NCBI GenBank assembly: GCA_943787745.1
Contig: CALSNJ010000002.1
Coordinates: forward strand, 372,001 to 436,000
DNA: 64,000 nt
Direction of reading: 5' to 3'
Origin: an uncultured Alphaproteobacteria bacterium
GTDB lineage: Bacteria > Pseudomonadota > Alphaproteobacteria > UBA6615
In this document: positions 1-64,000 of the stretch, piece after piece
How the letters are laid out: each line of letters opens with the position of its first letter
How positions within the stretch are numbered: the stretch's first letter is position 1
Notes under the pieces: generated by a model
Databases searched by the model: none
Seen by the model: only the letters and a program-made list of their open reading frames with translations
Told to the model about the DNA's origin: nothing
Program-made: the position numbers and the translations under genes

Positions 1-1
1 C

Positions 2-448
2 ACGCTGACCGGCGAAAGCCGCGTGCTGCGGGCTGACATGCTCCAGGACGTTGGCAGTTCGCTGAATCCGGCGATTGATCTCGGACAGATCGAAGGCGCG
101 TTTGTGCAGGGGCAGGGCTGGCTGACATCGGAAGAACTGGTCTGGGACAAGACCGGCCGTTTGCTGACTCATGGTCCCTCGACCTACAAAATCCCGGGGA
201 GTCGCGACGTGCCGCCGATCTTCAACGTTCATATTCTCGAAGATGCGCCCAACCGTTTCCCGACGGTCTTTCGTTCCAAGGCCGTGGGCGAACCGCCTTT
301 GATGCTGGCCATTTCAGTCTGGCTCGCCATTCGTGATGCAGTCTCGCGGATTGGCGATCACCGCCACTTTGTGAATCTCGATGCGCCGGCCACACCTGAA
401 GCGATCTTGAATGCGGTAACCGACTTGCAGCACCGCGACGCCAATTGA
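2..448 (+). CDS. xdhB: Xanthine dehydrogenase, molybdopterin-binding subunit (C-terminal part)
   Basis: This is the last ~148 residues of the large molybdenum subunit of xanthine dehydrogenase, which oxidises hypoxanthine and xanthine to urate in the cytoplasm. The gene is open from the window edge, so its start lies upstream. Visible signatures of the family are the QIEGAFVQGQGW segment (the IEGAxxQGxG type of Mo-cofactor contact) and SKAVGEPPL, whose Glu is the catalytic base in the family. The C-terminus is of normal type and ends in a TGA. The next gene starts 16 bases later. Substrate specificity cannot be decided from this piece, but the overall match to XdhB-type subunits is clear. Confidence 0.9.
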   Translation, partial: TLTGESRVLRADMLQDVGSSLNPAIDLGQIEGAFVQGQGWLTSEELVWDKTGRLLTHGPSTYKIPGSRDVPPIFNVHILEDAPNRFPTVFRSKAVGEPPLMLAISVWLAIRDAVSRIGDHRHFVNLDAPATPEAILNAVTDLQHRDAN

Positions 449-464
449 CCTGCCGCCCGCCCCA

Positions 465-1292
465 ATGAAACACCCACTCCTCTTTTTGTTCGGTGCCGCG
501 CTGGCTCTGGCAGGCACGCCTGTTCTTGCCGATGATGATCAGATTGCTTTGCCCAAACGTGGTGGTTTTTCGGTTGAGCCTTATGCGGGTACGGCAGCGG
601 CGATTGGCGGGACCTTCGTCAAGGAATTCTCAGAGGTGCTTACACAGACCGGCACAGTAGGCGGGCAGACATTTTCGACCGCGCTGGGTTTCGATGTCCC
701 CAATCGCGATTTTTCCGATGTGTATGACGCGCCTCATGAAGTTGGCGTGCAACTGAATTATGGCCTGAGCGACCACTCAGAGGTCTTCGGTGGGGTTTCC
801 TATATGCGGGCTTCGGGAAAGGACTTCGATGCACTGTTGTTTACCTTTGCCGGTAATATCGGGGGTGTTCCCATCGCGACGGGCTCAACATTGGTTGGCG
901 AGTTCGAGGACTATCAGGAGTTTGCCGCGAATTTGGGCTATCGGCGGTTCTTTGATATCGACGCACCGCTCAAGCCGTTCATTGGCGCGACGTTTTCCGT
1001 CCGTAAGGTCAGCGCGATCGATCTGAACTTTCGGCATTCCAGCAACGGCGTCAGAATCGACAATGTTCGTTTCTATGCACCCTCGATCGCCTTTGCGAGC
1101 GGGCTTCAGGTTGGCATGCGCTACGACATCAATGACTGGGCGGCGCTGGGCGTGACGACCGGCGTCAATTACCGGACCAACCTCAAGGAAGAGGATGACG
1201 ACGTTGTCGGCTTTCGGGAATTCACGAACGCCAACAACCGCGGCGATGTTCTCGACATCCCGGTTTCCGTGCGCTTGACCGCGCGTTTCTAG
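465..1292 (+). CDS. Outer-membrane beta-barrel protein, function unknown
   Basis: The 275-residue product begins with a Sec signal peptide (basic start, hydrophobic FLFGAALALAG, probable cleavage after LA at about residue 22). The mature part alternates amphipathic strands with Asp/Asn-rich turns and ends in an aromatic Phe (LTARF), the usual C-terminal signature of outer-membrane barrels recognised by BamA. It contains motifs such as VGVQLNYGLSDHSEVFGGVSY and LNFRHSSNG. I do not recognise a specific family and would not assign a transported substrate. It sits 16 bases after the xanthine dehydrogenase gene and is followed by a terminator hairpin, so it may be the last gene of that operon, but a functional link is only inference. 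Confidence 0.75.
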   Translation: MKHPLLFLFGAALALAGTPVLADDDQIALPKRGGFSVEPYAGTAAAIGGTFVKEFSEVLTQTGTVGGQTFSTALGFDVPNRDFSDVYDAPHEVGVQLNYGLSDHSEVFGGVSYMRASGKDFDALLFTFAGNIGGVPIATGSTLVGEFEDYQEFAANLGYRRFFDIDAPLKPFIGATFSVRKVSAIDLNFRHSSNGVRIDNVRFYAPSIAFASGLQVGMRYDINDWAALGVTTGVNYRTNLKEEDDDVVGFREFTNANNRGDVLDIPVSVRLTARF

Positions 1293-1367
1293 GCATTCCT
1301 TCGCAGTTGCAGCAAAGTTTCTCGCCACGACCGGGTGTTTCGTGCTAACGCGTGCCCATATTCTTCG

Positions 1368-1394
1368 GCCGCCCACGCTGGCGGCGCTTTTTTT
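1368..1394 (+). terminator. Rho-independent terminator
   Basis: GCCGCC (1368-1373) pairs with GGCGGC (1380-1385) across a six-base loop and is followed by GC and seven Ts. It lies between the outer-membrane barrel gene and typA. It ends only 12 bases before the chosen typA start, so the typA leader would have to overlap or read through it. Confidence 0.75.
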
Positions 1395-1406
1395 AGGTAC
1401 GACACG

Positions 1407-3236
1407 ATGTCCCAGAACGCTGACAAACTCCGCAATATTGCGATCGTTGCCCATGTCGATCATGGCAAGACCACACTCGTGGACAAGCTGTTGCGCCAGT
1501 CGGGCACGCTGAAGACCCACGGTGAGGATGCCGATCGCGAACGTGTCATGGATTCCAACGACATCGAGCGCGAGCGCGGTATCACCATCCTGTCGAAGAA
1601 CACCGCCCTGGAGTGGCAGGGCTGGGGCATCAACATCGTTGATACGCCGGGCCATGCCGATTTTGGTGGTGAGGTTGAGCGCGTACTCTCGATGGTGGAT
1701 TCGGTGCTGTTGCTGGTCGATGCCGTTGAAGGCCCGATGCCGCAGACTGCGTTTGTGACCCGCAAGGCACTCGAAGCCGGCCTTAAGCCGGTTGTCGTGG
1801 TCAACAAGGTTGATCGCGTCGGGGCGCGGCCGGACTGGGCCGTCGATCAGACTTTTGATCTGTTCGATCGTCTCGGTGCCACCGAAGAGCAACTCGATTT
1901 CACAACAGTGTTTGCTTCGGCCATTGAAGGCTGGGCTTCGGAATCCTCCGATGTGCGTGGCGAGAACATGGATATCCTGTTCCAGACCATCGTCGATCAG
2001 GTTGCCGCACCGGATGTGGACCGCGATGGTCCGTTCCGTATGCAGGTCTCCGCGCTCGACTATTCATCCTATGTTGGAGTGATCGGGATTGGACGCATCC
2101 AGCGCGGTCGTATCAAGCGCAACGCGCCGATCACGATCATTGGGGCCGATGGCAAAACGCGCCAGGGCCGGATGCTTCAGATTTTGGGCTTTCACGGGCT
2201 CGATCGGGTTGAGCGCGAAGAGGCTGCGGCCGGCGACATCATCGCATTCTCGGGCTTTGATGAACTCCACATTTCCGACACGCTTTGTGATCCCGCAGAG
2301 GTCGAGGCGCTCACGCCGCTTTCCGTGGACCAGCCCACGATCTCGATGACCTTTCAGGTCAACGATTCACCCTTTGCCGGGCGCGAGGGGAAATACGTTA
2401 CCAGCCGCAACATCCGTGACCGCCTGCAGGAAGAGCTTCTTCACAATGTGGCCCTGCGCGTGGAAGACACCGATACCGCCGACCGTTTCAAGGTGTCGGG
2501 CCGTGGTGAGCTGCATCTCTCGATCCTGATCGAGAATATGCGTCGCGAGGGCTACGAACTTGCGATCTCCCGCCCCGAAGTCATCACCCAGATGGTCGAT
2601 GGTGTGGAGCACGAGCCATGGGAAAGCCTCACAGTCGACGTTGAAGAGGAACACCAGGGTTCGGTGATGGAATTGCTGGGCACCCGCAAGGGCGAGCTCA
2701 AAAACATGGCACCCGATGGCAATGGCCGCGTTCGCCTCGATTATATGATCCCGACCCGTGGGCTAATCGGCATCCGCTCGACCTTCCTGACCCAGACCTC
2801 GGGCAGCGGGCTGATGTATCATGCGTTTGATCATTACGGACCGAAGGTGGCCGGTGAACTGGCGCAGCGCTTGCGCGGTGTGTTGATCTCGACCGATACC
2901 GGCATGGCGCGCGCCTATGCGCTGTTCAACCTGCAGGAACGCGGCCAGCTGATGCTTGGCCATGGTGCGGACGTCTATGAAGGCATGGTGATCGGGATCA
3001 ACTCGCGCGCCAATGACCTGATGGTCAATCCGCTCAAGGCCAAGCAGCTGACCAATATTCGTGCGGCTGGCACGGACGAAAACCTCGTCCTGACGACGCC
3101 GGTGCGGGTGACTCTGGAGTATGCGCTGGAGTTCATCGACGATGATGAACTGGTCGAAGTGACCCCGGACTCGATCCGGATCCGCAAGCGGTTCCTCAAG
3201 GAACACGAGCGAAAAAAGGCCTCTCGCGCCGCTTGA
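1407..3236 (+). CDS. typA: Ribosome-associated GTPase TypA/BipA
   Basis: TypA/BipA is an EF-G-like translational GTPase that acts on the ribosome, with roles in 50S assembly and stress adaptation. The product of 609 residues is of usual family length. The G domain shows the P-loop [10 protein letters not shown] near residue 17, the switch/G3 motif [16 protein letters not shown] and the G4 motif NKVDR. EF-G-like domains III and V follow ([24 protein letters not shown], a TypA hallmark). The frame is open 72 bases further upstream, but the ATG at 1407 gives the canonical start ([20 protein letters not shown]), and the upstream extension crosses the terminator. The gene is probably monocistronic. 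Confidence 0.97.
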
Positions 3237-3557
3237 TCCGTGTTGGCCCGGCCATTCTGGGGCGGGATCTATCGTAAAACCGGGCTTTCTAAGGTCTGGA
3301 TTGGGGCTCCAAAAAGTGGGCCAGATCATGCTCGGATACCGTGCGGAACTTGAATTCGTAAATAAGTTCAAGAGATTGCTTGCTATCATCGGTTTTAAGC
3401 CCCATGTTCTCTCAATGATATCCGCTCACTGATTTCGAGCGAGCCGAATTCCGTGGCGAATGCAACGGCGAGACGTTCCTCCAGAAAATGATGTGCAGCA
3501 GGTGTCAGCATGTGGACATGGTGTCCGCGTGTTCTACGACGATTGGAAAAGTAAAAA
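3237..3557. other. Gap between typA and the cold-shock gene; probable long csp leader
   Basis: These 321 bases hold no gene that I can support. A long untranslated leader upstream of a CspA-type gene is typical of thermo-responsive csp mRNAs, so much of this stretch may be 5' UTR. On the minus strand two tiny overlapping open frames exist (starting near 3510 and near 3409, about 38 residues each), without convincing ribosome-binding sites or recognisable similarity. I leave them unannotated. Confidence 0.4.
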
Positions 3558-3761
3558 ATGCCTACAGGTACCGTAAAATTCTTCAACACCACCCGTGGTT
3601 TTGGTTTCATCGCTCCCGATGAGGGTGGCAAGGACGTATTCGTTCACATCACCGCCGTCGAGCAGGCTGGAATGGGCACTCTGACCGAAGGTCAGAAAGT
3701 CAATTTCCAGGTGCAGGACGACCAGCGCGGCCCGAAAGCAGTCGATCTGTCGGCCGCTTAA
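3558..3761 (+). CDS. cspA: CspA-family cold-shock RNA chaperone
   Basis: A 67-residue single cold-shock domain, the standard length. Both RNA-binding motifs are visible: RNP1-like GFGFI (residues 14-18) and RNP2-like VFVHI (27-31), following the family opening GTVKFFN. The product binds single-stranded RNA and DNA, melting secondary structure during cold shock or growth transitions. An upstream GGAAAAG can serve as ribosome-binding site. The gene is preceded by about 320 non-coding bases and followed by a strong terminator, so it is monocistronic. Whether it is cold-induced or constitutive cannot be told from the sequence. Confidence 0.95.
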
Positions 3762-3781
3762 GTCGAGCAAATTTTCGGGGG

Positions 3782-3810
3782 CGGCCGGACGTTTATGTCC
3801 GGCCGTTTCT
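3782..3810 (+). terminator. Rho-independent terminator of the cold-shock gene
   Basis: A nine-base perfect stem, CGGCCGGAC (3782-3790) with GTCCGGCCG (3797-3805), loop GTTTAT, followed by TTTCT. The T-run is short but the stem is very stable. Confidence 0.8.
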
Positions 3811-3826
3811 ATTTGTAGAGTAAGCC

Positions 3827-4657
3827 ATGGTTGAATCGATCCAGGCACCCATCGGCTATCTGGTGGATACCGGAGAACTCCCGGTGTTCTACCAATCGAA
3901 TGTTGCGGGTGAGCGCACGAACTTTGAGGGTGAGCGCGAATTTCGCCCTGTGACCATGCGCAACGCGCGCCTTTTGCCCAACACGTTTGAACTGGATCGC
4001 GAAGGCTTTGCCTTTGTCGCGCACAAGACCGCTGTCAGCGACTTCTACGACGACGCGGAACTCAAATCGGTTTATGACGCCGAAGCAGAGGCGCTGGTTC
4101 GGAAACATACCGGCGCTTCGCGTGCGTTGGTGTTTGATCACACCCGTCGTTCGTCGTCCCAGAATGTACGCGAGGCCCATAACGCGCGTGATCCCGCGAA
4201 TGCGGCCCATACCGATTACACCGACTGGTCGGCACGTAACCGGGTGACCGCGGTGATGGGGGATGAGGCCGAAGCGTTGCTGGAGAAGCGCTTTGCCATT
4301 GTAAATGTCTGGCGCTCGACGGCCGGGACGATCGCGGAATGGCCGCTGGGGCTTTGCACCTGGGACAGCGTTGATGACGCCCATCTGCATACCGTGGAAC
4401 GGCGTGCCTATAACCGTGTGGGGCAGACACGACATGCCTCCTTTGATCCGAACAATGCTTGGTATTATTTCCCCCAGATGACGCCGGACGAGGCCATACT
4501 CATCAAGAACTACGACACATCGACCGACGGTCGGGCGCGCTATGCACTCCACACGTCTTTCGATGACCCGACTGCAGCGAGCGACGCACCCCCGAGAGAA
4601 AGCCTCGAAACACGGGTTCTTGCCTTCTTTGACGAGAGCCCTTCCAAGATTTTGTGA
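3827..4657 (+). CDS. CmcJ/NvfI-type Fe(II)/2-oxoglutarate oxygenase-like protein
   Basis: The 276-residue protein resembles the CmcJ/NvfI oxidoreductase family, related to enzymes of cephamycin and fungal meroterpenoid biosynthesis that contain the jelly-roll fold of non-haem Fe(II)/2OG oxygenases. Visible features are the HxD pair H128-T-D130 in AAHTDYTDWS, the downstream NVWR segment, and a second histidine H242 in YALHTSFDDP, consistent with a 2-His-1-carboxylate iron site. This family also contains members with unproven chemistry, so the substrate is unknown. It starts 17 bases after the csp terminator and is followed by a BLUF photoreceptor on the same strand; no biosynthetic neighbours accompany it. 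Confidence 0.75.
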   Translation: MVESIQAPIGYLVDTGELPVFYQSNVAGERTNFEGEREFRPVTMRNARLLPNTFELDREGFAFVAHKTAVSDFYDDAELKSVYDAEAEALVRKHTGASRALVFDHTRRSSSQNVREAHNARDPANAAHTDYTDWSARNRVTAVMGDEAEALLEKRFAIVNVWRSTAGTIAEWPLGLCTWDSVDDAHLHTVERRAYNRVGQTRHASFDPNNAWYYFPQMTPDEAILIKNYDTSTDGRARYALHTSFDDPTAASDAPPRESLETRVLAFFDESPSKIL

Positions 4658-4733
4658 CAGCGGACTGTCATTTACACATCGTTTAGCGAATTCGGGTAGC
4701 TCATAGGTGCTGATCAATTCGTAACCATTAAGA

Positions 4734-5165
4734 ATGACCATGCATTTTGTTCTCTATGCCAGTTCGGCTGTGCGTCCTCTCGATGACGACCAGATTCAGG
4801 GGCTTCTCGAGGTTTCGAGACGCAACAACGCTACGGTGAATGTCAGCGGCATGTTGCTCTACTATGAGGGAAGCTTTCTTCAGTATATCGAGGGCGAGAA
4901 GGAGGACGTGATGTCCCTGTATGCGCGGATCGCCGATGACAGGCGCCACCATGGCCTGTTTGTTCTCGATAGCGACACGATCGATGATCGTGCCTTGTCC
5001 GCCTGGACCATGGGCTACAATCGACTTGATGCTGCGCAACAGAAATTACTCGGAAGTTTTGATCTGAGTGCGCAAGCGCTGGAGCAAGCATTGGATGCGG
5101 AGCTGCCGCGAACGGTGCATTCCATGATGCGTACATTCTATCGAACAGCGCATCGGTATGCGTAA
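4734..5165 (+). CDS. BLUF-domain blue-light sensor, stand-alone
   Basis: A 143-residue protein consisting of one BLUF domain (residues 1-~95) plus a short helical C-terminus. BLUF domains bind FAD and switch hydrogen bonding under blue light. The three signalling residues are all present with canonical spacing: Tyr8 in FVLYAS, Asn32 in RRNNA and Gln50 in SFLQYIEG; the WTMGY motif supplies the conserved Trp/Met. No EAL, GGDEF or cyclase output domain is attached, so it must signal to a partner protein. The start is at the ATG giving MTMHFVLY; an in-frame ATG two codons later is also possible. It is transcribed in the same direction as the oxygenase gene 76 bases upstream. Confidence 0.93.
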   Translation: MTMHFVLYASSAVRPLDDDQIQGLLEVSRRNNATVNVSGMLLYYEGSFLQYIEGEKEDVMSLYARIADDRRHHGLFVLDSDTIDDRALSAWTMGYNRLDAAQQKLLGSFDLSAQALEQALDAELPRTVHSMMRTFYRTAHRYA

Positions 5166-5214
5166 CCTGATCAGCAGTTAACTTCGGCTGATATTGACGC
5201 CGAGCGGCGCGTGA

Positions 5215-6141
5215 CTAGCCGCGTCTGAATGCTGTCTGGAGTGCTCCGGTTACCTGCGCGAGGGCGGCATTCCCCTGATCACAGAAACCGCCCATATTAA
5301 AGAAACCATGCACCACGCCTTCGTAGAGGTGATACCGGACGCTGACCCCTGCATTTCGGAGTTTTGAAGCATAGGCTTTGCCTTCGTCACGAAGCGGGTC
5401 TATTTGCGCTGCAATCATCACGGCGGGGGCCAGATCCGAGACATCGGGTTCGAGAATGGGCGAGGCGCGGGGATCAAGTCGGTTCTCACCGACATGCATA
5501 TCGATCACCCATTGCAAGGTGCGATCATCGAGAAACATTGTTTCCTCGATACGGCTTGTGGGCAGCCCACCCATATCGGTCATGGGGTAAATCAATACCT
5601 GTAGCGCGGGCTGCGGCGCATTTTCCCGTTTTGCTTCCTGTGTGACGGCTGCTGCCAGATATCCGCCGCCACTGTCGCCCGCAACCGCAACACGTGTTGG
5701 GTCGCCACCGAGTTCTGCAGCGTTGTATCGGAGCCAGACATAAGTTGCGAAACAGTCTTCGAGAGGCGCGGGGAACGGATGTTCCGGGGCGCGGCGATAG
5801 GCCGGGGTAACAACGATCACACCGGCATCTTCAGCCAGCGCTGAACTGGATCCATCGTAGTCTTCCGGCGCCATCATGCAGCAACCGCCGCCATGGAAGT
5901 AAGCCAGAACCGGGAAGGGGCCGTTTCCCTGTGGGGTATAGGTTCGCACCCTTATGTCTCCGGCAGGGCCCGGGATTTCGACGTCGGCGATCTTTACGGA
6001 TTCGCGGGTGGGCGGGTTTATCTGCTGCCAGAGCTGGCTGAACCCTTCACGTGTTGCCTGAAGGCCGAGGTCAACGGGATGCGGCATATCGAGTGCCGAC
6101 AGGTCATCGATGAAGGCCTTGATTTGCGGGTCGATATACAT
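5215..6141 (-). CDS. Alpha/beta hydrolase, hormone-sensitive-lipase family esterase
   Basis: A 308-residue carboxylesterase of the HSL (family IV) type. It has the oxyanion-hole motif HGGG (His83 onward), the nucleophile elbow GDSGGG (Ser157), an acid in IDPLRDEG (Asp248) and the catalytic histidine in VVHGFFN (His278). The open frame extends upstream to 6399, but the 86 extra residues overlap the neighbouring hydrolase gene and are of low quality; the start at 6141 gives the family-typical N-terminal cap (MYIDPQIKAF). It likely cleaves small acyl esters in the cytoplasm. It is transcribed with the hydrolase just upstream, 43 bases away. A second HSL-type esterase is encoded at 46659-47603. 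Confidence 0.9.
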   Translation of the reverse strand: MYIDPQIKAFIDDLSALDMPHPVDLGLQATREGFSQLWQQINPPTRESVKIADVEIPGPAGDIRVRTYTPQGNGPFPVLAYFHGGGCCMMAPEDYDGSSSALAEDAGVIVVTPAYRRAPEHPFPAPLEDCFATYVWLRYNAAELGGDPTRVAVAGDSGGGYLAAAVTQEAKRENAPQPALQVLIYPMTDMGGLPTSRIEETMFLDDRTLQWVIDMHVGENRLDPRASPILEPDVSDLAPAVMIAAQIDPLRDEGKAYASKLRNAGVSVRYHLYEGVVHGFFNMGGFCDQGNAALAQVTGALQTAFRRG

Positions 6142-6184
6142 GGCGGACTCCGGTTGTGGTTGTTGTTGGGGGCCGGTTAGACAG

Positions 6185-7423
6185 CTAGTAGCTTTCGACC
6201 TCCGGCTGACCAAAGCCATTGATGCGCACCCGCTCATTTGGCGCCGGCTTGTTGTTGACCCGATCCAGGCACCAATCAGCGAGCATGGTGTACCAGTTTT
6301 CGCCCAGATAGGCCGCGGATCCACCACCGATCGCATGGCGCTCGCCCTCATACCAGACCAGCTTGCGTGGCACGTCGAGTTTGTTGGCGATCTCTTCACT
6401 ACATTCGATGGGGCTCAGTTCTTCATCTTCGCCGCCCTGGATAAGGATGGGGCAGGCCACCTGGTCGAGGATCGGCAGCAGAGAGAACTCACTGATGAAC
6501 TCGTCGAACTCGTCCTCATCGTCGTATCCCGCCATGAACATGAAGCGCAGCTTGAAGGTCGGTGCGGCCATGTTGAAAATCGTGTGACAGCCCGGCTCGT
6601 GGCACACAAAGGACAGGGCAGCGCCTTTTACCTTGTCGCCCAACTGTGCTGCGGCCTGCATGCCGAAGAAGGAGCCAAAGCTGATGCCGAAGATCACCAG
6701 TCTGTCCTTGTCGATATGCGGGTGCTGAATCAGCCAGTCATAGATGGCCTGCGCGGCCTCCATGTGATTGTCCTTGGTGACATAAAGACCGTTGACCGGA
6801 CATTCACCCTGACCCGGACCGTCATAAACAAAGCTGGCCATGCCGCGTTCGAGCATTTTGTCGCCGTACATCGAGCACATGATCTCTTTTGATCCGTCCA
6901 TCCCGTCGATCCCGATGGCACACGCGAATTTCTCGCCCTCCTTCGGCGCGTGGGGGAGCGCGAGGAACCCGGGCAAGAAACTGTCGCCGAACGGAATTTC
7001 CACCCGTTCGATGGGCCGGGGTGCGTATTCGATATATTTGTCGTAGCACTCGATCATGCGCTCGTTGTATTCGATGTGCAGGTTGCTGGCTTCGAAGATT
7101 GGCCAGCGGGCGGCGGAATAGAGAAGGGAGGCGATAAAGAAGCTCTCGCGCGCAGAGACCTCACGTCCCTCGGCTTCGAACGCCTTGGCCTTGATCTCCC
7201 GGCGTTTGGCCGCCCCGGCGAACTCACGGTGCATATCGGCGAATTTCTTGGTGCGCATACCCACGGTCCGGAAATCACCAACGGCATCCGGGCCACAGGG
7301 GTACATCGTGTAGCCCAGACGGGGTTGGTCCCATTCCATGCCGACCGAAGAGATGATGGCGTCCAAAATCCATCTTTGCTCGGCATAGCGTTTCATTTTC
7401 TGTTCGGTGAAGGCGCGCATCAT
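6185..7423 (-). CDS. Alpha/beta hydrolase, dihydropseudooxynicotine-hydrolase/FrsA-like
   Basis: A 412-residue protein with an alpha-helical N-terminal domain (~1-135) in front of an alpha/beta-hydrolase core, the architecture of FrsA-like enzymes and of 2,6-dihydropseudooxynicotine hydrolase, which cleaves C-C bonds in nicotine breakdown. The core shows YDGPGQGE (oxyanion region), the nucleophile elbow GISFGS (Ser248), an acid in GGEDEE (Asp333) and the histidine in GERHAIGG (His363). The specific substrate is not evident. The divergent neighbour at 7599 is a NicX-like ring-cleaving dioxygenase, which fits a role in N-heteroaromatic degradation, but this is inference. Confidence 0.8.
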   Translation of the reverse strand: MMRAFTEQKMKRYAEQRWILDAIISSVGMEWDQPRLGYTMYPCGPDAVGDFRTVGMRTKKFADMHREFAGAAKRREIKAKAFEAEGREVSARESFFIASLLYSAARWPIFEASNLHIEYNERMIECYDKYIEYAPRPIERVEIPFGDSFLPGFLALPHAPKEGEKFACAIGIDGMDGSKEIMCSMYGDKMLERGMASFVYDGPGQGECPVNGLYVTKDNHMEAAQAIYDWLIQHPHIDKDRLVIFGISFGSFFGMQAAAQLGDKVKGAALSFVCHEPGCHTIFNMAAPTFKLRFMFMAGYDDEDEFDEFISEFSLLPILDQVACPILIQGGEDEELSPIECSEEIANKLDVPRKLVWYEGERHAIGGGSAAYLGENWYTMLADWCLDRVNNKPAPNERVRINGFGQPEVESY

Positions 7424-7598
7424 GATGTGTCTCCCGATTGCATTTTTTGATTATTGGAAAATATGGAAGCACAGCTGCGTAAATCTGTCTCGGACAAAAC
7501 TTGCCCATGCCGCGCGTGGCAATGACCTGAGAGATCGTCAAAATCACACCAATCCGCTAGCATGACCAAGTCGATTTGAGGATGAGAGGAAAGAGACC

Positions 7599-8681
7599 AT
7601 GCGTGTACCAGCAGCCGTTCGGCATCAGGAAATGAACCCGGGAAAACTGACTGCCCTGTTCCTCAAGCAATTCACCATGTCGAAGGTTCAGTCCGGCGAA
7701 ACCGTGGCATTGCTGTCGGATGTCACCACGCGACCGGAATATGTTCAGGCGGCTTTTGCTGCCGGAGAAGAACTCGGTGCCAATTGTTATGAGATGCGGG
7801 TAAACATGACGCCGTCCTGGACGAAGGTTGGGGTCGATACGATTGGCAAGACCAACGGTATGCTCGATGCTCTCAAGGCAGCGGATATCGTGGTCGCGCT
7901 TCATATTCCGCTGTTTACCAGCTGGTTGCGTGAGGTCATGGCCACCGGGACGCGGTTCCTGATGATCATTGATGCGCCGGATGACCTTGAAGTGCTGCTT
8001 GCGCCTAAAGGCCTCAAAGAGGCCGTCAAATACGCCCATGACCGCTATACGGCGACCAAGGAGGTGCGCGTTGTCAGCGATGCGGGTACAGACCTGACCT
8101 ACTCACGCGGTGATTTTCCGGTCATGAGTCAATGGGGTTACTCGGACGAACCCGGTCATTTCGACCAATGGGGCGTGGGTCATATCCACACATTTCCCAA
8201 TGAAGGCTCGGCCAATGGCACAGTGGTGATGTCACCGGGTGACATCGTGATTCTTCCGTATTGCCGTTATGTTCAGGATGAGGTTCGCCTTGAAATCCGG
8301 GATGGCTTTATTCGCAAGGTCGAGGGTGGGCTGGACGCCAAACTGATGACCGGGTGGCTCGATGATAACAAGCTCTCCGAAGATGACCTTGACCCTTATG
8401 CGGTCTCGCATCTCGGATGGGGCCTCAATCCGCAGGCACGTTGGTACAACATCGCGTTGCATGGTGATAACCCGGAGCGTTCGCATGCTGCCACCCGCGC
8501 GTTCCCGGGCAATTTCCTGTTTTCAACAGGCCCCAACACACAGGGTGGTGGAACACGCGGCACAACAGGTCACTATGACGTTCCCATGCGCGATTGCACG
8601 GTCATGCTCGACAACGAGGTTGTGATCGAACGGGGTAAATTTGTTGACGAAAGCATGTATGTCGAACGCGAGGCGCGCTAG
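7599..8681 (+). CDS. NicX-like 2,5-dihydroxypyridine 5,6-dioxygenase / M29-related protein
   Basis: The 360-residue product matches the fold family shared by NicX, the Fe(II) enzyme that opens 2,5-dihydroxypyridine to N-formylmaleamate in nicotinate degradation, and M29 aminopeptidases. NicX uses two histidines and an aspartate as ligands with an HxD pair; here His271 (SHLGWG) and His325-x-Asp327 (TTGHYDVPM) fall at the same spacing. A GHIHTFP motif (His195, His197) lies near the expected active site. Its stop overlaps the start of the formamidase-like gene, so the two are cotranslated. Members annotated as leucyl aminopeptidase share this sequence type, so the ring-cleaving activity is probable rather than certain. 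Confidence 0.72.
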   Translation: MRVPAAVRHQEMNPGKLTALFLKQFTMSKVQSGETVALLSDVTTRPEYVQAAFAAGEELGANCYEMRVNMTPSWTKVGVDTIGKTNGMLDALKAADIVVALHIPLFTSWLREVMATGTRFLMIIDAPDDLEVLLAPKGLKEAVKYAHDRYTATKEVRVVSDAGTDLTYSRGDFPVMSQWGYSDEPGHFDQWGVGHIHTFPNEGSANGTVVMSPGDIVILPYCRYVQDEVRLEIRDGFIRKVEGGLDAKLMTGWLDDNKLSEDDLDPYAVSHLGWGLNPQARWYNIALHGDNPERSHAATRAFPGNFLFSTGPNTQGGGTRGTTGHYDVPMRDCTVMLDNEVVIERGKFVDESMYVEREAR

Positions 8682-9517
8682 TGGTCTTGCGGAATATTGA
8701 GTCCTATCCGCCGCAAGAGCCATTCACCGAGATCGGGGGCGAGTATCACCTGCGTGTGCAGGAGCTCGGTGCAGATGTTGCCGGTTCGTCTTTCGCCTAT
8801 GGGGATGACCCCTATCAGGAGGTCGCGGTGTTTCCCGCGAGCAAGCCCGATGGTCGTGTGGTTGTGTTCATGCATGGGGGTGGATGGACAAATGGCTACA
8901 AGGAATGGATGGCCTTTATGGCACCAGCCCTGAATGCGATCGGGATTACATTTGTGAGCCTGGGGTATCGGCTGGCGCCTGCCGTTCAATGGCCGGATGG
9001 CGTATTGGATGCGGCGGCGGGTGTTGCCTGGGTTTACGCAAACATCGCTGATCACGGTGGCGATCCAGATCGGCTGATCGTGGGCGGGCATTCCGCGGGT
9101 GGGCACTATGCAACCTGGCTGGCAGTGCGCGATGATTGGCAGGCGCGACTGAAAGTGCCTGCGGATGTGATCAAGGGCGCTGTGCCGGTTTCGGGTGTTT
9201 ATGATTTTACTGAAGGCAATGGCATGCCGGGCCGCCCGCGGTTTCTCGGAGAAGCAGAATCAAATGATCTTGATGCCAGTCCGATCCTGTCGATCAGGAA
9301 TACGCCACCGGTTCTGATGAGCTGGGGCGATCATGATTTTCCGCATTTGATCACGCAGGCCGAACGCATGACGGTCGCACTCGGAGATGCGAAAGCTTCG
9401 GTTGAGACGCTTGTTCTGGAGAATTGCGACCATCTTGGCGCGTCTTACGCGTGCGGCGAAACGTCGGCGCCATGGGTTCGGGCGCTCGACCAATGGTCCA
9501 GGGACTGCCAAATCTAG
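8681..9517 (+). CDS. Alpha/beta hydrolase, kynurenine-formamidase-like
   Basis: A 278-residue alpha/beta hydrolase whose HGGGW motif (His65 onward) is the hallmark of kynurenine formamidases and related amidohydrolases. The nucleophile elbow is GGHSAGG (Ser138), the acid is in WGDHDFP (Asp217) and the histidine in NCDHLG (His251). It starts with GTG one base inside the stop of the upstream dioxygenase gene (TAGTG), so expression is coupled. Following an Fe ring-opening enzyme that would release a formyl amide, a deformylating hydrolase is chemically sensible, but NicD itself has a different motif pattern. No other kynurenine-pathway gene is nearby. Followed by ~165 non-coding bases and an insertion sequence. 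Confidence 0.8.
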   Translation: MVLRNIESYPPQEPFTEIGGEYHLRVQELGADVAGSSFAYGDDPYQEVAVFPASKPDGRVVVFMHGGGWTNGYKEWMAFMAPALNAIGITFVSLGYRLAPAVQWPDGVLDAAAGVAWVYANIADHGGDPDRLIVGGHSAGGHYATWLAVRDDWQARLKVPADVIKGAVPVSGVYDFTEGNGMPGRPRFLGEAESNDLDASPILSIRNTPPVLMSWGDHDFPHLITQAERMTVALGDAKASVETLVLENCDHLGASYACGETSAPWVRALDQWSRDCQI

Positions 9518-9737
9518 GGTTTCCTGGAAACGGTAGTGGTTTCACGTGAGTGTGACAGAGATGGCAGAAGTGTCTGGCTATGCTGGGGATTTTGGTATGT
9601 TAACCTTCTTTTCAGACCCTCTCACTACCTTGCGATTTCTTAGAATGAATCGATGCCCCCATATGTCCGTCGTCATATAAATTGGAACAACTGGCGGGCT
9701 GATCCAAGGGAGGATCTGGCTCATCTGGTTTAAGATG

Positions 9738-10718
9738 TTAGGCGGCGTATTTGCGGTATTGCAAGCGCCGGGCCTTCATCGTTTTCCGTTTGATCCTTTC
9801 CCGTTGTTGTAAAATGGCTTGGCCCCGCCCGAAGTAGACGTCTGCAGGGGTAAGGTTGTTGATGCTCTCGTGGTAGCGTTGATGGTTGTAATGATCGACG
9901 AACGCCTCGATCTGCGCCTCAAGATCTGCCGGGAAGAAGTAGTTTTCCAGCAGGATGCGGTTCTTCAGCGTCTGATGCCATCGTTCGATCTTACCCTGAG
10001 TTTGCGGATGATACGGTGCACCCCTGACGTGCTTCATCTTCTTTTCATCCAGCCATTCCGCCAGCTCACCAGAGACGTAGCTGGAGCCATTGTCCGATAA
10101 CAGTCTCGGCTTGTGCACAACATGGGCCTGATCACAGTCCGATGCCTGCAAGGCGAGGTTCAGCGTCTCGGTCACATCGCTGGTCTTCATGGTCGTGCAC
10201 AGCTTCCAGGCAATGATATAGCGAGAGTAATCATCAAGGATCGTCGATAAGTACATCCAGCCCCAGCCGATGACCTTCAGATAGGTGAAGTCGGTCTGCC
10301 ACAGTTGATTGATCGCGGTCGTCTTTTCCTTGAACTCATCAGCAGCCTTGATGACGATGAATGCACGGCTGGTAATCAGATCAAGGGATTTAAGCAGGCG
10401 ATAGACGGAAGCCTCTGAGACAAAGTAGCTTTCTGTATCAGTGAAGCGTACTGCCAGTTCGCGAGGAGACAGTTCCGGCACATCCAGGGCCAGGGCAATG
10501 ATCCGCCGGCGAACGTCATCAGGAATGCGGTTCCAGACCCGCGATGGCCTGGGCGATTGATCTTCCAGGGCCTCCGAACCACCAAGCTGATAGCGGTCAT
10601 ACCAGCGATAAAACGTGGTGCGGGGGATACCTAGCTTGTCCAGCGTCTGCTTGATGGGCAGGTGAGACTGCTCGACAAGGCGGATGATCTCAAGTTTCTC
10701 AGATGCGGGGTATCTCAT
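9738..10718 (-). CDS. IS3-family transposase OrfB (DDE integrase core)
   Basis: A 326-residue transposase. An N-terminal helix-turn-helix (residues 1-45, IPRTTFYRWYDRY) precedes an rve integrase core with the DDE triad: Asp in WQTDFTYL, Asp in LLSDNGSSY, and Glu in QGKIERWHQ. It begins in the ATGA that also ends orfA, so it can be translated by coupling or as an OrfAB fusion by frameshifting as in other IS3 elements. No premature stop or missing catalytic residue is seen. Confidence 0.95.
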   Translation of the reverse strand: MRYPASEKLEIIRLVEQSHLPIKQTLDKLGIPRTTFYRWYDRYQLGGSEALEDQSPRPSRVWNRIPDDVRRRIIALALDVPELSPRELAVRFTDTESYFVSEASVYRLLKSLDLITSRAFIVIKAADEFKEKTTAINQLWQTDFTYLKVIGWGWMYLSTILDDYSRYIIAWKLCTTMKTSDVTETLNLALQASDCDQAHVVHKPRLLSDNGSSYVSGELAEWLDEKKMKHVRGAPYHPQTQGKIERWHQTLKNRILLENYFFPADLEAQIEAFVDHYNHQRYHESINNLTPADVYFGRGQAILQQRERIKRKTMKARRLQYRKYAA

Positions 10719-11089
10719 TCGTCGTCTCCCCCATCCGCGGTCATGCTTTTTTTAAGCAACCTGAGCTCCAGGGTCTGCTCAGCAACAACCTCCTTCAAAT
10801 CACGTGCTTCACGGCGAAGGGCTTGAACCTCGCCCGTAGAAGCCGCACGAGCCGTATCACCCGCAAGTCGACGCTTGCCAGCTTCAAGAAACTCTTTCGA
10901 CCACTTGTAATAAATGCTCTGCGCAATGCCTTCCCGGCGGCATAACTCCGCGATCGTTTCTTCACCACGCAATCCGTCCAGCACAATGCGGATCTTCTCT
11001 TCAGCAGAATATTGCTTGCGCGTTGCCCGGCGGATGTCCTTGATCGCCTTGGCGGCACCCGTCTGGCGGGTCTGCGATTTCTGTCTCAT
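10715..11089 (-). CDS. IS3-family transposase OrfA (HTH, DNA-binding)
   Basis: A 124-residue OrfA with a helix-turn-helix of the transposase-8 type (KQYSAEEKIRIVLDGL, then ELCRREGIAQSIYYKWSKEF) and a leucine-rich C-terminal coiled coil (EARDLKEVVAEQTLELRLLKK) that in IS3 elements mediates multimerisation. It recognises the terminal repeats and provides the N-terminal part of the OrfAB transposase if frameshifting occurs. Its stop codon overlaps the orfB start by four bases (ATGA). Confidence 0.93.
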   Translation of the reverse strand: MRQKSQTRQTGAAKAIKDIRRATRKQYSAEEKIRIVLDGLRGEETIAELCRREGIAQSIYYKWSKEFLEAGKRRLAGDTARAASTGEVQALRREARDLKEVVAEQTLELRLLKKSMTADGGDDE

Positions 11090-11157
11090 CTTCGTTCCCT
11101 TCGGTCACTACGATGAGCCAGAAATCCTCCCTTATGAAATCCGGCTAGTTTGTTCCA

Positions 11158-11504
11158 TAGGCGCTGACGTCAGACAGATTGATGAACTTGAAGAGACGAT
11201 TGGTGCGGAGTCCCTTGGGAGTATGCTCAGTATGACCTTGGGTGAGATGCCTGCAACGGCCGCGCTTATCACGGCTGCAAGCGCATCAGGTGATCTGGAG
11301 AAAGTGCGCAAGGAAGTGCACGACATGGGGAGTAATTTCGGAAGCTATGGTGCCATGCGACTGAGCGAACATGCCCGGGCGATCGAAAAAGCTTGTCGCG
11401 AAAACGACCCGCGACGTGTAACTGAGCTCGTGGCCAGTCTCGAGAGCCTCATGGATGAAACACTGAAACTTCTGCGAGAGCGGGTTCCAAGTCTCAACAA
11501 GTAA
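11158..11504 (+). pseudogene. Hpt-domain phosphotransfer protein, 5' end removed by the IS
   Basis: The frame read from the IS right end encodes about 115 residues of a histidine phosphotransfer (Hpt) domain protein: a helical bundle with the candidate phospho-accepting histidine in EVHDMGSNFGS and a typical second half (SEHARAIEKACREND). Hpt proteins relay phosphate from hybrid sensor kinases to response regulators. No start with a ribosome-binding site lies in the remaining piece before the domain begins. On the other side of the IS, an ATG at 9653 opens a frame (MPPYVRRHI) that would join in frame if the element were excised between the ATA triplets. I infer that the IS split this gene; residual expression from an IS-borne promoter cannot be excluded. 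Confidence 0.7.
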
Positions 11505-11522
11505 CCGCTTAGGCGCGTTCGG

Positions 11523-12179
11523 TTATGCTGGCAGAAGGTCCGGCATAAGGTCTTCTGCGGCGTCTCGTATTATTCCGGCAGCCGTTTCAGCCAACACACG
11601 AATATCATCACGTTCGCTCGCCATGCTCGAAAGCCAGTGGAGATGCGCAAGTGCGTATCCCCCTCCGATCGTCGCCCATATGTCATCGGGTTCCAGATCG
11701 TCTTCATTCAAGTCGCAGGCCCGCATCGCAAAAGGTGGGGGTCCGAGATGAATCACCCAGGGCACGTCATCGATGGTACCGTCATCGGTATCGAGATAGA
11801 CGCCCACAAGAAATCCCAAAGGAATGTCCTCGCGCTGTAGTTCGGCTGATGACGGGCGGAACGGATAGGTTTTGAGCGCCAGTCGCTCGGCGACCGTCTC
11901 GTTGTGGATCGCATCGATGGCATCGGCGACTGTTTGGGCAAGTTCGCTCGGGTCGGTTGTCCGGGGTTCGACGAAAATGAGATTGCCCAGAGCGAATTGG
12001 TTGTCGCTGACCAGCGGGAAATACATATCGGTGAGTTCGCCGGTTGGCATCATGTCTTCCGGGCGGTGAACCACCCGAAGAAAGAATGCCGGATCGTCGA
12101 TATGGACGAGCCAGATATCGTCGCCATCTTCGGCAAATTCGGGCCAGCCGAACAGTCTTCCAACGATAAAACGTGCCAT
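11523..12179 (-). CDS. Conserved-looking hypothetical protein, acidic, 218 aa
   Basis: I do not recognise this family. The 218-residue product is strongly acidic (many Asp/Glu, for example LNEDDLEPDD) and has no signal peptide or membrane segment. It opens with MARFIVGRLFGWPEFAEDG and has a mixed alpha/beta look with a helical C-terminus. Codon use resembles its neighbours. It ends 18 bases from the Hpt fragment, which it faces convergently, and is divergent from the MDR oxidoreductase gene with a 104-base gap, so the two may share a regulatory region. Confidence 0.65.
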   Translation of the reverse strand: MARFIVGRLFGWPEFAEDGDDIWLVHIDDPAFFLRVVHRPEDMMPTGELTDMYFPLVSDNQFALGNLIFVEPRTTDPSELAQTVADAIDAIHNETVAERLALKTYPFRPSSAELQREDIPLGFLVGVYLDTDDGTIDDVPWVIHLGPPPFAMRACDLNEDDLEPDDIWATIGGGYALAHLHWLSSMASERDDIRVLAETAAGIIRDAAEDLMPDLLPA

Positions 12180-12283
12180 GGAGATTGCGTGCCAGATGCA
12201 GGCGAGCCGCGCAAGTGAAAGAACTATTGTTGGGCGTCACGGGTTTGGGATAGAGGTACTGTATCAATATGGGGGAAAGACGA

Positions 12284-13324
12284 ATGAAAGCACAGGTTCT
12301 CTATAAGGGCGGTCAGCCTTTTGTACTTGAAGATAGACCCGATCCGGAGCCCGGCCCGGGTGAAGCTGTTGCAAAGGTATTGGCCTGTGGCGCGGGTCTG
12401 ACGATCCATCATATTCGCGCTGGACGCGGCAAGGCTGAATTCCCAATCATTATTGGCCACGAGATTACGGGTGAAATTGTCGAGGTCGGAAAGTCTGACG
12501 GCAGGGAAAGTGATTTGAAAGTTGGTGACCCCGTCACGGCATATTTTTATCTGATTGAGGGCGAAGACAAGTGGACCCGTGCGGGACGCGCGCCGATTTC
12601 AACGGTGAACCGCGGATATATCGGGCGTCAGATTGATGGCGGCTATGCGGAATACATAAAGTTGCCGGTCTCAAACTTCATCAAGCTTCCTGAAGGTCTT
12701 GATTACAAGAACAAGCCTGCAGACGTTGGCGTGATTTCCGATGCGATTGCGACGCCTTATAAAGTGCTCCAACGGGCGCGTGTTACCCCAATGGATACGG
12801 TCGCAGTTTTTGGAGCCGGCGGGGGTCTTGGGGTTCATCAGGTGATGATGGCGAAATGGGCCAATGCCCGTGTTATCGCGGTTGATGTGATGGCGGATAA
12901 GCTGAAGGTTTGTCAGGATCTGGGGGCGGATATGATCGTTGATGCCTCGAACGATCGTGTCGTCGATGAAATCATGGAGCTGACCAAAGGTGCCGGAGTT
13001 GATGTGGCGGTCGACTATGTCTCGACACAGGGCACTCAGGAGCAGGCTGTCGGGAGTTTGGGGATCGGCGGGCGTTTTGTAACCTTGGGCGGTGCTGGAC
13101 AGCCCTTCATGGCGCCTGCGCCGCAGATGCTGGCCAAGGAGCTCGAACTGATGGGCAGTCGTTACTGCAGCATGCAGCAGGTGGTGGATTCACTTGAGCT
13201 TTGCGCGCGTGGTGATGTCTGGCCACTGGTAACTGAAACCTACAAGCTGGAAGAGGCCGAGACGGTCCACGCCCGGCTTGACCAGGGACTGGTCACCGGG
13301 CGTGCCGCCATTGTCATGGACTAG
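12284..13324 (+). CDS. Medium-chain dehydrogenase/reductase (zinc-type alcohol dehydrogenase-like)
   Basis: A 346-residue MDR-superfamily oxidoreductase. The N-terminal GroES-like domain shows the catalytic-zinc pattern Cys35 and His59-Glu60 (IIGHEITG), and the Rossmann domain has GAGGGLGVHQ for NAD(P) binding. The four structural-zinc cysteines of classical alcohol dehydrogenases are absent from the lobe (about 90-125), so it belongs to a subgroup without that site. The ATG at 12284 is chosen over one at 12269 because GGGGGAAAG is correctly placed upstream of it. It heads the run of catabolic genes at 12-17.6 kb; the substrate is unknown. Confidence 0.85.
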   Translation: MKAQVLYKGGQPFVLEDRPDPEPGPGEAVAKVLACGAGLTIHHIRAGRGKAEFPIIIGHEITGEIVEVGKSDGRESDLKVGDPVTAYFYLIEGEDKWTRAGRAPISTVNRGYIGRQIDGGYAEYIKLPVSNFIKLPEGLDYKNKPADVGVISDAIATPYKVLQRARVTPMDTVAVFGAGGGLGVHQVMMAKWANARVIAVDVMADKLKVCQDLGADMIVDASNDRVVDEIMELTKGAGVDVAVDYVSTQGTQEQAVGSLGIGGRFVTLGGAGQPFMAPAPQMLAKELELMGSRYCSMQQVVDSLELCARGDVWPLVTETYKLEEAETVHARLDQGLVTGRAAIVMD

Positions 13325-13332
13325 GCGAAGCT

Positions 13333-14211
13333 TCAGTCCGCGACAATCGGATTGGAAAGAATGCCTATCTTCGAGATTTCGACCTCGACGGTGTCTCCGT
13401 CTTTCATCCAGAGCTGCGGTGTTCGGGCCAGGCCAACACCACTCGGCGTCCCTGTGACAATCACGTCGCCGGGGCGCAGTTCTGTCATTGTCGAGATATA
13501 AGCAATGAGCTGGGGCACATTGAAGATGAGGTCGTTGACACCTTCGCTCTGAACCGTCTCGCCGTTTAGACGTGTTTCGAGATGCAGGTCTGCCGGGTCG
13601 GAAATTTCATCCGCGCTGACCATGCAGGGGCCGAACGAGCCCGAGTGGTAGAAGTTCTTGCCGGGCAGAAACTGGGTGGTGTGCCGTTGCCAGTCCCGGA
13701 TCGAACCGTCGTTGTAGCAGGAGTAGCCGCCGACATAGTCCAGTGCGTCGGCTTCGGACACGCGGCGAGCAGTCTTGCCCATAATGACGGCGAGTTCGCC
13801 TTCAAAGTCGAACATTTCCGACTCTCTCGGCGCGATCATTGGCTGGCCATGTGCGACATGGCTTGCGGGCCAGCGCGGGAACAGGATTGGTTTTTCGGGC
13901 AGCTTGTTTCCGGTTTCTTCGGCATGTTTGCGATAATTCAGTCCAACACAGAAGATGGCATGTGGATTGGTGATGGGTTCGCGCAGAGTGATGTCGCTGG
14001 CGGGAAAGTCAGACGCCTTGCCGGTCTGGCCGCCGAAACCGGTTCCCAGATACTCTGCAACCTTTGCCTTCTCAACGTCACTGGCGGCGAGATAGTCGCG
14101 CAAGGTCGGCATCGTGTTGCCGAACTCAGCACACAGATCGATGACCCCACCATCGGCACCCATGACACCCCAGGATTCTCGGTTCACAACGCGGTAGCTG
14201 ACAAATTTCAT
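13333..14211 (-). CDS. Fumarylacetoacetate hydrolase family protein
   Basis: A 292-residue FAH-superfamily enzyme, which hydrolyses C-C bonds of 1,3-diketo acids or decarboxylates/isomerises related intermediates at the end of aromatic meta-cleavage or homogentisate pathways. The family metal site is visible: Glu137 and Glu139 in FDFEGELAVIMG and Asp168 in YNDGSIRDWQ; NPHAIFCVGLNYRKHAEETG and VTGTPSGVG are the other hallmarks. It is convergent with the MDR gene (8 bases apart) and lies 23 bases downstream of an acyl-CoA dehydrogenase on the same strand, so those two probably form an operon. Confidence 0.93.
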   Translation of the reverse strand: MKFVSYRVVNRESWGVMGADGGVIDLCAEFGNTMPTLRDYLAASDVEKAKVAEYLGTGFGGQTGKASDFPASDITLREPITNPHAIFCVGLNYRKHAEETGNKLPEKPILFPRWPASHVAHGQPMIAPRESEMFDFEGELAVIMGKTARRVSEADALDYVGGYSCYNDGSIRDWQRHTTQFLPGKNFYHSGSFGPCMVSADEISDPADLHLETRLNGETVQSEGVNDLIFNVPQLIAYISTMTELRPGDVIVTGTPSGVGLARTPQLWMKDGDTVEVEISKIGILSNPIVAD

Positions 14212-14234
14212 GATTTCCCCCTGATTAGACTGAT

Positions 14235-15392
14235 TTAGTTTTGTGCAGCATCACGCATCATATTGCGTGCGATGACGATCTGCTGGATTTGTGACGTGCC
14301 CTCGTAAATGCGGAGCAGGCGAACGTCTCGGTAAAATCTCTCAATCGGATACTCGGCCATATACCCCGCACCGCCGAAGATCTGCACGGCGCGGTCTGCG
14401 ACCCGACCAACCATCTCCGTTGCGTAATATTTGCAGCATGCCGCTTCGGTCGCGATGTTTTCGCCGGCGTCGAACCGTGTTGCCGCATCGGCAACCATTG
14501 TTCGTGCCGCGTAGGCTTCGGTACGGCTGTCAGCCAACATGGCCTGAACCAGTTGGAACTCTCCGATGGGTTTGCCAAATTGCTGGCGCTCACTGGCATA
14601 TCGGACACATTCGTCGATCAAGCGTTCTGCGATACCAACAGAAATCGCCCCCATATGCAGACGCCCCCGGTCGAGGACCTTCATGGCGGTTTTAAAACCC
14701 TGACCAGCGGTACCACCGATGATATTGCCGGCTGGAACGACACAATCTTCCAGCACCACGTCTGCTGTATGCGCGCCTTGCTGGCCCATCTTGCGGTCAT
14801 GTTTGCCGACGCTCAGACCGGGCGTGTCACGCTCGACGATGAACGCAGATACACCGCGCGCGCCGGGTTCGTCTGGGTTCGTGCGGGCCATGAGGGTAAA
14901 AATACCGGCATGGGGTGCGTTGGTGATGTAACGCTTGGTGCCGTTCAGGACGTAATTGTCGCCGTCACGGCGGGCCGATGTCCGCAGAGAGCCGGCATCC
15001 GAGCCTGCCTCGGGCTCGGTCAAAGCAAATGATGCGATGGTTTCACCGCTGGCCAGTTTGGGTAGCCAGTAGGTTTTTTGCTCCGGGGTTCCATCGATGA
15101 CAATCCCCTGAGAGCCGATGCCCACATTGGTGCCAAATACGGATCGAAATGCCGGGGAGGTCCAGCCCAGTTCCTGAACCGTCAGCACCTCTTCGAACAT
15201 CGACAGGCCCAGTCCGCCATACTCTTCGGGGATCGACAGGCCGAACAGGCCAAGCTCTCGCATCTCTTCAATGATTTCACCGGGAACCTCATCCTCCTCC
15301 GAGACCTGTGCCTCAAGAGGGACAAGGCGTTCGCGGACAAAACGACGAACCGTGTCGAGGAGCTGCTGGAGTGTTTCGGGATCAAGTGCCAT
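14235..15392 (-). CDS. Acyl-CoA dehydrogenase
   Basis: A 385-residue FAD-dependent acyl-CoA dehydrogenase of standard length. It shows the flavin/substrate segment ALTEPEAGSDAGSLRT, the RYITNAPHAG region, QQFGKPIGEFQ, and the C-terminal IYEGTSQIQ, whose Glu is the usual catalytic base of short/medium-chain members. The frame is open to 15524, but the ATG at 15392 with GGTGA upstream gives the normal N-terminus (MALDPETLQQ); an ATG four codons earlier is an alternative. It introduces a double bond into an acyl-CoA and passes electrons to ETF. It is cotranscribed with the FAH-family gene downstream, suggesting degradation of a cyclic or branched acyl compound; substrate unknown. Confidence 0.93.
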   Translation of the reverse strand: MALDPETLQQLLDTVRRFVRERLVPLEAQVSEEDEVPGEIIEEMRELGLFGLSIPEEYGGLGLSMFEEVLTVQELGWTSPAFRSVFGTNVGIGSQGIVIDGTPEQKTYWLPKLASGETIASFALTEPEAGSDAGSLRTSARRDGDNYVLNGTKRYITNAPHAGIFTLMARTNPDEPGARGVSAFIVERDTPGLSVGKHDRKMGQQGAHTADVVLEDCVVPAGNIIGGTAGQGFKTAMKVLDRGRLHMGAISVGIAERLIDECVRYASERQQFGKPIGEFQLVQAMLADSRTEAYAARTMVADAATRFDAGENIATEAACCKYYATEMVGRVADRAVQIFGGAGYMAEYPIERFYRDVRLLRIYEGTSQIQQIVIARNMMRDAAQN

Positions 15393-15543
15393 GAAGTTCA
15401 CCATTATTGCTGGGTGAAGTGTATCGGCTTTGTGGACAGGGTTCCATGCAACGACGGTTCGTCGGCCTTGTGCATGGGATAGCTGCCGTTCGACATGAAC
15501 TCTGCTAAAGTGCGGGGAGGTCAAAAGTCGGGGAGGGCTTTCA

Positions 15544-16104
15544 ATGTCCCATGCTTACGCACATGTTCCAGAGCCGAATACGGCACCAAAACCAGCTTAT
15601 TTCGCGCATATCGTGCTTTATTCGAAGAACCGCGCAGAGATGACCCAGTGGTACTGCGATGTTCTTGGGGCGCAGGTTATGGGGGATGCAGAGGGAATAT
15701 CCTTTATTACCTACGATGATGAACACCATCGGGTGGCGATCATCGAGCGTGACGGAATTGGTGACAAAGTCGCAAACACGGTCGGAATGGCGCATTTTGC
15801 CTATTCCTATGACTCTTTGGCCGATCTGATTGCGATCTACGGACACCTCAAGGGAAAAGGGATCGATCCGGTACGCCAGATCAACCATGGTCCGACCACC
15901 TCGCTCTACTACCACGATCCCGACGGCAATTCTGTCGAGCTTCAAACCGACAATTTTGATTCTATTGAAGCCCTCAATGCGTGGTTTGCAACTGGCGCGT
16001 TCAACCGGGAGCCGATCGGGGTTCTGATTGATATGGATGATCTCACAGCCCGTCTTGAAGCGGGCGAGCCGGAATCCGAACTCAAGAAACCACTACAGAC
16101 ATGA
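15544..16104 (+). CDS. VOC-family protein, extradiol-dioxygenase-like
   Basis: The 186-residue protein has one vicinal-oxygen-chelate module pair: FAHIVLYS (first metal-ligand His), WYCDVLGAQVM, GMAHFAYSY (second His) and DPDGNSVELQTDNF (Glu ligand). This ligand set is that of type I extradiol dioxygenases and glyoxalase-like proteins. The length corresponds to a short single-domain form rather than the two-domain catechol dioxygenases. It starts the plus-strand half of the catabolic cluster and is followed 42 bases later by the GST gene. Ring cleavage is plausible but other VOC chemistry cannot be excluded. Confidence 0.85.
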   Translation: MSHAYAHVPEPNTAPKPAYFAHIVLYSKNRAEMTQWYCDVLGAQVMGDAEGISFITYDDEHHRVAIIERDGIGDKVANTVGMAHFAYSYDSLADLIAIYGHLKGKGIDPVRQINHGPTTSLYYHDPDGNSVELQTDNFDSIEALNAWFATGAFNREPIGVLIDMDDLTARLEAGEPESELKKPLQT

Positions 16105-16146
16105 TGCGCAGCGCCGTCTCGGCGCTGCGACAGGGAGATATGAACC

Positions 16147-17145
16147 ATGGGCATGCTCATCGAGGGCACGTGGCACGACAATGACGCCACGGCACGCGAA
16201 GTTGCGAAAGACGGAAAATTTCAGCGCAGCGAAAGCCAGTTTCGAAACTGGATCACAGCTGACGGCAGCGCAGGGCCTACGGGTGAAGCGGGATTTGAGG
16301 CCGAACCCGATCGCTATCATCTCTATCTCGCGCACACTTGCCCTTGGGCACATCGGGCGCTGATTTTCCGCGCCATCAAGGGGCTCGACAGTGCGATCAC
16401 CGTGTCACTGGCGCAACCTGGCCGCCATGCGCAGGGCTGGACTTATGGCGATGATCCGGATTATCCCGATTGCCTGCCCGACCACGTGAACGGTTTTTCA
16501 CATTTGCATGAGGCCTATACCGCGTCTGCCTCCGACTATACGGGCAAAGTTACGGTCCCAACCCTGTGGGACAAGAAAACCAGTCGGGTCGTGAACAATG
16601 AATCCTCCGAAATTATTCGGATGTTCAACACTGCGTTTGAATCCTTCACGAACGCCACCGAGGACTTCTATCCAGCCGAATTGCAGGCTGAAATTGATGA
16701 GATCAACGATGTTGTCTATCGCACGGTCAACAATGGCGTTTATCGAACAGGTTTTGCGGCCACTCAGGATGCCTACAACGAAGCTGTAACAGCGCTGTTC
16801 GACACGCTGGATGACCTGGAAGGACGTCTGAGCAAGCAACGTTATCTCGTGGGCAATCGCCTGACAGAAGCCGATTGGCGGCTCTGGGTGACGTTGATCC
16901 GGTTCGACGCCTGCTATGTCGGGGCTTTCAAGTGCAATATCCGACGCATTCAGGATTATCCCAACCTGTTCAACTACACCCGTGAGCTATACCAGATCCC
17001 CGGCATTGCGGAGACGTTCAGCTTCGACTACGCCAAGATGAATTACTATGGAATTGAGCGGGTGAACCCGAATGGAGTTATCCCGATTGGCCCTGAAGAC
17101 CCTGAGGGTACTTACAGTGCACCGCATGACCGTGACCGTTTCTAG
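16147..17145 (+). CDS. Xi-class glutathione S-transferase (glutathionyl-hydroquinone reductase-like)
   Basis: A 332-residue protein of the YqjG/ECM4 (Xi) GST class, which reductively removes glutathione from glutathionyl-hydroquinones. The catalytic Cys65 lies in the class motif HTCPWAHRAL, followed by the thioredoxin-fold VPTLWDKKTSRVVNNESSEI and a large helical C-terminal domain (LVGNRLTEADWRLWVTLIRF; NIRRIQDYPNL). Length is normal for the class. It sits between a VOC-type dioxygenase-like gene and a PcaC-like gene, a sensible position for handling quinone by-products of aromatic catabolism; this functional grouping is inference. Confidence 0.92.
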   Translation: MGMLIEGTWHDNDATAREVAKDGKFQRSESQFRNWITADGSAGPTGEAGFEAEPDRYHLYLAHTCPWAHRALIFRAIKGLDSAITVSLAQPGRHAQGWTYGDDPDYPDCLPDHVNGFSHLHEAYTASASDYTGKVTVPTLWDKKTSRVVNNESSEIIRMFNTAFESFTNATEDFYPAELQAEIDEINDVVYRTVNNGVYRTGFAATQDAYNEAVTALFDTLDDLEGRLSKQRYLVGNRLTEADWRLWVTLIRFDACYVGAFKCNIRRIQDYPNLFNYTRELYQIPGIAETFSFDYAKMNYYGIERVNPNGVIPIGPEDPEGTYSAPHDRDRF

Positions 17146-17168
17146 GACCCAAGAGGAAGGCTACACCG

Positions 17169-17561
17169 ATGATTGATAAGGATACATTCGACAAAGGCAT
17201 GCAAATTCGCCGGGAAGTCATGGGCGATGAGCGTGTCGATGCGTCCATGTCCAACCTCAATGATTTCAATCGCGACTTCATGGAGCAGTTCATCACCGAA
17301 TTTGGTTGGGGAGCGGTATGGGGACGGGAAGGCCTCTCACGTAAACAGCGTAGTTTGCTCAATCTGGGCATGCTCGCAGCTATGGGGCGCATGGCAGAGT
17401 TTGAGGGACATTTCCGAGGTGCGCTCCGCAACGGACTAAGCCGAGAAGAACTGCGGGAGGCGCTGCTGCAAATTACGCTTTACTGTGGAGCGCCTGTGGG
17501 GATGGAAGCGTTCCGGACAGCGGCGAAGGTGCTTGAGGAAGAAGAAAACGCAGCCGAATAA
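17169..17561 (+). CDS. Carboxymuconolactone decarboxylase family protein (PcaC-like)
   Basis: A 130-residue all-helical protein of the CMD family. It resembles 4-carboxymuconolactone decarboxylase (PcaC) of the beta-ketoadipate pathway: the segments WGREGLSRKQRSLLNLGMLA, EFEGHFRGALRNGLSREEL and LLQITLYCGAPVGMEAFR fit PcaC rather than AhpD, as there is no CxxC redox motif. No pcaB, pcaG or pcaH is visible in the window, so the true substrate may differ. It follows the GST gene by 23 bases and ends the catabolic run. Confidence 0.88.
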   Translation: MIDKDTFDKGMQIRREVMGDERVDASMSNLNDFNRDFMEQFITEFGWGAVWGREGLSRKQRSLLNLGMLAAMGRMAEFEGHFRGALRNGLSREELREALLQITLYCGAPVGMEAFRTAAKVLEEEENAAE

Positions 17562-17668
17562 GGTATGTGGAATTCGTTTCTAAAAAATAAACAATTAAAA
17601 CAACAAGATGTGCCGTAATTCTTTTGTAAAGTATGAGGTAATTTCACGCTCGCTGCTCACTCTCCGTT

Positions 17669-17680
17669 AACCGATCGGTT
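17669..17680. promoter_or_regulatory. Perfect 12-base palindrome upstream of the pentapeptide gene
   Basis: AACCGATCGGTT is perfectly self-complementary and lies 45 bases before the start of the pentapeptide-repeat gene in an otherwise AT-rich intergenic region. The symmetry is that of a dimeric repressor operator. No matching second copy was noticed nearby, so this is a low-confidence candidate. Confidence 0.3.
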
Positions 17681-17724
17681 GGTAGACTAGAGACTGTCTT
17701 CAGAAGCTCTGTCCGGATGGGGAA

Positions 17725-19071
17725 ATGCGGAAGCTCGAAATTCCAGAAATCGTCAAGCGTCACCAGCGCTGGATCAAGGGCGTGAATGGCGGCCAGCCAG
17801 CTGACCTTTCGCTGCGAGACCTTCGCAAGTACAAGTTTGATCGCCTTGATCTGCACAAGTCCAAACTGGCAGGCGCGAATATGTCGCGTTGTTCCGTGCG
17901 CCAGGCGGATCTGAGCCATTGTGACATGTTCTCAGTCATGCTGGACGGCGCTGATCTCACCCAATCAAAACTCGATCATGCCGATCTGCGTGGGGCTCAT
18001 CTGCGTGGCGTTATTCTGGAAGGGGCCAGTCTGGTAGGCGCCGACCTGCGCGGTGGTGCCTTGATGTTGAGTGGAGACGCGGCAGAGGCTGCATTGACCA
18101 ATGCTGTGCTCGACCACGCCAATCTGGATAATGCCAATATTTCCGGCGCCAATCTGGCCGGGTCTTCAATGCACAACAGCAGCATGCGCGGCGCGCGTAT
18201 GGAGGGGACAAACCTTTCGGGTGGAAATATGCGGGGCTCAAGTCTCGATGGGGCGATACTGAGAAACGCAGATTTGAGCAATACCAATCTGAATGGTGCA
18301 AGCCTTGTCGGGGCTGATCTCACAGGGGTAACGCTCAAAGACACAGATTTGTCGAATGCGAACCTGAATGAGGCAAACCTTGAAGGTGTCGATCTTGCGC
18401 AGGCGAATGTGACAGGTGCGAAGCTTTCACGCCCGACGAGCGAGTTTCCGTCGGATATTCAGCGTATTCTCAAGGAACATTTTGAGTGGATTGAGAGTGG
18501 CGGCAGGACCGGCGCACGTGCAGATCTGACGGATAGTGATATCGAGCGAATTGACCTGCCCGGAGAAGACCTTTCTGGGGCGGTGTTGAAGTGTACATCG
18601 ATGAGTGGCGCGAATTTGATGTCTTGCCGATTCGTGATGAGTGAACTGGAGGAGGCCAAGCTTGTCGGGGCCAATCTGTCGGATGCCTTGCTGGAGGGCG
18701 CCAATCTTCAGAATGCCGACCTGCGGAGCGCAAACATGCTTGGTGCGCGTCTGGTCGCAGTCGATCTCAAGGATGCTTCTGGCAAACCGACCGGACTACT
18801 TTGGCCAACCAATCTTTCGGGCGCCAATCTGGCGGGTGCCAATCTGGAAGGTGCCGATTTGAGCAATGCCCGCTTGACCGATGCTGATCTGCGGGGGGCA
18901 AAGCTGAAGAACGCCAATTTGAGCAACGCGCTTCTGGCGGGCGCGTTCATTGCTGACGCTGATATGACCGGCGCAAATCTCGAAGGTGTGAAACTTGAAG
19001 ACGCCATCCTGGAGGCTGTCGCTCTGGATGAGTCACTCGATGACGATAAACTGCTCGCAGTGGCGAGCTAG
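17725..19071 (+). CDS. Pentapeptide-repeat protein with internal duplication
   Basis: A 448-residue protein dominated by A(D/N)LxG pentapeptide repeats, which form a right-handed quadrilateral beta-helix. It contains two solenoids, roughly residues 45-230 and 275-435. Each is introduced by a similar non-repeat module: IVKRHQRWIKGVNGGQPADL at about residue 10 and ILKEHFEWIESGGRTGARADL at about 250, both with an H-x2-W core and an Arg/Asp-rich link. The whole unit therefore looks duplicated. There is no signal peptide or membrane segment. Function is unknown; some pentapeptide proteins mimic DNA and protect gyrase, but nothing specific supports that here. A GGATGGGGA ribosome-binding site precedes the ATG. 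Confidence 0.93.
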   Translation: MRKLEIPEIVKRHQRWIKGVNGGQPADLSLRDLRKYKFDRLDLHKSKLAGANMSRCSVRQADLSHCDMFSVMLDGADLTQSKLDHADLRGAHLRGVILEGASLVGADLRGGALMLSGDAAEAALTNAVLDHANLDNANISGANLAGSSMHNSSMRGARMEGTNLSGGNMRGSSLDGAILRNADLSNTNLNGASLVGADLTGVTLKDTDLSNANLNEANLEGVDLAQANVTGAKLSRPTSEFPSDIQRILKEHFEWIESGGRTGARADLTDSDIERIDLPGEDLSGAVLKCTSMSGANLMSCRFVMSELEEAKLVGANLSDALLEGANLQNADLRSANMLGARLVAVDLKDASGKPTGLLWPTNLSGANLAGANLEGADLSNARLTDADLRGAKLKNANLSNALLAGAFIADADMTGANLEGVKLEDAILEAVALDESLDDDKLLAVAS

Positions 19072-19098
19072 TTTTCAGACATTCGGGGTCAGGGACCT

Positions 19099-19575
19099 CT
19101 ATAGAATTTCGTAGACCTTGTAGACCGGACCCTCGGGGAACCGGTGTCCGGTGCTGACCGCGATGATCCTGTTCAACCAGCCGTATTTTTCAGACCCGGT
19201 CTCGAACGCAGGTGTGTTCCGGAAGTAATATTCTGACGGGTCGACAGGCTCGCCCTTGGCCAGACGATCCAATACCGCCGGATCCCCATGGCGGATGCCA
19301 CGATAGGTCATGAAGATGTGGTGGTTGTCATCGGTTACCAGAGTAATCCGAACATCCATCTGCCATGCGCCATCATTGCGGATCAGAATCCAGTCTCCGC
19401 CCGGGACCGGTGCCACCGTGCCTTTGATCTTTGGGCCTTCAAAGGAACCGCCCGTAATACCCGCAATAATTCTCGTGCCGTAGGGTGTGTTCTCAAGCAC
19501 TGTCGGGGTCGCGACATCGAATTTGGCAGTGAAAAGATGTTCGCCACGAAGGTCGGGAAGCTTGATATCTGTCAT
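19099..19575 (-). CDS. DUF3237-family protein
   Basis: A 158-residue protein that matches DUF3237, a small beta-barrel family of unknown function common in catabolic gene neighbourhoods. Typical segments are GTRIIAGITGGSFEGPKIKGTV, GGDWILIRNDG, DVRITLVTDDNHHIFMTYRG and PAFETGSEKYGWLNRIIAVSTG. The frame is open to 19623, but the ATG at 19575 gives the usual N-terminus (MTDIKLPDL) and follows a purine-rich AGGAAAACGG. It lies between the pentapeptide gene (convergent) and the Lrp-like gene, with no sign of an operon beyond shared strand. Confidence 0.85.
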   Translation of the reverse strand: MTDIKLPDLRGEHLFTAKFDVATPTVLENTPYGTRIIAGITGGSFEGPKIKGTVAPVPGGDWILIRNDGAWQMDVRITLVTDDNHHIFMTYRGIRHGDPAVLDRLAKGEPVDPSEYYFRNTPAFETGSEKYGWLNRIIAVSTGHRFPEGPVYKVYEIL

Positions 19576-19644
19576 GGCGCTTGTTCCGTTTTCCTGTCCG
19601 ATCTCACGCAAAATCGGGTTCAATCTGCCAAAGCCGGCGAGGGC

Positions 19645-19887
19645 TCAGGTGAAGGCCTTGAAGGTGATTGTCGTGAAGGTATCTGCGACACCGGGCAGGG
19701 TTTGAATATGGCTGGTCACAAAGTGACCGATATCCATGTCGTCAGGCAGATAGCATTTCATCAGGAGATCGAACTGGCCGGATGTCGAATACACTTCCGA
19801 GACCTGATCGATATTCAATGCGGCTTCATCAGCCACATCATAGGCTTTTCCCAATTCACATTTAACCTGAACGAAGATCGTTTGCAT
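19645..19887 (-). CDS. Stand-alone Lrp/AsnC ligand-binding (RAM) domain protein
   Basis: An 80-residue protein that corresponds to the C-terminal ligand-binding RAM domain of Lrp/AsnC regulators, without the helix-turn-helix. The domain's beta-alpha-beta pattern is visible (TIFVQVKCELGKAYDVADEA; VSEVYSTSGQFDLLMKCYLP; HIQTLPGVADTFTTITFK), including the conserved G-x-x-D turn. Such short proteins assemble as ring-shaped oligomers and bind small metabolites, but they cannot bind DNA alone. It lies 38 bases from the RhlE helicase gene on the same strand and may be cotranscribed. Confidence 0.9.
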   Translation of the reverse strand: MQTIFVQVKCELGKAYDVADEAALNIDQVSEVYSTSGQFDLLMKCYLPDDMDIGHFVTSHIQTLPGVADTFTTITFKAFT

Positions 19888-19925
19888 GATGCACCCGTAT
19901 CGGTGTTTTGCGGTCGTCGTCGATT

Positions 19926-21452
19926 CTAACGCCGTAGAAACGCTGGTGTGTACTCTTCTTTTCCGAATGCCTTGCCGTTGCCGTCCTTAATCTCTTCCAC
20001 AGAATCATTTTGTGAACGGGACCTGGGCCGAGAGGAGCTTTCTGAACGGGATGACCCTTCAGATGCTTTGCGCCCGCCGCGTGACCGGCTCGGACGGTCT
20101 GCCGGTTTGTCGTCCGAAGTGTCTTTGGTCTGGTCCGCTTCAGAAACAGCTTCCACGCTCACAGTTTCCTCGGATGTAGACGCATTGTCTGCGGATTTGC
20201 TGCGTGGGGAACGCCGGCGCCTGCGTGGGGCCTTTTCCTCGGTCGGCTCTGTGGTGTCCTGCTCGGCCTGACCATCGGGTGCAGGTTTTGCTTCATCCTT
20301 GCTGATGACCTTGATGGTGCCTTTCTGGAGCCCTTCAGCATCGATTGGCGGAATGGGACGACCCAGAAGTCGCTCAACGGAGTCCAGGAATTTTTCATCA
20401 GTCCGCGTGGCCAGAGTAAAGGCATGGCCTTCTTTGCCTGCGCGTCCGGTACGGCCGATCCGATGAATGTAATCATCGGCTTGCATGGGGACATCGAAGT
20501 TAAAAACGTGGCTCATATTCGGAATATCAAGACCGCGTGCCGCCACATCACTGGCAATCAGCAACTGGATATCCCCGTCGCGAAACTTTGCCAGTGTTTT
20601 CATCCGTTCGGATTGGTGCATGTCGCCATGCAAAGCTGCAGCATTGAAGCCATGCGAGGTCAGCGACTTCTCCAGTGTTGCCACATCGCGCTTGCGATTG
20701 CAGAACACAATCGCATTGCCGACCTCACACGCGTTGATCAGTCTGCGCAGGGCAGCACGCTTCTCTGCAAATCCGCCACTCACCCGGAGCAAGCCCTGTG
20801 TGACTGTTTCGGCTGCCGAGGCCACCGCATCAACCTGAACATTGCGCGGGTTCATCATGTAGGAATCGGTAAGCCGCTTGATCTCGCTCGGCATCGTGGC
20901 GGAGAACATTGCCGTTTGACGGATCTGCGGGAGCAGCTTGATGATTTTCTCAACATCGGGAATGAACCCCATATCAAGCATCCGGTCAGCTTCATCGACC
21001 ACCAGAACCTTGATGTCGGCGAGGAGGACCTTGCCGCGTTCAAAATGGTCGATCAGTCGGCCGGGGGTCGCGATCAGAACATCAACACCACGGTTGAGTT
21101 TCTCTTCCTGATCGGAAAAGGACACGCCACCAATCAGCAGGGCCATGTTCAGTTTGTGATTCTTGCCATAAGTCGCAAAGTTTTCGGCGACCTGAGCTGC
21201 GAGTTCGCGCGTCGGCTCAAGAATCAGCGATCGCGGCATACGTGCGCGGGCGCGACCAGTCGACAGGATTTCAATCATGGGAAGGGTAAAGCTCGCGGTC
21301 TTGCCAGTGCCCGTCTGGGCGATACCGACGATATCGCGTCCCATGAGAAGGTGGGGAATAGCTTCGGCCTGAATGGGAGTGGGGCTCTCGTAGCCCGCAT
21401 CCGTAATGGCCTTTAGTAACGGGTCACTGAGACCCAGTTCGTCAAATTTCAT
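19926..21452 (-). CDS. rhlE: DEAD-box RNA helicase, RhlE type
   Basis: A 508-residue ATP-dependent RNA helicase. The core has the Q motif (GYESPTPIQAEAIP), motif I AQTGTGKT, Ia PTRELAAQ, II VDEADRMLDMGF (DEAD), III SATMP, and VI HRIGRTGRAGKEG. The C-terminal ~120 residues are low-complexity, rich in Arg/Lys/Ser/Glu (RRRRRSPRSKS; SRSRGGRK), a disordered tail that usually adds RNA affinity. The frame is open to 21710, but MKFDELGLSDPLL at 21452 is the family start. Roles are ribosome biogenesis, RNA turnover and cold growth. Confidence 0.95.
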   Translation of the reverse strand: MKFDELGLSDPLLKAITDAGYESPTPIQAEAIPHLLMGRDIVGIAQTGTGKTASFTLPMIEILSTGRARARMPRSLILEPTRELAAQVAENFATYGKNHKLNMALLIGGVSFSDQEEKLNRGVDVLIATPGRLIDHFERGKVLLADIKVLVVDEADRMLDMGFIPDVEKIIKLLPQIRQTAMFSATMPSEIKRLTDSYMMNPRNVQVDAVASAAETVTQGLLRVSGGFAEKRAALRRLINACEVGNAIVFCNRKRDVATLEKSLTSHGFNAAALHGDMHQSERMKTLAKFRDGDIQLLIASDVAARGLDIPNMSHVFNFDVPMQADDYIHRIGRTGRAGKEGHAFTLATRTDEKFLDSVERLLGRPIPPIDAEGLQKGTIKVISKDEAKPAPDGQAEQDTTEPTEEKAPRRRRRSPRSKSADNASTSEETVSVEAVSEADQTKDTSDDKPADRPSRSRGGRKASEGSSRSESSSRPRSRSQNDSVEEIKDGNGKAFGKEEYTPAFLRR

Positions 21453-21577
21453 ATTGCTCGTCTGCTGTGAATTTGCGCACAAATCAGTGCTGGCCGGAAA
21501 ATGGGCTTGGTGAGCGAGAAAGTCCAGTGTTTCCATGCGGTCTTGCGCGACTGCCTGCATTTTGAAACAAGGTATGA

Positions 21578-23581
21578 ATGACTGATAACACCAATGAACT
21601 CGATGTAATCGTCGCTGAAGCGCTGTCGAAACACCGCTCCGGTGACCTTTCGAGCGCTGCAACGGCCTATGATATTGTGCTGGCTCGGGATGCAAACCAT
21701 GCCGAAGCATTGCATCTAAAGGGTATTTTGTCGGGTCAACAAGGTCGGCCTGACGAAGCCCTGGCCTTGCTTGACCGTGCTGTCTCTATAGCGCCACGTG
21801 ACCCGCGTATTCTGACCAACAGGGCAACGCTCCGCCTGGAACGCAGTGATGTCGTGGGTGCAATCGAAGATTATGTCGCGGCTCTTTTGCATGCGCCGGA
21901 TGACGCCGACCTGCACTTCAACATCGCGGGGGCGCTTGCCATTGCGGGTCGGCTGGATGAGGCCATGACGCATCTGGAGCAGGCAATCGAGCTTGACCCC
22001 TCGCACGCACGCGCGTTGGCCAATTTGGGCAATCTCTATCGGCAGTTGGGGCGAACGAAAGAATCGCGCGAAACCCTTGAGCGCGCCGTCGAGGTAGCGC
22101 CCGGGGACCCGCAGGTACAGCACAGTCTGGGTATCACGCTGACGGATGGCCGTGACTATGTGGCGGCGGCGGCGCGTTTTCGCCGCGCGCTGGAACTGGA
22201 TAAGGGGTTCATTCGGACAGCAGCACAATTGTTCTACGCCAATATTCATGCCTGCGACTGGCGGGACCGGGACAAGCTGATTGGAAACTTCGAACGACTG
22301 ATCGACAGTGGGGCACCTGCGGTGAGCGAGTTGTCGCCCTTGATCACGCTATTTCTTCCTTTGGGGCAGAAGCGCCTTAATGCCGTAAGCGACGCGCGGG
22401 CCCTGTCCATACAACCGCCGTCTTCTGAAGCGCCTCTTGCGCAGGAAACAAGTAAGCTGCATGTGGCTTATCTGTCCGCGGATCTTGGCCAACATCCCGT
22501 CGGGCATCTGACTGTTGATCTTTTCCATCGTCATGACCGAACTCAATTCGGGGTTTCCGTCATCCTGCTGGCGCCTCCCGATGGCAGCGAAGTCCAAAAC
22601 CGCGTGTACGAAGGCGTTGACCATGTTGAGGATGTTTCACGTGTTTCGGCAGGCGAGGCGGCCAAGCGAATTCGCGAACTGGGCGTTGATGTGCTTGTTG
22701 ACCTTGGCGGGTTTACGCGCAGCGCACGGCCGGAAATTCTCGCTGAACACCCTGCGCCATTGCAAATTGGCTGGCTCGGATATTGTGGTTCGAGCGGCGG
22801 TCTGAATGACGTTCTGCTGGCAGATGAAGCTGTCTTGCCTCCCGGTGATGTTGACGCATTCGCCGAGAGTGTCGCCTACCTCCCCGGAACCTTTATGCCG
22901 CTCAACAATGTCGACGTTTCGGACGCGGCGCGAGACACACGAGCAGATCATGGACTTCCGGAAACGGGTTTCGTTTTTTGTGGCTTCAACACACCGACGA
23001 AGATTGACCCTGAAACCTTTGCGGCGTGGATGGATATTCTCAAGCAGGTCGATGGTTCGGTTCTCTGGTTGCGCGAGCACGTCTCGACAACAACCCATAA
23101 CATTCAGACGGCAGCTCATAAGCACGGTGTCGACCCTGACCGGATTGTTTTCGCGCCGCCTGTGGCCGACATGCGTGATCATCTGGCCCGGCATCGACAT
23201 GCCGATTTGTTTCTCGATACTTTTGTTTACGGCGCGCATTCAACCGCAGCGGATGCGATCGCCATGGGCCTCCCGGTGTTGACCCGATCGGGGGCGGCAA
23301 TGCCGTCTCGCGTAGGCGCAAGTTTGTGCCGTGCTTACGGTTTGCGGGACCTGATCACGGATACGACGGAAGGATATGTCTGGACAGCCGTTGAACTGGC
23401 GCAAGATGCAAGCCTGATGCAGGCGCGCAAAGAAACATTGGCCAGCGGCCTTGGTGAAGCGCGGAACAATGAGAAATTTGTCAGAAAGCTTGAAGCTGCG
23501 TATCGCAGGCTTTGGGAAGTCAAAGTGGCGGGGAACCTCACGCCGGGGAAACCGCTCGTTATCACATCAGATGTAAACTAG
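21578..23581 (+). CDS. TPR / O-GlcNAc-transferase-like glycosyltransferase (GT41)
   Basis: A 667-residue protein with about five TPR units (residues ~15-215) followed by a GT41 catalytic region as in SPINDLY and eukaryotic OGT. Conserved catalytic features are present: H306 in LGQHPVGHL, the QIGWLGYCGSSG segment, K475 in TPTKIDPETF (equivalent to the UDP-binding Lys of human OGT), and the nucleotide pocket DTFVYGAHSTAADAIAMGLPVLT (H554). It should transfer a sugar from a nucleotide-sugar to Ser/Thr of target proteins in the cytoplasm; donor and target are unknown. Bacterial homologues can glycosylate flagellin or adhesins, but none is encoded here. The downstream hydrolase begins 9 bases after the stop, with its ribosome-binding site on the stop codon. 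Confidence 0.92.
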   Translation: MTDNTNELDVIVAEALSKHRSGDLSSAATAYDIVLARDANHAEALHLKGILSGQQGRPDEALALLDRAVSIAPRDPRILTNRATLRLERSDVVGAIEDYVAALLHAPDDADLHFNIAGALAIAGRLDEAMTHLEQAIELDPSHARALANLGNLYRQLGRTKESRETLERAVEVAPGDPQVQHSLGITLTDGRDYVAAAARFRRALELDKGFIRTAAQLFYANIHACDWRDRDKLIGNFERLIDSGAPAVSELSPLITLFLPLGQKRLNAVSDARALSIQPPSSEAPLAQETSKLHVAYLSADLGQHPVGHLTVDLFHRHDRTQFGVSVILLAPPDGSEVQNRVYEGVDHVEDVSRVSAGEAAKRIRELGVDVLVDLGGFTRSARPEILAEHPAPLQIGWLGYCGSSGGLNDVLLADEAVLPPGDVDAFAESVAYLPGTFMPLNNVDVSDAARDTRADHGLPETGFVFCGFNTPTKIDPETFAAWMDILKQVDGSVLWLREHVSTTTHNIQTAAHKHGVDPDRIVFAPPVADMRDHLARHRHADLFLDTFVYGAHSTAADAIAMGLPVLTRSGAAMPSRVGASLCRAYGLRDLITDTTEGYVWTAVELAQDASLMQARKETLASGLGEARNNEKFVRKLEAAYRRLWEVKVAGNLTPGKPLVITSDVN

Positions 23582-23590
23582 GAGATTATT

Positions 23591-24282
23591 TTGAACCTGT
23601 TGCTTATTCCCGGACTGCTTTGTGATCCGGACCTTTGGTCCCACCAGGTCATCATCTGGGCGATATCGCTAACGTATCCGTAGCCGATATCACCGGGGGC
23701 GAGACAATGCAGAGTCTCGCCAAGCAGGTTCTCGATCAGGCGCCTGACCGCTTTGCGCTGGCGGGGCTTTCTATGGGTGGCTATGTCGCCCATGAAATTA
23801 TGCGACAGGCACCTGAGCGCGTTGAACGACTTGCACTGTTGGATACGGCGGGGCGTGCAGACACCGATGAACAGAAAGAGCGCCGTGGACAGCTCATCGA
23901 GATGAGCCGGATCGGAAAGTTCCGGGGGGTGACCGACAGGCTGTTGCCGATCCTTATTCATGAAGACCGTCTGTCAGATGATGCGTTGACCGAACGTGTG
24001 AAACTGATGGCCGAGCGGGTCGGGCCGGAAGCGTTTCATCGCCAGCAGAAAGCGATCATGAGCCGCCCGGACAGCCGGCCGCAATTTTCGGACTACGATC
24101 TGCCAACCTTGATCCTTTGTGGGCGGCAGGACGCACTGACGCCTGTTGCGCTGCACGAAGAGATGGCCGACCTGATACCGGGCTGTCGTCTTGCGATTAT
24201 CGAGGACAGCGGTCATCTTTCAACCATGGAGCAACCCCAGGCTGCCACCGCGCTTTTGCGTCAATGGCTGCTCTATGGCTGA
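23591..24282 (+). pseudogene. Alpha/beta hydrolase with a single-base frameshift
   Basis: The first ~20 codons from the TTG at 23591 (AGGAG six bases upstream, on the preceding stop) encode LNLLLIPGLLCDPDLWSHQ, a typical alpha/beta-hydrolase N-terminus. The frame then breaks near 23648-23655, and the rest continues one base out of phase as HLGDIANVSVADITGGETMQSLAKQ, GLSMGGYVA (nucleophile elbow), LILCGRQDALTP (acid) and EDSGHLSTMEQP (histidine). One missing base near 23650 would restore a complete protein of about 230 residues. Everything else is intact, so this may be a sequencing indel rather than decay. It belongs to the MenH/pimeloyl-ester-hydrolase-like group; substrate unknown. Confidence 0.8.
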
Positions 24283-24288
24283 CAGGCG

Positions 24289-24876
24289 TTAGTTGCGCGG
24301 GAGGGATCCGGTGTCTCCGTCGACTTGTCGGTTGGGGTTCTCGTCCGGGAAGAGCGACAGTGTGAGTTGCGCAACAAGCCCATCAAGTTTCTCTGAATTC
24401 ACGCCCTCAACATCACTTGCACGCGCAATGGCATGAGAGAGATAGCTGTCCGTGGAACAGAACGCGCCCATCAATGTCAGAACACCGCCATTTGATGTTG
24501 TGGAATTCAGGTCGGTTCCAACAGAACAAAGCTTGCCGGGGTCGCGGATACCTTCGGGATTGAATGCCACCACCACGCGGTAATCCCGGTTGGGATCGGT
24601 GTTTGTGGGTTCCGCTGCAAAATTGACCGGGATTCCGAATGTCCGCCCCTGCATGCTGTTGATGACCGAGGTTTCCAGCTCGGCCTGAGGGGCATCAAAC
24701 GGGTTTCCAAGAACGACCACTTTCAATTGGCGATCTCCGCCGCCTGCGGCGGTAATCTCAAGTGGTTCATATTGGTAGGCATAGTCAATACGCGAGACAG
24801 TCACCCCATATTGGGCACACGCCACCAGTGTGGCCAGCACGGCAAACGCGAAGGGAATGCGACAGTAGGAAAGCAT
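24289..24876 (-). CDS. Predicted lipoprotein, function unknown
   Basis: The 195-residue product has a hydrophobic signal followed by a lipobox, TLVAC, with Cys20 as the acylated residue, so it should be an outer- or inner-membrane lipoprotein. The mature part has a beta-rich region (LKVVVLGNPFDAP; DYRVVVAFNPEG) and a loop with two cysteines (LCSVGTD; AFCSTDSY) that could form a disulfide. I do not recognise the family. It is convergent with the frameshifted hydrolase, 6 bases apart, and on the same strand as parE upstream across 138 bases. Confidence 0.8.
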   Translation of the reverse strand: MLSYCRIPFAFAVLATLVACAQYGVTVSRIDYAYQYEPLEITAAGGGDRQLKVVVLGNPFDAPQAELETSVINSMQGRTFGIPVNFAAEPTNTDPNRDYRVVVAFNPEGIRDPGKLCSVGTDLNSTTSNGGVLTLMGAFCSTDSYLSHAIARASDVEGVNSEKLDGLVAQLTLSLFPDENPNRQVDGDTGSLPRN

Positions 24877-25014
24877 CTCAATTCTCCGACAAGCTTGGGT
24901 TCACAGATAACCTCGTGCCGGGCAAGCGGCTGCAGTGACGTAAATCACGACAGCACAAGAGATGCGCTTCAATTATGACGAAAATGGGACCGGAGGCCCC
25001 ACGACGGTTCGCCT

Positions 25015-27033
25015 TTAGACGTCCAGCTCTTCAACGAATTTGGCGTTGTCCTGAATGAACTGAAAACGACGTTCAGCTTTTCGTCCCATCAACTGTTCGA
25101 CCAGTTGCGCAGTGGTTTTTGCGAGTTTTGCACGATCTGCGTCGGTATCTGTTGCACTGGGCAATGAGACCTGAATCAGCTGCCGCTTATCCGGATCCAT
25201 CGTCGTGTCCTTCAACTGCCTTGGTGGCATTTCACCAAGTCCTTTGAAGCGGCTGATCTCGATCTTGGCGCTGCCCTTGAAGTGTTCGGCGGTGAGGCGC
25301 TCACGGTCGGCATCATCAAGGGCGTAAACCACGTCTCCGCCGCGCGCGAGACGGTAGAGGGGTGGTACGGCAAGAAACAGATGTCCGCTGGTCACAAGCT
25401 CAGGCATCTCACGATAGAAGAACGTCATCAGCAAAGAGGCGATATGGGCACCATCGACGTCCGCATCGGTCATGATCACAACCCGCTCATAGCGGAGCTT
25501 GGAAAGATCAAAGGTTTTGCCACTGCCACAACCAAGCGCCTGTATGAGGTCACTGAGTTCCTGATTGCCACGCAGTTTGTCTGCCGACGCGCTGGCCACG
25601 TTCAGGATTTTGCCACGCAGCGGCAGGATGGCCTGGGTTTTCCGGTTCCGGGCCTGCTTGGCAGACCCGCCCGCGCTATCGCCCTCGACGAGGAATATCT
25701 CGGTCCCTTCAGCACTGCTTTGGGAACAATCTGCCAGCTTGCCGGGCAGGCGGGACTTGCGACCAGCCGTTTTACGCTTGAGAGCACGATCTTCCTTGCG
25801 CCGTTTGCGATCTTCGGCCCGTTCGATGGCCCATTCGAGAAGCGCATCGGCATTCTGACGGTCCGTGGACAGATGATGATCGAAGTGATCCTTGATCTGC
25901 GCTTCCACGATCCGCGCCGCTTCAGGCATGGACAGTTTTTCTTTTGTCTGCCCCTGAAACTGGGGTTCGGCAATGAACAGCGAGAGAACAATCGCCGCGC
26001 CGTCAGAAATGTCTTCTGCGGTCAGCTGGCTGGCCTTGCGGTTGTTCGTCAGTTCGCCATAGCCCTTCAGGCCACGGGTCAGCGCGCCACGAATACCCGC
26101 CACATGGCTGCCGCCCTCGGGCGTGGGGACCGTGTTGCAATACGCGCTCACAAAGCCTTCACCGTCGGCAGGCCAGGAGATGGCCCACTCAATTCGGCCT
26201 GTCGCGCCTGTCAGATCGGCGCGGCCGGCAAAAATATCTGCTCCAACGAGGGGGCGTTCCCCAAGGGTGGAGCGCAGGTAGTCCAGAATGCCGTCGGGAA
26301 ACTGGAAGGTTTCCTTCTCGGGGATGTCCTCGGCTGCGGCGACCGATGGGTCGCAGGACCAGCGAATTTCAACACCGCGAAAGAGGTAGGCCTTGGCCTT
26401 GGCCATATCGAATAGCCGTTTGCCTTCAAACGTGGCCTTGGCACCGAAAATATCGGGGTCGGGATCGAACGAGATCGTCGTGCCGCGCCGATTGACCGTG
26501 CCTTTTTGCTTCTCAAGCTTTCCCTGCGGTGCGCCGCGTGAATATTCCTGCACCCAAAGTTGTTTGTCGCGCGCCACTTCGACACGCAGTTTGCTGGCCA
26601 GAGCATTCACAACGCTCAGGCCAACGCCGTGGAGCCCGCCAGAGGTCTGGTAGACCTTGCCGTCGAATTTTCCGCCTGAATGAAGGGTGGTCAGGATCAC
26701 TTCGAGAGCTGACTTGCCCTTATATTTCGGGTGCGGGTCGATCGGGATTCCGCGTCCATTGTCCGAAATCGTCAGGGTTCCTTCTTCGGAAAGCGACATC
26801 TCGATCCGGTCCGCATGGCCCGCGACAGCTTCGTCCATGGAGTTATCGAGAATTTCGGCCGCGAGATGATGCAGTGCGCGGTCATCAGTGCCGCCGATAT
26901 ACATGCCCGGACGTCGCCGCACGGGTTCCAGGCCCTCAAGGACCTCGATGTCGCTGGCGTTATAGTCGCCGCTTGCGGCCGCGGCTTCGTCAAAAAGCCC
27001 GGGTTCTTCGGATTTGGGTTTGGCGCGTGCCAC
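25015..27033 (-). CDS. parE: DNA topoisomerase IV subunit B
   Basis: ParE supplies the ATPase half of topoisomerase IV, which decatenates daughter chromosomes. In the 672-residue product the GHKL ATPase shows EILDNSMDEAVAGHA, DNGRGIP and GGLHGVGLSVVNAL; the Toprim domain has EGDSAGGSAKQ and DADVDGAHI. The C-terminus is complete (AERRFQFIQDNAKFVEELDV). The length is in the ParE range and the gene lacks the GyrB-specific insertion. The start is uncertain: the frame is open to 27084, and I prefer the GTG at 27033 (VARAKPKSEE) with GAGG upstream. parC is not in the window. Confidence 0.93.
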   Translation of the reverse strand: MARAKPKSEEPGLFDEAAAASGDYNASDIEVLEGLEPVRRRPGMYIGGTDDRALHHLAAEILDNSMDEAVAGHADRIEMSLSEEGTLTISDNGRGIPIDPHPKYKGKSALEVILTTLHSGGKFDGKVYQTSGGLHGVGLSVVNALASKLRVEVARDKQLWVQEYSRGAPQGKLEKQKGTVNRRGTTISFDPDPDIFGAKATFEGKRLFDMAKAKAYLFRGVEIRWSCDPSVAAAEDIPEKETFQFPDGILDYLRSTLGERPLVGADIFAGRADLTGATGRIEWAISWPADGEGFVSAYCNTVPTPEGGSHVAGIRGALTRGLKGYGELTNNRKASQLTAEDISDGAAIVLSLFIAEPQFQGQTKEKLSMPEAARIVEAQIKDHFDHHLSTDRQNADALLEWAIERAEDRKRRKEDRALKRKTAGRKSRLPGKLADCSQSSAEGTEIFLVEGDSAGGSAKQARNRKTQAILPLRGKILNVASASADKLRGNQELSDLIQALGCGSGKTFDLSKLRYERVVIMTDADVDGAHIASLLMTFFYREMPELVTSGHLFLAVPPLYRLARGGDVVYALDDADRERLTAEHFKGSAKIEISRFKGLGEMPPRQLKDTTMDPDKRQLIQVSLPSATDTDADRAKLAKTTAQLVEQLMGRKAERRFQFIQDNAKFVEELDV

Positions 27034-27137
27034 GCTGGCCTCACATGAAAAAGAGCCTAGTTCGCTTGCCGTGACTGGCAGCAACTGCCTTCTATATGTG
27101 ATGATTCGCGCGTGAGTCGAAAAGGAAGAACGCAGCC

Positions 27138-27545
27138 GTGACCCAGAACACCGAAAATGAAGAACCCGTTGGCGAACTTTGCATTCAGACTGTAGCCATG
27201 CCGGCAGACACCAATCCGAACGGCGACATCTTTGGGGGCTGGCTGCTTTCGCAGATGGATATCGCAGGCGGAATCGCAGCGCGCAGCCATTCCGGCGGGC
27301 GGACTGTGACGATCGCCGTTGAATCCATGGTGTTCAACAAGCCGGTCGATGTCGGGGACGTGGTTTGCTGTTATGCCGACCTCGAACGCGTCGGGAACAC
27401 TTCGATGACCTTCCGCATTGAGGTCTGGGCAATTCGACGCGAAAGCTTTGTGCGCGAAAAAGTGACCGAAGGCGTTTTCACTTATGTGGCAATAGGGCCG
27501 GACGGAACATCGAGAGCGATCCAAAAGGAGACCACAGACACATGA
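27138..27545 (+). CDS. yciA: Acyl-CoA thioesterase, YciA type
   Basis: A 135-residue hotdog-fold thioesterase of the YciA/BACH group. Signatures are NPNGDIFGGWLLSQMDIAGGIAARSHS (catalytic Asp on the central helix) and VDVGDVVCCYADLERVGNTSM. It hydrolyses short- to medium-chain acyl-CoAs in the cytoplasm, buffering the CoA pool. Its stop overlaps the next start by four bases (ATGA), making it the first of a three-gene coupled operon with a secreted protein and a double-DUF427 protein. Confidence 0.93.
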   Translation: MTQNTENEEPVGELCIQTVAMPADTNPNGDIFGGWLLSQMDIAGGIAARSHSGGRTVTIAVESMVFNKPVDVGDVVCCYADLERVGNTSMTFRIEVWAIRRESFVREKVTEGVFTYVAIGPDGTSRAIQKETTDT

Positions 27546-27949
27546 GACGGTTGTTTAAAACGATGCTGAGCGGCTTGGTGCTGGCGATGCTTGCTTCTCC
27601 CGGTTTTGCCGGTGAATCTTCAGTGACGGCGGTTGAAGTTCGCGCGGAAGGCACGGGAACCTACAACTTCTCGGTCACCCTGCGTCACGCCGATACAGGC
27701 TGGGACCACTACGCCAATCGTTGGGAGGTGCTGTCGATGGATGGAAAGGTTCTGGCGACCCGGACGCTGTTCCACCCTCATGTGGACGAGCAGCCGTTTA
27801 CGCGTTCTCTGGGAGGTGTGTCTGTGCCCGCTGGCACGACGACGGTGCGCATTCGCAGCCATGACAGTGTTCACGAATATGGTGGTGCGGAACTGGTGGT
27901 GGACCTGAAGGCCGGCGAAACCAAACCCTGGACGGGTGGTCCTTCATGA
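27542..27949 (+). CDS. Small secreted protein, function unknown, histidine-rich
   Basis: The 135-residue product has a clear Sec signal (MRRLFK then MLSGLVLAMLASPGFAG, cleavage after FAG or nearby). The mature ~110 residues form an all-beta, Ig-like pattern with several clustered histidines and aspartates: TGWDHYANRW, FHPHVDEQPF and RSHDSVHEYGG, which could bind a metal. I do not recognise a named family. It overlaps both neighbours by ATGA, so it is tightly coupled to the thioesterase before it and the DUF427 protein after it. Confidence 0.8.
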   Translation: MRRLFKTMLSGLVLAMLASPGFAGESSVTAVEVRAEGTGTYNFSVTLRHADTGWDHYANRWEVLSMDGKVLATRTLFHPHVDEQPFTRSLGGVSVPAGTTTVRIRSHDSVHEYGGAELVVDLKAGETKPWTGGPS

Positions 27950-28737
27950 GCACCACGGCAGGACCTGCCCCGGGCTACGCTGAAAGGCCGGATCACTTTG
28001 TTGAGTTCGAGCCCAGCCCCAAGCGCATTCGGGTGATGTTCGGGGGTGAGACGATCATCGACACCACAGAGGGGCTGATCCTCTATGAGCGTGGTCATGT
28101 GCCGGTCTATTATCTGCCGCGCAAGGATGCCGCGATGGCGCTTCTGACGTCCACAGACCATTCGACCCATTGCCCGTTCAAGGGGGATGCGAGCTATTTC
28201 ACGGTGTCCGCCGGCGGCAAGGCCGCGGAGAACGCGGTCTGGAGTTACGAACTTCCCTTTGACGAGTGTGCCGGGATCAAGGACTACCTCGCATTCTACT
28301 GGGGCAAGATGGATGCCTGGTTTGAAGAGGACGAAGAAGTGTTTGTGCATGCCCGCAGCCCACGTGTGCGTGTGGACGTCCTCGACAGTTCACGTCCGGT
28401 CCGGGTTGAGCTCGGCGGGATTACGGTGGCGGAGACAACGCGGGCGCGCATCCTTTTCGAGACCGGTCTGCCGACCCGGTACTACATCCCGCGTGATGAT
28501 GTGTTGGGTGAGCTTCTGCCGTCGGACTTGAAGACCAGTTGCCCCTATAAGGGCGATGCCAGCTATCACCATGTGCGTGTCGGCGCGAAGACCTTTGAGA
28601 ACATTGTTTGGTTCTATCGCGACCCGGTCCACGAAAGCGCCCGCATCAAGGATTACCTCTGCTTCTACAATGAGAAGGTCGACGCCGTGTTTGTCGATGG
28701 CGTGGCGGAGGAGAAGCCGAAGACCAAGTGGTCCTGA
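27946..28737 (+). CDS. Tandem DUF427-domain protein
   Basis: A 263-residue protein with two DUF427 domains, at about residues 20-125 and 140-250. Both copies keep the family signatures: LPRKDA...CPFKGDASYFTV and IPRDDV...CPYKGDASYHHV, then NAVWSYELPFDECAGIKDYLAFYWGK and NIVWFYRDPVHESARIKDYLCFYNEK. DUF427 has a small beta-barrel fold and unknown function. The fused double form is a known arrangement. It is translated from an ATGA overlap with the secreted-protein gene and is followed by a palindromic repeat and a bidirectional terminator. Confidence 0.9.
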   Translation: MSTTAGPAPGYAERPDHFVEFEPSPKRIRVMFGGETIIDTTEGLILYERGHVPVYYLPRKDAAMALLTSTDHSTHCPFKGDASYFTVSAGGKAAENAVWSYELPFDECAGIKDYLAFYWGKMDAWFEEDEEVFVHARSPRVRVDVLDSSRPVRVELGGITVAETTRARILFETGLPTRYYIPRDDVLGELLPSDLKTSCPYKGDASYHHVRVGAKTFENIVWFYRDPVHESARIKDYLCFYNEKVDAVFVDGVAEEKPKTKWS

Positions 28738-28753
28738 GGTTTCAGGATAGCTC

Positions 28754-28855
28754 AGCATCCTTCGAGACGGCGCTCTGCGCCTCCTCAGGATGAGGGCGGA
28801 GACAGACAACGAACCTCATCCTGAGGAGGGCCGAAGGCCCGTCTCGAAGGATGCT
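28754..28855. repeat. Palindromic intergenic repeat (REP-like)
   Basis: A ~102-base interrupted palindrome between convergent genes. The outer arms AGCATCCTTCGAGAC (28754-28768) and GTCTCGAAGGATGCT (28841-28855) are exact complements, as are the inner arms CTCCTCAGGATGAG (28781-28794) and CTCATCCTGAGGAG (28815-28828). Short intergenic elements with this ATCCTTCGAGAC / CTCAGGATGAG signature are, to my knowledge, dispersed in many copies in several alphaproteobacterial genomes. Only this one copy is seen in the window. Confidence 0.85.
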
Positions 28856-28876
28856 TGGGACGCTCCCAAAGAAAAA

Positions 28877-28910
28877 GCCCCGCCAGTTTCCCGGCGGGGC
28901 TTTTGTTTTC
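28877..28910. terminator. Bidirectional Rho-independent terminator
   Basis: GCCCCGCC (28877-28884) pairs with GGCGGGGC (28893-28900), loop of eight, followed by TTTTGTTTTC on the plus strand and preceded by AAAGAAAAA, which acts as the T-run for the minus strand. It can end both the DUF427 operon and glnA. Confidence 0.92.
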
Positions 28911-28924
28911 TCTTGTGGGGTCGA

Positions 28925-30334
28925 TCAGACCGAGTAGTACATCTGGTACTCGACCGGGTGCGGCGACTGCATGAAGAGAGTGAGCTCTTCCTGCTTCAGT
29001 TCGATGTAGCCATCGATCTGATCGTCGGTGAAGACGTCGCCCTTCTTGAGGAAGTCGCGATCTGCGCTGAGGGCTTCGAGAGCCTGGCCCAAAGAACTGC
29101 AAACGGTCGGCACGCCCTCGAGCTCCTCGGGCGGCAGGTCGTAGAGGTCCTTGTCCATCGGGTCGCCCGGGTGGATCTTGTTCTCGATCCCGTCAAGCCC
29201 GGCCATCAGCATGGCCGAGAATGCCAGATACGGGTTGGCCGTGGGATCGGGGAAACGGACCTCGACGCGCTTGGCGTTGGGGCTCGTGGCGTAAGGAATA
29301 CGGCACGAGGCTGAACGGTTGCGCGCAGAGTAGGCGAGAAGCACAGGGGCTTCAAAACCTGGGACCAGACGCTTGTAACTGTTGGTCGAAGCGTTGGTAA
29401 ACGCATTCAGCGCGCGCGCATGCTTGATGATACCGCCGATATAGTAGAGGCAGGTATCAGACAGATCGGCATAACCCGAACCGGCAAAGGCAGACTTGCC
29501 GTCTTTCCAGATCGACTGATGCACATGCATGCCCGAGCCGTTGTCGCCCGCGATCGGCTTCGGCATGAAGGTTGCCGTCTTGCCATACTGGGCTGCCACG
29601 TTGTGGACCACGTACTTGTAGATCTGCATCTGATCGGCAGCGTTCAACAGCGTGTCGAACTTCTGGCCAAGCTCATGCTGACTGGGAGCAACTTCGTGAT
29701 GGTGCTTTTCCATCGCGATACCCATGGCCAGAGCCGTGGTCACCATTTCGGCGCGAATGTCGGTCATGGAATCGACCGGCGGTACCGGGAAGTAACCACC
29801 CTTGACGGCAGGACGATGGCCCATATTGCCTTCGGGATAGTCGGCGCCTGTGTTGTAGGGGCCTTCGATGCTGTCGACTTCATAGAAGCTGCGGTTCATC
29901 GAGTTTTCGAAGCGAACGTCGTCGAAGACGAAGAATTCTGCTTCCGGGCCAAAGAATGCTGCGTCACCGACACCACTGGATTCCAGATAGGCGAGGGCCA
30001 GCTTTGCCGTGCCACGCGGGTCACGCGTATAGGATTCACCCGTCGCAGGTTCAAGGATGTCGCAGAACAGGATCAGCTGGGGCTGAGCTGTAAACGGGTC
30101 CATGACAGCGGAGGAAAGGTCCGGCATCAGGATCATGTCTGATTCATTGATGGCCTTCCAACCGGCGATCGACGAGCCGTCGAACATGATGCCTTCGGTC
30201 AGCAGGTCTTCATCGATCGTGGAGACGTGCTGGGCGGTGTGCTGCCACTTGCCACGCGGGTCGGTGAAGCGAAAGTCCACAAACTCGACGTCGTTCTCTT
30301 TGATCATGTCCAGGACGGTTTTGGTGTCCGACAT
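28925..30334 (-). CDS. glnA: Glutamine synthetase, type I
   Basis: GlnA makes glutamine from glutamate, ammonia and ATP in the cytoplasm and is the entry point of ammonia assimilation. The product of 469 residues is the standard GSI length. Visible motifs include FDGSSIAGW, the metal-ligand segment [22 protein letters not shown]-type [10 protein letters not shown], and the adenylylation site Tyr398 in [10 protein letters not shown], so it should be switched off by GlnE. The frame is open to 30550 but the ATG at 30334 with AGGGAGCC upstream is the family start ([10 protein letters not shown]). It is downstream of glnB with 64 bases between, as one operon. Confidence 0.98.
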
Positions 30335-30398
30335 ATTTAGGCTCCCTGTCTTTGGAAAAAAATTAAAGGTCTTGGTGTTTGTTCTGGCGCTTGAACCG

Positions 30399-30935
<537 letters not shown>

Positions 30936-32114
30936 TTAGTTGTATATTTTGCGTACACGCGTGAGTGCGGCACGAATATTTTCGACTGAATTGGCGTAAG
31001 AAAAGCGAACGTAATTCTCACCCAAATGGCCAAAACTCGTGCCGGCAACTGTTGCAACATGCGCTTCGGTCAGCAGTTTGTCCTGCACCTCGCGCGCGCT
31101 TTGTCCGGTCCCGGAAATATTCGGGAATGCGTAAAAGGCTCCCTTTGGGGTCACACATGAGAAACCGTTGATGGCGTTCAATTCGTCGACAATGATTTTG
31201 CGGCGTTCATCAAACGCCCGGACCATTTCATGGACGGAATCCTGAGGTCCCTCAAGTGCGGCCATGCCCGCAAACTGGGTCGCGGCGTTGACGCAGGAAT
31301 GGCAGTTGATCGCCAATCGCGTGGCCATGTCGACGAGGCTTTCAGGCCACAACGCATATCCGAGACGCCAACCCGTCATGGCATAGGTTTTAGACCAGCC
31401 ATCGAGCAGGATCAGACGGTCCCGCAAATGCTCGTATTCGAGCAGACTGACATGTTCGAGACCGTCATAAGTCATCTGCCCGTAGATTTCGTCAGACAGG
31501 ATCGCGACATGTGGATGTGCCTCAAGCCCGGCAGCCAGTTTGTCCATTTCCTCACGGGGTACAGCGCCACCGGTTGGGTTGGCGGGTGTATTGATGATCA
31601 TCAACCGTGTGGCTGGTGTGATGAGTGACAACACCTCCTCGGCATCGAAGGAGAAATTCTTCTCCTCGACCAGCGGGATGGGAACAGCCTTGGCGCCCGA
31701 ATAGTTGATCACGGATTCATAGATCGGGAACCCTGGGTTCGGATACATAATCTCCGCACCGGCCTCGCCAAACATCATGATGGCGAAGAACATGGTGACC
31801 TTGCCGCCAGGGACACAAACAATGTTCCCGGGGTCGACACGCACGCCTCGTAATCTTTCGATGTCTGCCGCGACAGCTTCGCGCAATTGGGTAATGCCAG
31901 GGGCAGGGGTATAGCCATGATGACCATCATGGAGTGCTTTGACGGCGGCTTCGACGATATGTCCGGGCGTTTTAAAATCCGGCTGGCCAATACCCAAATT
32001 TATAACGTCGTGGCCTTCCGCCTTGAGCGCCTCGGCGCGGGCGAGGACTTCAAAGGCTGATTCAGTTCCCAGTCGTGTCAGGTTCTGGGCGGTCTGTAAT
32101 TTGGCTTTTGTCAT
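30936..32114 (-). CDS. Class I/II pyridoxal-phosphate aminotransferase
   Basis: A 392-residue fold-type I aminotransferase related to aspartate aminotransferase. PLP-site residues are visible: the NPTGG motif (N179 in NTPANPTGG), Asp208-Tyr211 in LSDEIYG, the Schiff-base lysine K242 in GWSKTYAMTGWR, Arg250 of the phosphate site, and the substrate-carboxylate Arg370 in YVRFSYA. The start at 32114 gives MTKAKLQTAQNL; upstream frame to 32381 is not credible. It is divergent from a gene encoding an inactive relative (32241-34043). Its amino-acid specificity is unknown. Confidence 0.93.
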   Translation of the reverse strand: MTKAKLQTAQNLTRLGTESAFEVLARAEALKAEGHDVINLGIGQPDFKTPGHIVEAAVKALHDGHHGYTPAPGITQLREAVAADIERLRGVRVDPGNIVCVPGGKVTMFFAIMMFGEAGAEIMYPNPGFPIYESVINYSGAKAVPIPLVEEKNFSFDAEEVLSLITPATRLMIINTPANPTGGAVPREEMDKLAAGLEAHPHVAILSDEIYGQMTYDGLEHVSLLEYEHLRDRLILLDGWSKTYAMTGWRLGYALWPESLVDMATRLAINCHSCVNAATQFAGMAALEGPQDSVHEMVRAFDERRKIIVDELNAINGFSCVTPKGAFYAFPNISGTGQSAREVQDKLLTEAHVATVAGTSFGHLGENYVRFSYANSVENIRAALTRVRKIYN

Positions 32115-32240
32115 GATGATCTCTTCAGTTCCCCCGCAAACGCCGCGCACTATAGGCGTTTGCGGATTTACAGGGCAAAGCCTTTGACGTATTTCAAGTG
32201 GCCGGTCACGCAATGGTAGTGATCCAGATCGGGGGGACCG

Positions 32241-34043
32241 ATGACCGTGGGACGCACACGACCGGCCAGCCAAAGGCAGGCCGAACTTGATGAATGGCTC
32301 CGCAAGGCGAGCGGTGAGGGCATCATTGACCTTGCTTCGCAGCGGGGGAGCTTGCGTGCGCCGACCAATCTGTTGCAACAACTCGCCGAGGCTGTCCTCG
32401 ACAGCTCGGTCTCAATTTTGCCGGCTGGTGGCTTGACGGAACTGCGTCGGAGTTGGGCCGCGTTCGAGTCCGAAACACGCGGCCATCACATGGACTACAA
32501 CGCCGGAATGGCAGTTGTGGCAGACCCATTGGTCGCATGTACGGCTGCGGTTCTGGGACTGGTATCGCCCGGGCGGCATGTGGCCATTCTCGAGCCGACG
32601 CCGCCACAAGTGGTGGAAGTTGTGCGGCGTGTTGGAGGCATGGCGCGAACAGTCGCAATGCGGCCGACCGAATGGGAATTCAGTCCCGCCGAATTTGCCC
32701 ATCGGGTTGGTGCGCAAACCGACCTGATCATTGTCGCGGACCCCAATCCGTATTCCGGACAGTATTTGTCCCCCGATGCACGGGAGGCCATCCTTGCCGC
32801 CGTTGAACAACATGGTTGCCTGGTTCTGATTGACGAGAGCGCGCGGCATAGTGTTGTCGAGGGTGAGGCCCCGGAGGTTTCAGACTTTCTGGCGGCGCTG
32901 GGAGCCAAATGCATTCGTGTGGATATGCCCGCTGCAGCCGTGCTCGCACAGGCATCGTCTGCTGCGTGCCTGATCGGGGAACCTGAACTGATCGCGCCGA
33001 TCCGGTCGGCGGTTTCCGCATTTGGTCTTGGGGCAAGCGCAATCGCGCAAAGTGTGCTGGCACGGCGGTTTGGTGATGGTGTTGCGATTGATGATGCTGC
33101 AACCCTCAATGGTCTGGTGGCCTCGGGGCGCGCCTTGTTGCTGGACGGTCTGGATGACATTGGTGTTCTGGGGCTGGGCGGCCCGGGTGGCTGGTATGTC
33201 CCGGTGCGCGCCAAGGCCTTGTATGACGGGCCACATGATATTGGTGATGCGCTCTTGGCTCAGGCAGGTCTTGGTGCCTTGCCGCTGGCACCATTTTACG
33301 TGGAGGGCTCGACTGATCCCTACATCCTGCTCTCCTATCTGAGAGACGCGGGTGTCCTGGAGAACAGCATCCAGAGACTTGAAAAGTTTTGTGCCGGTCA
33401 GGGCGACGTCATGCCGACACTTGCGTTGCCGTCTCCTCATGAATGGAATGATGACGCCGCGGCGGAAACCGATGTTGGTGTGCCAGATCGCGATGTTCTG
33501 ACCATTGAAGACGTCTCTGTCCCCGAGACAGAAGACGCGCCGACAGAACCCGAGGATAAAACCTTGGAACCTTGGTTTGAAAAACCAGTTGCTCCTGTTG
33601 GTGCGCCGCCGCGCAATGTGACATCCGCGCCGGATGAAAGTCGGAAGGACCCGGGCAAAGTCGAATCAGCCAGCGAATATCCGGACGACGATGCAATCCG
33701 GGATGAGCCGGTGATTTTGCCCTTTGGTCGTTTGCGCGGACGGAAGTCCGAACTTGTGCCTGAAGAGCTGGAGATGCTGGAAAAGGAATCCGAAACGACG
33801 ACGGTTTTCAAACTGTCCGTGCCGGATATTGCAACACCGAATATTACAGCACCGGCTGAGGAGCCTGTGGTGCCGTCCGAGGTCAAGCAGAACCCGTCCG
33901 CGCCAGAAACGCCGGTTGTCGATTCTGACAAAGAGACAGAATCCACGCTGTCGACGCCGTCTCCTGAAGAAAAAAGGCGAGCAGAAGTCGAGCGAATCCG
34001 GCGCGACGACGAGCCATTCTTTTTTGATGACCCCGTGAGGTGA
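32241..34043 (+). CDS. Aminotransferase-fold pseudoenzyme with acidic disordered tail
   Basis: The N-terminal ~385 of 600 residues follow the fold-type I aminotransferase pattern (LPAGGLTELRRSWAAFES; VADPNPYSGQYLS; LIDESARHS). A gapless alignment of residues 223-251 with the divergent neighbour's GWSKTYAMTGWR region puts Ala232 where the PLP lysine should be and Ser240 at the phosphate-site Arg; Leu363 (PYILLSYL) replaces the carboxylate-binding Arg, and Ala201 the Tyr. It should therefore not be a transaminase. Residues ~390-600 are Pro/Glu/Asp-rich and likely disordered, ending in a charged RRDDEPFFFDDPVR. There is no signal peptide. The ATG follows GGGGGGA. Function is unknown; a binding or scaffolding role is inference. 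Confidence 0.8.
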   Translation: MTVGRTRPASQRQAELDEWLRKASGEGIIDLASQRGSLRAPTNLLQQLAEAVLDSSVSILPAGGLTELRRSWAAFESETRGHHMDYNAGMAVVADPLVACTAAVLGLVSPGRHVAILEPTPPQVVEVVRRVGGMARTVAMRPTEWEFSPAEFAHRVGAQTDLIIVADPNPYSGQYLSPDAREAILAAVEQHGCLVLIDESARHSVVEGEAPEVSDFLAALGAKCIRVDMPAAAVLAQASSAACLIGEPELIAPIRSAVSAFGLGASAIAQSVLARRFGDGVAIDDAATLNGLVASGRALLLDGLDDIGVLGLGGPGGWYVPVRAKALYDGPHDIGDALLAQAGLGALPLAPFYVEGSTDPYILLSYLRDAGVLENSIQRLEKFCAGQGDVMPTLALPSPHEWNDDAAAETDVGVPDRDVLTIEDVSVPETEDAPTEPEDKTLEPWFEKPVAPVGAPPRNVTSAPDESRKDPGKVESASEYPDDDAIRDEPVILPFGRLRGRKSELVPEELEMLEKESETTTVFKLSVPDIATPNITAPAEEPVVPSEVKQNPSAPETPVVDSDKETESTLSTPSPEEKRRAEVERIRRDDEPFFFDDPVR

Positions 34044-34106
34044 TCAAGTTCGGTGCTCTTAATCTTGACGGTTGATCGTGCGCCGACTAAACAATCGCCG
34101 CTCGGT

Positions 34107-34184
34107 GGTGGCTGTAGCTCAGTTGGTTAGAGCGCCTGGTTGTGATCCAGGAGGCCGTGGGTTCAAATCCCATCAGCCACCCCA
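34107..34184 (+). tRNA. tRNA-His (GTG)
   Basis: The cloverleaf is complete: acceptor GTGGCTG/CAGCCAC, D-arm AGCTCAGTTGGTTAGAGC, anticodon stem CCTGG/CCAGG with loop TTGTGAT (anticodon GTG), T-arm GTGGGTTCAAATCCCAT. The extra 5' G (G-1, 34107) opposite the C discriminator is the His identity signal. CCA is encoded (34182-34184). Confidence 0.97.
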
Positions 34185-34521
34185 ATTTCTTCAAGGGTTT
34201 GGTGAGACATCGCTGAACCCTTTGTTGTGGCCGCGGTCAAGTCAGTGGCGCGATAGGTGACACGAAACGCGTGATCGGAAACGAACTCCGCGATTGATGG
34301 AGTTCAACCCTCCGGTCTGTGCTGGAATCAGTAAGCCTCAGTCCACGGTTTTGCGCGTTTGAAGCCAGCAAAGAGCGCCGAAAGGGCAACAACAGGTGCG
34401 GCATTCAAGAAAATATGTGGGAAACAGGTCGGAAGTGTGAGCATCCTTACCAGGTTTTCAAACACCAAATTTATCGCGTTGTAACCACCTTCGGCGCGCA
34501 AACTGACCAAGGAATTTTGAT
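34185..34521. other. Gap before the cysteine-repeat gene
   Basis: No gene is supported in these 337 bases. A weak hairpin, AAGGGTT (34193-34199) with AACCCTT (34216-34222) and a T-rich tail, may terminate the tRNA-His transcript. A second hairpin, GAACTCC (34283-34289) with GGAGTTC (34299-34305), lacks a T-run. The remainder probably holds the promoter and 5' leader of the cysteine-repeat gene; AGGA is present eight bases before its ATG. Confidence 0.4.
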
Positions 34522-34845
34522 ATGTCGAATACGCAGGGAATCCTGACCAATTTAGGCGATGAATCGCTCGACCCGACGCCCGTGCATGAAGCATTTGTCG
34601 TGTGCCTGAGCGGCGTTTGCCAAATGAGCGACGAAGCCCTCGACCAGGCACCCTCGCAGGAAGCATACGCATGTGTGATGCCTTGCTGGGTCAGTGACGA
34701 GCCTCTTGATCATGCACCAGCCAAATCAGCGCTGACATGTTGCATCTTCTCTTGCCGTGTTAGCGATGAATCGCTTGAGCCAACGACTGCTTTCGAAGCG
34801 CTTGCTTGCCGAAATGGTAGCTGCGGATTCTGTCGCGCGAGCTAG
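34522..34845 (+). CDS. Cysteine-rich protein of four tandem ~23-residue repeats
   Basis: A 107-residue product that is almost entirely four imperfect repeats starting at residues 12, 36, 58 and 81. Each begins with (S/G)DE(S/A/P)L(D/E), followed by Pro, then EA or SA, and ends in a cysteine cluster: C-x4-C, C-x3-C, CC-x3-C and C-x4-C-x2-C (ten Cys in all). There is no signal peptide or membrane segment. AAGGA lies upstream and a strong terminator follows, so it is monocistronic. I do not recognise the family. The repeated SDExLD segment resembles leader ends of some RiPP precursors but without Gly-Gly, so a multi-core peptide precursor or a metal-binding protein are both possible. Codon variation between repeats shows they are old and under coding constraint. 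Confidence 0.75.
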   Translation: MSNTQGILTNLGDESLDPTPVHEAFVVCLSGVCQMSDEALDQAPSQEAYACVMPCWVSDEPLDHAPAKSALTCCIFSCRVSDESLEPTTAFEALACRNGSCGFCRAS

Positions 34846-34894
34846 GAGATTTGTGCGGCACGTTAACGCGCCGCTGACCTAAGCCTTTTTGAGC

Positions 34895-34930
34895 GGGCCG
34901 ACGAGATATTTCGTCGGCCCGTTTTCTTTG
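34895..34930 (+). terminator. Rho-independent terminator after the cysteine-repeat gene
   Basis: Ten-base perfect stem GGGCCGACGA (34895-34904) and TCGTCGGCCC (34911-34920), loop GATATT, followed by GTTTTCTTTG. It lies 50 bases after the stop codon and isolates the gene from nnrDE. Confidence 0.92.
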
Positions 34931-35060
34931 TTTGGGGAACAAGCTGTGCGGTCGCCTCTCGAATGTCTGATCACTTTCGGCAGAGCACGAAACAATGACT
35001 TCGTTTTTTCTCTTGCCGAAAACTACATGCGCTTCGCGACGGGTTTGCTAGATTGGGGGC

Positions 35061-36578
35061 ATGACCACACGCTGGATCAAAAATTCTCTGGAACTCCTGA
35101 CCGTGTCTGAGATGTACCAGGCCGATTTAGGGGCTGCGACATTCGGTTTCTCGGGTCTGGAACTTATGGAACGGGCCGGTACGGCGATTGCGGATGCGGT
35201 GCAGCACCGCTGGGGCTTGAGGCCGGTGGCGATCCTGTGCGGACCGGGAAACAACGGTGGCGATGGTTTTGTCGCCGCACGGGCGTTGGCCGATCGCGGA
35301 TGTGTCGTGCGCCTTGGTCTGCTTGGTGACACTGCGGCGTTGCGTGGAGACGCTGAGGTGAATGCGCGGCGTTGGACAGGTGATGTTTACCCACTCACGC
35401 CTGATCTTCTCGATGGTGTTGAGGTCGTGGTTGATGCCTTGTTCGGGGCCGGGCTTGCGCGGGAGGTTGATGGGCCTGCGCGACGAATGGTCGATGAAAT
35501 CAACAAGCGAAAGATCGCCTGCCTTGCTGTCGATGTGCCCAGCGGCGTGCACGGAGACACCGGCGAGGTGCTTGGCGCGGCCCCGCAGGCTGATGTCACG
35601 GTGACGTTTTTCCGGCGCAAACCCGGGCATCTCCTGTATCCGGGGCGGGGTTTGTGTGGCGATGTTCGGGTCGCCGATATCGGTATTCCGGAGGATGTGC
35701 TGGAGGAGATCGACCCCGCAAACTTCTCGAACGGACCGCAGTTTTGGCGGGATGAATTTCCCATGCCATCGGCGCACAGCCACAAATACACCCGTGGGCA
35801 TGCGCTCGTATCTGGCGGGCGCGAACTGACAGGGGCAGCGCGACTTGCCGCCTATGCTGCGTTGCGCGTGGGGGCGGGGGTTGTTTCGATCGCAAGTCAT
35901 CCCGATGCGCTGGCGGTCTACCGGTCGGGTCGGCCCTCGATCATGGTGCACGCGGCAGTCGACATCCAGGCCTTCACCGATTTGCTGGACGACCCGCGTC
36001 TTGGCTCTGTTCTGGTGGGACCGGGGAATGGTGTCTCTGAGGAGACGCGCGCGCGAGTTCTTCATGCACTCCATGCATCGGCTGCCTGTGTCATCGATGC
36101 CGACGCCATTTCGGTTTTTGCCAATGATCCCCAGGTGCTTTTCGATGCGATTCAAGCCTGCGAATCGGATGTGGTCCTCACCCCGCATGAGGGTGAGTTT
36201 GGCCGTCTGTTTGATTCCACAGCTGTTGATTGCAGTGCCGGGCGGCTCACGCGCGCGAAAGCGGCCGCGAAGTTATCGGGTGCGGTTGTCATTCTGAAAG
36301 GGCCAGATACAGTGATTGCGGGACCTGATGGACGCGGGGTAATCAACAGCAATGCGCCCGCAGATCTTGCGACGGCGGGCAGTGGAGATGTCCTCGCAGG
36401 CCTGGTTCTTGGGCTTCTGGCGCAACAAATGAACGCCCTGGAAGCGTCGGCAGCTGCTGTCTGGCTCCATGGTGAGGCCGCAAACCGATTTGGTGCTGGT
36501 TTGATCGCTGATGACATCGCAGACACGCTTCCGCAGGTGCTTCAGGCACTACGGACCGCACTCAGCGTCGATTGCTGA
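35061..36578 (+). CDS. nnrDE: Bifunctional NAD(P)H-hydrate epimerase / dehydratase
   Basis: This 505-residue fusion repairs hydrated NADH and NADPH. The N-terminal epimerase (YjeF-N, ~1-215) shows FGFSGLELMERAGTAIAD, CGPGNNGGDGFVAARAL and VDVPSGVHGDTG. The C-terminal ADP/ATP-dependent dehydratase (ribokinase-like, ~230-500) has HKYTRGHALVSGG, VGPGNGVS, DADAISVF, LTPHEGEFGRLF and the terminal NAPADLATAGSGDVLAG. The length is normal for the bacterial fusion. It is monocistronic, between the upstream terminator and tRNA-Leu. Its usual bacterial symbol is nnr or yjeF. Confidence 0.95.
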   Translation: MTTRWIKNSLELLTVSEMYQADLGAATFGFSGLELMERAGTAIADAVQHRWGLRPVAILCGPGNNGGDGFVAARALADRGCVVRLGLLGDTAALRGDAEVNARRWTGDVYPLTPDLLDGVEVVVDALFGAGLAREVDGPARRMVDEINKRKIACLAVDVPSGVHGDTGEVLGAAPQADVTVTFFRRKPGHLLYPGRGLCGDVRVADIGIPEDVLEEIDPANFSNGPQFWRDEFPMPSAHSHKYTRGHALVSGGRELTGAARLAAYAALRVGAGVVSIASHPDALAVYRSGRPSIMVHAAVDIQAFTDLLDDPRLGSVLVGPGNGVSEETRARVLHALHASAACVIDADAISVFANDPQVLFDAIQACESDVVLTPHEGEFGRLFDSTAVDCSAGRLTRAKAAAKLSGAVVILKGPDTVIAGPDGRGVINSNAPADLATAGSGDVLAGLVLGLLAQQMNALEASAAAVWLHGEAANRFGAGLIADDIADTLPQVLQALRTALSVDC

Positions 36579-36699
36579 GGTTTTTGCGCTGCTTGAGCCG
36601 TTTACTCCGCAAACATGATGGTATAGGACAACCGCCGTCCGGGCGGGTTGATGCCTGGGGTGCGCAGTGCGTGCAATCTCATCATTGGTAATTGCGTAC

Positions 36700-36786
36700 G
36701 CGGGCGTGGCGGAACTGGTAGACGCGCCAGGTTTAGGTCCTGGTGACTGAAAAGTCGTGGGGGTTCAAGTCCCTTCGCCCGCACCA
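36700..36786 (+). tRNA. tRNA-Leu (TAG)
   Basis: A class II tRNA with acceptor GCGGGCG/CGCCCGC, D-arm GGCGGAACTGGTAGACGC, anticodon stem CCAGG/CCTGG with loop TTTAGGT (anticodon TAG), a long variable arm, T-arm GGGGGTTCAAGTCCCTT, discriminator A and encoded CCA. It lies about 110 bases upstream of tig. Confidence 0.97.
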
Positions 36787-36897
36787 TTTCGTCCGACACG
36801 TCGGTACGGAGCAGTAAAAGAATATCGGGTAACCGGCATGAGCTATGCTGGATGCCCATTTGAATTGAAACACAGACAGCAAAAATCGGACCCGGAA

Positions 36898-38421
36898 ATG
36901 GACGTCGTCGAAACCAAAAATGAAGGCCTTGTCCGCGACTATAAAGTTACGGTCGCGGCAGATGATATTGAAAAGCGCGTGGACGAGCGCCTGGCGGAAG
37001 TCGGGAAAACGGTTCGCATTCCGGGTTTTCGCCCAGGAAAGGTGCCGCTGAAGGTTCTCAAGCAGCGCTTTGGCGGCTCGGTGATGGGCGAAGTCCTTGA
37101 GGCTACGGTTCAGGATACCTCCCGTGATGTGATGACCGATCATGGATTGCGCCCGGCGGGCCAGCCGAAGATCGAAATTGTGTCTTTTGACGAAGGCAAA
37201 GATCTTGAGTTCGATCTCTCCATCGAAATCCTTCCCGAAATTGGTGATCTGGGTCTGGCCGGTATCGAGCTTGAGCGTATCAAGGTTGTGCCCACGGATG
37301 CGGAAATCGATGATGCGATTGCCCGTATTGTGCAGCAAAACCGTGAGACCAAGGCGATCGAAACGCCACGTCCCGTCGAGAAGGGTGACGTTGTGGTCAT
37401 CGATTTTGAAGGCAAGATCGACGATATTGCCTTTGAAGGCGGAGCGGGCACCGGAATTCGTCTGGAGGTTGGCTCTGATCAGTTTATTCCTGGTTTTGAA
37501 GACCAGCTCGTTGGTGCGGAAATCGGCAAGCAGCTCGACGTGAAGGTGTCATTTCCGGACGACTACAATGTTGATGATCTGGCCGGCAAGGAAGCTGTCT
37601 TTGACTGCACGGTGCAGGAAATCCACGAAGGTGTGGATGTTGCTGTGGATGACGAGTTTGCCAAGTCACTTGGCATGGAAGATCTCGGCACGCTCAAAGT
37701 TGCCGTCAGTGAGCAGCTTGGTCAGGAATACAATCGCCTGACCCGTGAACGTACCAAACGGCAGTTGCTCGACAAGCTTGCGGAGGGGCACGACTTCGAT
37801 GTGCCGCCACGGATGGCTGATGACGAGTTCGATCAGATATGGAAGCAGATCGAACAGGCCAAAGAGCAGGACCAGCTCGATGAGGAAGATAAGTCCAAAT
37901 CCGATGATGAGCTGCAGTCGACCTATCGCGAGATTGCGGCACGCCGCGTACGTTTGGGCCTGATCTTGTCCCATGTGGGCGAGAGCAATGAACTGACGGT
38001 CTCACAGGAAGAAGTGAACCGTGCGATCATGGAGCAGGCGCGGCAGATGCCGGGTCAGGAGCAGATGGTCATCGATTTCTATCGTGACAATCCGCAGGCC
38101 AGTGCGTCTCTGCAGGCCCCTATTTTCGAAGACAAGGTGGTCGACTTTATCCTTGAACTCGCAACTGTGACCGAACGTGAGATGTCACCTGAAGAGTTGA
38201 ACAAGGAAATCGAAGCCGAGACAGCGGCAGCTGACGCCAAGTCGAGCGATAAGAAGCCAGCCAAGAAAAAGGCTGCTGCCAAGAAAGCGCCGGCCAAGAA
38301 GGATGCGGCGGACAAAAAGCCCGCAGCCAAGAAGGCCGCTGCGAAGAAACCCGCCGCCAAAAAGCCGGCTGCAAAAAAGCCAGCCGCGAAGAAAGATGAC
38401 GCCAAAGGAAAAGACGCTTAG
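36898..38421 (+). CDS. tig: Trigger factor with a lysine/alanine-rich C-terminal tail
   Basis: Trigger factor is the ribosome-bound chaperone and peptidyl-prolyl isomerase that meets nascent chains. The ribosome-binding domain shows the signature GFRPGKVPLKVLKQRFG (~residues 43-59); the FKBP-type PPIase follows (GDVVVIDFEGKIDD to about 245), then the helical C-domain. The last ~50 residues are an (A/P)AKK-type basic tail resembling histone H1, beyond the usual end of the protein. The frame is open to 36757, but that would read into tRNA-Leu; MDVVETKNEGLVRDYKV at 36898 is the family start. It leads the tig-clpP-clpX-lon group of protein quality-control genes. Confidence 0.96.
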   Translation: MDVVETKNEGLVRDYKVTVAADDIEKRVDERLAEVGKTVRIPGFRPGKVPLKVLKQRFGGSVMGEVLEATVQDTSRDVMTDHGLRPAGQPKIEIVSFDEGKDLEFDLSIEILPEIGDLGLAGIELERIKVVPTDAEIDDAIARIVQQNRETKAIETPRPVEKGDVVVIDFEGKIDDIAFEGGAGTGIRLEVGSDQFIPGFEDQLVGAEIGKQLDVKVSFPDDYNVDDLAGKEAVFDCTVQEIHEGVDVAVDDEFAKSLGMEDLGTLKVAVSEQLGQEYNRLTRERTKRQLLDKLAEGHDFDVPPRMADDEFDQIWKQIEQAKEQDQLDEEDKSKSDDELQSTYREIAARRVRLGLILSHVGESNELTVSQEEVNRAIMEQARQMPGQEQMVIDFYRDNPQASASLQAPIFEDKVVDFILELATVTEREMSPEELNKEIEAETAAADAKSSDKKPAKKKAAAKKAPAKKDAADKKPAAKKAAAKKPAAKKPAAKKPAAKKDDAKGKDA

Positions 38422-38535
38422 CCAAGACGTCACGTCGTGGTCTTGCACGGACTCGCTTTGAGCCTATTTGTTAGCAAGACACGGCCTTGGCCGTATTTCC
38501 GAAAGCCCGACCCGAGTACGGAGTAACCGAAGAAA

Positions 38536-39174
38536 ATGCTGATCGACGATACACCGCGCATGAATTCGCTTGTCCCTATGGTCGTCGAACAGACGAACCG
38601 TGGCGAGCGGGCTTATGACATCTATTCGCGCCTTCTCAAGGAGCGTATTATTTTTCTGACCGGTCCGGTTGGCGATGAAGTGGCGAGCGTAATCTGTGCG
38701 CAGTTGCTGTTCCTTGAAGCCGAGAACCCGAACAAGGACATCAGCTTCTACATCAACTCACCGGGTGGCGTCGTAACATCGGGCCTCTCGATCTACGACA
38801 CGATGCAATACATCCGACCCGATGTTTCGACGCTTTGTGTGGGGCAGGCGGCTTCGATGGGGTCGCTCTTGCTGGCTGGTGGTGCCAAGGGTAAGCGATT
38901 TGCATTGCCGAACGCGCGCATCATGGTGCATCAGCCCTCTGGTGGTTTTCAGGGACAGGCGACGGATATTGAAATCCACGCACAGGAAATTCTGAAAATC
39001 AGAGCGCGACTGAATGAGATTTATGCCGAGCATACAGGGCAGCCGGTCGAGAAGATCGCCGACGCTCTCGAGCGAGACAAGTTCTACACAGCTCAGGAAG
39101 CGCAGGCTTTTGGGCTGATTGACGAAGTCGTTGAAAAGCGTCCGGCACTGGACGAAGGCGACGAGAGCAAGTAG
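38536..39174 (+). CDS. clpP: ATP-dependent Clp protease proteolytic subunit
   Basis: A 212-residue serine peptidase that forms the 14-mer ClpP barrel and is fed by ClpX or ClpA. The catalytic triad is visible: Ser107 in GQAASMGS, His132 in IMVHQPSGG and Asp181 in ALERDKF. The substrate-binding strand [18 protein letters not shown] is intact, as is the N-terminal pro-region. The gene stands 114 bases after tig and 152 bases before clpX, the usual alphaproteobacterial order. The product should degrade SsrA-tagged and regulatory proteins. Confidence 0.98.
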
Positions 39175-39326
39175 TCCTGAAGGTCAAATTCGAGAATTTT
39201 TCGGGTTTGGCTTTTAACTAATTATTGATCGCTGGCCATTAGCTATTGTTCAATCGTATCTGTTAGTGATTCGCCCCGGTCCGGGCAGTTGTCAGACGTA
39301 ACGCCCCAGCACGGGACAAAAGGTAT

Positions 39327-40596
39327 ATGAGCAAGTCCGGTAACGGTGATTCCAAGAACACCCTCTATTGCTCCTTTTGCGGCAAAAGCCAGCATGAGGT
39401 CCGCAAACTGATTGCAGGTCCGACCGTATTCATCTGTGATGAATGCGTTGAACTGTGCATGGACATCATTCGCGAAGAGCACAAGTCGACACTTGTGAAG
39501 TCGCGTGATGGCGTTCCGACACCAAAGGAAATCTGCGAAGTTCTTGATGATTATGTGATCGGGCAGGGACGGGCCAAGAAGGTCCTCTCCGTTGCGGTTC
39601 ACAATCACTACAAACGTTTGAGCACCGGTGGTCCCAAAGGCAATGAAGTTGAAATTGCCAAATCGAACATCCTGCTCGTCGGTCCGACTGGTTGCGGCAA
39701 GACATTGCTGGCGCAGACGCTTGCGCGCATTCTCGATGTGCCGTTCACCATGGCAGATGCCACGACGCTAACCGAAGCCGGTTATGTCGGTGAGGATGTT
39801 GAGAATATCATTCTGAAACTCCTGCAGTCGGCCGATTACAATGTCGAACGCGCACAGCGCGGCATCGTTTATATCGATGAGGTCGACAAGATCAGCCGCA
39901 AATCCGACAACCCCTCCATCACGCGTGATGTGTCGGGTGAGGGTGTGCAGCAGGCGTTGTTGAAGATCATGGAAGGCACTGTTGCTTCGGTGCCGCCGCA
40001 AGGTGGTCGCAAGCATCCGCAGCAGGAATTCCTTCAGGTGGACACGACAAACATTCTGTTCATTGTTGGCGGTGCCTTTGCTGGTTTGGACAGGATTATC
40101 TCCAGTCGCGGGAAGGAAACCGCGATCGGTTTCGGTGCCGATGTCCAGAGCCCTGATGATCGCCTGACCGGAGAAATTCTCAGTGAAGTCGAGCCAGAGG
40201 ATCTCCTGAAGTTTGGTCTTATTCCGGAATTCGTTGGTCGTCTGCCGGTAATCGCAACGTTGGGTGATCTTGATGAAGACGCCCTGGTTCAGATTTTGAC
40301 CCAGCCAAAGAACGCGCTGATCAAGCAGTATCAGCGTCTGTTTGATATGGAAGGTGTCGAGCTGACCTTTGCGGAAGACTCTCTCATGGCAATCGCCAAG
40401 AAGGCGATTGCGCGCAAGACAGGTGCTCGTGGGCTTGCGTTCGATCATGGAAAACATTCTTCTCGACACCATGTTTGACCTGCCCGGAATGGACGGTGTC
40501 GAAGAGGTCGTGATCAATGGCGAAGTCGTTGAAGGCAACGCGGCTCCGCTTCACATCTACGCGGACAAGCGCGAAGATGTTGGGACCAGCGCCTGA
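39327..40596 (+). pseudogene. clpX: ClpX AAA+ unfoldase, interrupted by a one-base insertion
   Basis: ClpX unfolds substrates and threads them into ClpP. The zinc-binding domain (Cys residues in YCSFCGKSQ and [10 protein letters not shown]), Walker A GPTGCGKT, Walker [20 protein letters not shown] pore loop and sensor regions are intact. At codon 371 an extra G (about 40437, GGGCTTGCGTTCG) shifts the frame, giving a premature end at 40478. Removing one base restores [17 protein letters not shown] and the normal C-terminus up to 40596 (422 residues, standard length). Because ClpX is so conserved and the tail remains perfect in the other frame, a sequencing or assembly error is more likely than real loss. 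Confidence 0.92.
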
Positions 40597-40635
40597 CCCC
40601 ATACTTCATCTTGTGGTTAACTTGCCTGAAGACAG

Positions 40636-40664
40636 CTTGATTTTCGGGTCGAGACGTCCCAATT
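40636..40664 (+). promoter_or_regulatory. Possible heat-shock (sigma-32) promoter of lon
   Basis: CTTG (40636-40639) is separated by 18 bases from CCCAATT (40658-40664), loosely matching the alphaproteobacterial RpoH pattern of CTTG followed by a C-rich/AT -10. It is 114 bases before the lon start. lon is normally in the RpoH regulon, but the match is weak. Confidence 0.3.
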
Positions 40665-40777
40665 ATTGGGTTGTGGCGTGATTCTCGCGTCTGTCCTTTG
40701 CCTCCTACCCTGTAAACCCGTCTTCAAGGATTTACGGTTAACTTCCCTGCATTGATATCGCCAAGCCGGACTCAAAT

Positions 40778-43192
40778 ATGACTGACACTTCCAAAGGTAC
40801 TTTGTTTCCCGTTCTGCCGTTGCGCGACATTGTCGTGTTTCCGCACATGATCGTGCCGCTTTTCGTCGGTCGCGAGAAATCCGTGCGTGCGCTCGAGGAC
40901 GTGATGCAGGACGACAAGCAAATCCTGCTTGTAACGCAGAAAGATGCTGGTCAGGACGACCCGGGACCCGAAGACCTTTATACGGTCGGGACAATCGGGA
41001 CGATCCTGCAGCTGCTCAAACTGCCCGACGGAACGGTGAAGGTTCTCGTTGAAGGCGGCGAGCGTGCGACCGTTATGGATTTCACGGACAAGGAAGAATT
41101 CTTCCAGGCGCATGCAGAGATGATCGTGGAAGAGGACGCTGATGAAAGCGAAACCGAAGCGCTGTCGCGTTCGGTGGTGACCCAGTTCGAGCAGTACATC
41201 AAGCTCAACAGGAAGGTGCCGCCTGAGGTTCTTGTGTCGATCAACCAGATCGAGGAGCCGAGTAAGCTGGCCGACACGGTCGCGTCCCACCTTTCGCTCA
41301 AGATTCCCGAGAAACAGGAGCTGCTCGAAGCAGACACTGTTCAGAAGCGTTTGGAGAAGATCTATAGCTTCATGGAAGGCGAGATCGGCGTTCTTCAGGT
41401 CGAAAAACGCATCCGCTCCCGGGTCAAGCGCCAGATGGAGAAGACCCAGCGCGAGTACTATCTGAACGAACAGCTCAAGGCGATCCAGAAGGAACTCGGT
41501 GAGACCGAAGACGGCCGCGACGAACTTCAGGAACTTGAAGACAAGATCAAGAAGACCAAGCTTCACAAGGAAGCACGCGAAAAGGCCAATCAGGAGCTCA
41601 AGAAGCTTCGGAATATGAGCCCAATGTCGGCAGAAGCGACGGTGGTTCGGAACTATCTCGACTGGATCCTGGCGATCCCGTGGAAAAAACGTTCCCGCGT
41701 GAAGAAAGACATTGTTGAGGCGCATGCCATTCTCGATGCCGACCATTACGGGCTCGACAAGGTGAAGGAACGCATCACCGAGTATCTGGCGGTGCAGCAG
41801 CGTATGCAGAAGATCAAGGGGCCGATCCTTTGCCTCGTTGGTCCTCCGGGTGTTGGCAAGACCTCGCTTGGCAAGTCTGTGGCGCGTGCCACCGGGCGCA
41901 AATTCGTGCGCATGTCACTGGGTGGCGTTCGAGACGAGGCAGAAATTCGTGGCCACCGGCGGACTTATATCGGCTCCATGCCGGGCAAGGTCCTTCAGGG
42001 CATGAAGAAGGCCGGGACATCCAATCCGCTCTTCCTGTTCGACGAAATCGACAAGCTGGGCGCTGACTACCGTGGTGATCCGTCTTCAGCACTGCTGGAG
42101 GTTCTCGACCCAGAGCAAAACAGCACCTTCCAGGACCACTATCTGGAAGTTGATTACGACCTTTCCGACGTGATGTTCGTGTGCACAGCCAACAGCATGC
42201 GTATGCCGCAGCCGTTGCTCGATCGTATGGAGATCATCCGTATCCCCGGATATACCGAGGATGAGAAGATCGAAATCGCCAAACGTCATTTGATTGCCAA
42301 ACAGGTGTCAGAGAACGGCCTTAAGGATTCTGAATGGTCCATCTCGGATGCCGCGCTTCATGACCTGATCCGCTACTACACCCGGGAAGCCGGGGTTCGT
42401 GGTCTGGAACGCGAAATCGCGAATCTGGCGCGTAAGGCCGTCAAGGAGATTGAGGTCGAAGCTGACGTCGATTCCGTGAAGGTCACGGTCAAGAATCTCG
42501 ACAAGTATGCCGGGATCCGGAAGTTCCGCTTCGGCGAAACAGAGGAAGAGGACATGATCGGCGTTGTGACCGGTCTTGCCTGGACTGAAGTGGGCGGCGA
42601 ATTGCTGACGATTGAAGGCATTCTGGTACCCGGTAAGGGCAAAATGTCGATTACCGGCAAGCTCGGCGAGGTCATGCAGGAATCAGTTCAGGCCGCAAAC
42701 GCTTATGTGCGCGCACGTGCGGTTGATTTCGGGATTGAGCCCCCCTTGTTTGAGCGGCGCGATATTCACATTCATGTCCCTGAAGGTGCCGTGCCGAAGG
42801 ACGGCCCGTCAGCTGGCGTTGGCATGATTACATGCATGGTTTCGGTACTCACTCAGAATCCCATCCGCAAGGATGTGGCGATGACGGGTGAAATAACACT
42901 GCGTGGCCGGGTTCTGCCGATTGGTGGTCTCAAGGAGAAGCTTCTTGCGGCATTGCGCGGTGGTGTGAAGACCGTGATTATCCCGAAGGAGAATGAAAAG
43001 GACCTGGCGGATATTCCGGATAATGTGAAAAAGGGCCTTACAATTTATCCGGTTGCGACCGTGGATGAGGTCCTGCAGCACGCGTTGACGCAGCCCCTTG
43101 TCCCGATCGAGTGGGACGAGGCTGCACACGACTCGGCGCGCGTTTCAGGCACCGAAGACGGGTCGGAAGGCTCCGGTGTGGTCCGACATTAG
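40778..43192 (+). CDS. lon: ATP-dependent protease Lon (LonA)
   Basis: An 804-residue LonA protease, standard length. The N-terminal substrate domain ([24 protein letters not shown]) and coiled-coil segment are followed by the AAA+ module with Walker [14 protein letters not shown] and Walker [14 protein letters not shown], then the protease domain with Ser678 in KDGPSAGVG and Lys721 in GLKEKLLAA. It degrades misfolded and regulatory proteins in the cytoplasm. It follows clpX by about 180 bases, a gap that may contain its own promoter, and is followed by hupB. Confidence 0.98.
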
Positions 43193-43370
43193 GGTTGACG
43201 GCGAAACAAGTCCGATTCGTTCGGTCTAAATTGCCGAAAACCCCGGAAACCCGGGCCGTTTTGATTGACGGCTCGGAATCCTCCCACATACAGTCCCCCT
43301 ACAGTTTGGTTTCGGGCGTAACGCCCAAGACAAGTTAATCCACCGAACCAACCCAAGAAGGGGGTCCAAC

Positions 43371-43643
43371 GTGAACAAGAACGATCTCATTGCAGCCGTG
43401 GCTGATTCCGCCGAACTTTCCAAGGCCGACGCCGGCAAGGCCGTAGATAGTGTTCTCGAAAACATTACCGGTGCTCTGAAGGGCGGCAACGAAGTTCGTC
43501 TCGTCGGCTTCGGCACTTTCTCTGTCGCACAGCGCAAGGCAACCACGGGTCGTAACCCACAGACCGGCGCTACGATCCAGATCCCGGCATCCAAGCAGCC
43601 GAAGTTCAAGGCTGGTAAAGCGCTCAAGGACTCGGTCAACTAG
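43371..43643 (+). CDS. hupB: DNA-binding protein HU
   Basis: A 90-residue HU-type histone-like protein. The DNA-binding arm GRNPQTGATIQIPASKQPKFKAGKALKD carries the conserved Arg and intercalating Pro; the N-terminal helices MNKNDLIAAVADSAELSK form the dimer body. It begins with GTG (AAGGGGG upstream) and is monocistronic. Its place after lon is typical of proteobacteria. HU compacts and bends DNA and helps replication initiation. The intergenic 178 bases upstream probably hold its own promoter. Confidence 0.97.
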   Translation: MNKNDLIAAVADSAELSKADAGKAVDSVLENITGALKGGNEVRLVGFGTFSVAQRKATTGRNPQTGATIQIPASKQPKFKAGKALKDSVN

Positions 43644-43667
43644 ACCCATCCAAATCGCAGTACGTTC

Positions 43668-43707
43668 GGGCCGGCTCCATGTTGTGAAGCCGGCCCGTTT
43701 CGTTTTT
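43668..43707 (+). terminator. Rho-independent terminator of hupB
   Basis: GGGCCGGCT (43668-43676) pairs with AGCCGGCCC (43688-43696), loop of eleven, followed by GTTTCGTTTTT. It lies 25 bases after the hupB stop. Confidence 0.9.
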
Positions 43708-43769
43708 GGGGGGCTATATCTCAGTAGGGCTGGCACTTGGCCCGTCATATGGGATAGAACGCCCCTGAA

Positions 43770-43845
43770 GGGCGGTTAGCTCAGCTGGCAGAGCATCTCG
43801 TTTACACCGAGAGGGTCGGCGGTTCGATCCCGTCACCGCCCACCA
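43770..43845 (+). tRNA. tRNA-Val (TAC)
   Basis: Complete cloverleaf: acceptor GGGCGGT/ACCGCCC, D-arm AGCTCAGCTGGCAGAGC, anticodon stem TCTCG/CGAGA with loop TTTACAC (anticodon TAC), T-arm CGGCGGTTCGATCCCGTC, discriminator A and encoded CCA at the end. Confidence 0.97.
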
Positions 43846-44061
43846 TTTCCTTGTGATCTCGTATTGGCCGAAACCACCGCCGCCACCCGGCGGGATGGAT
43901 GTGTGCCGCGCCTAGGGTTGTTGTTGTTTCAGGGGCGAGAGATCGTTGGGAGCAATGTCGACAACTTTCCCTGAGGCTTGCCACAGTAGGATCAAGAACT
44001 TATCTATTTCGGAACTGATCAATGGGTCCTGCGCGCCCGACAGCAACGAAAAGGTGTGACG

Positions 44062-45261
44062 ATGACTATGACCCCGCTCGACGAAATGGGAACGCCGCTC
44101 TACTTCATCGCCGAGAACGCGGCTGAGGCCGGATTCGAGACACCACCCAACCCCCATGGGCAATCTTTGCGCACATGGGTTCGGGCGCTTGAAGGGGGGA
44201 TGCAGAAGGAAGCGCTGGTGGTTTCAGCTGCGACCGGCACGGCCTGGCGTTTCGCCTGTGACGAAGGTGCCCATCTTGGTGGTTTCAACAAGGCGCCCAA
44301 TCCTCTGACCTATCTCAGCGCGGGCATGATTGCGTCTTATATGAACGAGATCACGGCGCTGGCCGCACAGCGGAATATCAATCTCGGCAATCTCGAACTG
44401 GTGCTGAAAAATTTCTATAACCGCGAAGGCGACTTCCGGAAGGGCACCATGATGAGCGGCGCCATGGGGCCGGAGCTGACTGTGCACTGTGATGCTGATT
44501 GTGATGATCAGGCCCTCAACACGCTTCTCTATGAGGCAGTGGCTGCTTCCCCGCTCAATGGTCTGGCGCGCGGTTCACACCCGAGCTTGTTTGTCCTCGT
44601 GCACAACGGCAAGGAAGTGACTCCCGAACAGGTCACGCCACTGGATGCGGAACCCTTTGCCGATCCAGGTGACAATTTCCCCAAGCTCAAGCGTCTGGCC
44701 GACAGTCCGGCGGTTGATGATCTGATCACTATGATGGTCGATGAGGATACAGCCCGAGAGGCCCATGCCGGGCTTGAATTTGTTGATGCGCCCAAGCTAC
44801 CCGAAGGCCAGCAGTTGCTGCATATGCACACCCGCTGCGTGCTTCGCCCGGACGGTGTGAAGGAAATTTTCAAGGAGCAGTACACTCCGGTCGCCCCGAG
44901 TTGGCGCTTCCTGTCTTCAGAAGATGGTCGTGCGCCGGATGCCGCATCACTGATCTCCGCCGGGATCGGCCTGTGCTTCATGACCCAGTTGGGGCGCTTT
45001 TCGCACATGGTAAAGCTGCCGCTTGAAGGCTATCGCGTCATTCAGGATACGCACTTCTCGCTTGGCGGTGCCTCGGGTGGCACGGGCAAGGCCGGTGAGG
45101 CCATGCCGGTTGAAACCCATGTCTACCTCGACACTGGTACGGACGACGAGACGGCACAGCAGATTCTTGGCGTCGCGGAGCGCACCTGCTTCCTGCACGC
45201 CTTCTGCCGCGACGACATCAAGGCAAAGGTGCGGGCAGCAAAAGACGCCAAGGCGGCCTAG
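44062..45261 (+). CDS. Fused double OsmC-domain protein
   Basis: A 399-residue fusion of two OsmC-like modules. The first (~15-165) keeps the fold pattern (FACDEGAHLGGFNKAPNPLTYLSAGM; LGNLELVLKNF) but lacks both redox cysteines. The second (~255-395) has them: Cys305 in SAGIGLCFMTQLGRF and Cys376 in AERTCFLHAF, where OsmC/Ohr peroxidases use such a pair to reduce organic hydroperoxides. So one module may be structural, as dimeric OsmC needs two halves. The frame also opens at a GTG six bases earlier; the ATG at 44062 with AAAGGTG is preferred. It is convergent with the LLM gene, 6 bases apart. Confidence 0.82.
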   Translation: MTMTPLDEMGTPLYFIAENAAEAGFETPPNPHGQSLRTWVRALEGGMQKEALVVSAATGTAWRFACDEGAHLGGFNKAPNPLTYLSAGMIASYMNEITALAAQRNINLGNLELVLKNFYNREGDFRKGTMMSGAMGPELTVHCDADCDDQALNTLLYEAVAASPLNGLARGSHPSLFVLVHNGKEVTPEQVTPLDAEPFADPGDNFPKLKRLADSPAVDDLITMMVDEDTAREAHAGLEFVDAPKLPEGQQLLHMHTRCVLRPDGVKEIFKEQYTPVAPSWRFLSSEDGRAPDAASLISAGIGLCFMTQLGRFSHMVKLPLEGYRVIQDTHFSLGGASGGTGKAGEAMPVETHVYLDTGTDDETAQQILGVAERTCFLHAFCRDDIKAKVRAAKDAKAA

Positions 45262-45267
45262 CGCGAC

Positions 45268-46503
45268 TTACGCTGCAGCGATCTCGAAGTCTGGAGTTTC
45301 CAACTCCGGAACAACCTTCTCCATGAACAGCTGCATTTCTTCGAGCAGCTCATCCTTGGGTTGCTGGGCCCAGTGCCAGATCAGGGTGATGTATTCGCAG
45401 GGGATGCGAGCGTAGATTTCCTGCCAGTCCCGGATGGCGTTATCGACCGTGCCGCCCAGAATGAACTTGTGCTCCTTCATGGCATTGAAGGCCGCGTCGG
45501 CATCGTGGTTGACCGGGTCGACATTGTGGTTGCCGAACACGCTGTAGAAATTCTTGAAGATGTCCAGATCGTAGTCGCGCAGCTTCCGGTCGAAATCATC
45601 CGCTGATTTACCTATCCGTGTGTGCCGCACGATGTTCTGGTTCTGACCGAACTGCACCGGCCGCCCATGCTTGGCGCATTCTTCGACATAGACTTGCGCC
45701 AACTCGACAACGCCGTCGGTCGGGTTGAAGTAGCTTGGTCGGAAACCGTGCTTGGCGGCGAATTCGATCGTCGCACGCGAGCGCGCCACGGCCACGAAGC
45801 AGGGTGGGTGTGGCTGCTGCAGTGGCTTGGGGACGACACTGATGCGACGCAGCGTGCCGTTCTCATCGACCTCGCCTTCGGCGCCAGCCTCGCGGGCAAT
45901 CTCATACCCTTCATAGCCCTCGATCCCCGTTTCGTGGGGGAAGGGGGCCTGATAGAACTGGCCGTTGAGCTCAACGGAATCCTTGGTCCAGCAGTCGAGA
46001 ACCATCTCGACGCGTTCTTCGAAAATTTCGCGGTTCTTCAGATCATTGGCGCCGCCATCGGATATGGTGGCAACAGCACCTGAAGACTGTCCCAGAATGT
46101 TGGCCCAGCGTGACTGGTAGCCACGGGCAAACCCGACGAAGTATTTGCCGTGGGTCAGGTGATCGATGATCGCAGTTTCTTCGGCGACGCGGATCGGATC
46201 CTGAGTGGCCATCACATAACCAAATGCCCCCAGATGCAGGTTCTTCACCTGGCTAGCCCAGTGGGCATTCAGGATGCCGGGGTTCGGTCCGACCTCGTAG
46301 CCCTCCGAATGCAGGTGATGTTCGATGGTGGACATGCCCCAGACACCCATCTGGTCGGCAGCCTGAATGATCTCGGACCATTCATGGACGATTTTGTAAT
46401 AGAGCTCTGAATCCCTGCCGATCGGGCGCTTTGCGCGGCGATCGTGTTCGTCTTTGGCTGGAAAAACCGGATAGAGTTGAACGATGACCTTTGGTTTGCC
46501 CAT
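45268..46503 (-). CDS. Luciferase-like (LLM class) flavin-dependent monooxygenase
   Basis: A 411-residue bacterial-luciferase-like TIM-barrel oxidoreductase that uses reduced FMN or F420. Family segments are VWGMSTIEHHLHSEGYEVGPNPGILNAHWA, RVAEETAIIDHLTHGKYFVGFARGYQSRW, and a C-terminal FILGGTVDNAIRDWQEI. The frame opens upstream to 46560, but MGKPKVIVQLYPVFPA at 46503 is preferred. Such enzymes oxidise alkanes, sulfonates or aldehydes; the substrate is not apparent. It is divergent from an HSL-type esterase, sharing a 155-base region, and convergent with the double-OsmC gene. Confidence 0.9.
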   Translation of the reverse strand: MGKPKVIVQLYPVFPAKDEHDRRAKRPIGRDSELYYKIVHEWSEIIQAADQMGVWGMSTIEHHLHSEGYEVGPNPGILNAHWASQVKNLHLGAFGYVMATQDPIRVAEETAIIDHLTHGKYFVGFARGYQSRWANILGQSSGAVATISDGGANDLKNREIFEERVEMVLDCWTKDSVELNGQFYQAPFPHETGIEGYEGYEIAREAGAEGEVDENGTLRRISVVPKPLQQPHPPCFVAVARSRATIEFAAKHGFRPSYFNPTDGVVELAQVYVEECAKHGRPVQFGQNQNIVRHTRIGKSADDFDRKLRDYDLDIFKNFYSVFGNHNVDPVNHDADAAFNAMKEHKFILGGTVDNAIRDWQEIYARIPCEYITLIWHWAQQPKDELLEEMQLFMEKVVPELETPDFEIAAA

Positions 46504-46658
46504 GATGCTTCTCCCTGCAATGCGCGGTTTGTGCGCTGTTCTTGTTGAATACGGTTGCACGATTGTTTGCCGGTGGCCAGCCGTCGCACGTTACCGGTTC
46601 AATGCGGTATCATCGAAACCAGCAGGTTCAAGACAAGAACAGAAATCAGGAAATTCCC

Positions 46659-47603
46659 ATGGCGCTGCACCCGCAAGTCGTTGATTTGATCCGCCGGGCA
46701 AAAGAAGCCGGTGTCCGTCCGACCCATGAATTGAGCCCGCAGGAAGCGCGGGCGCAGATGGAACAGATGTCGAAGATACGCGACCAGGACCGGACAGCAG
46801 TCGGGGCCATTGAAGACCGCGTGATCCCGGGACCTGCCGGTGACGTCCCGGTCCGTATTTACACACCAACGGGGCAATCGGATGGAAAGCTGCCCGCGTT
46901 GATGTTCTTCCATGGGGGTGGTCATGTTGTCGGTAGCCTTGATTCCCATGATCTCGTAGCGCGCAATCTGTGCATGGGCGGTGAATGCGTTGTGGTTTCG
47001 GTGGACTACCGGATGGGGCCAGAGCACCCGTTTCCCGCCGCACCGGAAGATTGCTTCGCAGCGACCCGTTGGGTCTGTGTGAATGCAGATGAACTGGGAA
47101 TTGACCCCACGCGTGTGGCTGTGTCTGGCGACAGTGCTGGCGGAAATCTGGCTGCGGTTGTGGCGTTGATGGCACGTGATGCCTCAGGACCGGAGCTTTG
47201 CTTTCAGCTGTTGGTTTATCCGGTCGCTGATTATGCGTTCGATACGGCGTCCTATTCGAAATGGGCGGAAGGCGCGGGAATCCTCACGGCAGCTGGCATG
47301 AAATGGTTCCGTGATCATTATCTTGCACGTCCGGAGGACGGACTGGACTGGCGTGCGGCGCCGTTGCGCGCGAAAAATCTGTCGGACCTGCCGCCAGCGC
47401 TGGTAATTACCGCTGAATGCGATGTCTTGCATGATGAGGGAGTTCTGTATGCGGAGGCGCTGGCCGCAGCTGGCGTTGCCGTTGAACACCGCGATTATCC
47501 CGGGATGATGCATGGTTTCTTCTCGTTTGCGCCGGTGATCGACGATGGCGCGGCGGCGCAAGCTTTTGCAGCGGAACGATTGCGTTCAATTTTTCAGGCC
47601 TGA
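46659..47603 (+). CDS. Alpha/beta hydrolase, hormone-sensitive-lipase family esterase
   Basis: A 314-residue HSL-type esterase: oxyanion motif HGGGH (His85 onward), nucleophile elbow SGDSAGG (Ser159), acid in AECDVLHDEG (Asp255), histidine in GMMHGFFSF (His285). It is related to the enzyme at 5215-6141. The frame is open from 46542, but the ATG at 46659 with CAGGAAA upstream gives the family cap (MALHPQVVDLIRRA). It could release a carboxylic acid or lactone for the divergent LLM monooxygenase pathway, but that is inference. Confidence 0.92.
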   Translation: MALHPQVVDLIRRAKEAGVRPTHELSPQEARAQMEQMSKIRDQDRTAVGAIEDRVIPGPAGDVPVRIYTPTGQSDGKLPALMFFHGGGHVVGSLDSHDLVARNLCMGGECVVVSVDYRMGPEHPFPAAPEDCFAATRWVCVNADELGIDPTRVAVSGDSAGGNLAAVVALMARDASGPELCFQLLVYPVADYAFDTASYSKWAEGAGILTAAGMKWFRDHYLARPEDGLDWRAAPLRAKNLSDLPPALVITAECDVLHDEGVLYAEALAAAGVAVEHRDYPGMMHGFFSFAPVIDDGAAAQAFAAERLRSIFQA

Positions 47604-47670
47604 TCCGCGATATTCGCGTCGGATTGCTTGACAGGGCCGGGGTGCGGCTAGTACATCCCGGCTTCGGTTT

Positions 47671-47747
<77 letters not shown>

Positions 47748-47776
47748 CCGAACCGAACAAAATATCGAAACGCATG

Positions 47777-47804
47777 CGGCCCCCATCTGGGGCCGTTTGT
47801 GTTT
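47777..47804 (+). terminator. Terminator after tRNA-Asp
   Basis: CGGCCCC (47777-47783) pairs with GGGGCCG (47789-47795), loop CATCT, followed by TTTGTGTTT. It precedes the nuo operon by about 200 bases. Confidence 0.75.
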
Positions 47805-48008
47805 ATCTGGGTTGATCTTTCGCCTGTTCATTTTTGCTTAGTATTGAGCCGCGACAATGTGCGCGGACCTTGCCGGTGTGCCTTGCCAAGGCCTCGTGCG
47901 CTGGTGTAAGGCTGGCCTCAGGAAATGACCGGGTTTCCGCAGCACGGGGGGTGCTTGTCGGAGGCCAGTCGCCGAAAGCGAATACGGGGCAAATACAGGG
48001 CGTTATCG

Positions 48009-48374
48009 ATGGAAGAACTGCTCCTCGAATACCTGCCGATATTGATCTTTCTCGGCCTTGCGTCCGGGTTGTCGATTGCTATGGTTTTGGCGTCGGTGAT
48101 CATTGGTGCGCGCAAGCCTGACCCGGAAAAGAACTCGGCTTATGAGTGTGGCTTCGACGCCTTTGATGACGCGCGCATGAAGTTCGATGTGCGATTTTAT
48201 CTCGTTGCCATTCTCTTCATCATTTTCGACCTTGAGGTCGCCTTCCTCTTCCCCTGGGCCATCAGCCTTTCGGAAATTGGGGTCTTCGGGTTTTGGTCCA
48301 TGATCGTCTTCCTCGGAATTCTGACGGTCGGTTTCATCTACGAGTGGCGCAAAGGAGCTCTCGAATGGGAATAA
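48009..48374 (+). CDS. nuoA: NADH-quinone oxidoreductase subunit A
   Basis: The 121-residue NuoA has three membrane helices ([62 protein letters not shown]) and the conserved quinone-site loop [19 protein letters not shown] between the first two. It is the first gene of the 14-gene complex I operon. The frame is open to 47925, but [11 protein letters not shown] at 48009 is the family start. It overlaps nuoB by ten bases. Confidence 0.97.
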
Positions 48375-48913
48375 CCGTTCGCGATCCCGCAGACGCGGTC
48401 TTCCACCCTGGTCCCGATCAGGACGCTGCCATTCAGGCGGTGACCGACGAGTTGACGGACAAGGGCTTTGTCATCGCCAATATGGACAAGCTGGTGAACT
48501 GGGCCCGGACCGGATCGCTTTGGCCGATGACCTTTGGGCTGGCCTGTTGTGCGGTTGAGATGATGCATACGGCAGCATCGCGCTATGACATGGACCGCTT
48601 TGGTTTTCTGTTCCGCCCAAGCCCGCGCCAGTCTGACGTCATGATCGTTGCGGGTACGCTGACCAACAAGATGGCCCCGGCCTTGCGCAAGGTCTATGAC
48701 CAGATGCCAGAGCCTCGCTGGGTGATCTCCATGGGATCCTGCGCGAATGGCGGCGGTTATTATCATTACTCATACTCGGTCGTGCGCGGTTGCGACCGGA
48801 TCGTACCGGTCGACATATATGTCCCCGGTTGTCCGCCGACAGCGGAAGCGTTGCTGTATGGAATTATGCAGCTTCAGCGCAAGATCCGGCGTACCGGAAC
48901 GATCGCTCGCTAA
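48365..48913 (+). CDS. nuoB: NADH-quinone oxidoreductase subunit B
   Basis: The 182-residue NuoB carries the terminal cluster N2 that hands electrons to quinone. Ligands are visible in [11 protein letters not shown] and downstream in [17 protein letters not shown] and [21 protein letters not shown]. The ATG at 48365 lies inside the end of nuoA (ten-base overlap), so the two are coupled. No extra domain is present. Confidence 0.98.
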
Positions 48914-48946
48914 GTCAGCCCAAGGTAGAGATAGACGGAACCCGGC

Positions 48947-49576
48947 ATGGATGAAGCGCTCAACGACCTCGGTGTGTATATCGCCGCTGCGCTGCCGCAG
49001 GATGTAATCGATACGACGGTTGCAAACGGCGAGCTTGTTGTGCACGCGCGCATGCACACGGTCGTCAAATTACTGACGTTTCTGCGCGACGACAGCAATT
49101 GCCTGTTCAAGGTGCTGCTGGATATCACCGCGGTTGATCGCCCGGAGCGAGAAGAGCGGTTTGAGGTTGTCTACATTCTGCTTTCGCTCAGCCAGAACCA
49201 GCGCATCAAGGTGAAGATCTCCGTCGGCGAGGATGTTGCCGTGCCAACGGCGTCCAAAGTATTCAGCGCGGCCAACTGGAGCGAGCGCGAGACCTGGGAC
49301 ATGTACGGGATTTATTTTTCCGATCACCCCGATCTGCGACGCATCCTGACCGACTACGGCTTTGAAGGGCATCCGCTTCGCAAGGATTTCCCGCTGACCG
49401 GCCGGGTCGAAGTTCGCTATGACGAGACCCAGAAGCGCGTTGTCTATGATCCGGTCAAGCTGACCCAGGATTTCCGCAGCTTTGACTTCCTCAGCCCGTG
49501 GGAGGGGATGACCGATGTCCTGCCGGGGGACGAGAAAGCCACCGCAGATGAGGAAGAGGAGGGTGAGGGCGCCTGA
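48947..49576 (+). CDS. nuoC: NADH-quinone oxidoreductase subunit C
   Basis: The 209-residue 30-kDa subunit of the peripheral arm, with the signature [38 protein letters not shown]. It is separate from NuoD, as usual in alphaproteobacteria, unlike the NuoCD fusion of enterics. An acidic tail (DEEEEGEGA) ends the protein. Its TGA overlaps the nuoD start by one base. Confidence 0.97.
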
Positions 49577-50754
49577 TGTCTGAAGTCGCGATCAAAAACC
49601 TCACTCTGAACTTTGGCCCGCAGCATCCTGCCGCGCATGGTGTTTTGCGCCTTGTGCTGGAGATGGATGGTGAAGTCGTTGAACGCGCTGATCCGCATAT
49701 CGGGTTGTTGCACCGCGGCACCGAAAAGCTGATCGAATATAAGACCTATCTGCAGGCCGTGCCCTATTTCGACCGACTCGATTACGTCTCTCCCATGTGT
49801 CAGGAGCACGCTTATGCGCTGGCCGTTGAGAGGTTGCTGGGCATCGAGGTGCCAGAGCGTGGTCAGTATATCCGGGTTCTGTTTTCCGAGATCACACGTA
49901 TCCTGAATCACATCATGAACCTGACAACCTACGCACTTGATGTTGGCGCGATGACGCCGCTCTTGTGGGGGTTTGAGGAACGCGAACGCATGATGGAGTT
50001 CTACGAGCGTGTCTCGGGTGCGCGTCTGCATGCCGCGTATTTCCGTCCCGGTGGCGTGCATCAGGATTTGCCTCCGGGTCTGGTCGAGGACATCTACGAT
50101 TTCTGCGAGACCTATCCGAAGTTTCTCGACGATATGGAAACGCTGCTGACCGAAAACCGAATTTTCAAGCAGCGCACCGTCGATATCGGCGTGTTCACAG
50201 CCGAAGAGGCAATGGACTGGGGCATGACGGGGCCGATGCTTCGCGCTTCGGGCGTGCCATGGGATCTTCGTAAATCGCAACCTTACGATGTGTATGACCG
50301 CATGGACTTTGATGTCCCTGTCGGCAAGACCGGGGATTGCTACGCGCGTTATCTGATCCGCGTTGAAGAAATGCGTCAGAGCCTGCGGATTATCAAACAG
50401 TGTCTCGACGAATTGCCCGATGGCCCTGTGATGACACAGAATCACAAGCTGACCCCGCCGCGTCGTGGGGAGATGAAGCATTCGATGGAAGCATTGATCC
50501 ATCACTTCAAGCTCTACACTGAGGGTTATCACGTGCCCGCAGGTGAGACCTACACCGCCGTTGAGGCGCCCAAAGGCGAGTTTGGTGTCTATGTCGTTGC
50601 TGACGGGACTAACCGACCCTACAAGTGCAAAATTCGGGCGCCGGGATTTGCGTTCATGCAGGCGCTCGCGCCGCTGAGCAAGGGCCACATGCTGGCTGAC
50701 GTGCCTGCCATTATAGGCAGTATGGATATCGTCTTTGGAGAGGTGGACCGGTGA
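49576..50754 (+). CDS. nuoD: NADH-quinone oxidoreductase subunit D
   Basis: The 392-residue 49-kDa subunit that forms the quinone pocket with NuoB and NuoA. Conserved segments are [50 protein letters not shown] and the C-terminal [12 protein letters not shown]. Length is standard. Starts at TGATG shared with nuoC and overlaps nuoE by four bases (GTGA). Confidence 0.98.
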
Positions 50755-51329
50755 GCGAAACCTTCGCATTCAATGCCGAGTATGAGGCGCGTGCGCAAAC
50801 CATCATCGGGCGTTATCCCGAGGGGCGTCAGCAGAGTGCGGTGATCCCGTTGCTCGATCTGGCGCAGCGCCAGGCTGGTGGTTGGTTGCCGACAGAAGTG
50901 CTCGAATATGTGGCCTCCTATCTGGGGATGCCAAAAATCCGAGTGCTTGAAGTCGCGAGCTTCTACTCGATGTTCAATCTTGAGCCGGTCGGAAAGAACT
51001 TCGTCCAGCTGTGCCGCACAACGCCCTGCTGGCTGCGTGGATCGGATGATCTGCGCGCCGCCGCCAAGGATGTGACCGGATGCGGGCTGGGGGAGACCAG
51101 CGATGACGGCCTGTTTACTGTTGTTGAGGTCGAGTGCCTGGGTGCGTGCTGTAACGCGCCGATGGTCCAGATCAACGACGATTACTTCGAAGATTTGACG
51201 GCCGAAAGTTTCAAGGCAGTGCTCGAGGCGCTCAAGCGCGGCGAAACGCCGGAGACCGGTTCGAAAGTTGGTCGTAAAGGATCTGAGCCTGAAGGCGGGT
51301 TCACAACATTGACGGCGGAGGGTGCATAA
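50751..51329 (+). CDS. nuoE: NADH-quinone oxidoreductase subunit E
   Basis: The 192-residue 24-kDa subunit that binds the 2Fe-2S cluster N1a, with cysteines in [13 protein letters not shown] and [12 protein letters not shown]. It starts with GTG overlapping the nuoD stop. A ~30-residue C-terminal extension rich in Gly, Glu and Lys follows the conserved domain, as in other alphaproteobacterial NuoE. It ends in TAATG shared with nuoF. Confidence 0.97.
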
Positions 51330-52627
51330 TGTTGCGTGACGAAGATCGCATCTTCCAAAATCTTTACGGTCAGGATGATTGGGGCCTTGAAGGTGCCCGA
51401 CGTCGGGGTATCTGGGACAACACCAAAGCCTTGCTCGAAATGGGCCGCGAAAAGCTGGTTGAAGAAGTCAAGGCCTCTGGCCTGCGTGGTCGTGGTGGTG
51501 CGGGGTTCCCGACCGGCGTGAAATGGTCATTTATGCCGCCAGAGGAGCGTCGCGACGGACGCCCGCATTATCTGGTGGTCAATGCGGATGAGTCAGAGCC
51601 GGGGACGTGTAAAGACCGGGAAATTCTGCGTTACGATCCGCACACTTTGGTGGAAGGTTGTCTTGTCGGCGGTTTCGCCATGGGTGCCAATGCCGCCTAT
51701 ATCTATGTTCGCGGCGAATTCTTCTCGGAAGCCTCAAACATGCAGGCTGCGATCGATCAGGCCTATGAAGCTGGTCTTATCGGAAAGAATGCCTGCGGGT
51801 CGGGTTGGGACTTTGATGTCTACCTGCATCGCGGTGCGGGTGCCTATATCTGTGGCGAAGAAACGGCACTGCTTGAAAGTTTGGAAGGCAAAAAGGGGCA
51901 ACCGCGTCTCAAACCGCCGTTTCCTGCCGCCTGTGGGCTCTATGGGTGTCCGACAACCGTGAACAACGTTGAAACGGTTGCTGTTGTGCCGACGATTCTG
52001 CGTCGCGGTGCGGGTTGGTTCGCCGGCTTTGGTCGTGAGAACAACACCGGTACCAAGATTTTCTCGATCTCCGGGCACGTGAACAATCCGTGCAACGTGG
52101 AAGAGGAGATGAGTATTCCGCTGAAGGAGCTCATTGAGAAACACGCAGGCGGCGTTCGCGGCGGATGGGACAATCTGCTCGCAGTGATCCCTGGTGGTTC
52201 GTCAACGCCGTGTCTGTCCAAGAACATCTGCGACAGCATTCTGATGGATTTCGACTCTCTGCGCGAACACAACACCGGACTAGGTACTGCGGCTGTGATC
52301 GTCATGGACAAGTCGACGGATATCGTCGAAGCAATCGCACGTCTGAGCCACTTCTATCGTCATGAGAGTTGTGGCCAGTGCACCCCATGTCGTGAGGGCA
52401 TGGGCTGGGTCTATCGCGTCATGAACCGGATGGTGACAGGCGATGCCGAGATCGAAGAAATCGATATGCTCTGGGATGTTACCAAGCAGATTGAGGGCCA
52501 CACGATTTGTGCGCTTGCCGATGGCGGTGTCTGGCCTGTCCAGGGGCTGATCCGGCATTTCCGTCCGGAGATGGAACGACGGATTAATGAACGCAAGGGC
52601 GTCACGCCCGCGCAGGCTGCGGAATAG
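51329..52627 (+). CDS. nuoF: NADH-quinone oxidoreductase subunit F
   Basis: The 432-residue 51-kDa subunit that oxidises NADH through FMN and cluster N3. It shows the NADH/FMN segment [58 protein letters not shown], and the 4Fe-4S ligands in [11 protein letters not shown]. It begins in the overlap TAATG with nuoE and is followed by nuoG after a ten-base gap. Confidence 0.98.
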
Positions 52628-52637
52628 GGGAGCGACG

Positions 52638-54701
52638 ATGCCAAACGTAACGATTGACGGCACCGAAATCGAAGTCCCCGCCGGGATTACCGTTTTGCAG
52701 GCCTGTGAAATGGCGGGCGTTGAGATTCCGCGCTTCTGTTATCACGAACGCCTTTCGGTCGCGGGCAATTGCCGTATGTGTCTGGTCGAGGTCGCGCCCG
52801 GACCACCAAAACCGGCGGCTTCCTGTGCGCTGCCTGTCGCAGATGGCATGGCGATCAAGACCGATTCCGAGATGGTGAAAAAGGCGCGCAACGGCGTCAT
52901 GGAATTTCTTCTGATCAATCATCCTCTCGATTGTCCGATTTGTGATCAGGGCGGCGAGTGCGATTTGCAGGATCAGGCGATGGCCTATGGCCGCGACGGT
53001 TCCCGCTTTGAGGAGAACAAGCGCGCGGTCAAGGACAAGCATATGGGTCCTCTGGTCAAAACGATCATGACCCGTTGTATTCATTGCACCCGCTGCGTCC
53101 GTTTTGCGACGGAAGTTGCCGGTGTTCCCGAACTTGGCATGCTGGGCCGTGGTGAACACGCCGAGATCACGACTTATCTCGAGAAGTCTCTGGATTCAGA
53201 ACTCAGCGCCAATGTGATTGACCTTTGTCCGGTCGGTGCCCTGACATCCAAGCCCTATGCATTCGTGTCCCGCCCTTGGGAATTGGCCAAGACCGAGTCC
53301 ATTGATGTTCTTGATGCGGTGGGCGCGGCAATCCGTGTGGATGCCCGACAGACAGAAGTCCTGCGTGTTCTGCCGCGGTTGAATGAGGACGTGAACGAGG
53401 AGTGGCTCGCCGACAAGTCACGTTATGCCTGCGATGGCCTGATGCGTCAGCGTCTCGACCGTCCGTATCTTCGTGAAAACGGAAAATTGCGCGAAGCCAG
53501 TTGGGACGAAGCCTTCGGTGCGATTGCGGCCAAGGTTAAAGGCACGTCAGCTGATCGGGTTGCGGCGATTGCCGGCGATCTGTGTGACACCGAATCCATG
53601 TTTGCTCTTCAGCAGATGATGGGCGCTCTCGGGTCGGCGAATATTGATTGCCGCCAGGACGGAGCAAAGATTGCGGGTCCGCGTGGATCCTATGTAATGA
53701 ACACTGGCATTGCCGCACTGGAAAATGCGGATGCCATTTTGCTGGTCGGCACCAATCCGCGTTGGGAAGCACCCTTGGTCAATACGCGTTTGCGTAAGGC
53801 CTGGTTGCATGGCGGCGCGCGCGTTGGCGTTGTCGGACCGCAAACCGATCTGAGCTATGCCACGGAGTATCTGGGCGCGGGTCCAGAAACACTTTCAGCG
53901 ATTGCCGATGGTAGCCATGAGTTTGCGAGCGTCCTGAAAGACGCAGAACGTCCGGTTGTGATTGTCGGGATGGGTGCGTTGGCCCGGGATGACGGTGATG
54001 CAGTTCTGGGTACGGTTCGCAAGCTGGTTGAAAGCTGCAATGTGGTGCGTGACGATTGGAATGGCTTCAACGTTCTGCATACGGCTGCAGCGCGTGTGGG
54101 CGGCCTCGATCTCGGGTTCGTCCCGGGTGAGGGTGGTCGCAGCACGAATGCCATTCTCGACGGTGCCGCTGCGGGCGAGGTTGACGTTGTTTATCTGCTC
54201 GGGGCCGACGAGATCGATACCGCGAAGCTGGAGAAGGCTTTCGTTGTCTACCAGGGGCATCATGGAGATGCCGGTGCACATTGCGCCGATGTGATCCTGC
54301 CGGGTTTGGCTTACACCGAAAAGAACGGCACTTATGTGAATACCGAAGGCCGGGTTCAGCTCGCACGTCAGGCCGTCCAGCCGCCCGGCGATGCCCGTGA
54401 AGACTGGTCGATCATTCGCGCGCTGTCGGATGTACTGGATGCTGGTCTCGATTATGTGACCTTGGGTGATGTTCGCACTGCGATGTCGGCTGCCAACCCG
54501 GTGTTTGATCAGGTGGATGTGGCGTCAATTGCGGAATGGGGCGCGTTTGGCTCGGATGGAGCAATGAATGCCGCGCCATTCGAGAGCCCCGTGACCAATT
54601 ATTATATGACCGACCCGATCAGTCGGGCCTCCGAGACCATGGCGGAATGCACGCGTGAATTCGTGAACGCCAATGGTGAAAGGACCGGCACCGATGGTTG
54701 A
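52638..54701 (+). CDS. nuoG: NADH-quinone oxidoreductase subunit G
   Basis: The 687-residue 75-kDa subunit carrying clusters N1b, N4 and N5. The N-terminal 2Fe-2S ferredoxin domain ([19 protein letters not shown]), the His/Cys segment [17 protein letters not shown], and [10 protein letters not shown] are visible; the rest is a molybdopterin-oxidoreductase-like domain. This short form, like the mitochondrial 75-kDa protein, is the alphaproteobacterial type and lacks the extra N7 cysteines. The start at 52638 is chosen because the open frame upstream lies inside nuoF. It overlaps nuoH by eight bases. Confidence 0.97.
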
Positions 54702-55713
54702 TTTCTGGTGGTCCTATGCATGGCCGACACTCTGGATCGTGATCCAGATTCTGTTCCTTGTCGTTCCGTTGCTGATTGTCGTGGCCTATCTGACTTATGC
54801 CGAACGCAAGGTCATCGGCCTGATGCAGCTGCGGATGGGGCCCAACGTGGTTGGGCCGTTCGGTCTGCTTCAGCCGTTTGCCGATGCTCTGAAGCTTATG
54901 ACCAAGGAGCTCATCATCCCGACAGGCGCGAACCGCGTCGTGTTCCTGATGGCTCCGATGTTGACCTTTGTCCTGGCGATGGTCGGATGGGCTGTGATCC
55001 CGGTCAGTGAAGGCTGGGTAATCTCCGATATCAATGTTGGTGTGCTTTACCTGTTTGCGATCAGTTCGCTGGGCGTCTACGGCATCATCATGGCCGGCTG
55101 GGCCTCGAACTCGAAGTATCCGTTTCTGGGCGCGCTGCGCTCGGCGGCGCAGATGGTGTCTTATGAAGTCTCCATTGGATTTGTCATCATCACCGTGTTG
55201 CTCGCGGTTGGTTCGCTGAACCTGACCGATATCGTGTTGGCGCAGAAGAATCTCTGGTTCTTTATTCCGCTCCTGCCGATGTTCATTGTCTTTGTGATTT
55301 CTGCACTCGCTGAGACCAATCGGGCGCCGTTTGATCTTCCAGAAGCCGAGGCGGAACTGGTGACGGGCTACAATGTCGAATATTCGGCGATGGCCTTCGC
55401 ACTCTTCTTCCTCGGAGAATACGCGAACATGGTCCTGATGAGCGGGATGACCGTCATCCTGTTCCTGGGGGGCTGGTTGCCGCCATTCGATATCGCGATC
55501 CTGAACTGGATCCCGGGCGTTGTGTGGTTCTCCCTCAAGGTTTCCCTGATCTTGTTTGTCTTCCTCTGGGTACGCGCGACGCTGCCGCGTTATCGTTACG
55601 ACCAGTTGATGCGTCTCGGTTGGAAGGTATTTCTGCCACTTTCCCTCGGCTGGGTCGTTATCACCGCCGGTGCCATTGTCCTGTTCGGCTGGTACCCCGG
55701 AATTGTGAATTAG
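54694..55713 (+). CDS. nuoH: NADH-quinone oxidoreductase subunit H
   Basis: The 339-residue membrane subunit that forms the quinone channel and links the two arms. Eight hydrophobic segments are seen, with the conserved loops [20 protein letters not shown] and [26 protein letters not shown]. The ATG at 54694 gives [11 protein letters not shown]; an earlier in-frame ATG at 54673 would extend into nuoG. Eight-base overlap with nuoG. Confidence 0.97.
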
Positions 55714-55732
55714 GCGCGGAGAGGATACGGAT

Positions 55733-56221
55733 ATGGCATTGCTCGACCGCACCGCACGCTCGCTTCTCCTGCTGGAGATTGCATCGGGTATGTGGCTGAC
55801 CCTGAAATACTTTTTCAAGGCAAAGGTCACGATCAATTACCCCTATGAGAAAGGCCCGATCAGCCCGCGCTTCCGGGGTGAACATGCCTTGCGTCGTTAT
55901 CCGAACGGGGAAGAGCGGTGCATTGCCTGCAAATTGTGTGAAGCGATTTGCCCAGCTCAGGCCATTACGATCGAAGCCGAGCCCCGCGAAGACAATTCGC
56001 GGCGCACCACGCGTTACGATATCGATATGACGAAGTGCATTTATTGCGGCTTCTGTCAGGAAGCATGTCCGGTGGATGCCATCGTCGAAGGGCCAAACTT
56101 TGAGTTTGCAACCGAAACCCGCGAAGAGCTGATGTACGACAAGGACAAGCTTTTGTTGAACGGTGATCGCTGGGAATCCGAGATCGCAATGGCGCTCGCC
56201 GCCGATGCGCCATATCGCTAG
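55733..56221 (+). CDS. nuoI: NADH-quinone oxidoreductase subunit I
   Basis: The 162-residue TYKY subunit with two 4Fe-4S clusters (N6a and N6b), ligated by [16 protein letters not shown] and [16 protein letters not shown]. Length is standard. The N-terminal amphipathic helix [29 protein letters not shown] contacts the membrane. It is 19 bases after nuoH. Confidence 0.98.
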
Positions 56222-56241
56222 GCCGACCGGGGGGATTTGAC

Positions 56242-56856
56242 ATGATTATTCAAGCTCTTGCTTTCTATCTCTTCGCCGCTGTCGCTGTTGCATCTGGCGT
56301 GATGGTGATTTCGGCACGCAATCCGGTGCATTCGGTGTTGTTTCTGATCCTGGCTTTTTTCAATTCCGCGGGATTGTTCATCCTGATCGGCGCCGAGTTC
56401 CTCGCGATGATCCTTGTCGTGGTATATGTGGGCGCGGTTGCGGTGCTGTTCCTGTTCGTCGTTATGATGCTCGACATCAACTTCGCGGAAATGCGGGAAG
56501 GGTTCCTCCAGTATCTGCCCATCGGCGCGCTGATCGGGATCATTCTGGCTGCTGAACTTATTCTCGTGTTTGGAAGCTGGGTGGTTTCTCCGGAAGCTGC
56601 GCAGGTCTTGACGGCACCAGCATTGCCTGCCGGCGACCTGACCAACACCCATGCGCTCGGCAACATTATCTATACCGAGTACATTTACTTGTTTCAGTCA
56701 GCTGGTCTGGTTCTTCTCGTCGCCATGATTGGCGCGATTGTCCTGACCCTGCGCCACCGTCCGGATGTCCGTCGTCAGAAGATCAGTGATCAGGTTGAGC
56801 GCAAGCGCGAAGATGTGATCGAGATTCGCGACATTCCGACAGGGAGTGGTGTGTGA
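56242..56856 (+). CDS. nuoJ: NADH-quinone oxidoreductase subunit J
   Basis: The 204-residue membrane subunit with five predicted helices; the third contains the pi-bulge region around [21 protein letters not shown]. It works with NuoA and NuoK in the proton-channel relay. Its C-terminus is hydrophilic ([16 protein letters not shown]). Its TGA overlaps the nuoK start. Confidence 0.97.
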
Positions 56857-57167
56857 TGCTCGAAATCGGCCTTGCTCATTACCTGACCGTCAGCGCGATC
56901 CTTTTTACGCTGGGCATCTTTGGCATTTTTCTAAATCGGAAGAACGTCATCATTATCCTGATGTCGATCGAACTGATGTTGCTCTCGGTCAACATCAACT
57001 TCATCGCATTCTCTGCGCATCTTGGCGATCTGGTGGGTCAGGTGTTTGCGTTGTTCGTTCTGACCGTTGCCGCTGCTGAAGCTGCGATCGGCCTGGCGAT
57101 CCTTGTCGTCTACTTCCGTAACCGCGGTTCTATCGCGGTGGAAGACATCAACATGATGAAGGGCTAA
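56856..57167 (+). CDS. nuoK: NADH-quinone oxidoreductase subunit K
   Basis: The 103-residue three-helix subunit related to MrpC. The membrane glutamates are present in [12 protein letters not shown] and [15 protein letters not shown] choose the ATG at 56856 (TGATG overlap with nuoJ); the GTG three bases earlier would add one residue. nuoL begins seven bases after its stop. Confidence 0.96.
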
Positions 57168-57174
57168 GCGGGAT

Positions 57175-59100
57175 ATGATCGAACTTGCGATCTTTCTGCC
57201 GCTGATTGGCGGTGTTATTGCCGGTGTGTTTGGCACCCGTATGGGCGACCGGGCTTCGCAGCTTGTCACCACGGTGCCTATGCTGATAGCTGCCACCTTG
57301 TCCTGTTATCTGCTCTGGGATGTTGGTCTGCAGGGCAACGAACGGACCATCCAATTGTTCACCTGGATTGATTCGGGGGCCTTGGAGCTGAACTGGGCGC
57401 TTCGTTTCGACACGCTGACTGCGGTTATGGTTTTCGTGGTCAACGTCGTGTCATCGATGGTTCATGTCTATTCGATTGGCTACATGTCTCATGACGCGCA
57501 CAAGCCGCGGTTCATGGCGTATCTGAGCCTTTTCACCTTCTTCATGCTTTCGCTGGTAACCGCCGATAACTTCGTCCAGATGTTCTTCGGTTGGGAAGGT
57601 GTCGGCTTGATGTCCTATCTGCTGATCGGCTTCTGGCATGACCGGCCATCTGCCAATGCCGCGGCGATCAAGGCATTCGTGGTCAACCGCGTTGGCGACT
57701 TCGGGTTCATGCTCGGCATCCTTGGCGTGTTCTTTGTCTTTGGTACGCTCGACTTCGATGCCGTGTTCAAGGCCGTACCGGATGTTGCCGGTCAGTCCTT
57801 TGAATTCCTGGGTATGGATGTCGATATTCTGACGACGATTTGTCTGCTTCTGTTCATCGGCGCCATGGGCAAGTCGGCGCAGATTGGTCTTCACACATGG
57901 CTGCCTGATGCCATGGAGGGCCCAACGCCGGTTTCGGCTCTTATTCATGCGGCTACGATGGTCACCGCGGGCGTGTTCATGGTGGCCCGGCTTTCACCGA
58001 TGTTTGAGTTTGCGCCGATCGCGCTGTCAGTGGTGGTGCTCATAGGTGGCACAACAGCCTTCTTTGCCGCGACCATCGGCCTGACCCAGCACGATATTAA
58101 ACGCGTGATCGCCTATTCGACCTGTTCACAGCTCGGCTACATGTTTTTTGCACTGGGTGTGGGCGCTTACCCGGCAGCGATTTTTCATCTGATGACCCAT
58201 GCCTTCTTCAAGGCCTTGCTCTTCCTGGGGGCGGGCAGCGTGATTCACGGGATGGATGACGAGCAGGACATGCGCAAGATGGGTGGTCTGTTCTCCAAGA
58301 TGAAGGTGACTGCAGTTCTTATGTGGATCGGCAGCCTGGCATTGGCGGGTGTGCCGTTCTTTGCCGGGTTCTACTCGAAGGATATGATCCTCGAATCCGC
58401 ATTTGCGGCGCATACCGGACTGGGCATGTATGCCTTCTGGGCGGGTATTGCTGCGGCTCTGATGACCGCGTTCTATTCCTGGCGACTGCTGTTCCTGACC
58501 TTCCATGGACGTACGCGCGCGGATGATCATACCTTTGACCACGCTCATGAATCGCCGCCCGTCATGATTGCGCCGTTGCTGGTGCTTGCACTTGGTGCAG
58601 TGTTCTCAGGCTATCTCGCCAAGGAATACTTCGTCGGTCATGACATGAACGAATTCTGGGGTGGGTCTATCCTGATGCTTCACAACATCATTGAGGAAGC
58701 CCATCACGTGCCATTCTGGGTCAAGAAGCTCCCGATCCTTGTTGGTGTCATCGGCATTTTCGCGGCCTTCGTGATGTACATTCTGAAACCGAACTGGCCG
58801 GCAGCTTTCGTGGCTCGCATTCGTCCCGTGCACACCTTTGTTTACAATAAGTGGTTCTTTGACGAACTTTATGACCGCGTGTTCGTGCGCCCTTCATTTG
58901 TTCTGGGACGCGGGCTCTGGAAATCAGGCGATGGTGCGGTTATCGACGGGGTTGGCCCCGACGGGATTGCTGCGGCGACCCGAAATCTGGCCGGACGCGC
59001 CAGCCGACTTCAGTCGGGTTTTGTTTATCACTATGCCTTTGCGATGCTGATCGGGCTGGTCCTTCTTGCGACCTGGTTCCTGTTCGGGTTCTTCCGGTAG
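57175..59100 (+). CDS. nuoL: NADH-quinone oxidoreductase subunit L
   Basis: The 641-residue antiporter-like proton pump with about 16 helices and the long lateral C-terminal helix. Conserved charged residues lie in FFGWEGVGLMSYLLIGFW, GKSAQIGLHTWLPDAMEGPTPVSALIHAATMVTAGV (Lys and His) and HMTHAFFKALLFLGAGSVIH-type segment near residue 340. Length is standard. The gene is intact, unlike nuoM that follows after nine bases. Confidence 0.97.
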   Translation: MIELAIFLPLIGGVIAGVFGTRMGDRASQLVTTVPMLIAATLSCYLLWDVGLQGNERTIQLFTWIDSGALELNWALRFDTLTAVMVFVVNVVSSMVHVYSIGYMSHDAHKPRFMAYLSLFTFFMLSLVTADNFVQMFFGWEGVGLMSYLLIGFWHDRPSANAAAIKAFVVNRVGDFGFMLGILGVFFVFGTLDFDAVFKAVPDVAGQSFEFLGMDVDILTTICLLLFIGAMGKSAQIGLHTWLPDAMEGPTPVSALIHAATMVTAGVFMVARLSPMFEFAPIALSVVVLIGGTTAFFAATIGLTQHDIKRVIAYSTCSQLGYMFFALGVGAYPAAIFHLMTHAFFKALLFLGAGSVIHGMDDEQDMRKMGGLFSKMKVTAVLMWIGSLALAGVPFFAGFYSKDMILESAFAAHTGLGMYAFWAGIAAALMTAFYSWRLLFLTFHGRTRADDHTFDHAHESPPVMIAPLLVLALGAVFSGYLAKEYFVGHDMNEFWGGSILMLHNIIEEAHHVPFWVKKLPILVGVIGIFAAFVMYILKPNWPAAFVARIRPVHTFVYNKWFFDELYDRVFVRPSFVLGRGLWKSGDGAVIDGVGPDGIAAATRNLAGRASRLQSGFVYHYAFAMLIGLVLLATWFLFGFFR

Positions 59101-59109
59101 GGCCGCGCT

Positions 59110-60625
59110 ATGGATTCATTCCCCATTCTCTCCCTGATCACGTTCCTGCCGCTCGTCGGCGTGGCGTTCATTCTTCTGATCCGTGGCGACGAGTTCACCG
59201 TGGCGCGGAACGCGCGTTGGGCGGCACTCTGGACGTCTCTGGCGACCTTCGTGATCAGTCTTCTGCTGTGGTTCAACTTCGACAAATCAACGGCGGACTT
59301 CCAGTTCGTCGAGAGGTTCGAATGGCTGCCCAGTCTCAACATCTCCTATCACATGGGGATCGACGGCATTTCGCTCTTCTTCGTGATCCTGTCGACCTTC
59401 CTGACACCGATCTGTGTGTTGTCTTCGTGGAAAGCCATCTCAAGTCGTGTGAAGGAATACATGATCGCGTTTCTCGTCCTCGAGACGATGATGATCGGGA
59501 CCTTTGCGGCCCTCGACTTCGTGATGTTCTACATCTTCTTCGAAGCGGTCCTGATCCCGATGTTCATCATCATCGGTGTCTGGGGTGGGCCACGTCGTGT
59601 CTACGCGGCCTTCAAGTTCTTCCTCTACACACTCGCCGGTTCGGTTTTGTTGTTGGCTGCACTGCTGACCCTGTATTTCGAGGTAGGCACCACCGATATC
59701 CCGACGCTCATTGCCTATGCCGTGCCGCCGGAAATGCAGACATGGCTGTGGCTGGCATTCTTTGCCTCCTTTGCCGTCAAAATGCCGATGTGGCCGGTCC
59801 ACACATGGCTCCCGGATGCCCATGTTGAGGCACCCACGGCCGGTTCGGTAATCCTCGCCGGTGTGTTGCTGAAAATGGGTGGCTACGGCTTCCTGCGGTT
59901 CTCACTTCCGATGCTGCCGATTGCATCCGACCTGTTTGTGCCTCTGGTCTACACATTGTCGGTTATTGCGATCATTTACACCTCGCTGGTGGCGCTGGCG
60001 CAGGAGGACATGAAAAAGCTGATCGCTTACTCGTCCGTGGCGCATATGGGTTTCGTGACCATTGGTATCTTTACGGCGACGCAGCAGGGTATCGATGGCG
60101 CGCTCTTCCAGATGCTGAGCCACGGGGTCATCTCCGCCGCGCTCTTCCTGTGCGTCGGCGTGGTTTACGATCGTGAGCACAGCCGCGAGATTGCCCATTA
60201 TGGCGGGCTGGTCGAACGCATGCCGCGTTTTGCCTTCGTCTTTCATGGTCTTCATGCTCGGTTCGATCGGATTGCCGGGGACGAGTGGGTTCGTCGGCGA
60301 ATTCCTTATTCTTGTCGGAGCATTCCAGGACAACACCTGGGTGGCCTTTTTGGCATCAACGGGCGTGATCCTTGGTGCCGCCTACATGCTCTATCTGTAT
60401 CGGCGTGTCATTTTCGGCAAGCTGGACAAGGAGCATCTCAAGCAGATTATGGATCTGGAGCCCCGGGAGATCGCGATTTTTGCACCGTTGATCGTGCTGG
60501 TGATCTGGATGGGTATTTGGCCAGATCCATTCCTGAGTGTTTTTGACGCAACAGTTTCGAACCTGTTGCAGAACTATCAATCGGCGCTTGTGTTGGGCGA
60601 TCCGTTGAACGTGGCCGGTCGTTAG
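59110..60625 (+). pseudogene. nuoM: NADH-quinone oxidoreductase subunit M, interrupted by a one-base insertion
   Basis: NuoM is a proton-pumping antiporter-like subunit. The first 377 residues are intact ([45 protein letters not shown]). At 60241-60243 one extra T shifts the frame after RFAFV, and the rest continues perfectly one base out of phase as [21 protein letters not shown] down to the stop at 60625. The repaired protein would have 504 residues, the usual length. Since complex I needs NuoM and the rest of the operon is intact, this looks like a sequence error rather than genuine inactivation. Followed 14 bases later by nuoN. Confidence 0.93.
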
Positions 60626-60639
60626 GCGAGGGACTGATT

Positions 60640-62085
60640 ATGGATATCGTTTCAGATATTGCCGTTATCCGGCCTGAGCTCTTTGTCGCGATTGCCGGCA
60701 TGGTCATGCTGATGTTCGGCGCGTTTCGCGGCGAGAGTTCGACCAAGTTTATCTACTGGCTTGGTGTCGGTGTTCTGGTCGTTGCGGGTGTTTTGGTGCT
60801 GGCTGGCCCGACGGGGACATCGCTGGCGTTCAACGCGCAGTTCGTGGTCGATGATTTCGCTGTCTTTGTGAAGGTCTTGCTGCTTATCGGAGCCGCATTG
60901 GCCCTCATTCTGGCGATGCCGTTCAATTTGCGCGAAGGTATCGATCAGTTCGAATTTCCCATTCTGATCATCTTTGCCGTGCTTGGCATGATGATGATGG
61001 TGTCTGCCAACGACTTGATGTCCCTTTATCTGGGGATTGAGCTGCAAAGTCTCTCGCTTTATGTGGTGGCGGCGATCCGACGCGATACGTTGCGATCATC
61101 CGAAGCGGGCCTGAAGTACTTTGTGCTGGGGGCCTTGAGTTCGGGCATCCTGCTCTACGGCATGTCACTGGTTTATGGCTTTGCCGGGACAACGAATTTC
61201 GAAGGTCTGGCGACCCTGTTCGCGGCTGATAGCGAAGCTTCCATCGGCGTTGTTGTCGGTCTGGTCTTCATAGCTGCTGGTCTGGCTTTCAAGGTTTCTG
61301 CGGTGCCCTTCCATATGTGGACGCCCGATGTCTACGAGGGGGCGCCAACGCCGGTCACAGCATTCTTCGCCGTGGCACCCAAGATTGCGGCCATGGCGCT
61401 GTTTGTCCGCGTGATGCTGGAGCCGTTTGGGGCCCTTGTTCTGGAATGGCAACAGGTCATCTGGTTCATCTCGCTGGCCTCCATGCTCCTGGGCTCTTTT
61501 GCAGCCATCGTTCAGACGAACATCAAACGCCTGATGGCTTATAGCTCCATTGGGCATATGGGGTTTGTACTGGTTGGGCTTGCGGCGGGCAGCGAAGAAG
61601 GTGTGACCGGAATTCTGGTCTATCTGACGATCTACCTGTTCATGAATATCGGTACCTTTGCCTGCATCCTTGCGATGCGTCGCGGCGGACGGATGGTCGA
61701 GGATATTGATTCACTGGCTGGGTTGAGCAAGACCAATCCGATGTTGGCTGGGGCACTGGCACTCTTCATGTTCTCTATGGCTGGTATTCCGCCTCTGGGT
61801 GGATTTTTTGCCAAGCTGTTTGTCTTCAGGGCTGCGATCAACGCTGAACTTTATGTTCTGGCGGTCGTCGGCCTGCTGACCAGCGTCGTCGGCGCATTCT
61901 ACTATCTGCGGATCATCAAGGTGATGTATTTCGATGAAGCTGCCGAACCTTTCGACAAGGGGCTGGGCCGAGAGATCACCGTTCTTGTGACAGTCACCGT
62001 TATCGTGACGACCTTCTTCTTCATTGGTCTGGCACCGGTTCTTTCCGGCGCTGAAGCAGCTGCGGCGGTTCTGTTCGCCGTATGA
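60640..62085 (+). CDS. nuoN: NADH-quinone oxidoreductase subunit N
   Basis: The 481-residue antiporter-like proton pump that ends the nuo set. It has about 14 helices and the conserved [15 protein letters not shown] and [32 protein letters not shown] segments. The end overlaps the birA start by four bases (ATGA), so complex I is co-translated with the biotin ligase. Confidence 0.97.
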
Positions 62086-62846
62086 TGCGACACCCACAGG
62101 TGCCAGCCGGGTGCCAGCTGATTGCATATAAGAGCCTCGGCAGCACAAATGAAGAAGCGCGGCGGCTTGCCGAAGAGGGAGCACCAGACCGCACCGTCGT
62201 CTGGGCCGAAGAACAAACCTCGGGCCGCGGTCGCCACGGGCGCAACTGGTCTTCACCTCCGGGCAATCTCTACCATTCAATTATCTGTCGCCCCGGGTGT
62301 CCCGTTGCCATGGCACCCCAGCTGGGGTTCGTTGTCGGTGTTGCTATGGCGGGTGCTATTCGCGCCCTGTCGGATATCCCGGTTGTCCTAAAGTGGCCGA
62401 ACGACTTGCTCGTAAAAGGCAAGAAGGTATCCGGGCTGCTCCTCGAAAGTACCGATGATGGCCGCGGCGGAGTGTCCTGGGTGATCGCTGGTATCGGGGT
62501 AAATTTGGAGAACCATCCTGAAATGCTTCCCGATGCTGGCAATCTCCGGTCGTTCGGGGCGAAGTTTTCCGTGGAAGACCTGATCGAGGCATTCTTGCCG
62601 CGTTTGTTTGATCTGGTCGATGCATGGAACCGTGATGGGTTTGCACCCATTCGAGCTCAATGGAATGAACTGGCCTTGCCGTTTGGCACCGAGATTTCGG
62701 TTAAATTGCCCGATCGCACACTGAGTGGGCGTTTCGAGGGTGTTGATGCGTCAGGAAACATGGCTGTGCGTCATGACGGCGATCTTATCTACGTTGCGGC
62801 CGGGGATGTTTTCCCGCTAAGCAGTGCCGCAACAGGAGTTTTGTGA
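62082..62846 (+). CDS. birA: Biotin--[acetyl-CoA-carboxylase] ligase, no regulatory domain
   Basis: The 254-residue enzyme attaches biotin to AccB. The catalytic motifs are [17 protein letters not shown] and [20 protein letters not shown], with the C-terminal SH3-like domain. There is no N-terminal helix-turn-helix, so this is the monofunctional type that does not repress the bio genes. It starts with two consecutive ATGs in the ATGA overlap with nuoN. The adjacent coaX overlaps it by a base or four. Confidence 0.95.
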
Positions 62847-63619
62847 TGCTGCTTGCCGTTGATTGTGGAAACACCAACACCGTTTTTGCTGTGTTTGAAG
62901 GTGATGTGCAGCGTGGCCAATGGCGTATTTCGACCCAGGCCCAGCGCACAGCTGATGAATATGCCGTTTGGCTCACCCAGCTGATGTCCTTGAAGGGCCT
63001 CGCGGTTGGTGACATCAAACAGGCGATCGTGACGACGGTTGTTCCCGGAACCCGGCGTAATTTGGGGAGTTTGCTGGAAGAGCATTTTGGCGTGACGCCG
63101 CATGTTGTCCGTGATTCGAATGTGGACCTGGGAATCAAGGTGTTGATCGACCGGCCCGAACAGGCGGGCGCGGACCGTCTTGTTGCCGCGGTGGGGGCGC
63201 ATTTGCGATACCCCGGAGACCTGATCGTGATCGATTTTGGTACAGCAACGACGTTCGATGTGATTGACGCCAGCGGTAATTTTCGCGGTGGCGTGATTGC
63301 ACCAGGAATCAATCTTTCGGTTGAGGCGCTTTACACAGCCGGCGCCTTATTGCCGCGGGTGAATATTGAAAAACCCGAGAAAGTGATCGGTGGGGCGACC
63401 GTCCCGGCGATGCAGTCGGGTATCTTCTGGGGTTATATATCCATGATAGAAGGTATGGTCCCGCGCATTGCGAAAGAATACGCCAAGCCGATGAAGGTGA
63501 TTGCAACAGGGGGCCTCGCGCCGCTTTTTGCCGATGTAACCGACGTCATTGACGCCACCGAGCCCGATCTCACATTGATCGGCCTCCGAGAAATTGCACG
63601 CCTCAACGGCATTGCCTGA
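62846..63619 (+). CDS. coaX: Type III pantothenate kinase
   Basis: The 257-residue CoaX phosphorylates pantothenate, the first step of CoA synthesis, and is insensitive to CoA feedback. Signatures are the phosphate-binding DCGNTNTVFAVFEG at the N-terminus, GADRLVAAVGAH, and IDFGTATTFDVID. The ATG at 62846 (TGATG overlap with birA) is preferred to the GTG three bases upstream. It is followed after 14 bases by RNase J, a widely conserved nuoN-birA-coaX-rnj neighbourhood in alphaproteobacteria. Confidence 0.95.
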   Translation: MLLAVDCGNTNTVFAVFEGDVQRGQWRISTQAQRTADEYAVWLTQLMSLKGLAVGDIKQAIVTTVVPGTRRNLGSLLEEHFGVTPHVVRDSNVDLGIKVLIDRPEQAGADRLVAAVGAHLRYPGDLIVIDFGTATTFDVIDASGNFRGGVIAPGINLSVEALYTAGALLPRVNIEKPEKVIGGATVPAMQSGIFWGYISMIEGMVPRIAKEYAKPMKVIATGGLAPLFADVTDVIDATEPDLTLIGLREIARLNGIA

Positions 63620-63633
63620 AGATTGGTTTCCCC

Positions 63634-64000
63634 ATGTCATTAGTTCCCGGTTCAGACGAAGTTCTGTTCGTACCCCTTGGTGGTACGGGCGAGATCGGTA
63701 TGAACCTCAACGTTTATGGCCATGCCGGCAAATGGATGATCATCGATTGCGGAGTCACCTTCGGTGATCCCGCATTGCCCGGCGTGGATGTGATGATGGC
63801 GGATCCGACATTCATCGAGGAACGGCGCAAGGATCTGGTCGGCATGCTGATCACGCATGCCCACGAAGACCATGTGGGGGCGGTTGCACATCTCTGGCCG
63901 CGCCTCAAATGCCCTGTTTACGCAACTGCGTTCACGGCCAAGATACTTCGCCGAAAACTTGAGGAAGCCGGGATCGCGGGCCAGGTCCCTGTCCATGAAG
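63634..64000 (+). CDS. rnj: Ribonuclease J (N-terminal part, continues beyond the window)
   Basis: The visible ~122 residues are the start of a metallo-beta-lactamase/beta-CASP ribonuclease. The opening VLFVPLGGTGEIGMNLNVYG and the metal-binding THAHEDHVGAV motif (HxHxDH) are characteristic. RNase J combines 5'-3' exo- and endonuclease activity in mRNA and rRNA processing. The window ends inside the catalytic domain. Confidence 0.95.
   Translation, partial: MSLVPGSDEVLFVPLGGTGEIGMNLNVYGHAGKWMIIDCGVTFGDPALPGVDVMMADPTFIEERRKDLVGMLITHAHEDHVGAVAHLWPRLKCPVYATAFTAKILRRKLEEAGIAGQVPVHE

Follow-up and report, generated by a model that had tools for sequence, protein, structure and literature searches.

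The gene at positions 34522 to 34845 of the window (the whole 64,000-nucleotide stretch of alphaproteobacterial DNA that was analysed) is, with good probability, a multi-module RiPP precursor for a LynD-like azoline-forming enzyme, with one recognition element for each core and with its copies dispersed in the genome. Paralogs and relatives of this gene were found beside a peptide-modifying enzyme, both in its own genome and in a sister species, and the window gene is thus most likely a precursor of a modified peptide.

A gene of four repeated units

The window gene starts with ATG and encodes a product of 107 amino acids, MSNTQGILTNLGDESLDPTPVHEAFVVCLSGVCQMSDEALDQAPSQEAYACVMPCWVSDEPLDHAPAKSALTCCIFSCRVSDESLEPTTAFEALACRNGSCGFCRAS, that includes 10 cysteines. 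A first-pass annotation, made from the window alone, had described four units of about 23 residues with ten cysteines at 34522-34845, and this was borne out by reading of the ORF and by the unit table. The gene and its signals are as follows.

34509..34514, + strand: ribosome-binding site AAGGAA (direct reading; kept in the upstream alignment of four paralogs)
34522..34845, + strand: precursor gene, 107 aa, four units of recognition element plus core (ORF; paralog search and paralog alignment)
34549..34620, + strand: unit 1, NLGDESLD-PTPVHEAFVVCLSGVC (unit table)
34621..34686, + strand: unit 2, QMSDEALD-QAPSQEAYACVMPC (unit table)
34687..34755, + strand: unit 3, WVSDEPLD-HAPAKSALTCCIFSC (unit table)
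34756..34842, + strand: unit 4, RVSDESLE-PTTAFEALACRNGSCGFCRAS (unit table)
34891..34924, + strand: intrinsic terminator, common to the paralogs (fold z -5.6)

The ribosome-binding site lies seven bases 5' of the ATG, and the terminator, 3' of the ORF, is a strong hairpin of 15 pairs; both signals had been annotated previously and both recur in the paralogs. The pattern [SG]DE.L[DE] is present four times in the protein. When the protein was shuffled 200,000 times, 200 of the shuffled sequences had this pattern once and none had it two or more times.

When the units of the window gene were compared in the coding frame, 0.82 differences per synonymous site and 0.36 per nonsynonymous site were detected, the synonymous sites being saturated such that no ratio is given. 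In the other two frames, the corresponding values were 0.46/0.45 and 0.39/0.50 (synonymous/nonsynonymous). The protein pattern is therefore what selection keeps, in agreement with the earlier proposal of selection on the protein, and the units have the look of ancient repeats whose protein sequence is constrained. Scans of the window protein against Pfam and NCBIfam gave no meaningful match.

Recognition-like elements and cysteine-rich cores

Of the 41 distinct units of the family, every one has D4 and E5, and 40 have L7. Each unit consists of an (L/V/I)xDExLD element, a short linker rich in Pro, Ala and Glu, and then a Cys-rich core. Cysteine was found at 0/574 positions in unit residues 1-14 and at 126/519 positions in the remainder, which divides the unit into a Cys-free recognition-like element and a Cys-rich core; a core rich in heterocyclisable residues and set apart from the recognition region is one of the features expected of YcaO/TOMM precursors. 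Units range in length from 20 to more than 30 residues, the spacing of cysteines varies freely between them, and a precursor has from 3 to at least 15 modules.

The unit element equals motif 2 of NHLP/Nif11-type leaders, published as ELSDEQLDAVAGG and ELSDEELEAVAGG (PMC2887384), without the Gly-Gly. The resemblance of the SDExLD segments to the ends of Nif11/TOMM leaders had been pointed out from the window itself; it is upheld by this motif match and by the NHLP precursors found beside a LynD-like gene in genome G009 (see below), and the absence of Gly-Gly, likewise remarked upon, is evident in the unit table. No member of the window family matched the NHLP and Nif11 models (TIGR03793, TIGR03798; E up to 5). 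Taken with the presence of motif 2, this result indicates that the family keeps the recognition end of the leader alone, in repeated form. The recognition sequence of cyanobactins also resembles DExLD, a likeness that is not counted here as evidence.

A home locus with a LynD-like enzyme

The first-pass annotation had called the gene an orphan and reported no maturase in the window. Both statements hold inside the window, where the copy has no enzyme neighbour and no maturase gene is present, but fail at genome scale. Three clear paralogs were identified in the same assembly (G000; best E 3e-20), two adjacent on contig C6 and one on contig C2, and a YcaO gene was found on C6. By contrast, the reported absence of a DUF692 enzyme from the window extends to the genome, with no DUF692/MNIO enzyme detected anywhere in it. 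One of the C6 paralogs has three central units that are identical in DNA, and the other is frameshifted. The terminator, CCGGGCCGG..GAGAT..CCGGCCCGTTT, is kept in all four copies, as are the start of the coding sequence and the ribosome-binding site; the common terminator and gene start indicate descent from one gene unit.

The C6 precursor pair is arranged head-to-head (divergently) with a gene for a fused YcaO cyclodehydratase, the sole YcaO gene of the genome, which is not on the window's contig. This fusion matched the TIGR03882 leader-binding domain (E 2e-22), TIGR03604 (1e-60) and PF02624 (4e-72). Its nearest PDB chains were LynD, TruD and MusD, over the YcaO, E1-like and RRE regions, and its YcaO part matched the nearest solved heterocyclases at E 9e-79. 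A cyclic-peptide-type exporter (TIGR01194, score above cut-off) is encoded further along the cluster, and DUF697-like ORFs are found both between the precursors and next to them. Among the large cluster ORFs, no azoline dehydrogenase was seen, nor was a PatA/PatG-like protease among the large ORFs read around the cluster. The YcaO cluster on C6 is best explained as the home locus of the family.

Relatives in other genomes

Gene order of the C6 home locus is kept, spread over two contigs, in a second genome of the same genus (G003), which matches the MAG Alphaproteobacteria bacterium HXMU1420-4. On the first contig (C15, locus L036), two giant precursors of 308 aa (11 units) and at least 431 aa (at least 15 units) were found in the order precursor-DUF697-precursor-RND, adjoined by the same RND pump and HlyD. 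The second contig (C458, locus L078) has the order ABC-SPFH-YcaO, with the C-terminus of YcaO running off the contig edge and with the SPFH gene and exporter corresponding to those of C6. Identity to the home-locus genes was 53-74%, and 38-64% for the DUF697 genes. Thus, precursor, YcaO and RRE cluster together for the C6 paralogs and in G003, and not for the distal window copy. Two options had been offered for the window gene at the outset. The repeated-core peptide precursor is supported by the occurrence of paralogs next to an exporter and a YcaO fusion of LynD-like type, by the gene order of the second genome and by the split of units into Cys-free and Cys-rich parts; the metal-binding protein gained no positive support.

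DUF697-like small proteins interleave with the precursors in both genomes (L009 7932-10312; L036 1242-1913 and 3006-3524) and are possibly immunity or membrane partners.

Within the order, precursors were detected in 3 of 24 genomes (G000, G003 and G020). YcaO genes, whether LynD-like or not, were present in 4 of the 24 (G000, G003, G009 and G010). Outside the order, no precursor was found among 385 genomes of the class or 398 of the phylum. A profile search of genome contigs with the paralog alignment revealed no relative, a contig search with the G003 precursor matched that MAG alone, and the plasmids, phages and viral contigs searched were likewise devoid of relatives. Genome G020, of another genus, has a three- to four-unit precursor (L037, about 9495-9800) but no YcaO gene was detected in it, which counts against the multi-module precursor reading. 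In G009, a LynD-like fusion (L079 9147-11396) adjoins NHLP precursors that end in ELSDEDLQNLAGG-(Cys core); as a control, these precursors matched TIGR03793 at 3e-23.

Probable insertion of the window copy beside tRNA-His

In two other genomes of the genus, tRNA-His and nnrD are about 50 bp apart; in the window, 876 bp separate them.

34108..34184, + strand: tRNA-His bordering the inserted segment
34185..35060, no strand assigned: 876-bp segment that separates tRNA-His from nnrD and holds the precursor

Duplication of the tRNA 3' end (an attachment site) was looked for near the insert, and none was found. The best explanation is that the window copy is a dispersed family member inserted between tRNA-His and nnrD. 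Separation of precursor and enzyme has been described for NHLP precursors (PMC2887384) and for heterocycloanthracin precursors (PMC4603692), which are sometimes encoded away from their enzymes. The window copy is within a few kb of glnA-glnB, and the G020 precursor is about 1.2 kb from glnA.

Decay or misassembly at the home locus

By frameshift-aware alignment, the YcaO gene of G000 was found to have two frame-breaking frameshifts, near L009 6801 and 5645; alignment to the distant G009 gave two extra indels that compensate each other, in a region where the match is poor, and these were unsupported by the closer G003 enzyme. The C6 SPFH gene has several frameshifts, the first DUF697 gene has one, and one precursor is broken too.

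L009 3185-8478, contig C6 of G000: stretch of broken genes (YcaO, SPFH, DUF697, one precursor), with flanking ABC, RND and HlyD intact

No frameshift was detected in ABC and HlyD by the same approach, and RND gave a single near full-length match. Homopolymer sequencing errors were considered as a source of the frameshifts and rejected, as no long homopolymers are present at the C6 sites. The frameshifts represent either decay of the pathway or local misassembly. That YcaO, SPFH, DUF697 and one precursor are broken counts against an active pathway, which may be decaying if the assembly is not at fault.

A sizeable minority of the probability falls to the window copy being a relic, left as the pathway decays and no longer processed. 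The broken genes beside intact neighbours, at sites without long homopolymers, are what such a history would leave. By contrast, the ORF of the window copy is intact, with a start site, a terminator and purifying selection between units, and so are the ORFs of the C2 copy and of the second copy on C6. A relic is compatible with the multi-module precursor proposed above as the origin of the gene and differs from it on present activity only.

Cassettes beside a UG4-type reverse transcriptase

Outside the window, the assembly has about ten cassettes of about 745 bp, in tandem arrays and as single copies.

G000 C5:2208-5225 (L077): cassette array
G000 C2:345951-347714 (L111 4952-6715): cassette array, 25 kb left of the window
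G000 C2:1447771-1450231 (L109): cassette array
G000 C2:1124385 (L011): cassette, single copy
G000 C7:42548 (L110): cassette, single copy

Each encodes a near-invariant leader, MTINLTELRDEPLGKHPIQAA, and after it a conserved block that ends in (S/G)DEALD, and each of these two parts is followed by a hypervariable segment. Within the conserved blocks, pairs of copies are 0.72-1.0 identical, compared to 0.17-0.4 inside the two sharply bounded segments; the low values over the first ~120 positions are due solely to the truncation of four copies in that stretch. The first segment has lengths of 35-47, and the frame is kept in only 2 of 10. The hypervariable segments display pyrimidine-purine alternation of 0.65-0.69 (shuffle maximum 0.58), and cysteine accounts for 11-16% of residues in all three frames. 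The 3' part of each cassette repeats, in antisense, the tail of the adjacent reverse transcriptase gene; the reverse transcriptase, found beside several arrays, matched PADLOC RT_UG4 (E 2e-65) and RVT_1 (1e-14). In a survey, no function is assigned to UG4, and all that is given for it is a context of fimbrial genes, in 66% (PMC8934634). A phmmer search with the cassette leader found no match among the leader peptides of the PDB. One cassette protein carries TVSDEALD, which links the window-type and cassette branches.

Two UG4-like reverse transcriptase copies (L112, L113) were observed in G007, of the same genus, with no cassettes downstream; these apparently represent the arrays in their empty state. 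A phage-type integrase (L077 437-1423) and a Proteo-phage-1 RNA (1479-1560), beside the cassette array where C5 begins, suggest a mobile element. Beside the C2:1448k array, a DNA polymerase B domain (organellar/viral, PF03175) was found in a protein encoded at L109 2055-4454.

It is doubtful that a single LynD-like enzyme acted on a library of precursors spread over the genome, in which each module has its own leader and of which a second branch, at least nine 745-bp cassettes, was diversified via a UG4-type reverse-transcriptase-linked process. Such a process would have written new core DNA of alternating pyrimidines and purines, Cys-rich in three frames, and placed it between perfectly conserved flanks. 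We regard a possible connection of reverse transcriptase to core diversity as a lead.

Metal binding and other enzyme classes

That the protein is an unmodified Cys-rich repeat protein for metal binding or storage, with its YcaO neighbourhood on C6 a coincidence, is improbable. Ten cysteines in 107 residues would suit this role, and both the G020 copy, in a genome where no YcaO was detected, and the window copy are apart from any such enzyme; however, YcaO, RRE and exporter cluster with the precursors in two genomes, and the DExLD motif matches RiPP leaders (PMC2887384). A metal site would also tolerate poorly the free spacing of cysteines and the range of unit lengths. AlphaFold prediction of the window protein from its single sequence gave no fold (mean pLDDT 39), which is weak evidence in the same direction. 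Modification by an MNIO/DUF692, radical SAM or lanthionine synthetase enzyme instead of YcaO is the least probable alternative. The Cys-rich cores suit those chemistries too and LSDEEL-type motifs are common to lantibiotic and YcaO precursors (PMC2887384), but no DUF692 enzyme was detected in the genome and the LynD-like YcaO is the sole enzyme found beside precursors, in two genomes.

Proposed processing and its implications

For the multi-module precursor of a LynD-like enzyme, we propose that the N-terminal RRE of the fusion would bind the DExLD element, by analogy with the single leader of cyanobactins, and that the YcaO domain, using ATP, would cyclodehydrate cysteines of the following core to thiazolines. 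A protease would then free the cores, which would leave the cell through the TIGR01194-type ABC exporter. Azolines are likelier than azoles as products, since no dehydrogenase was seen among the large cluster ORFs. As every core has its own element, modules could be gained or lost freely.

Known multi-core precursors of YcaO enzymes have a single leader, by which the enzyme is guided along several cores. In this family, every core appears to come with a leader element of its own, and a single chain can have at least 15 of them. Should this be borne out, a minimal DExLD element would suffice for recruitment without the rest of the NHLP/Nif11 leader, the processivity of LynD-type enzymes could be tested with one docking site versus many, and peptide modification could be multiplexed in a format that the family already provides. 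The range of LynD-type chemistry on Cys-rich cores would also now extend to a small, almost unsampled alphaproteobacterial order.

Comparison with known systems

RiPPs modified by MNIO/DUF692 enzymes (bufferins) differ in their enzyme, which was not detected in this genome. Multi-core microviridins and graspetides (AMdnA, plesiocin, thuringinin) have several cores per chain and one enzyme (PMC5934393), but rely on ATP-grasp ligases, have Thr/Ser/Asp/Glu cores and use one leader per precursor; a second leader raised full modification of a multivalent graspetide in an engineered construct only (PMC13003496). Heterocycloanthracin, with its Cys-Xaa-Xaa repeats, is similarly a Cys-rich YcaO substrate that is sometimes distal (PMC4603692), yet its repeats lie within one core behind one leader. 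The thiovarsolin precursor VarA (YcaO-TfuA) is a YcaO-associated repeat precursor with imperfect repeats and one product per repeat (PMC6511847); unlike the window family, its APR cores are thioamidated by YcaO-TfuA, with no LynD-type fusion and no Cys-rich cores.

NHLP/Nif11 precursors (TIGR03793, TIGR03798) have at the leader end a motif 2 that matches the unit start xLSDEALD, and they occur with TIGR03882-TIGR03604 fusion cyclodehydratases, in some cases with the two encoded far apart (PMC2887384). The window family differs in that the motif is repeated and neither an NHLP/Nif11 domain nor Gly-Gly is present.

Cyanobactins (PatE/TruE/LynE; PatD/TruD/LynD) share with the C6 enzyme the fusion of E1-like and YcaO parts with an N-terminal RRE, that of a LynD/TruD-type heterocyclase, and share with the precursors several cores per chain and a recognition element upstream of Cys cores. 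Cyanobactin precursors have one leader element, RSI, with short RSII and RSIII at each core (PMC4663559). By contrast, the window family, from an alphaproteobacterial host, repeats a leader-like element before every core in up to at least 15 units, and no PatA/PatG proteases were seen in the C6 cluster, so that the combination of single RSI, RSII/RSIII and PatA/PatG is not that of this family. Precursors of this kind are already known; what is new is a family of precursors for a LynD-type YcaO enzyme in which every core has its own recognition element.
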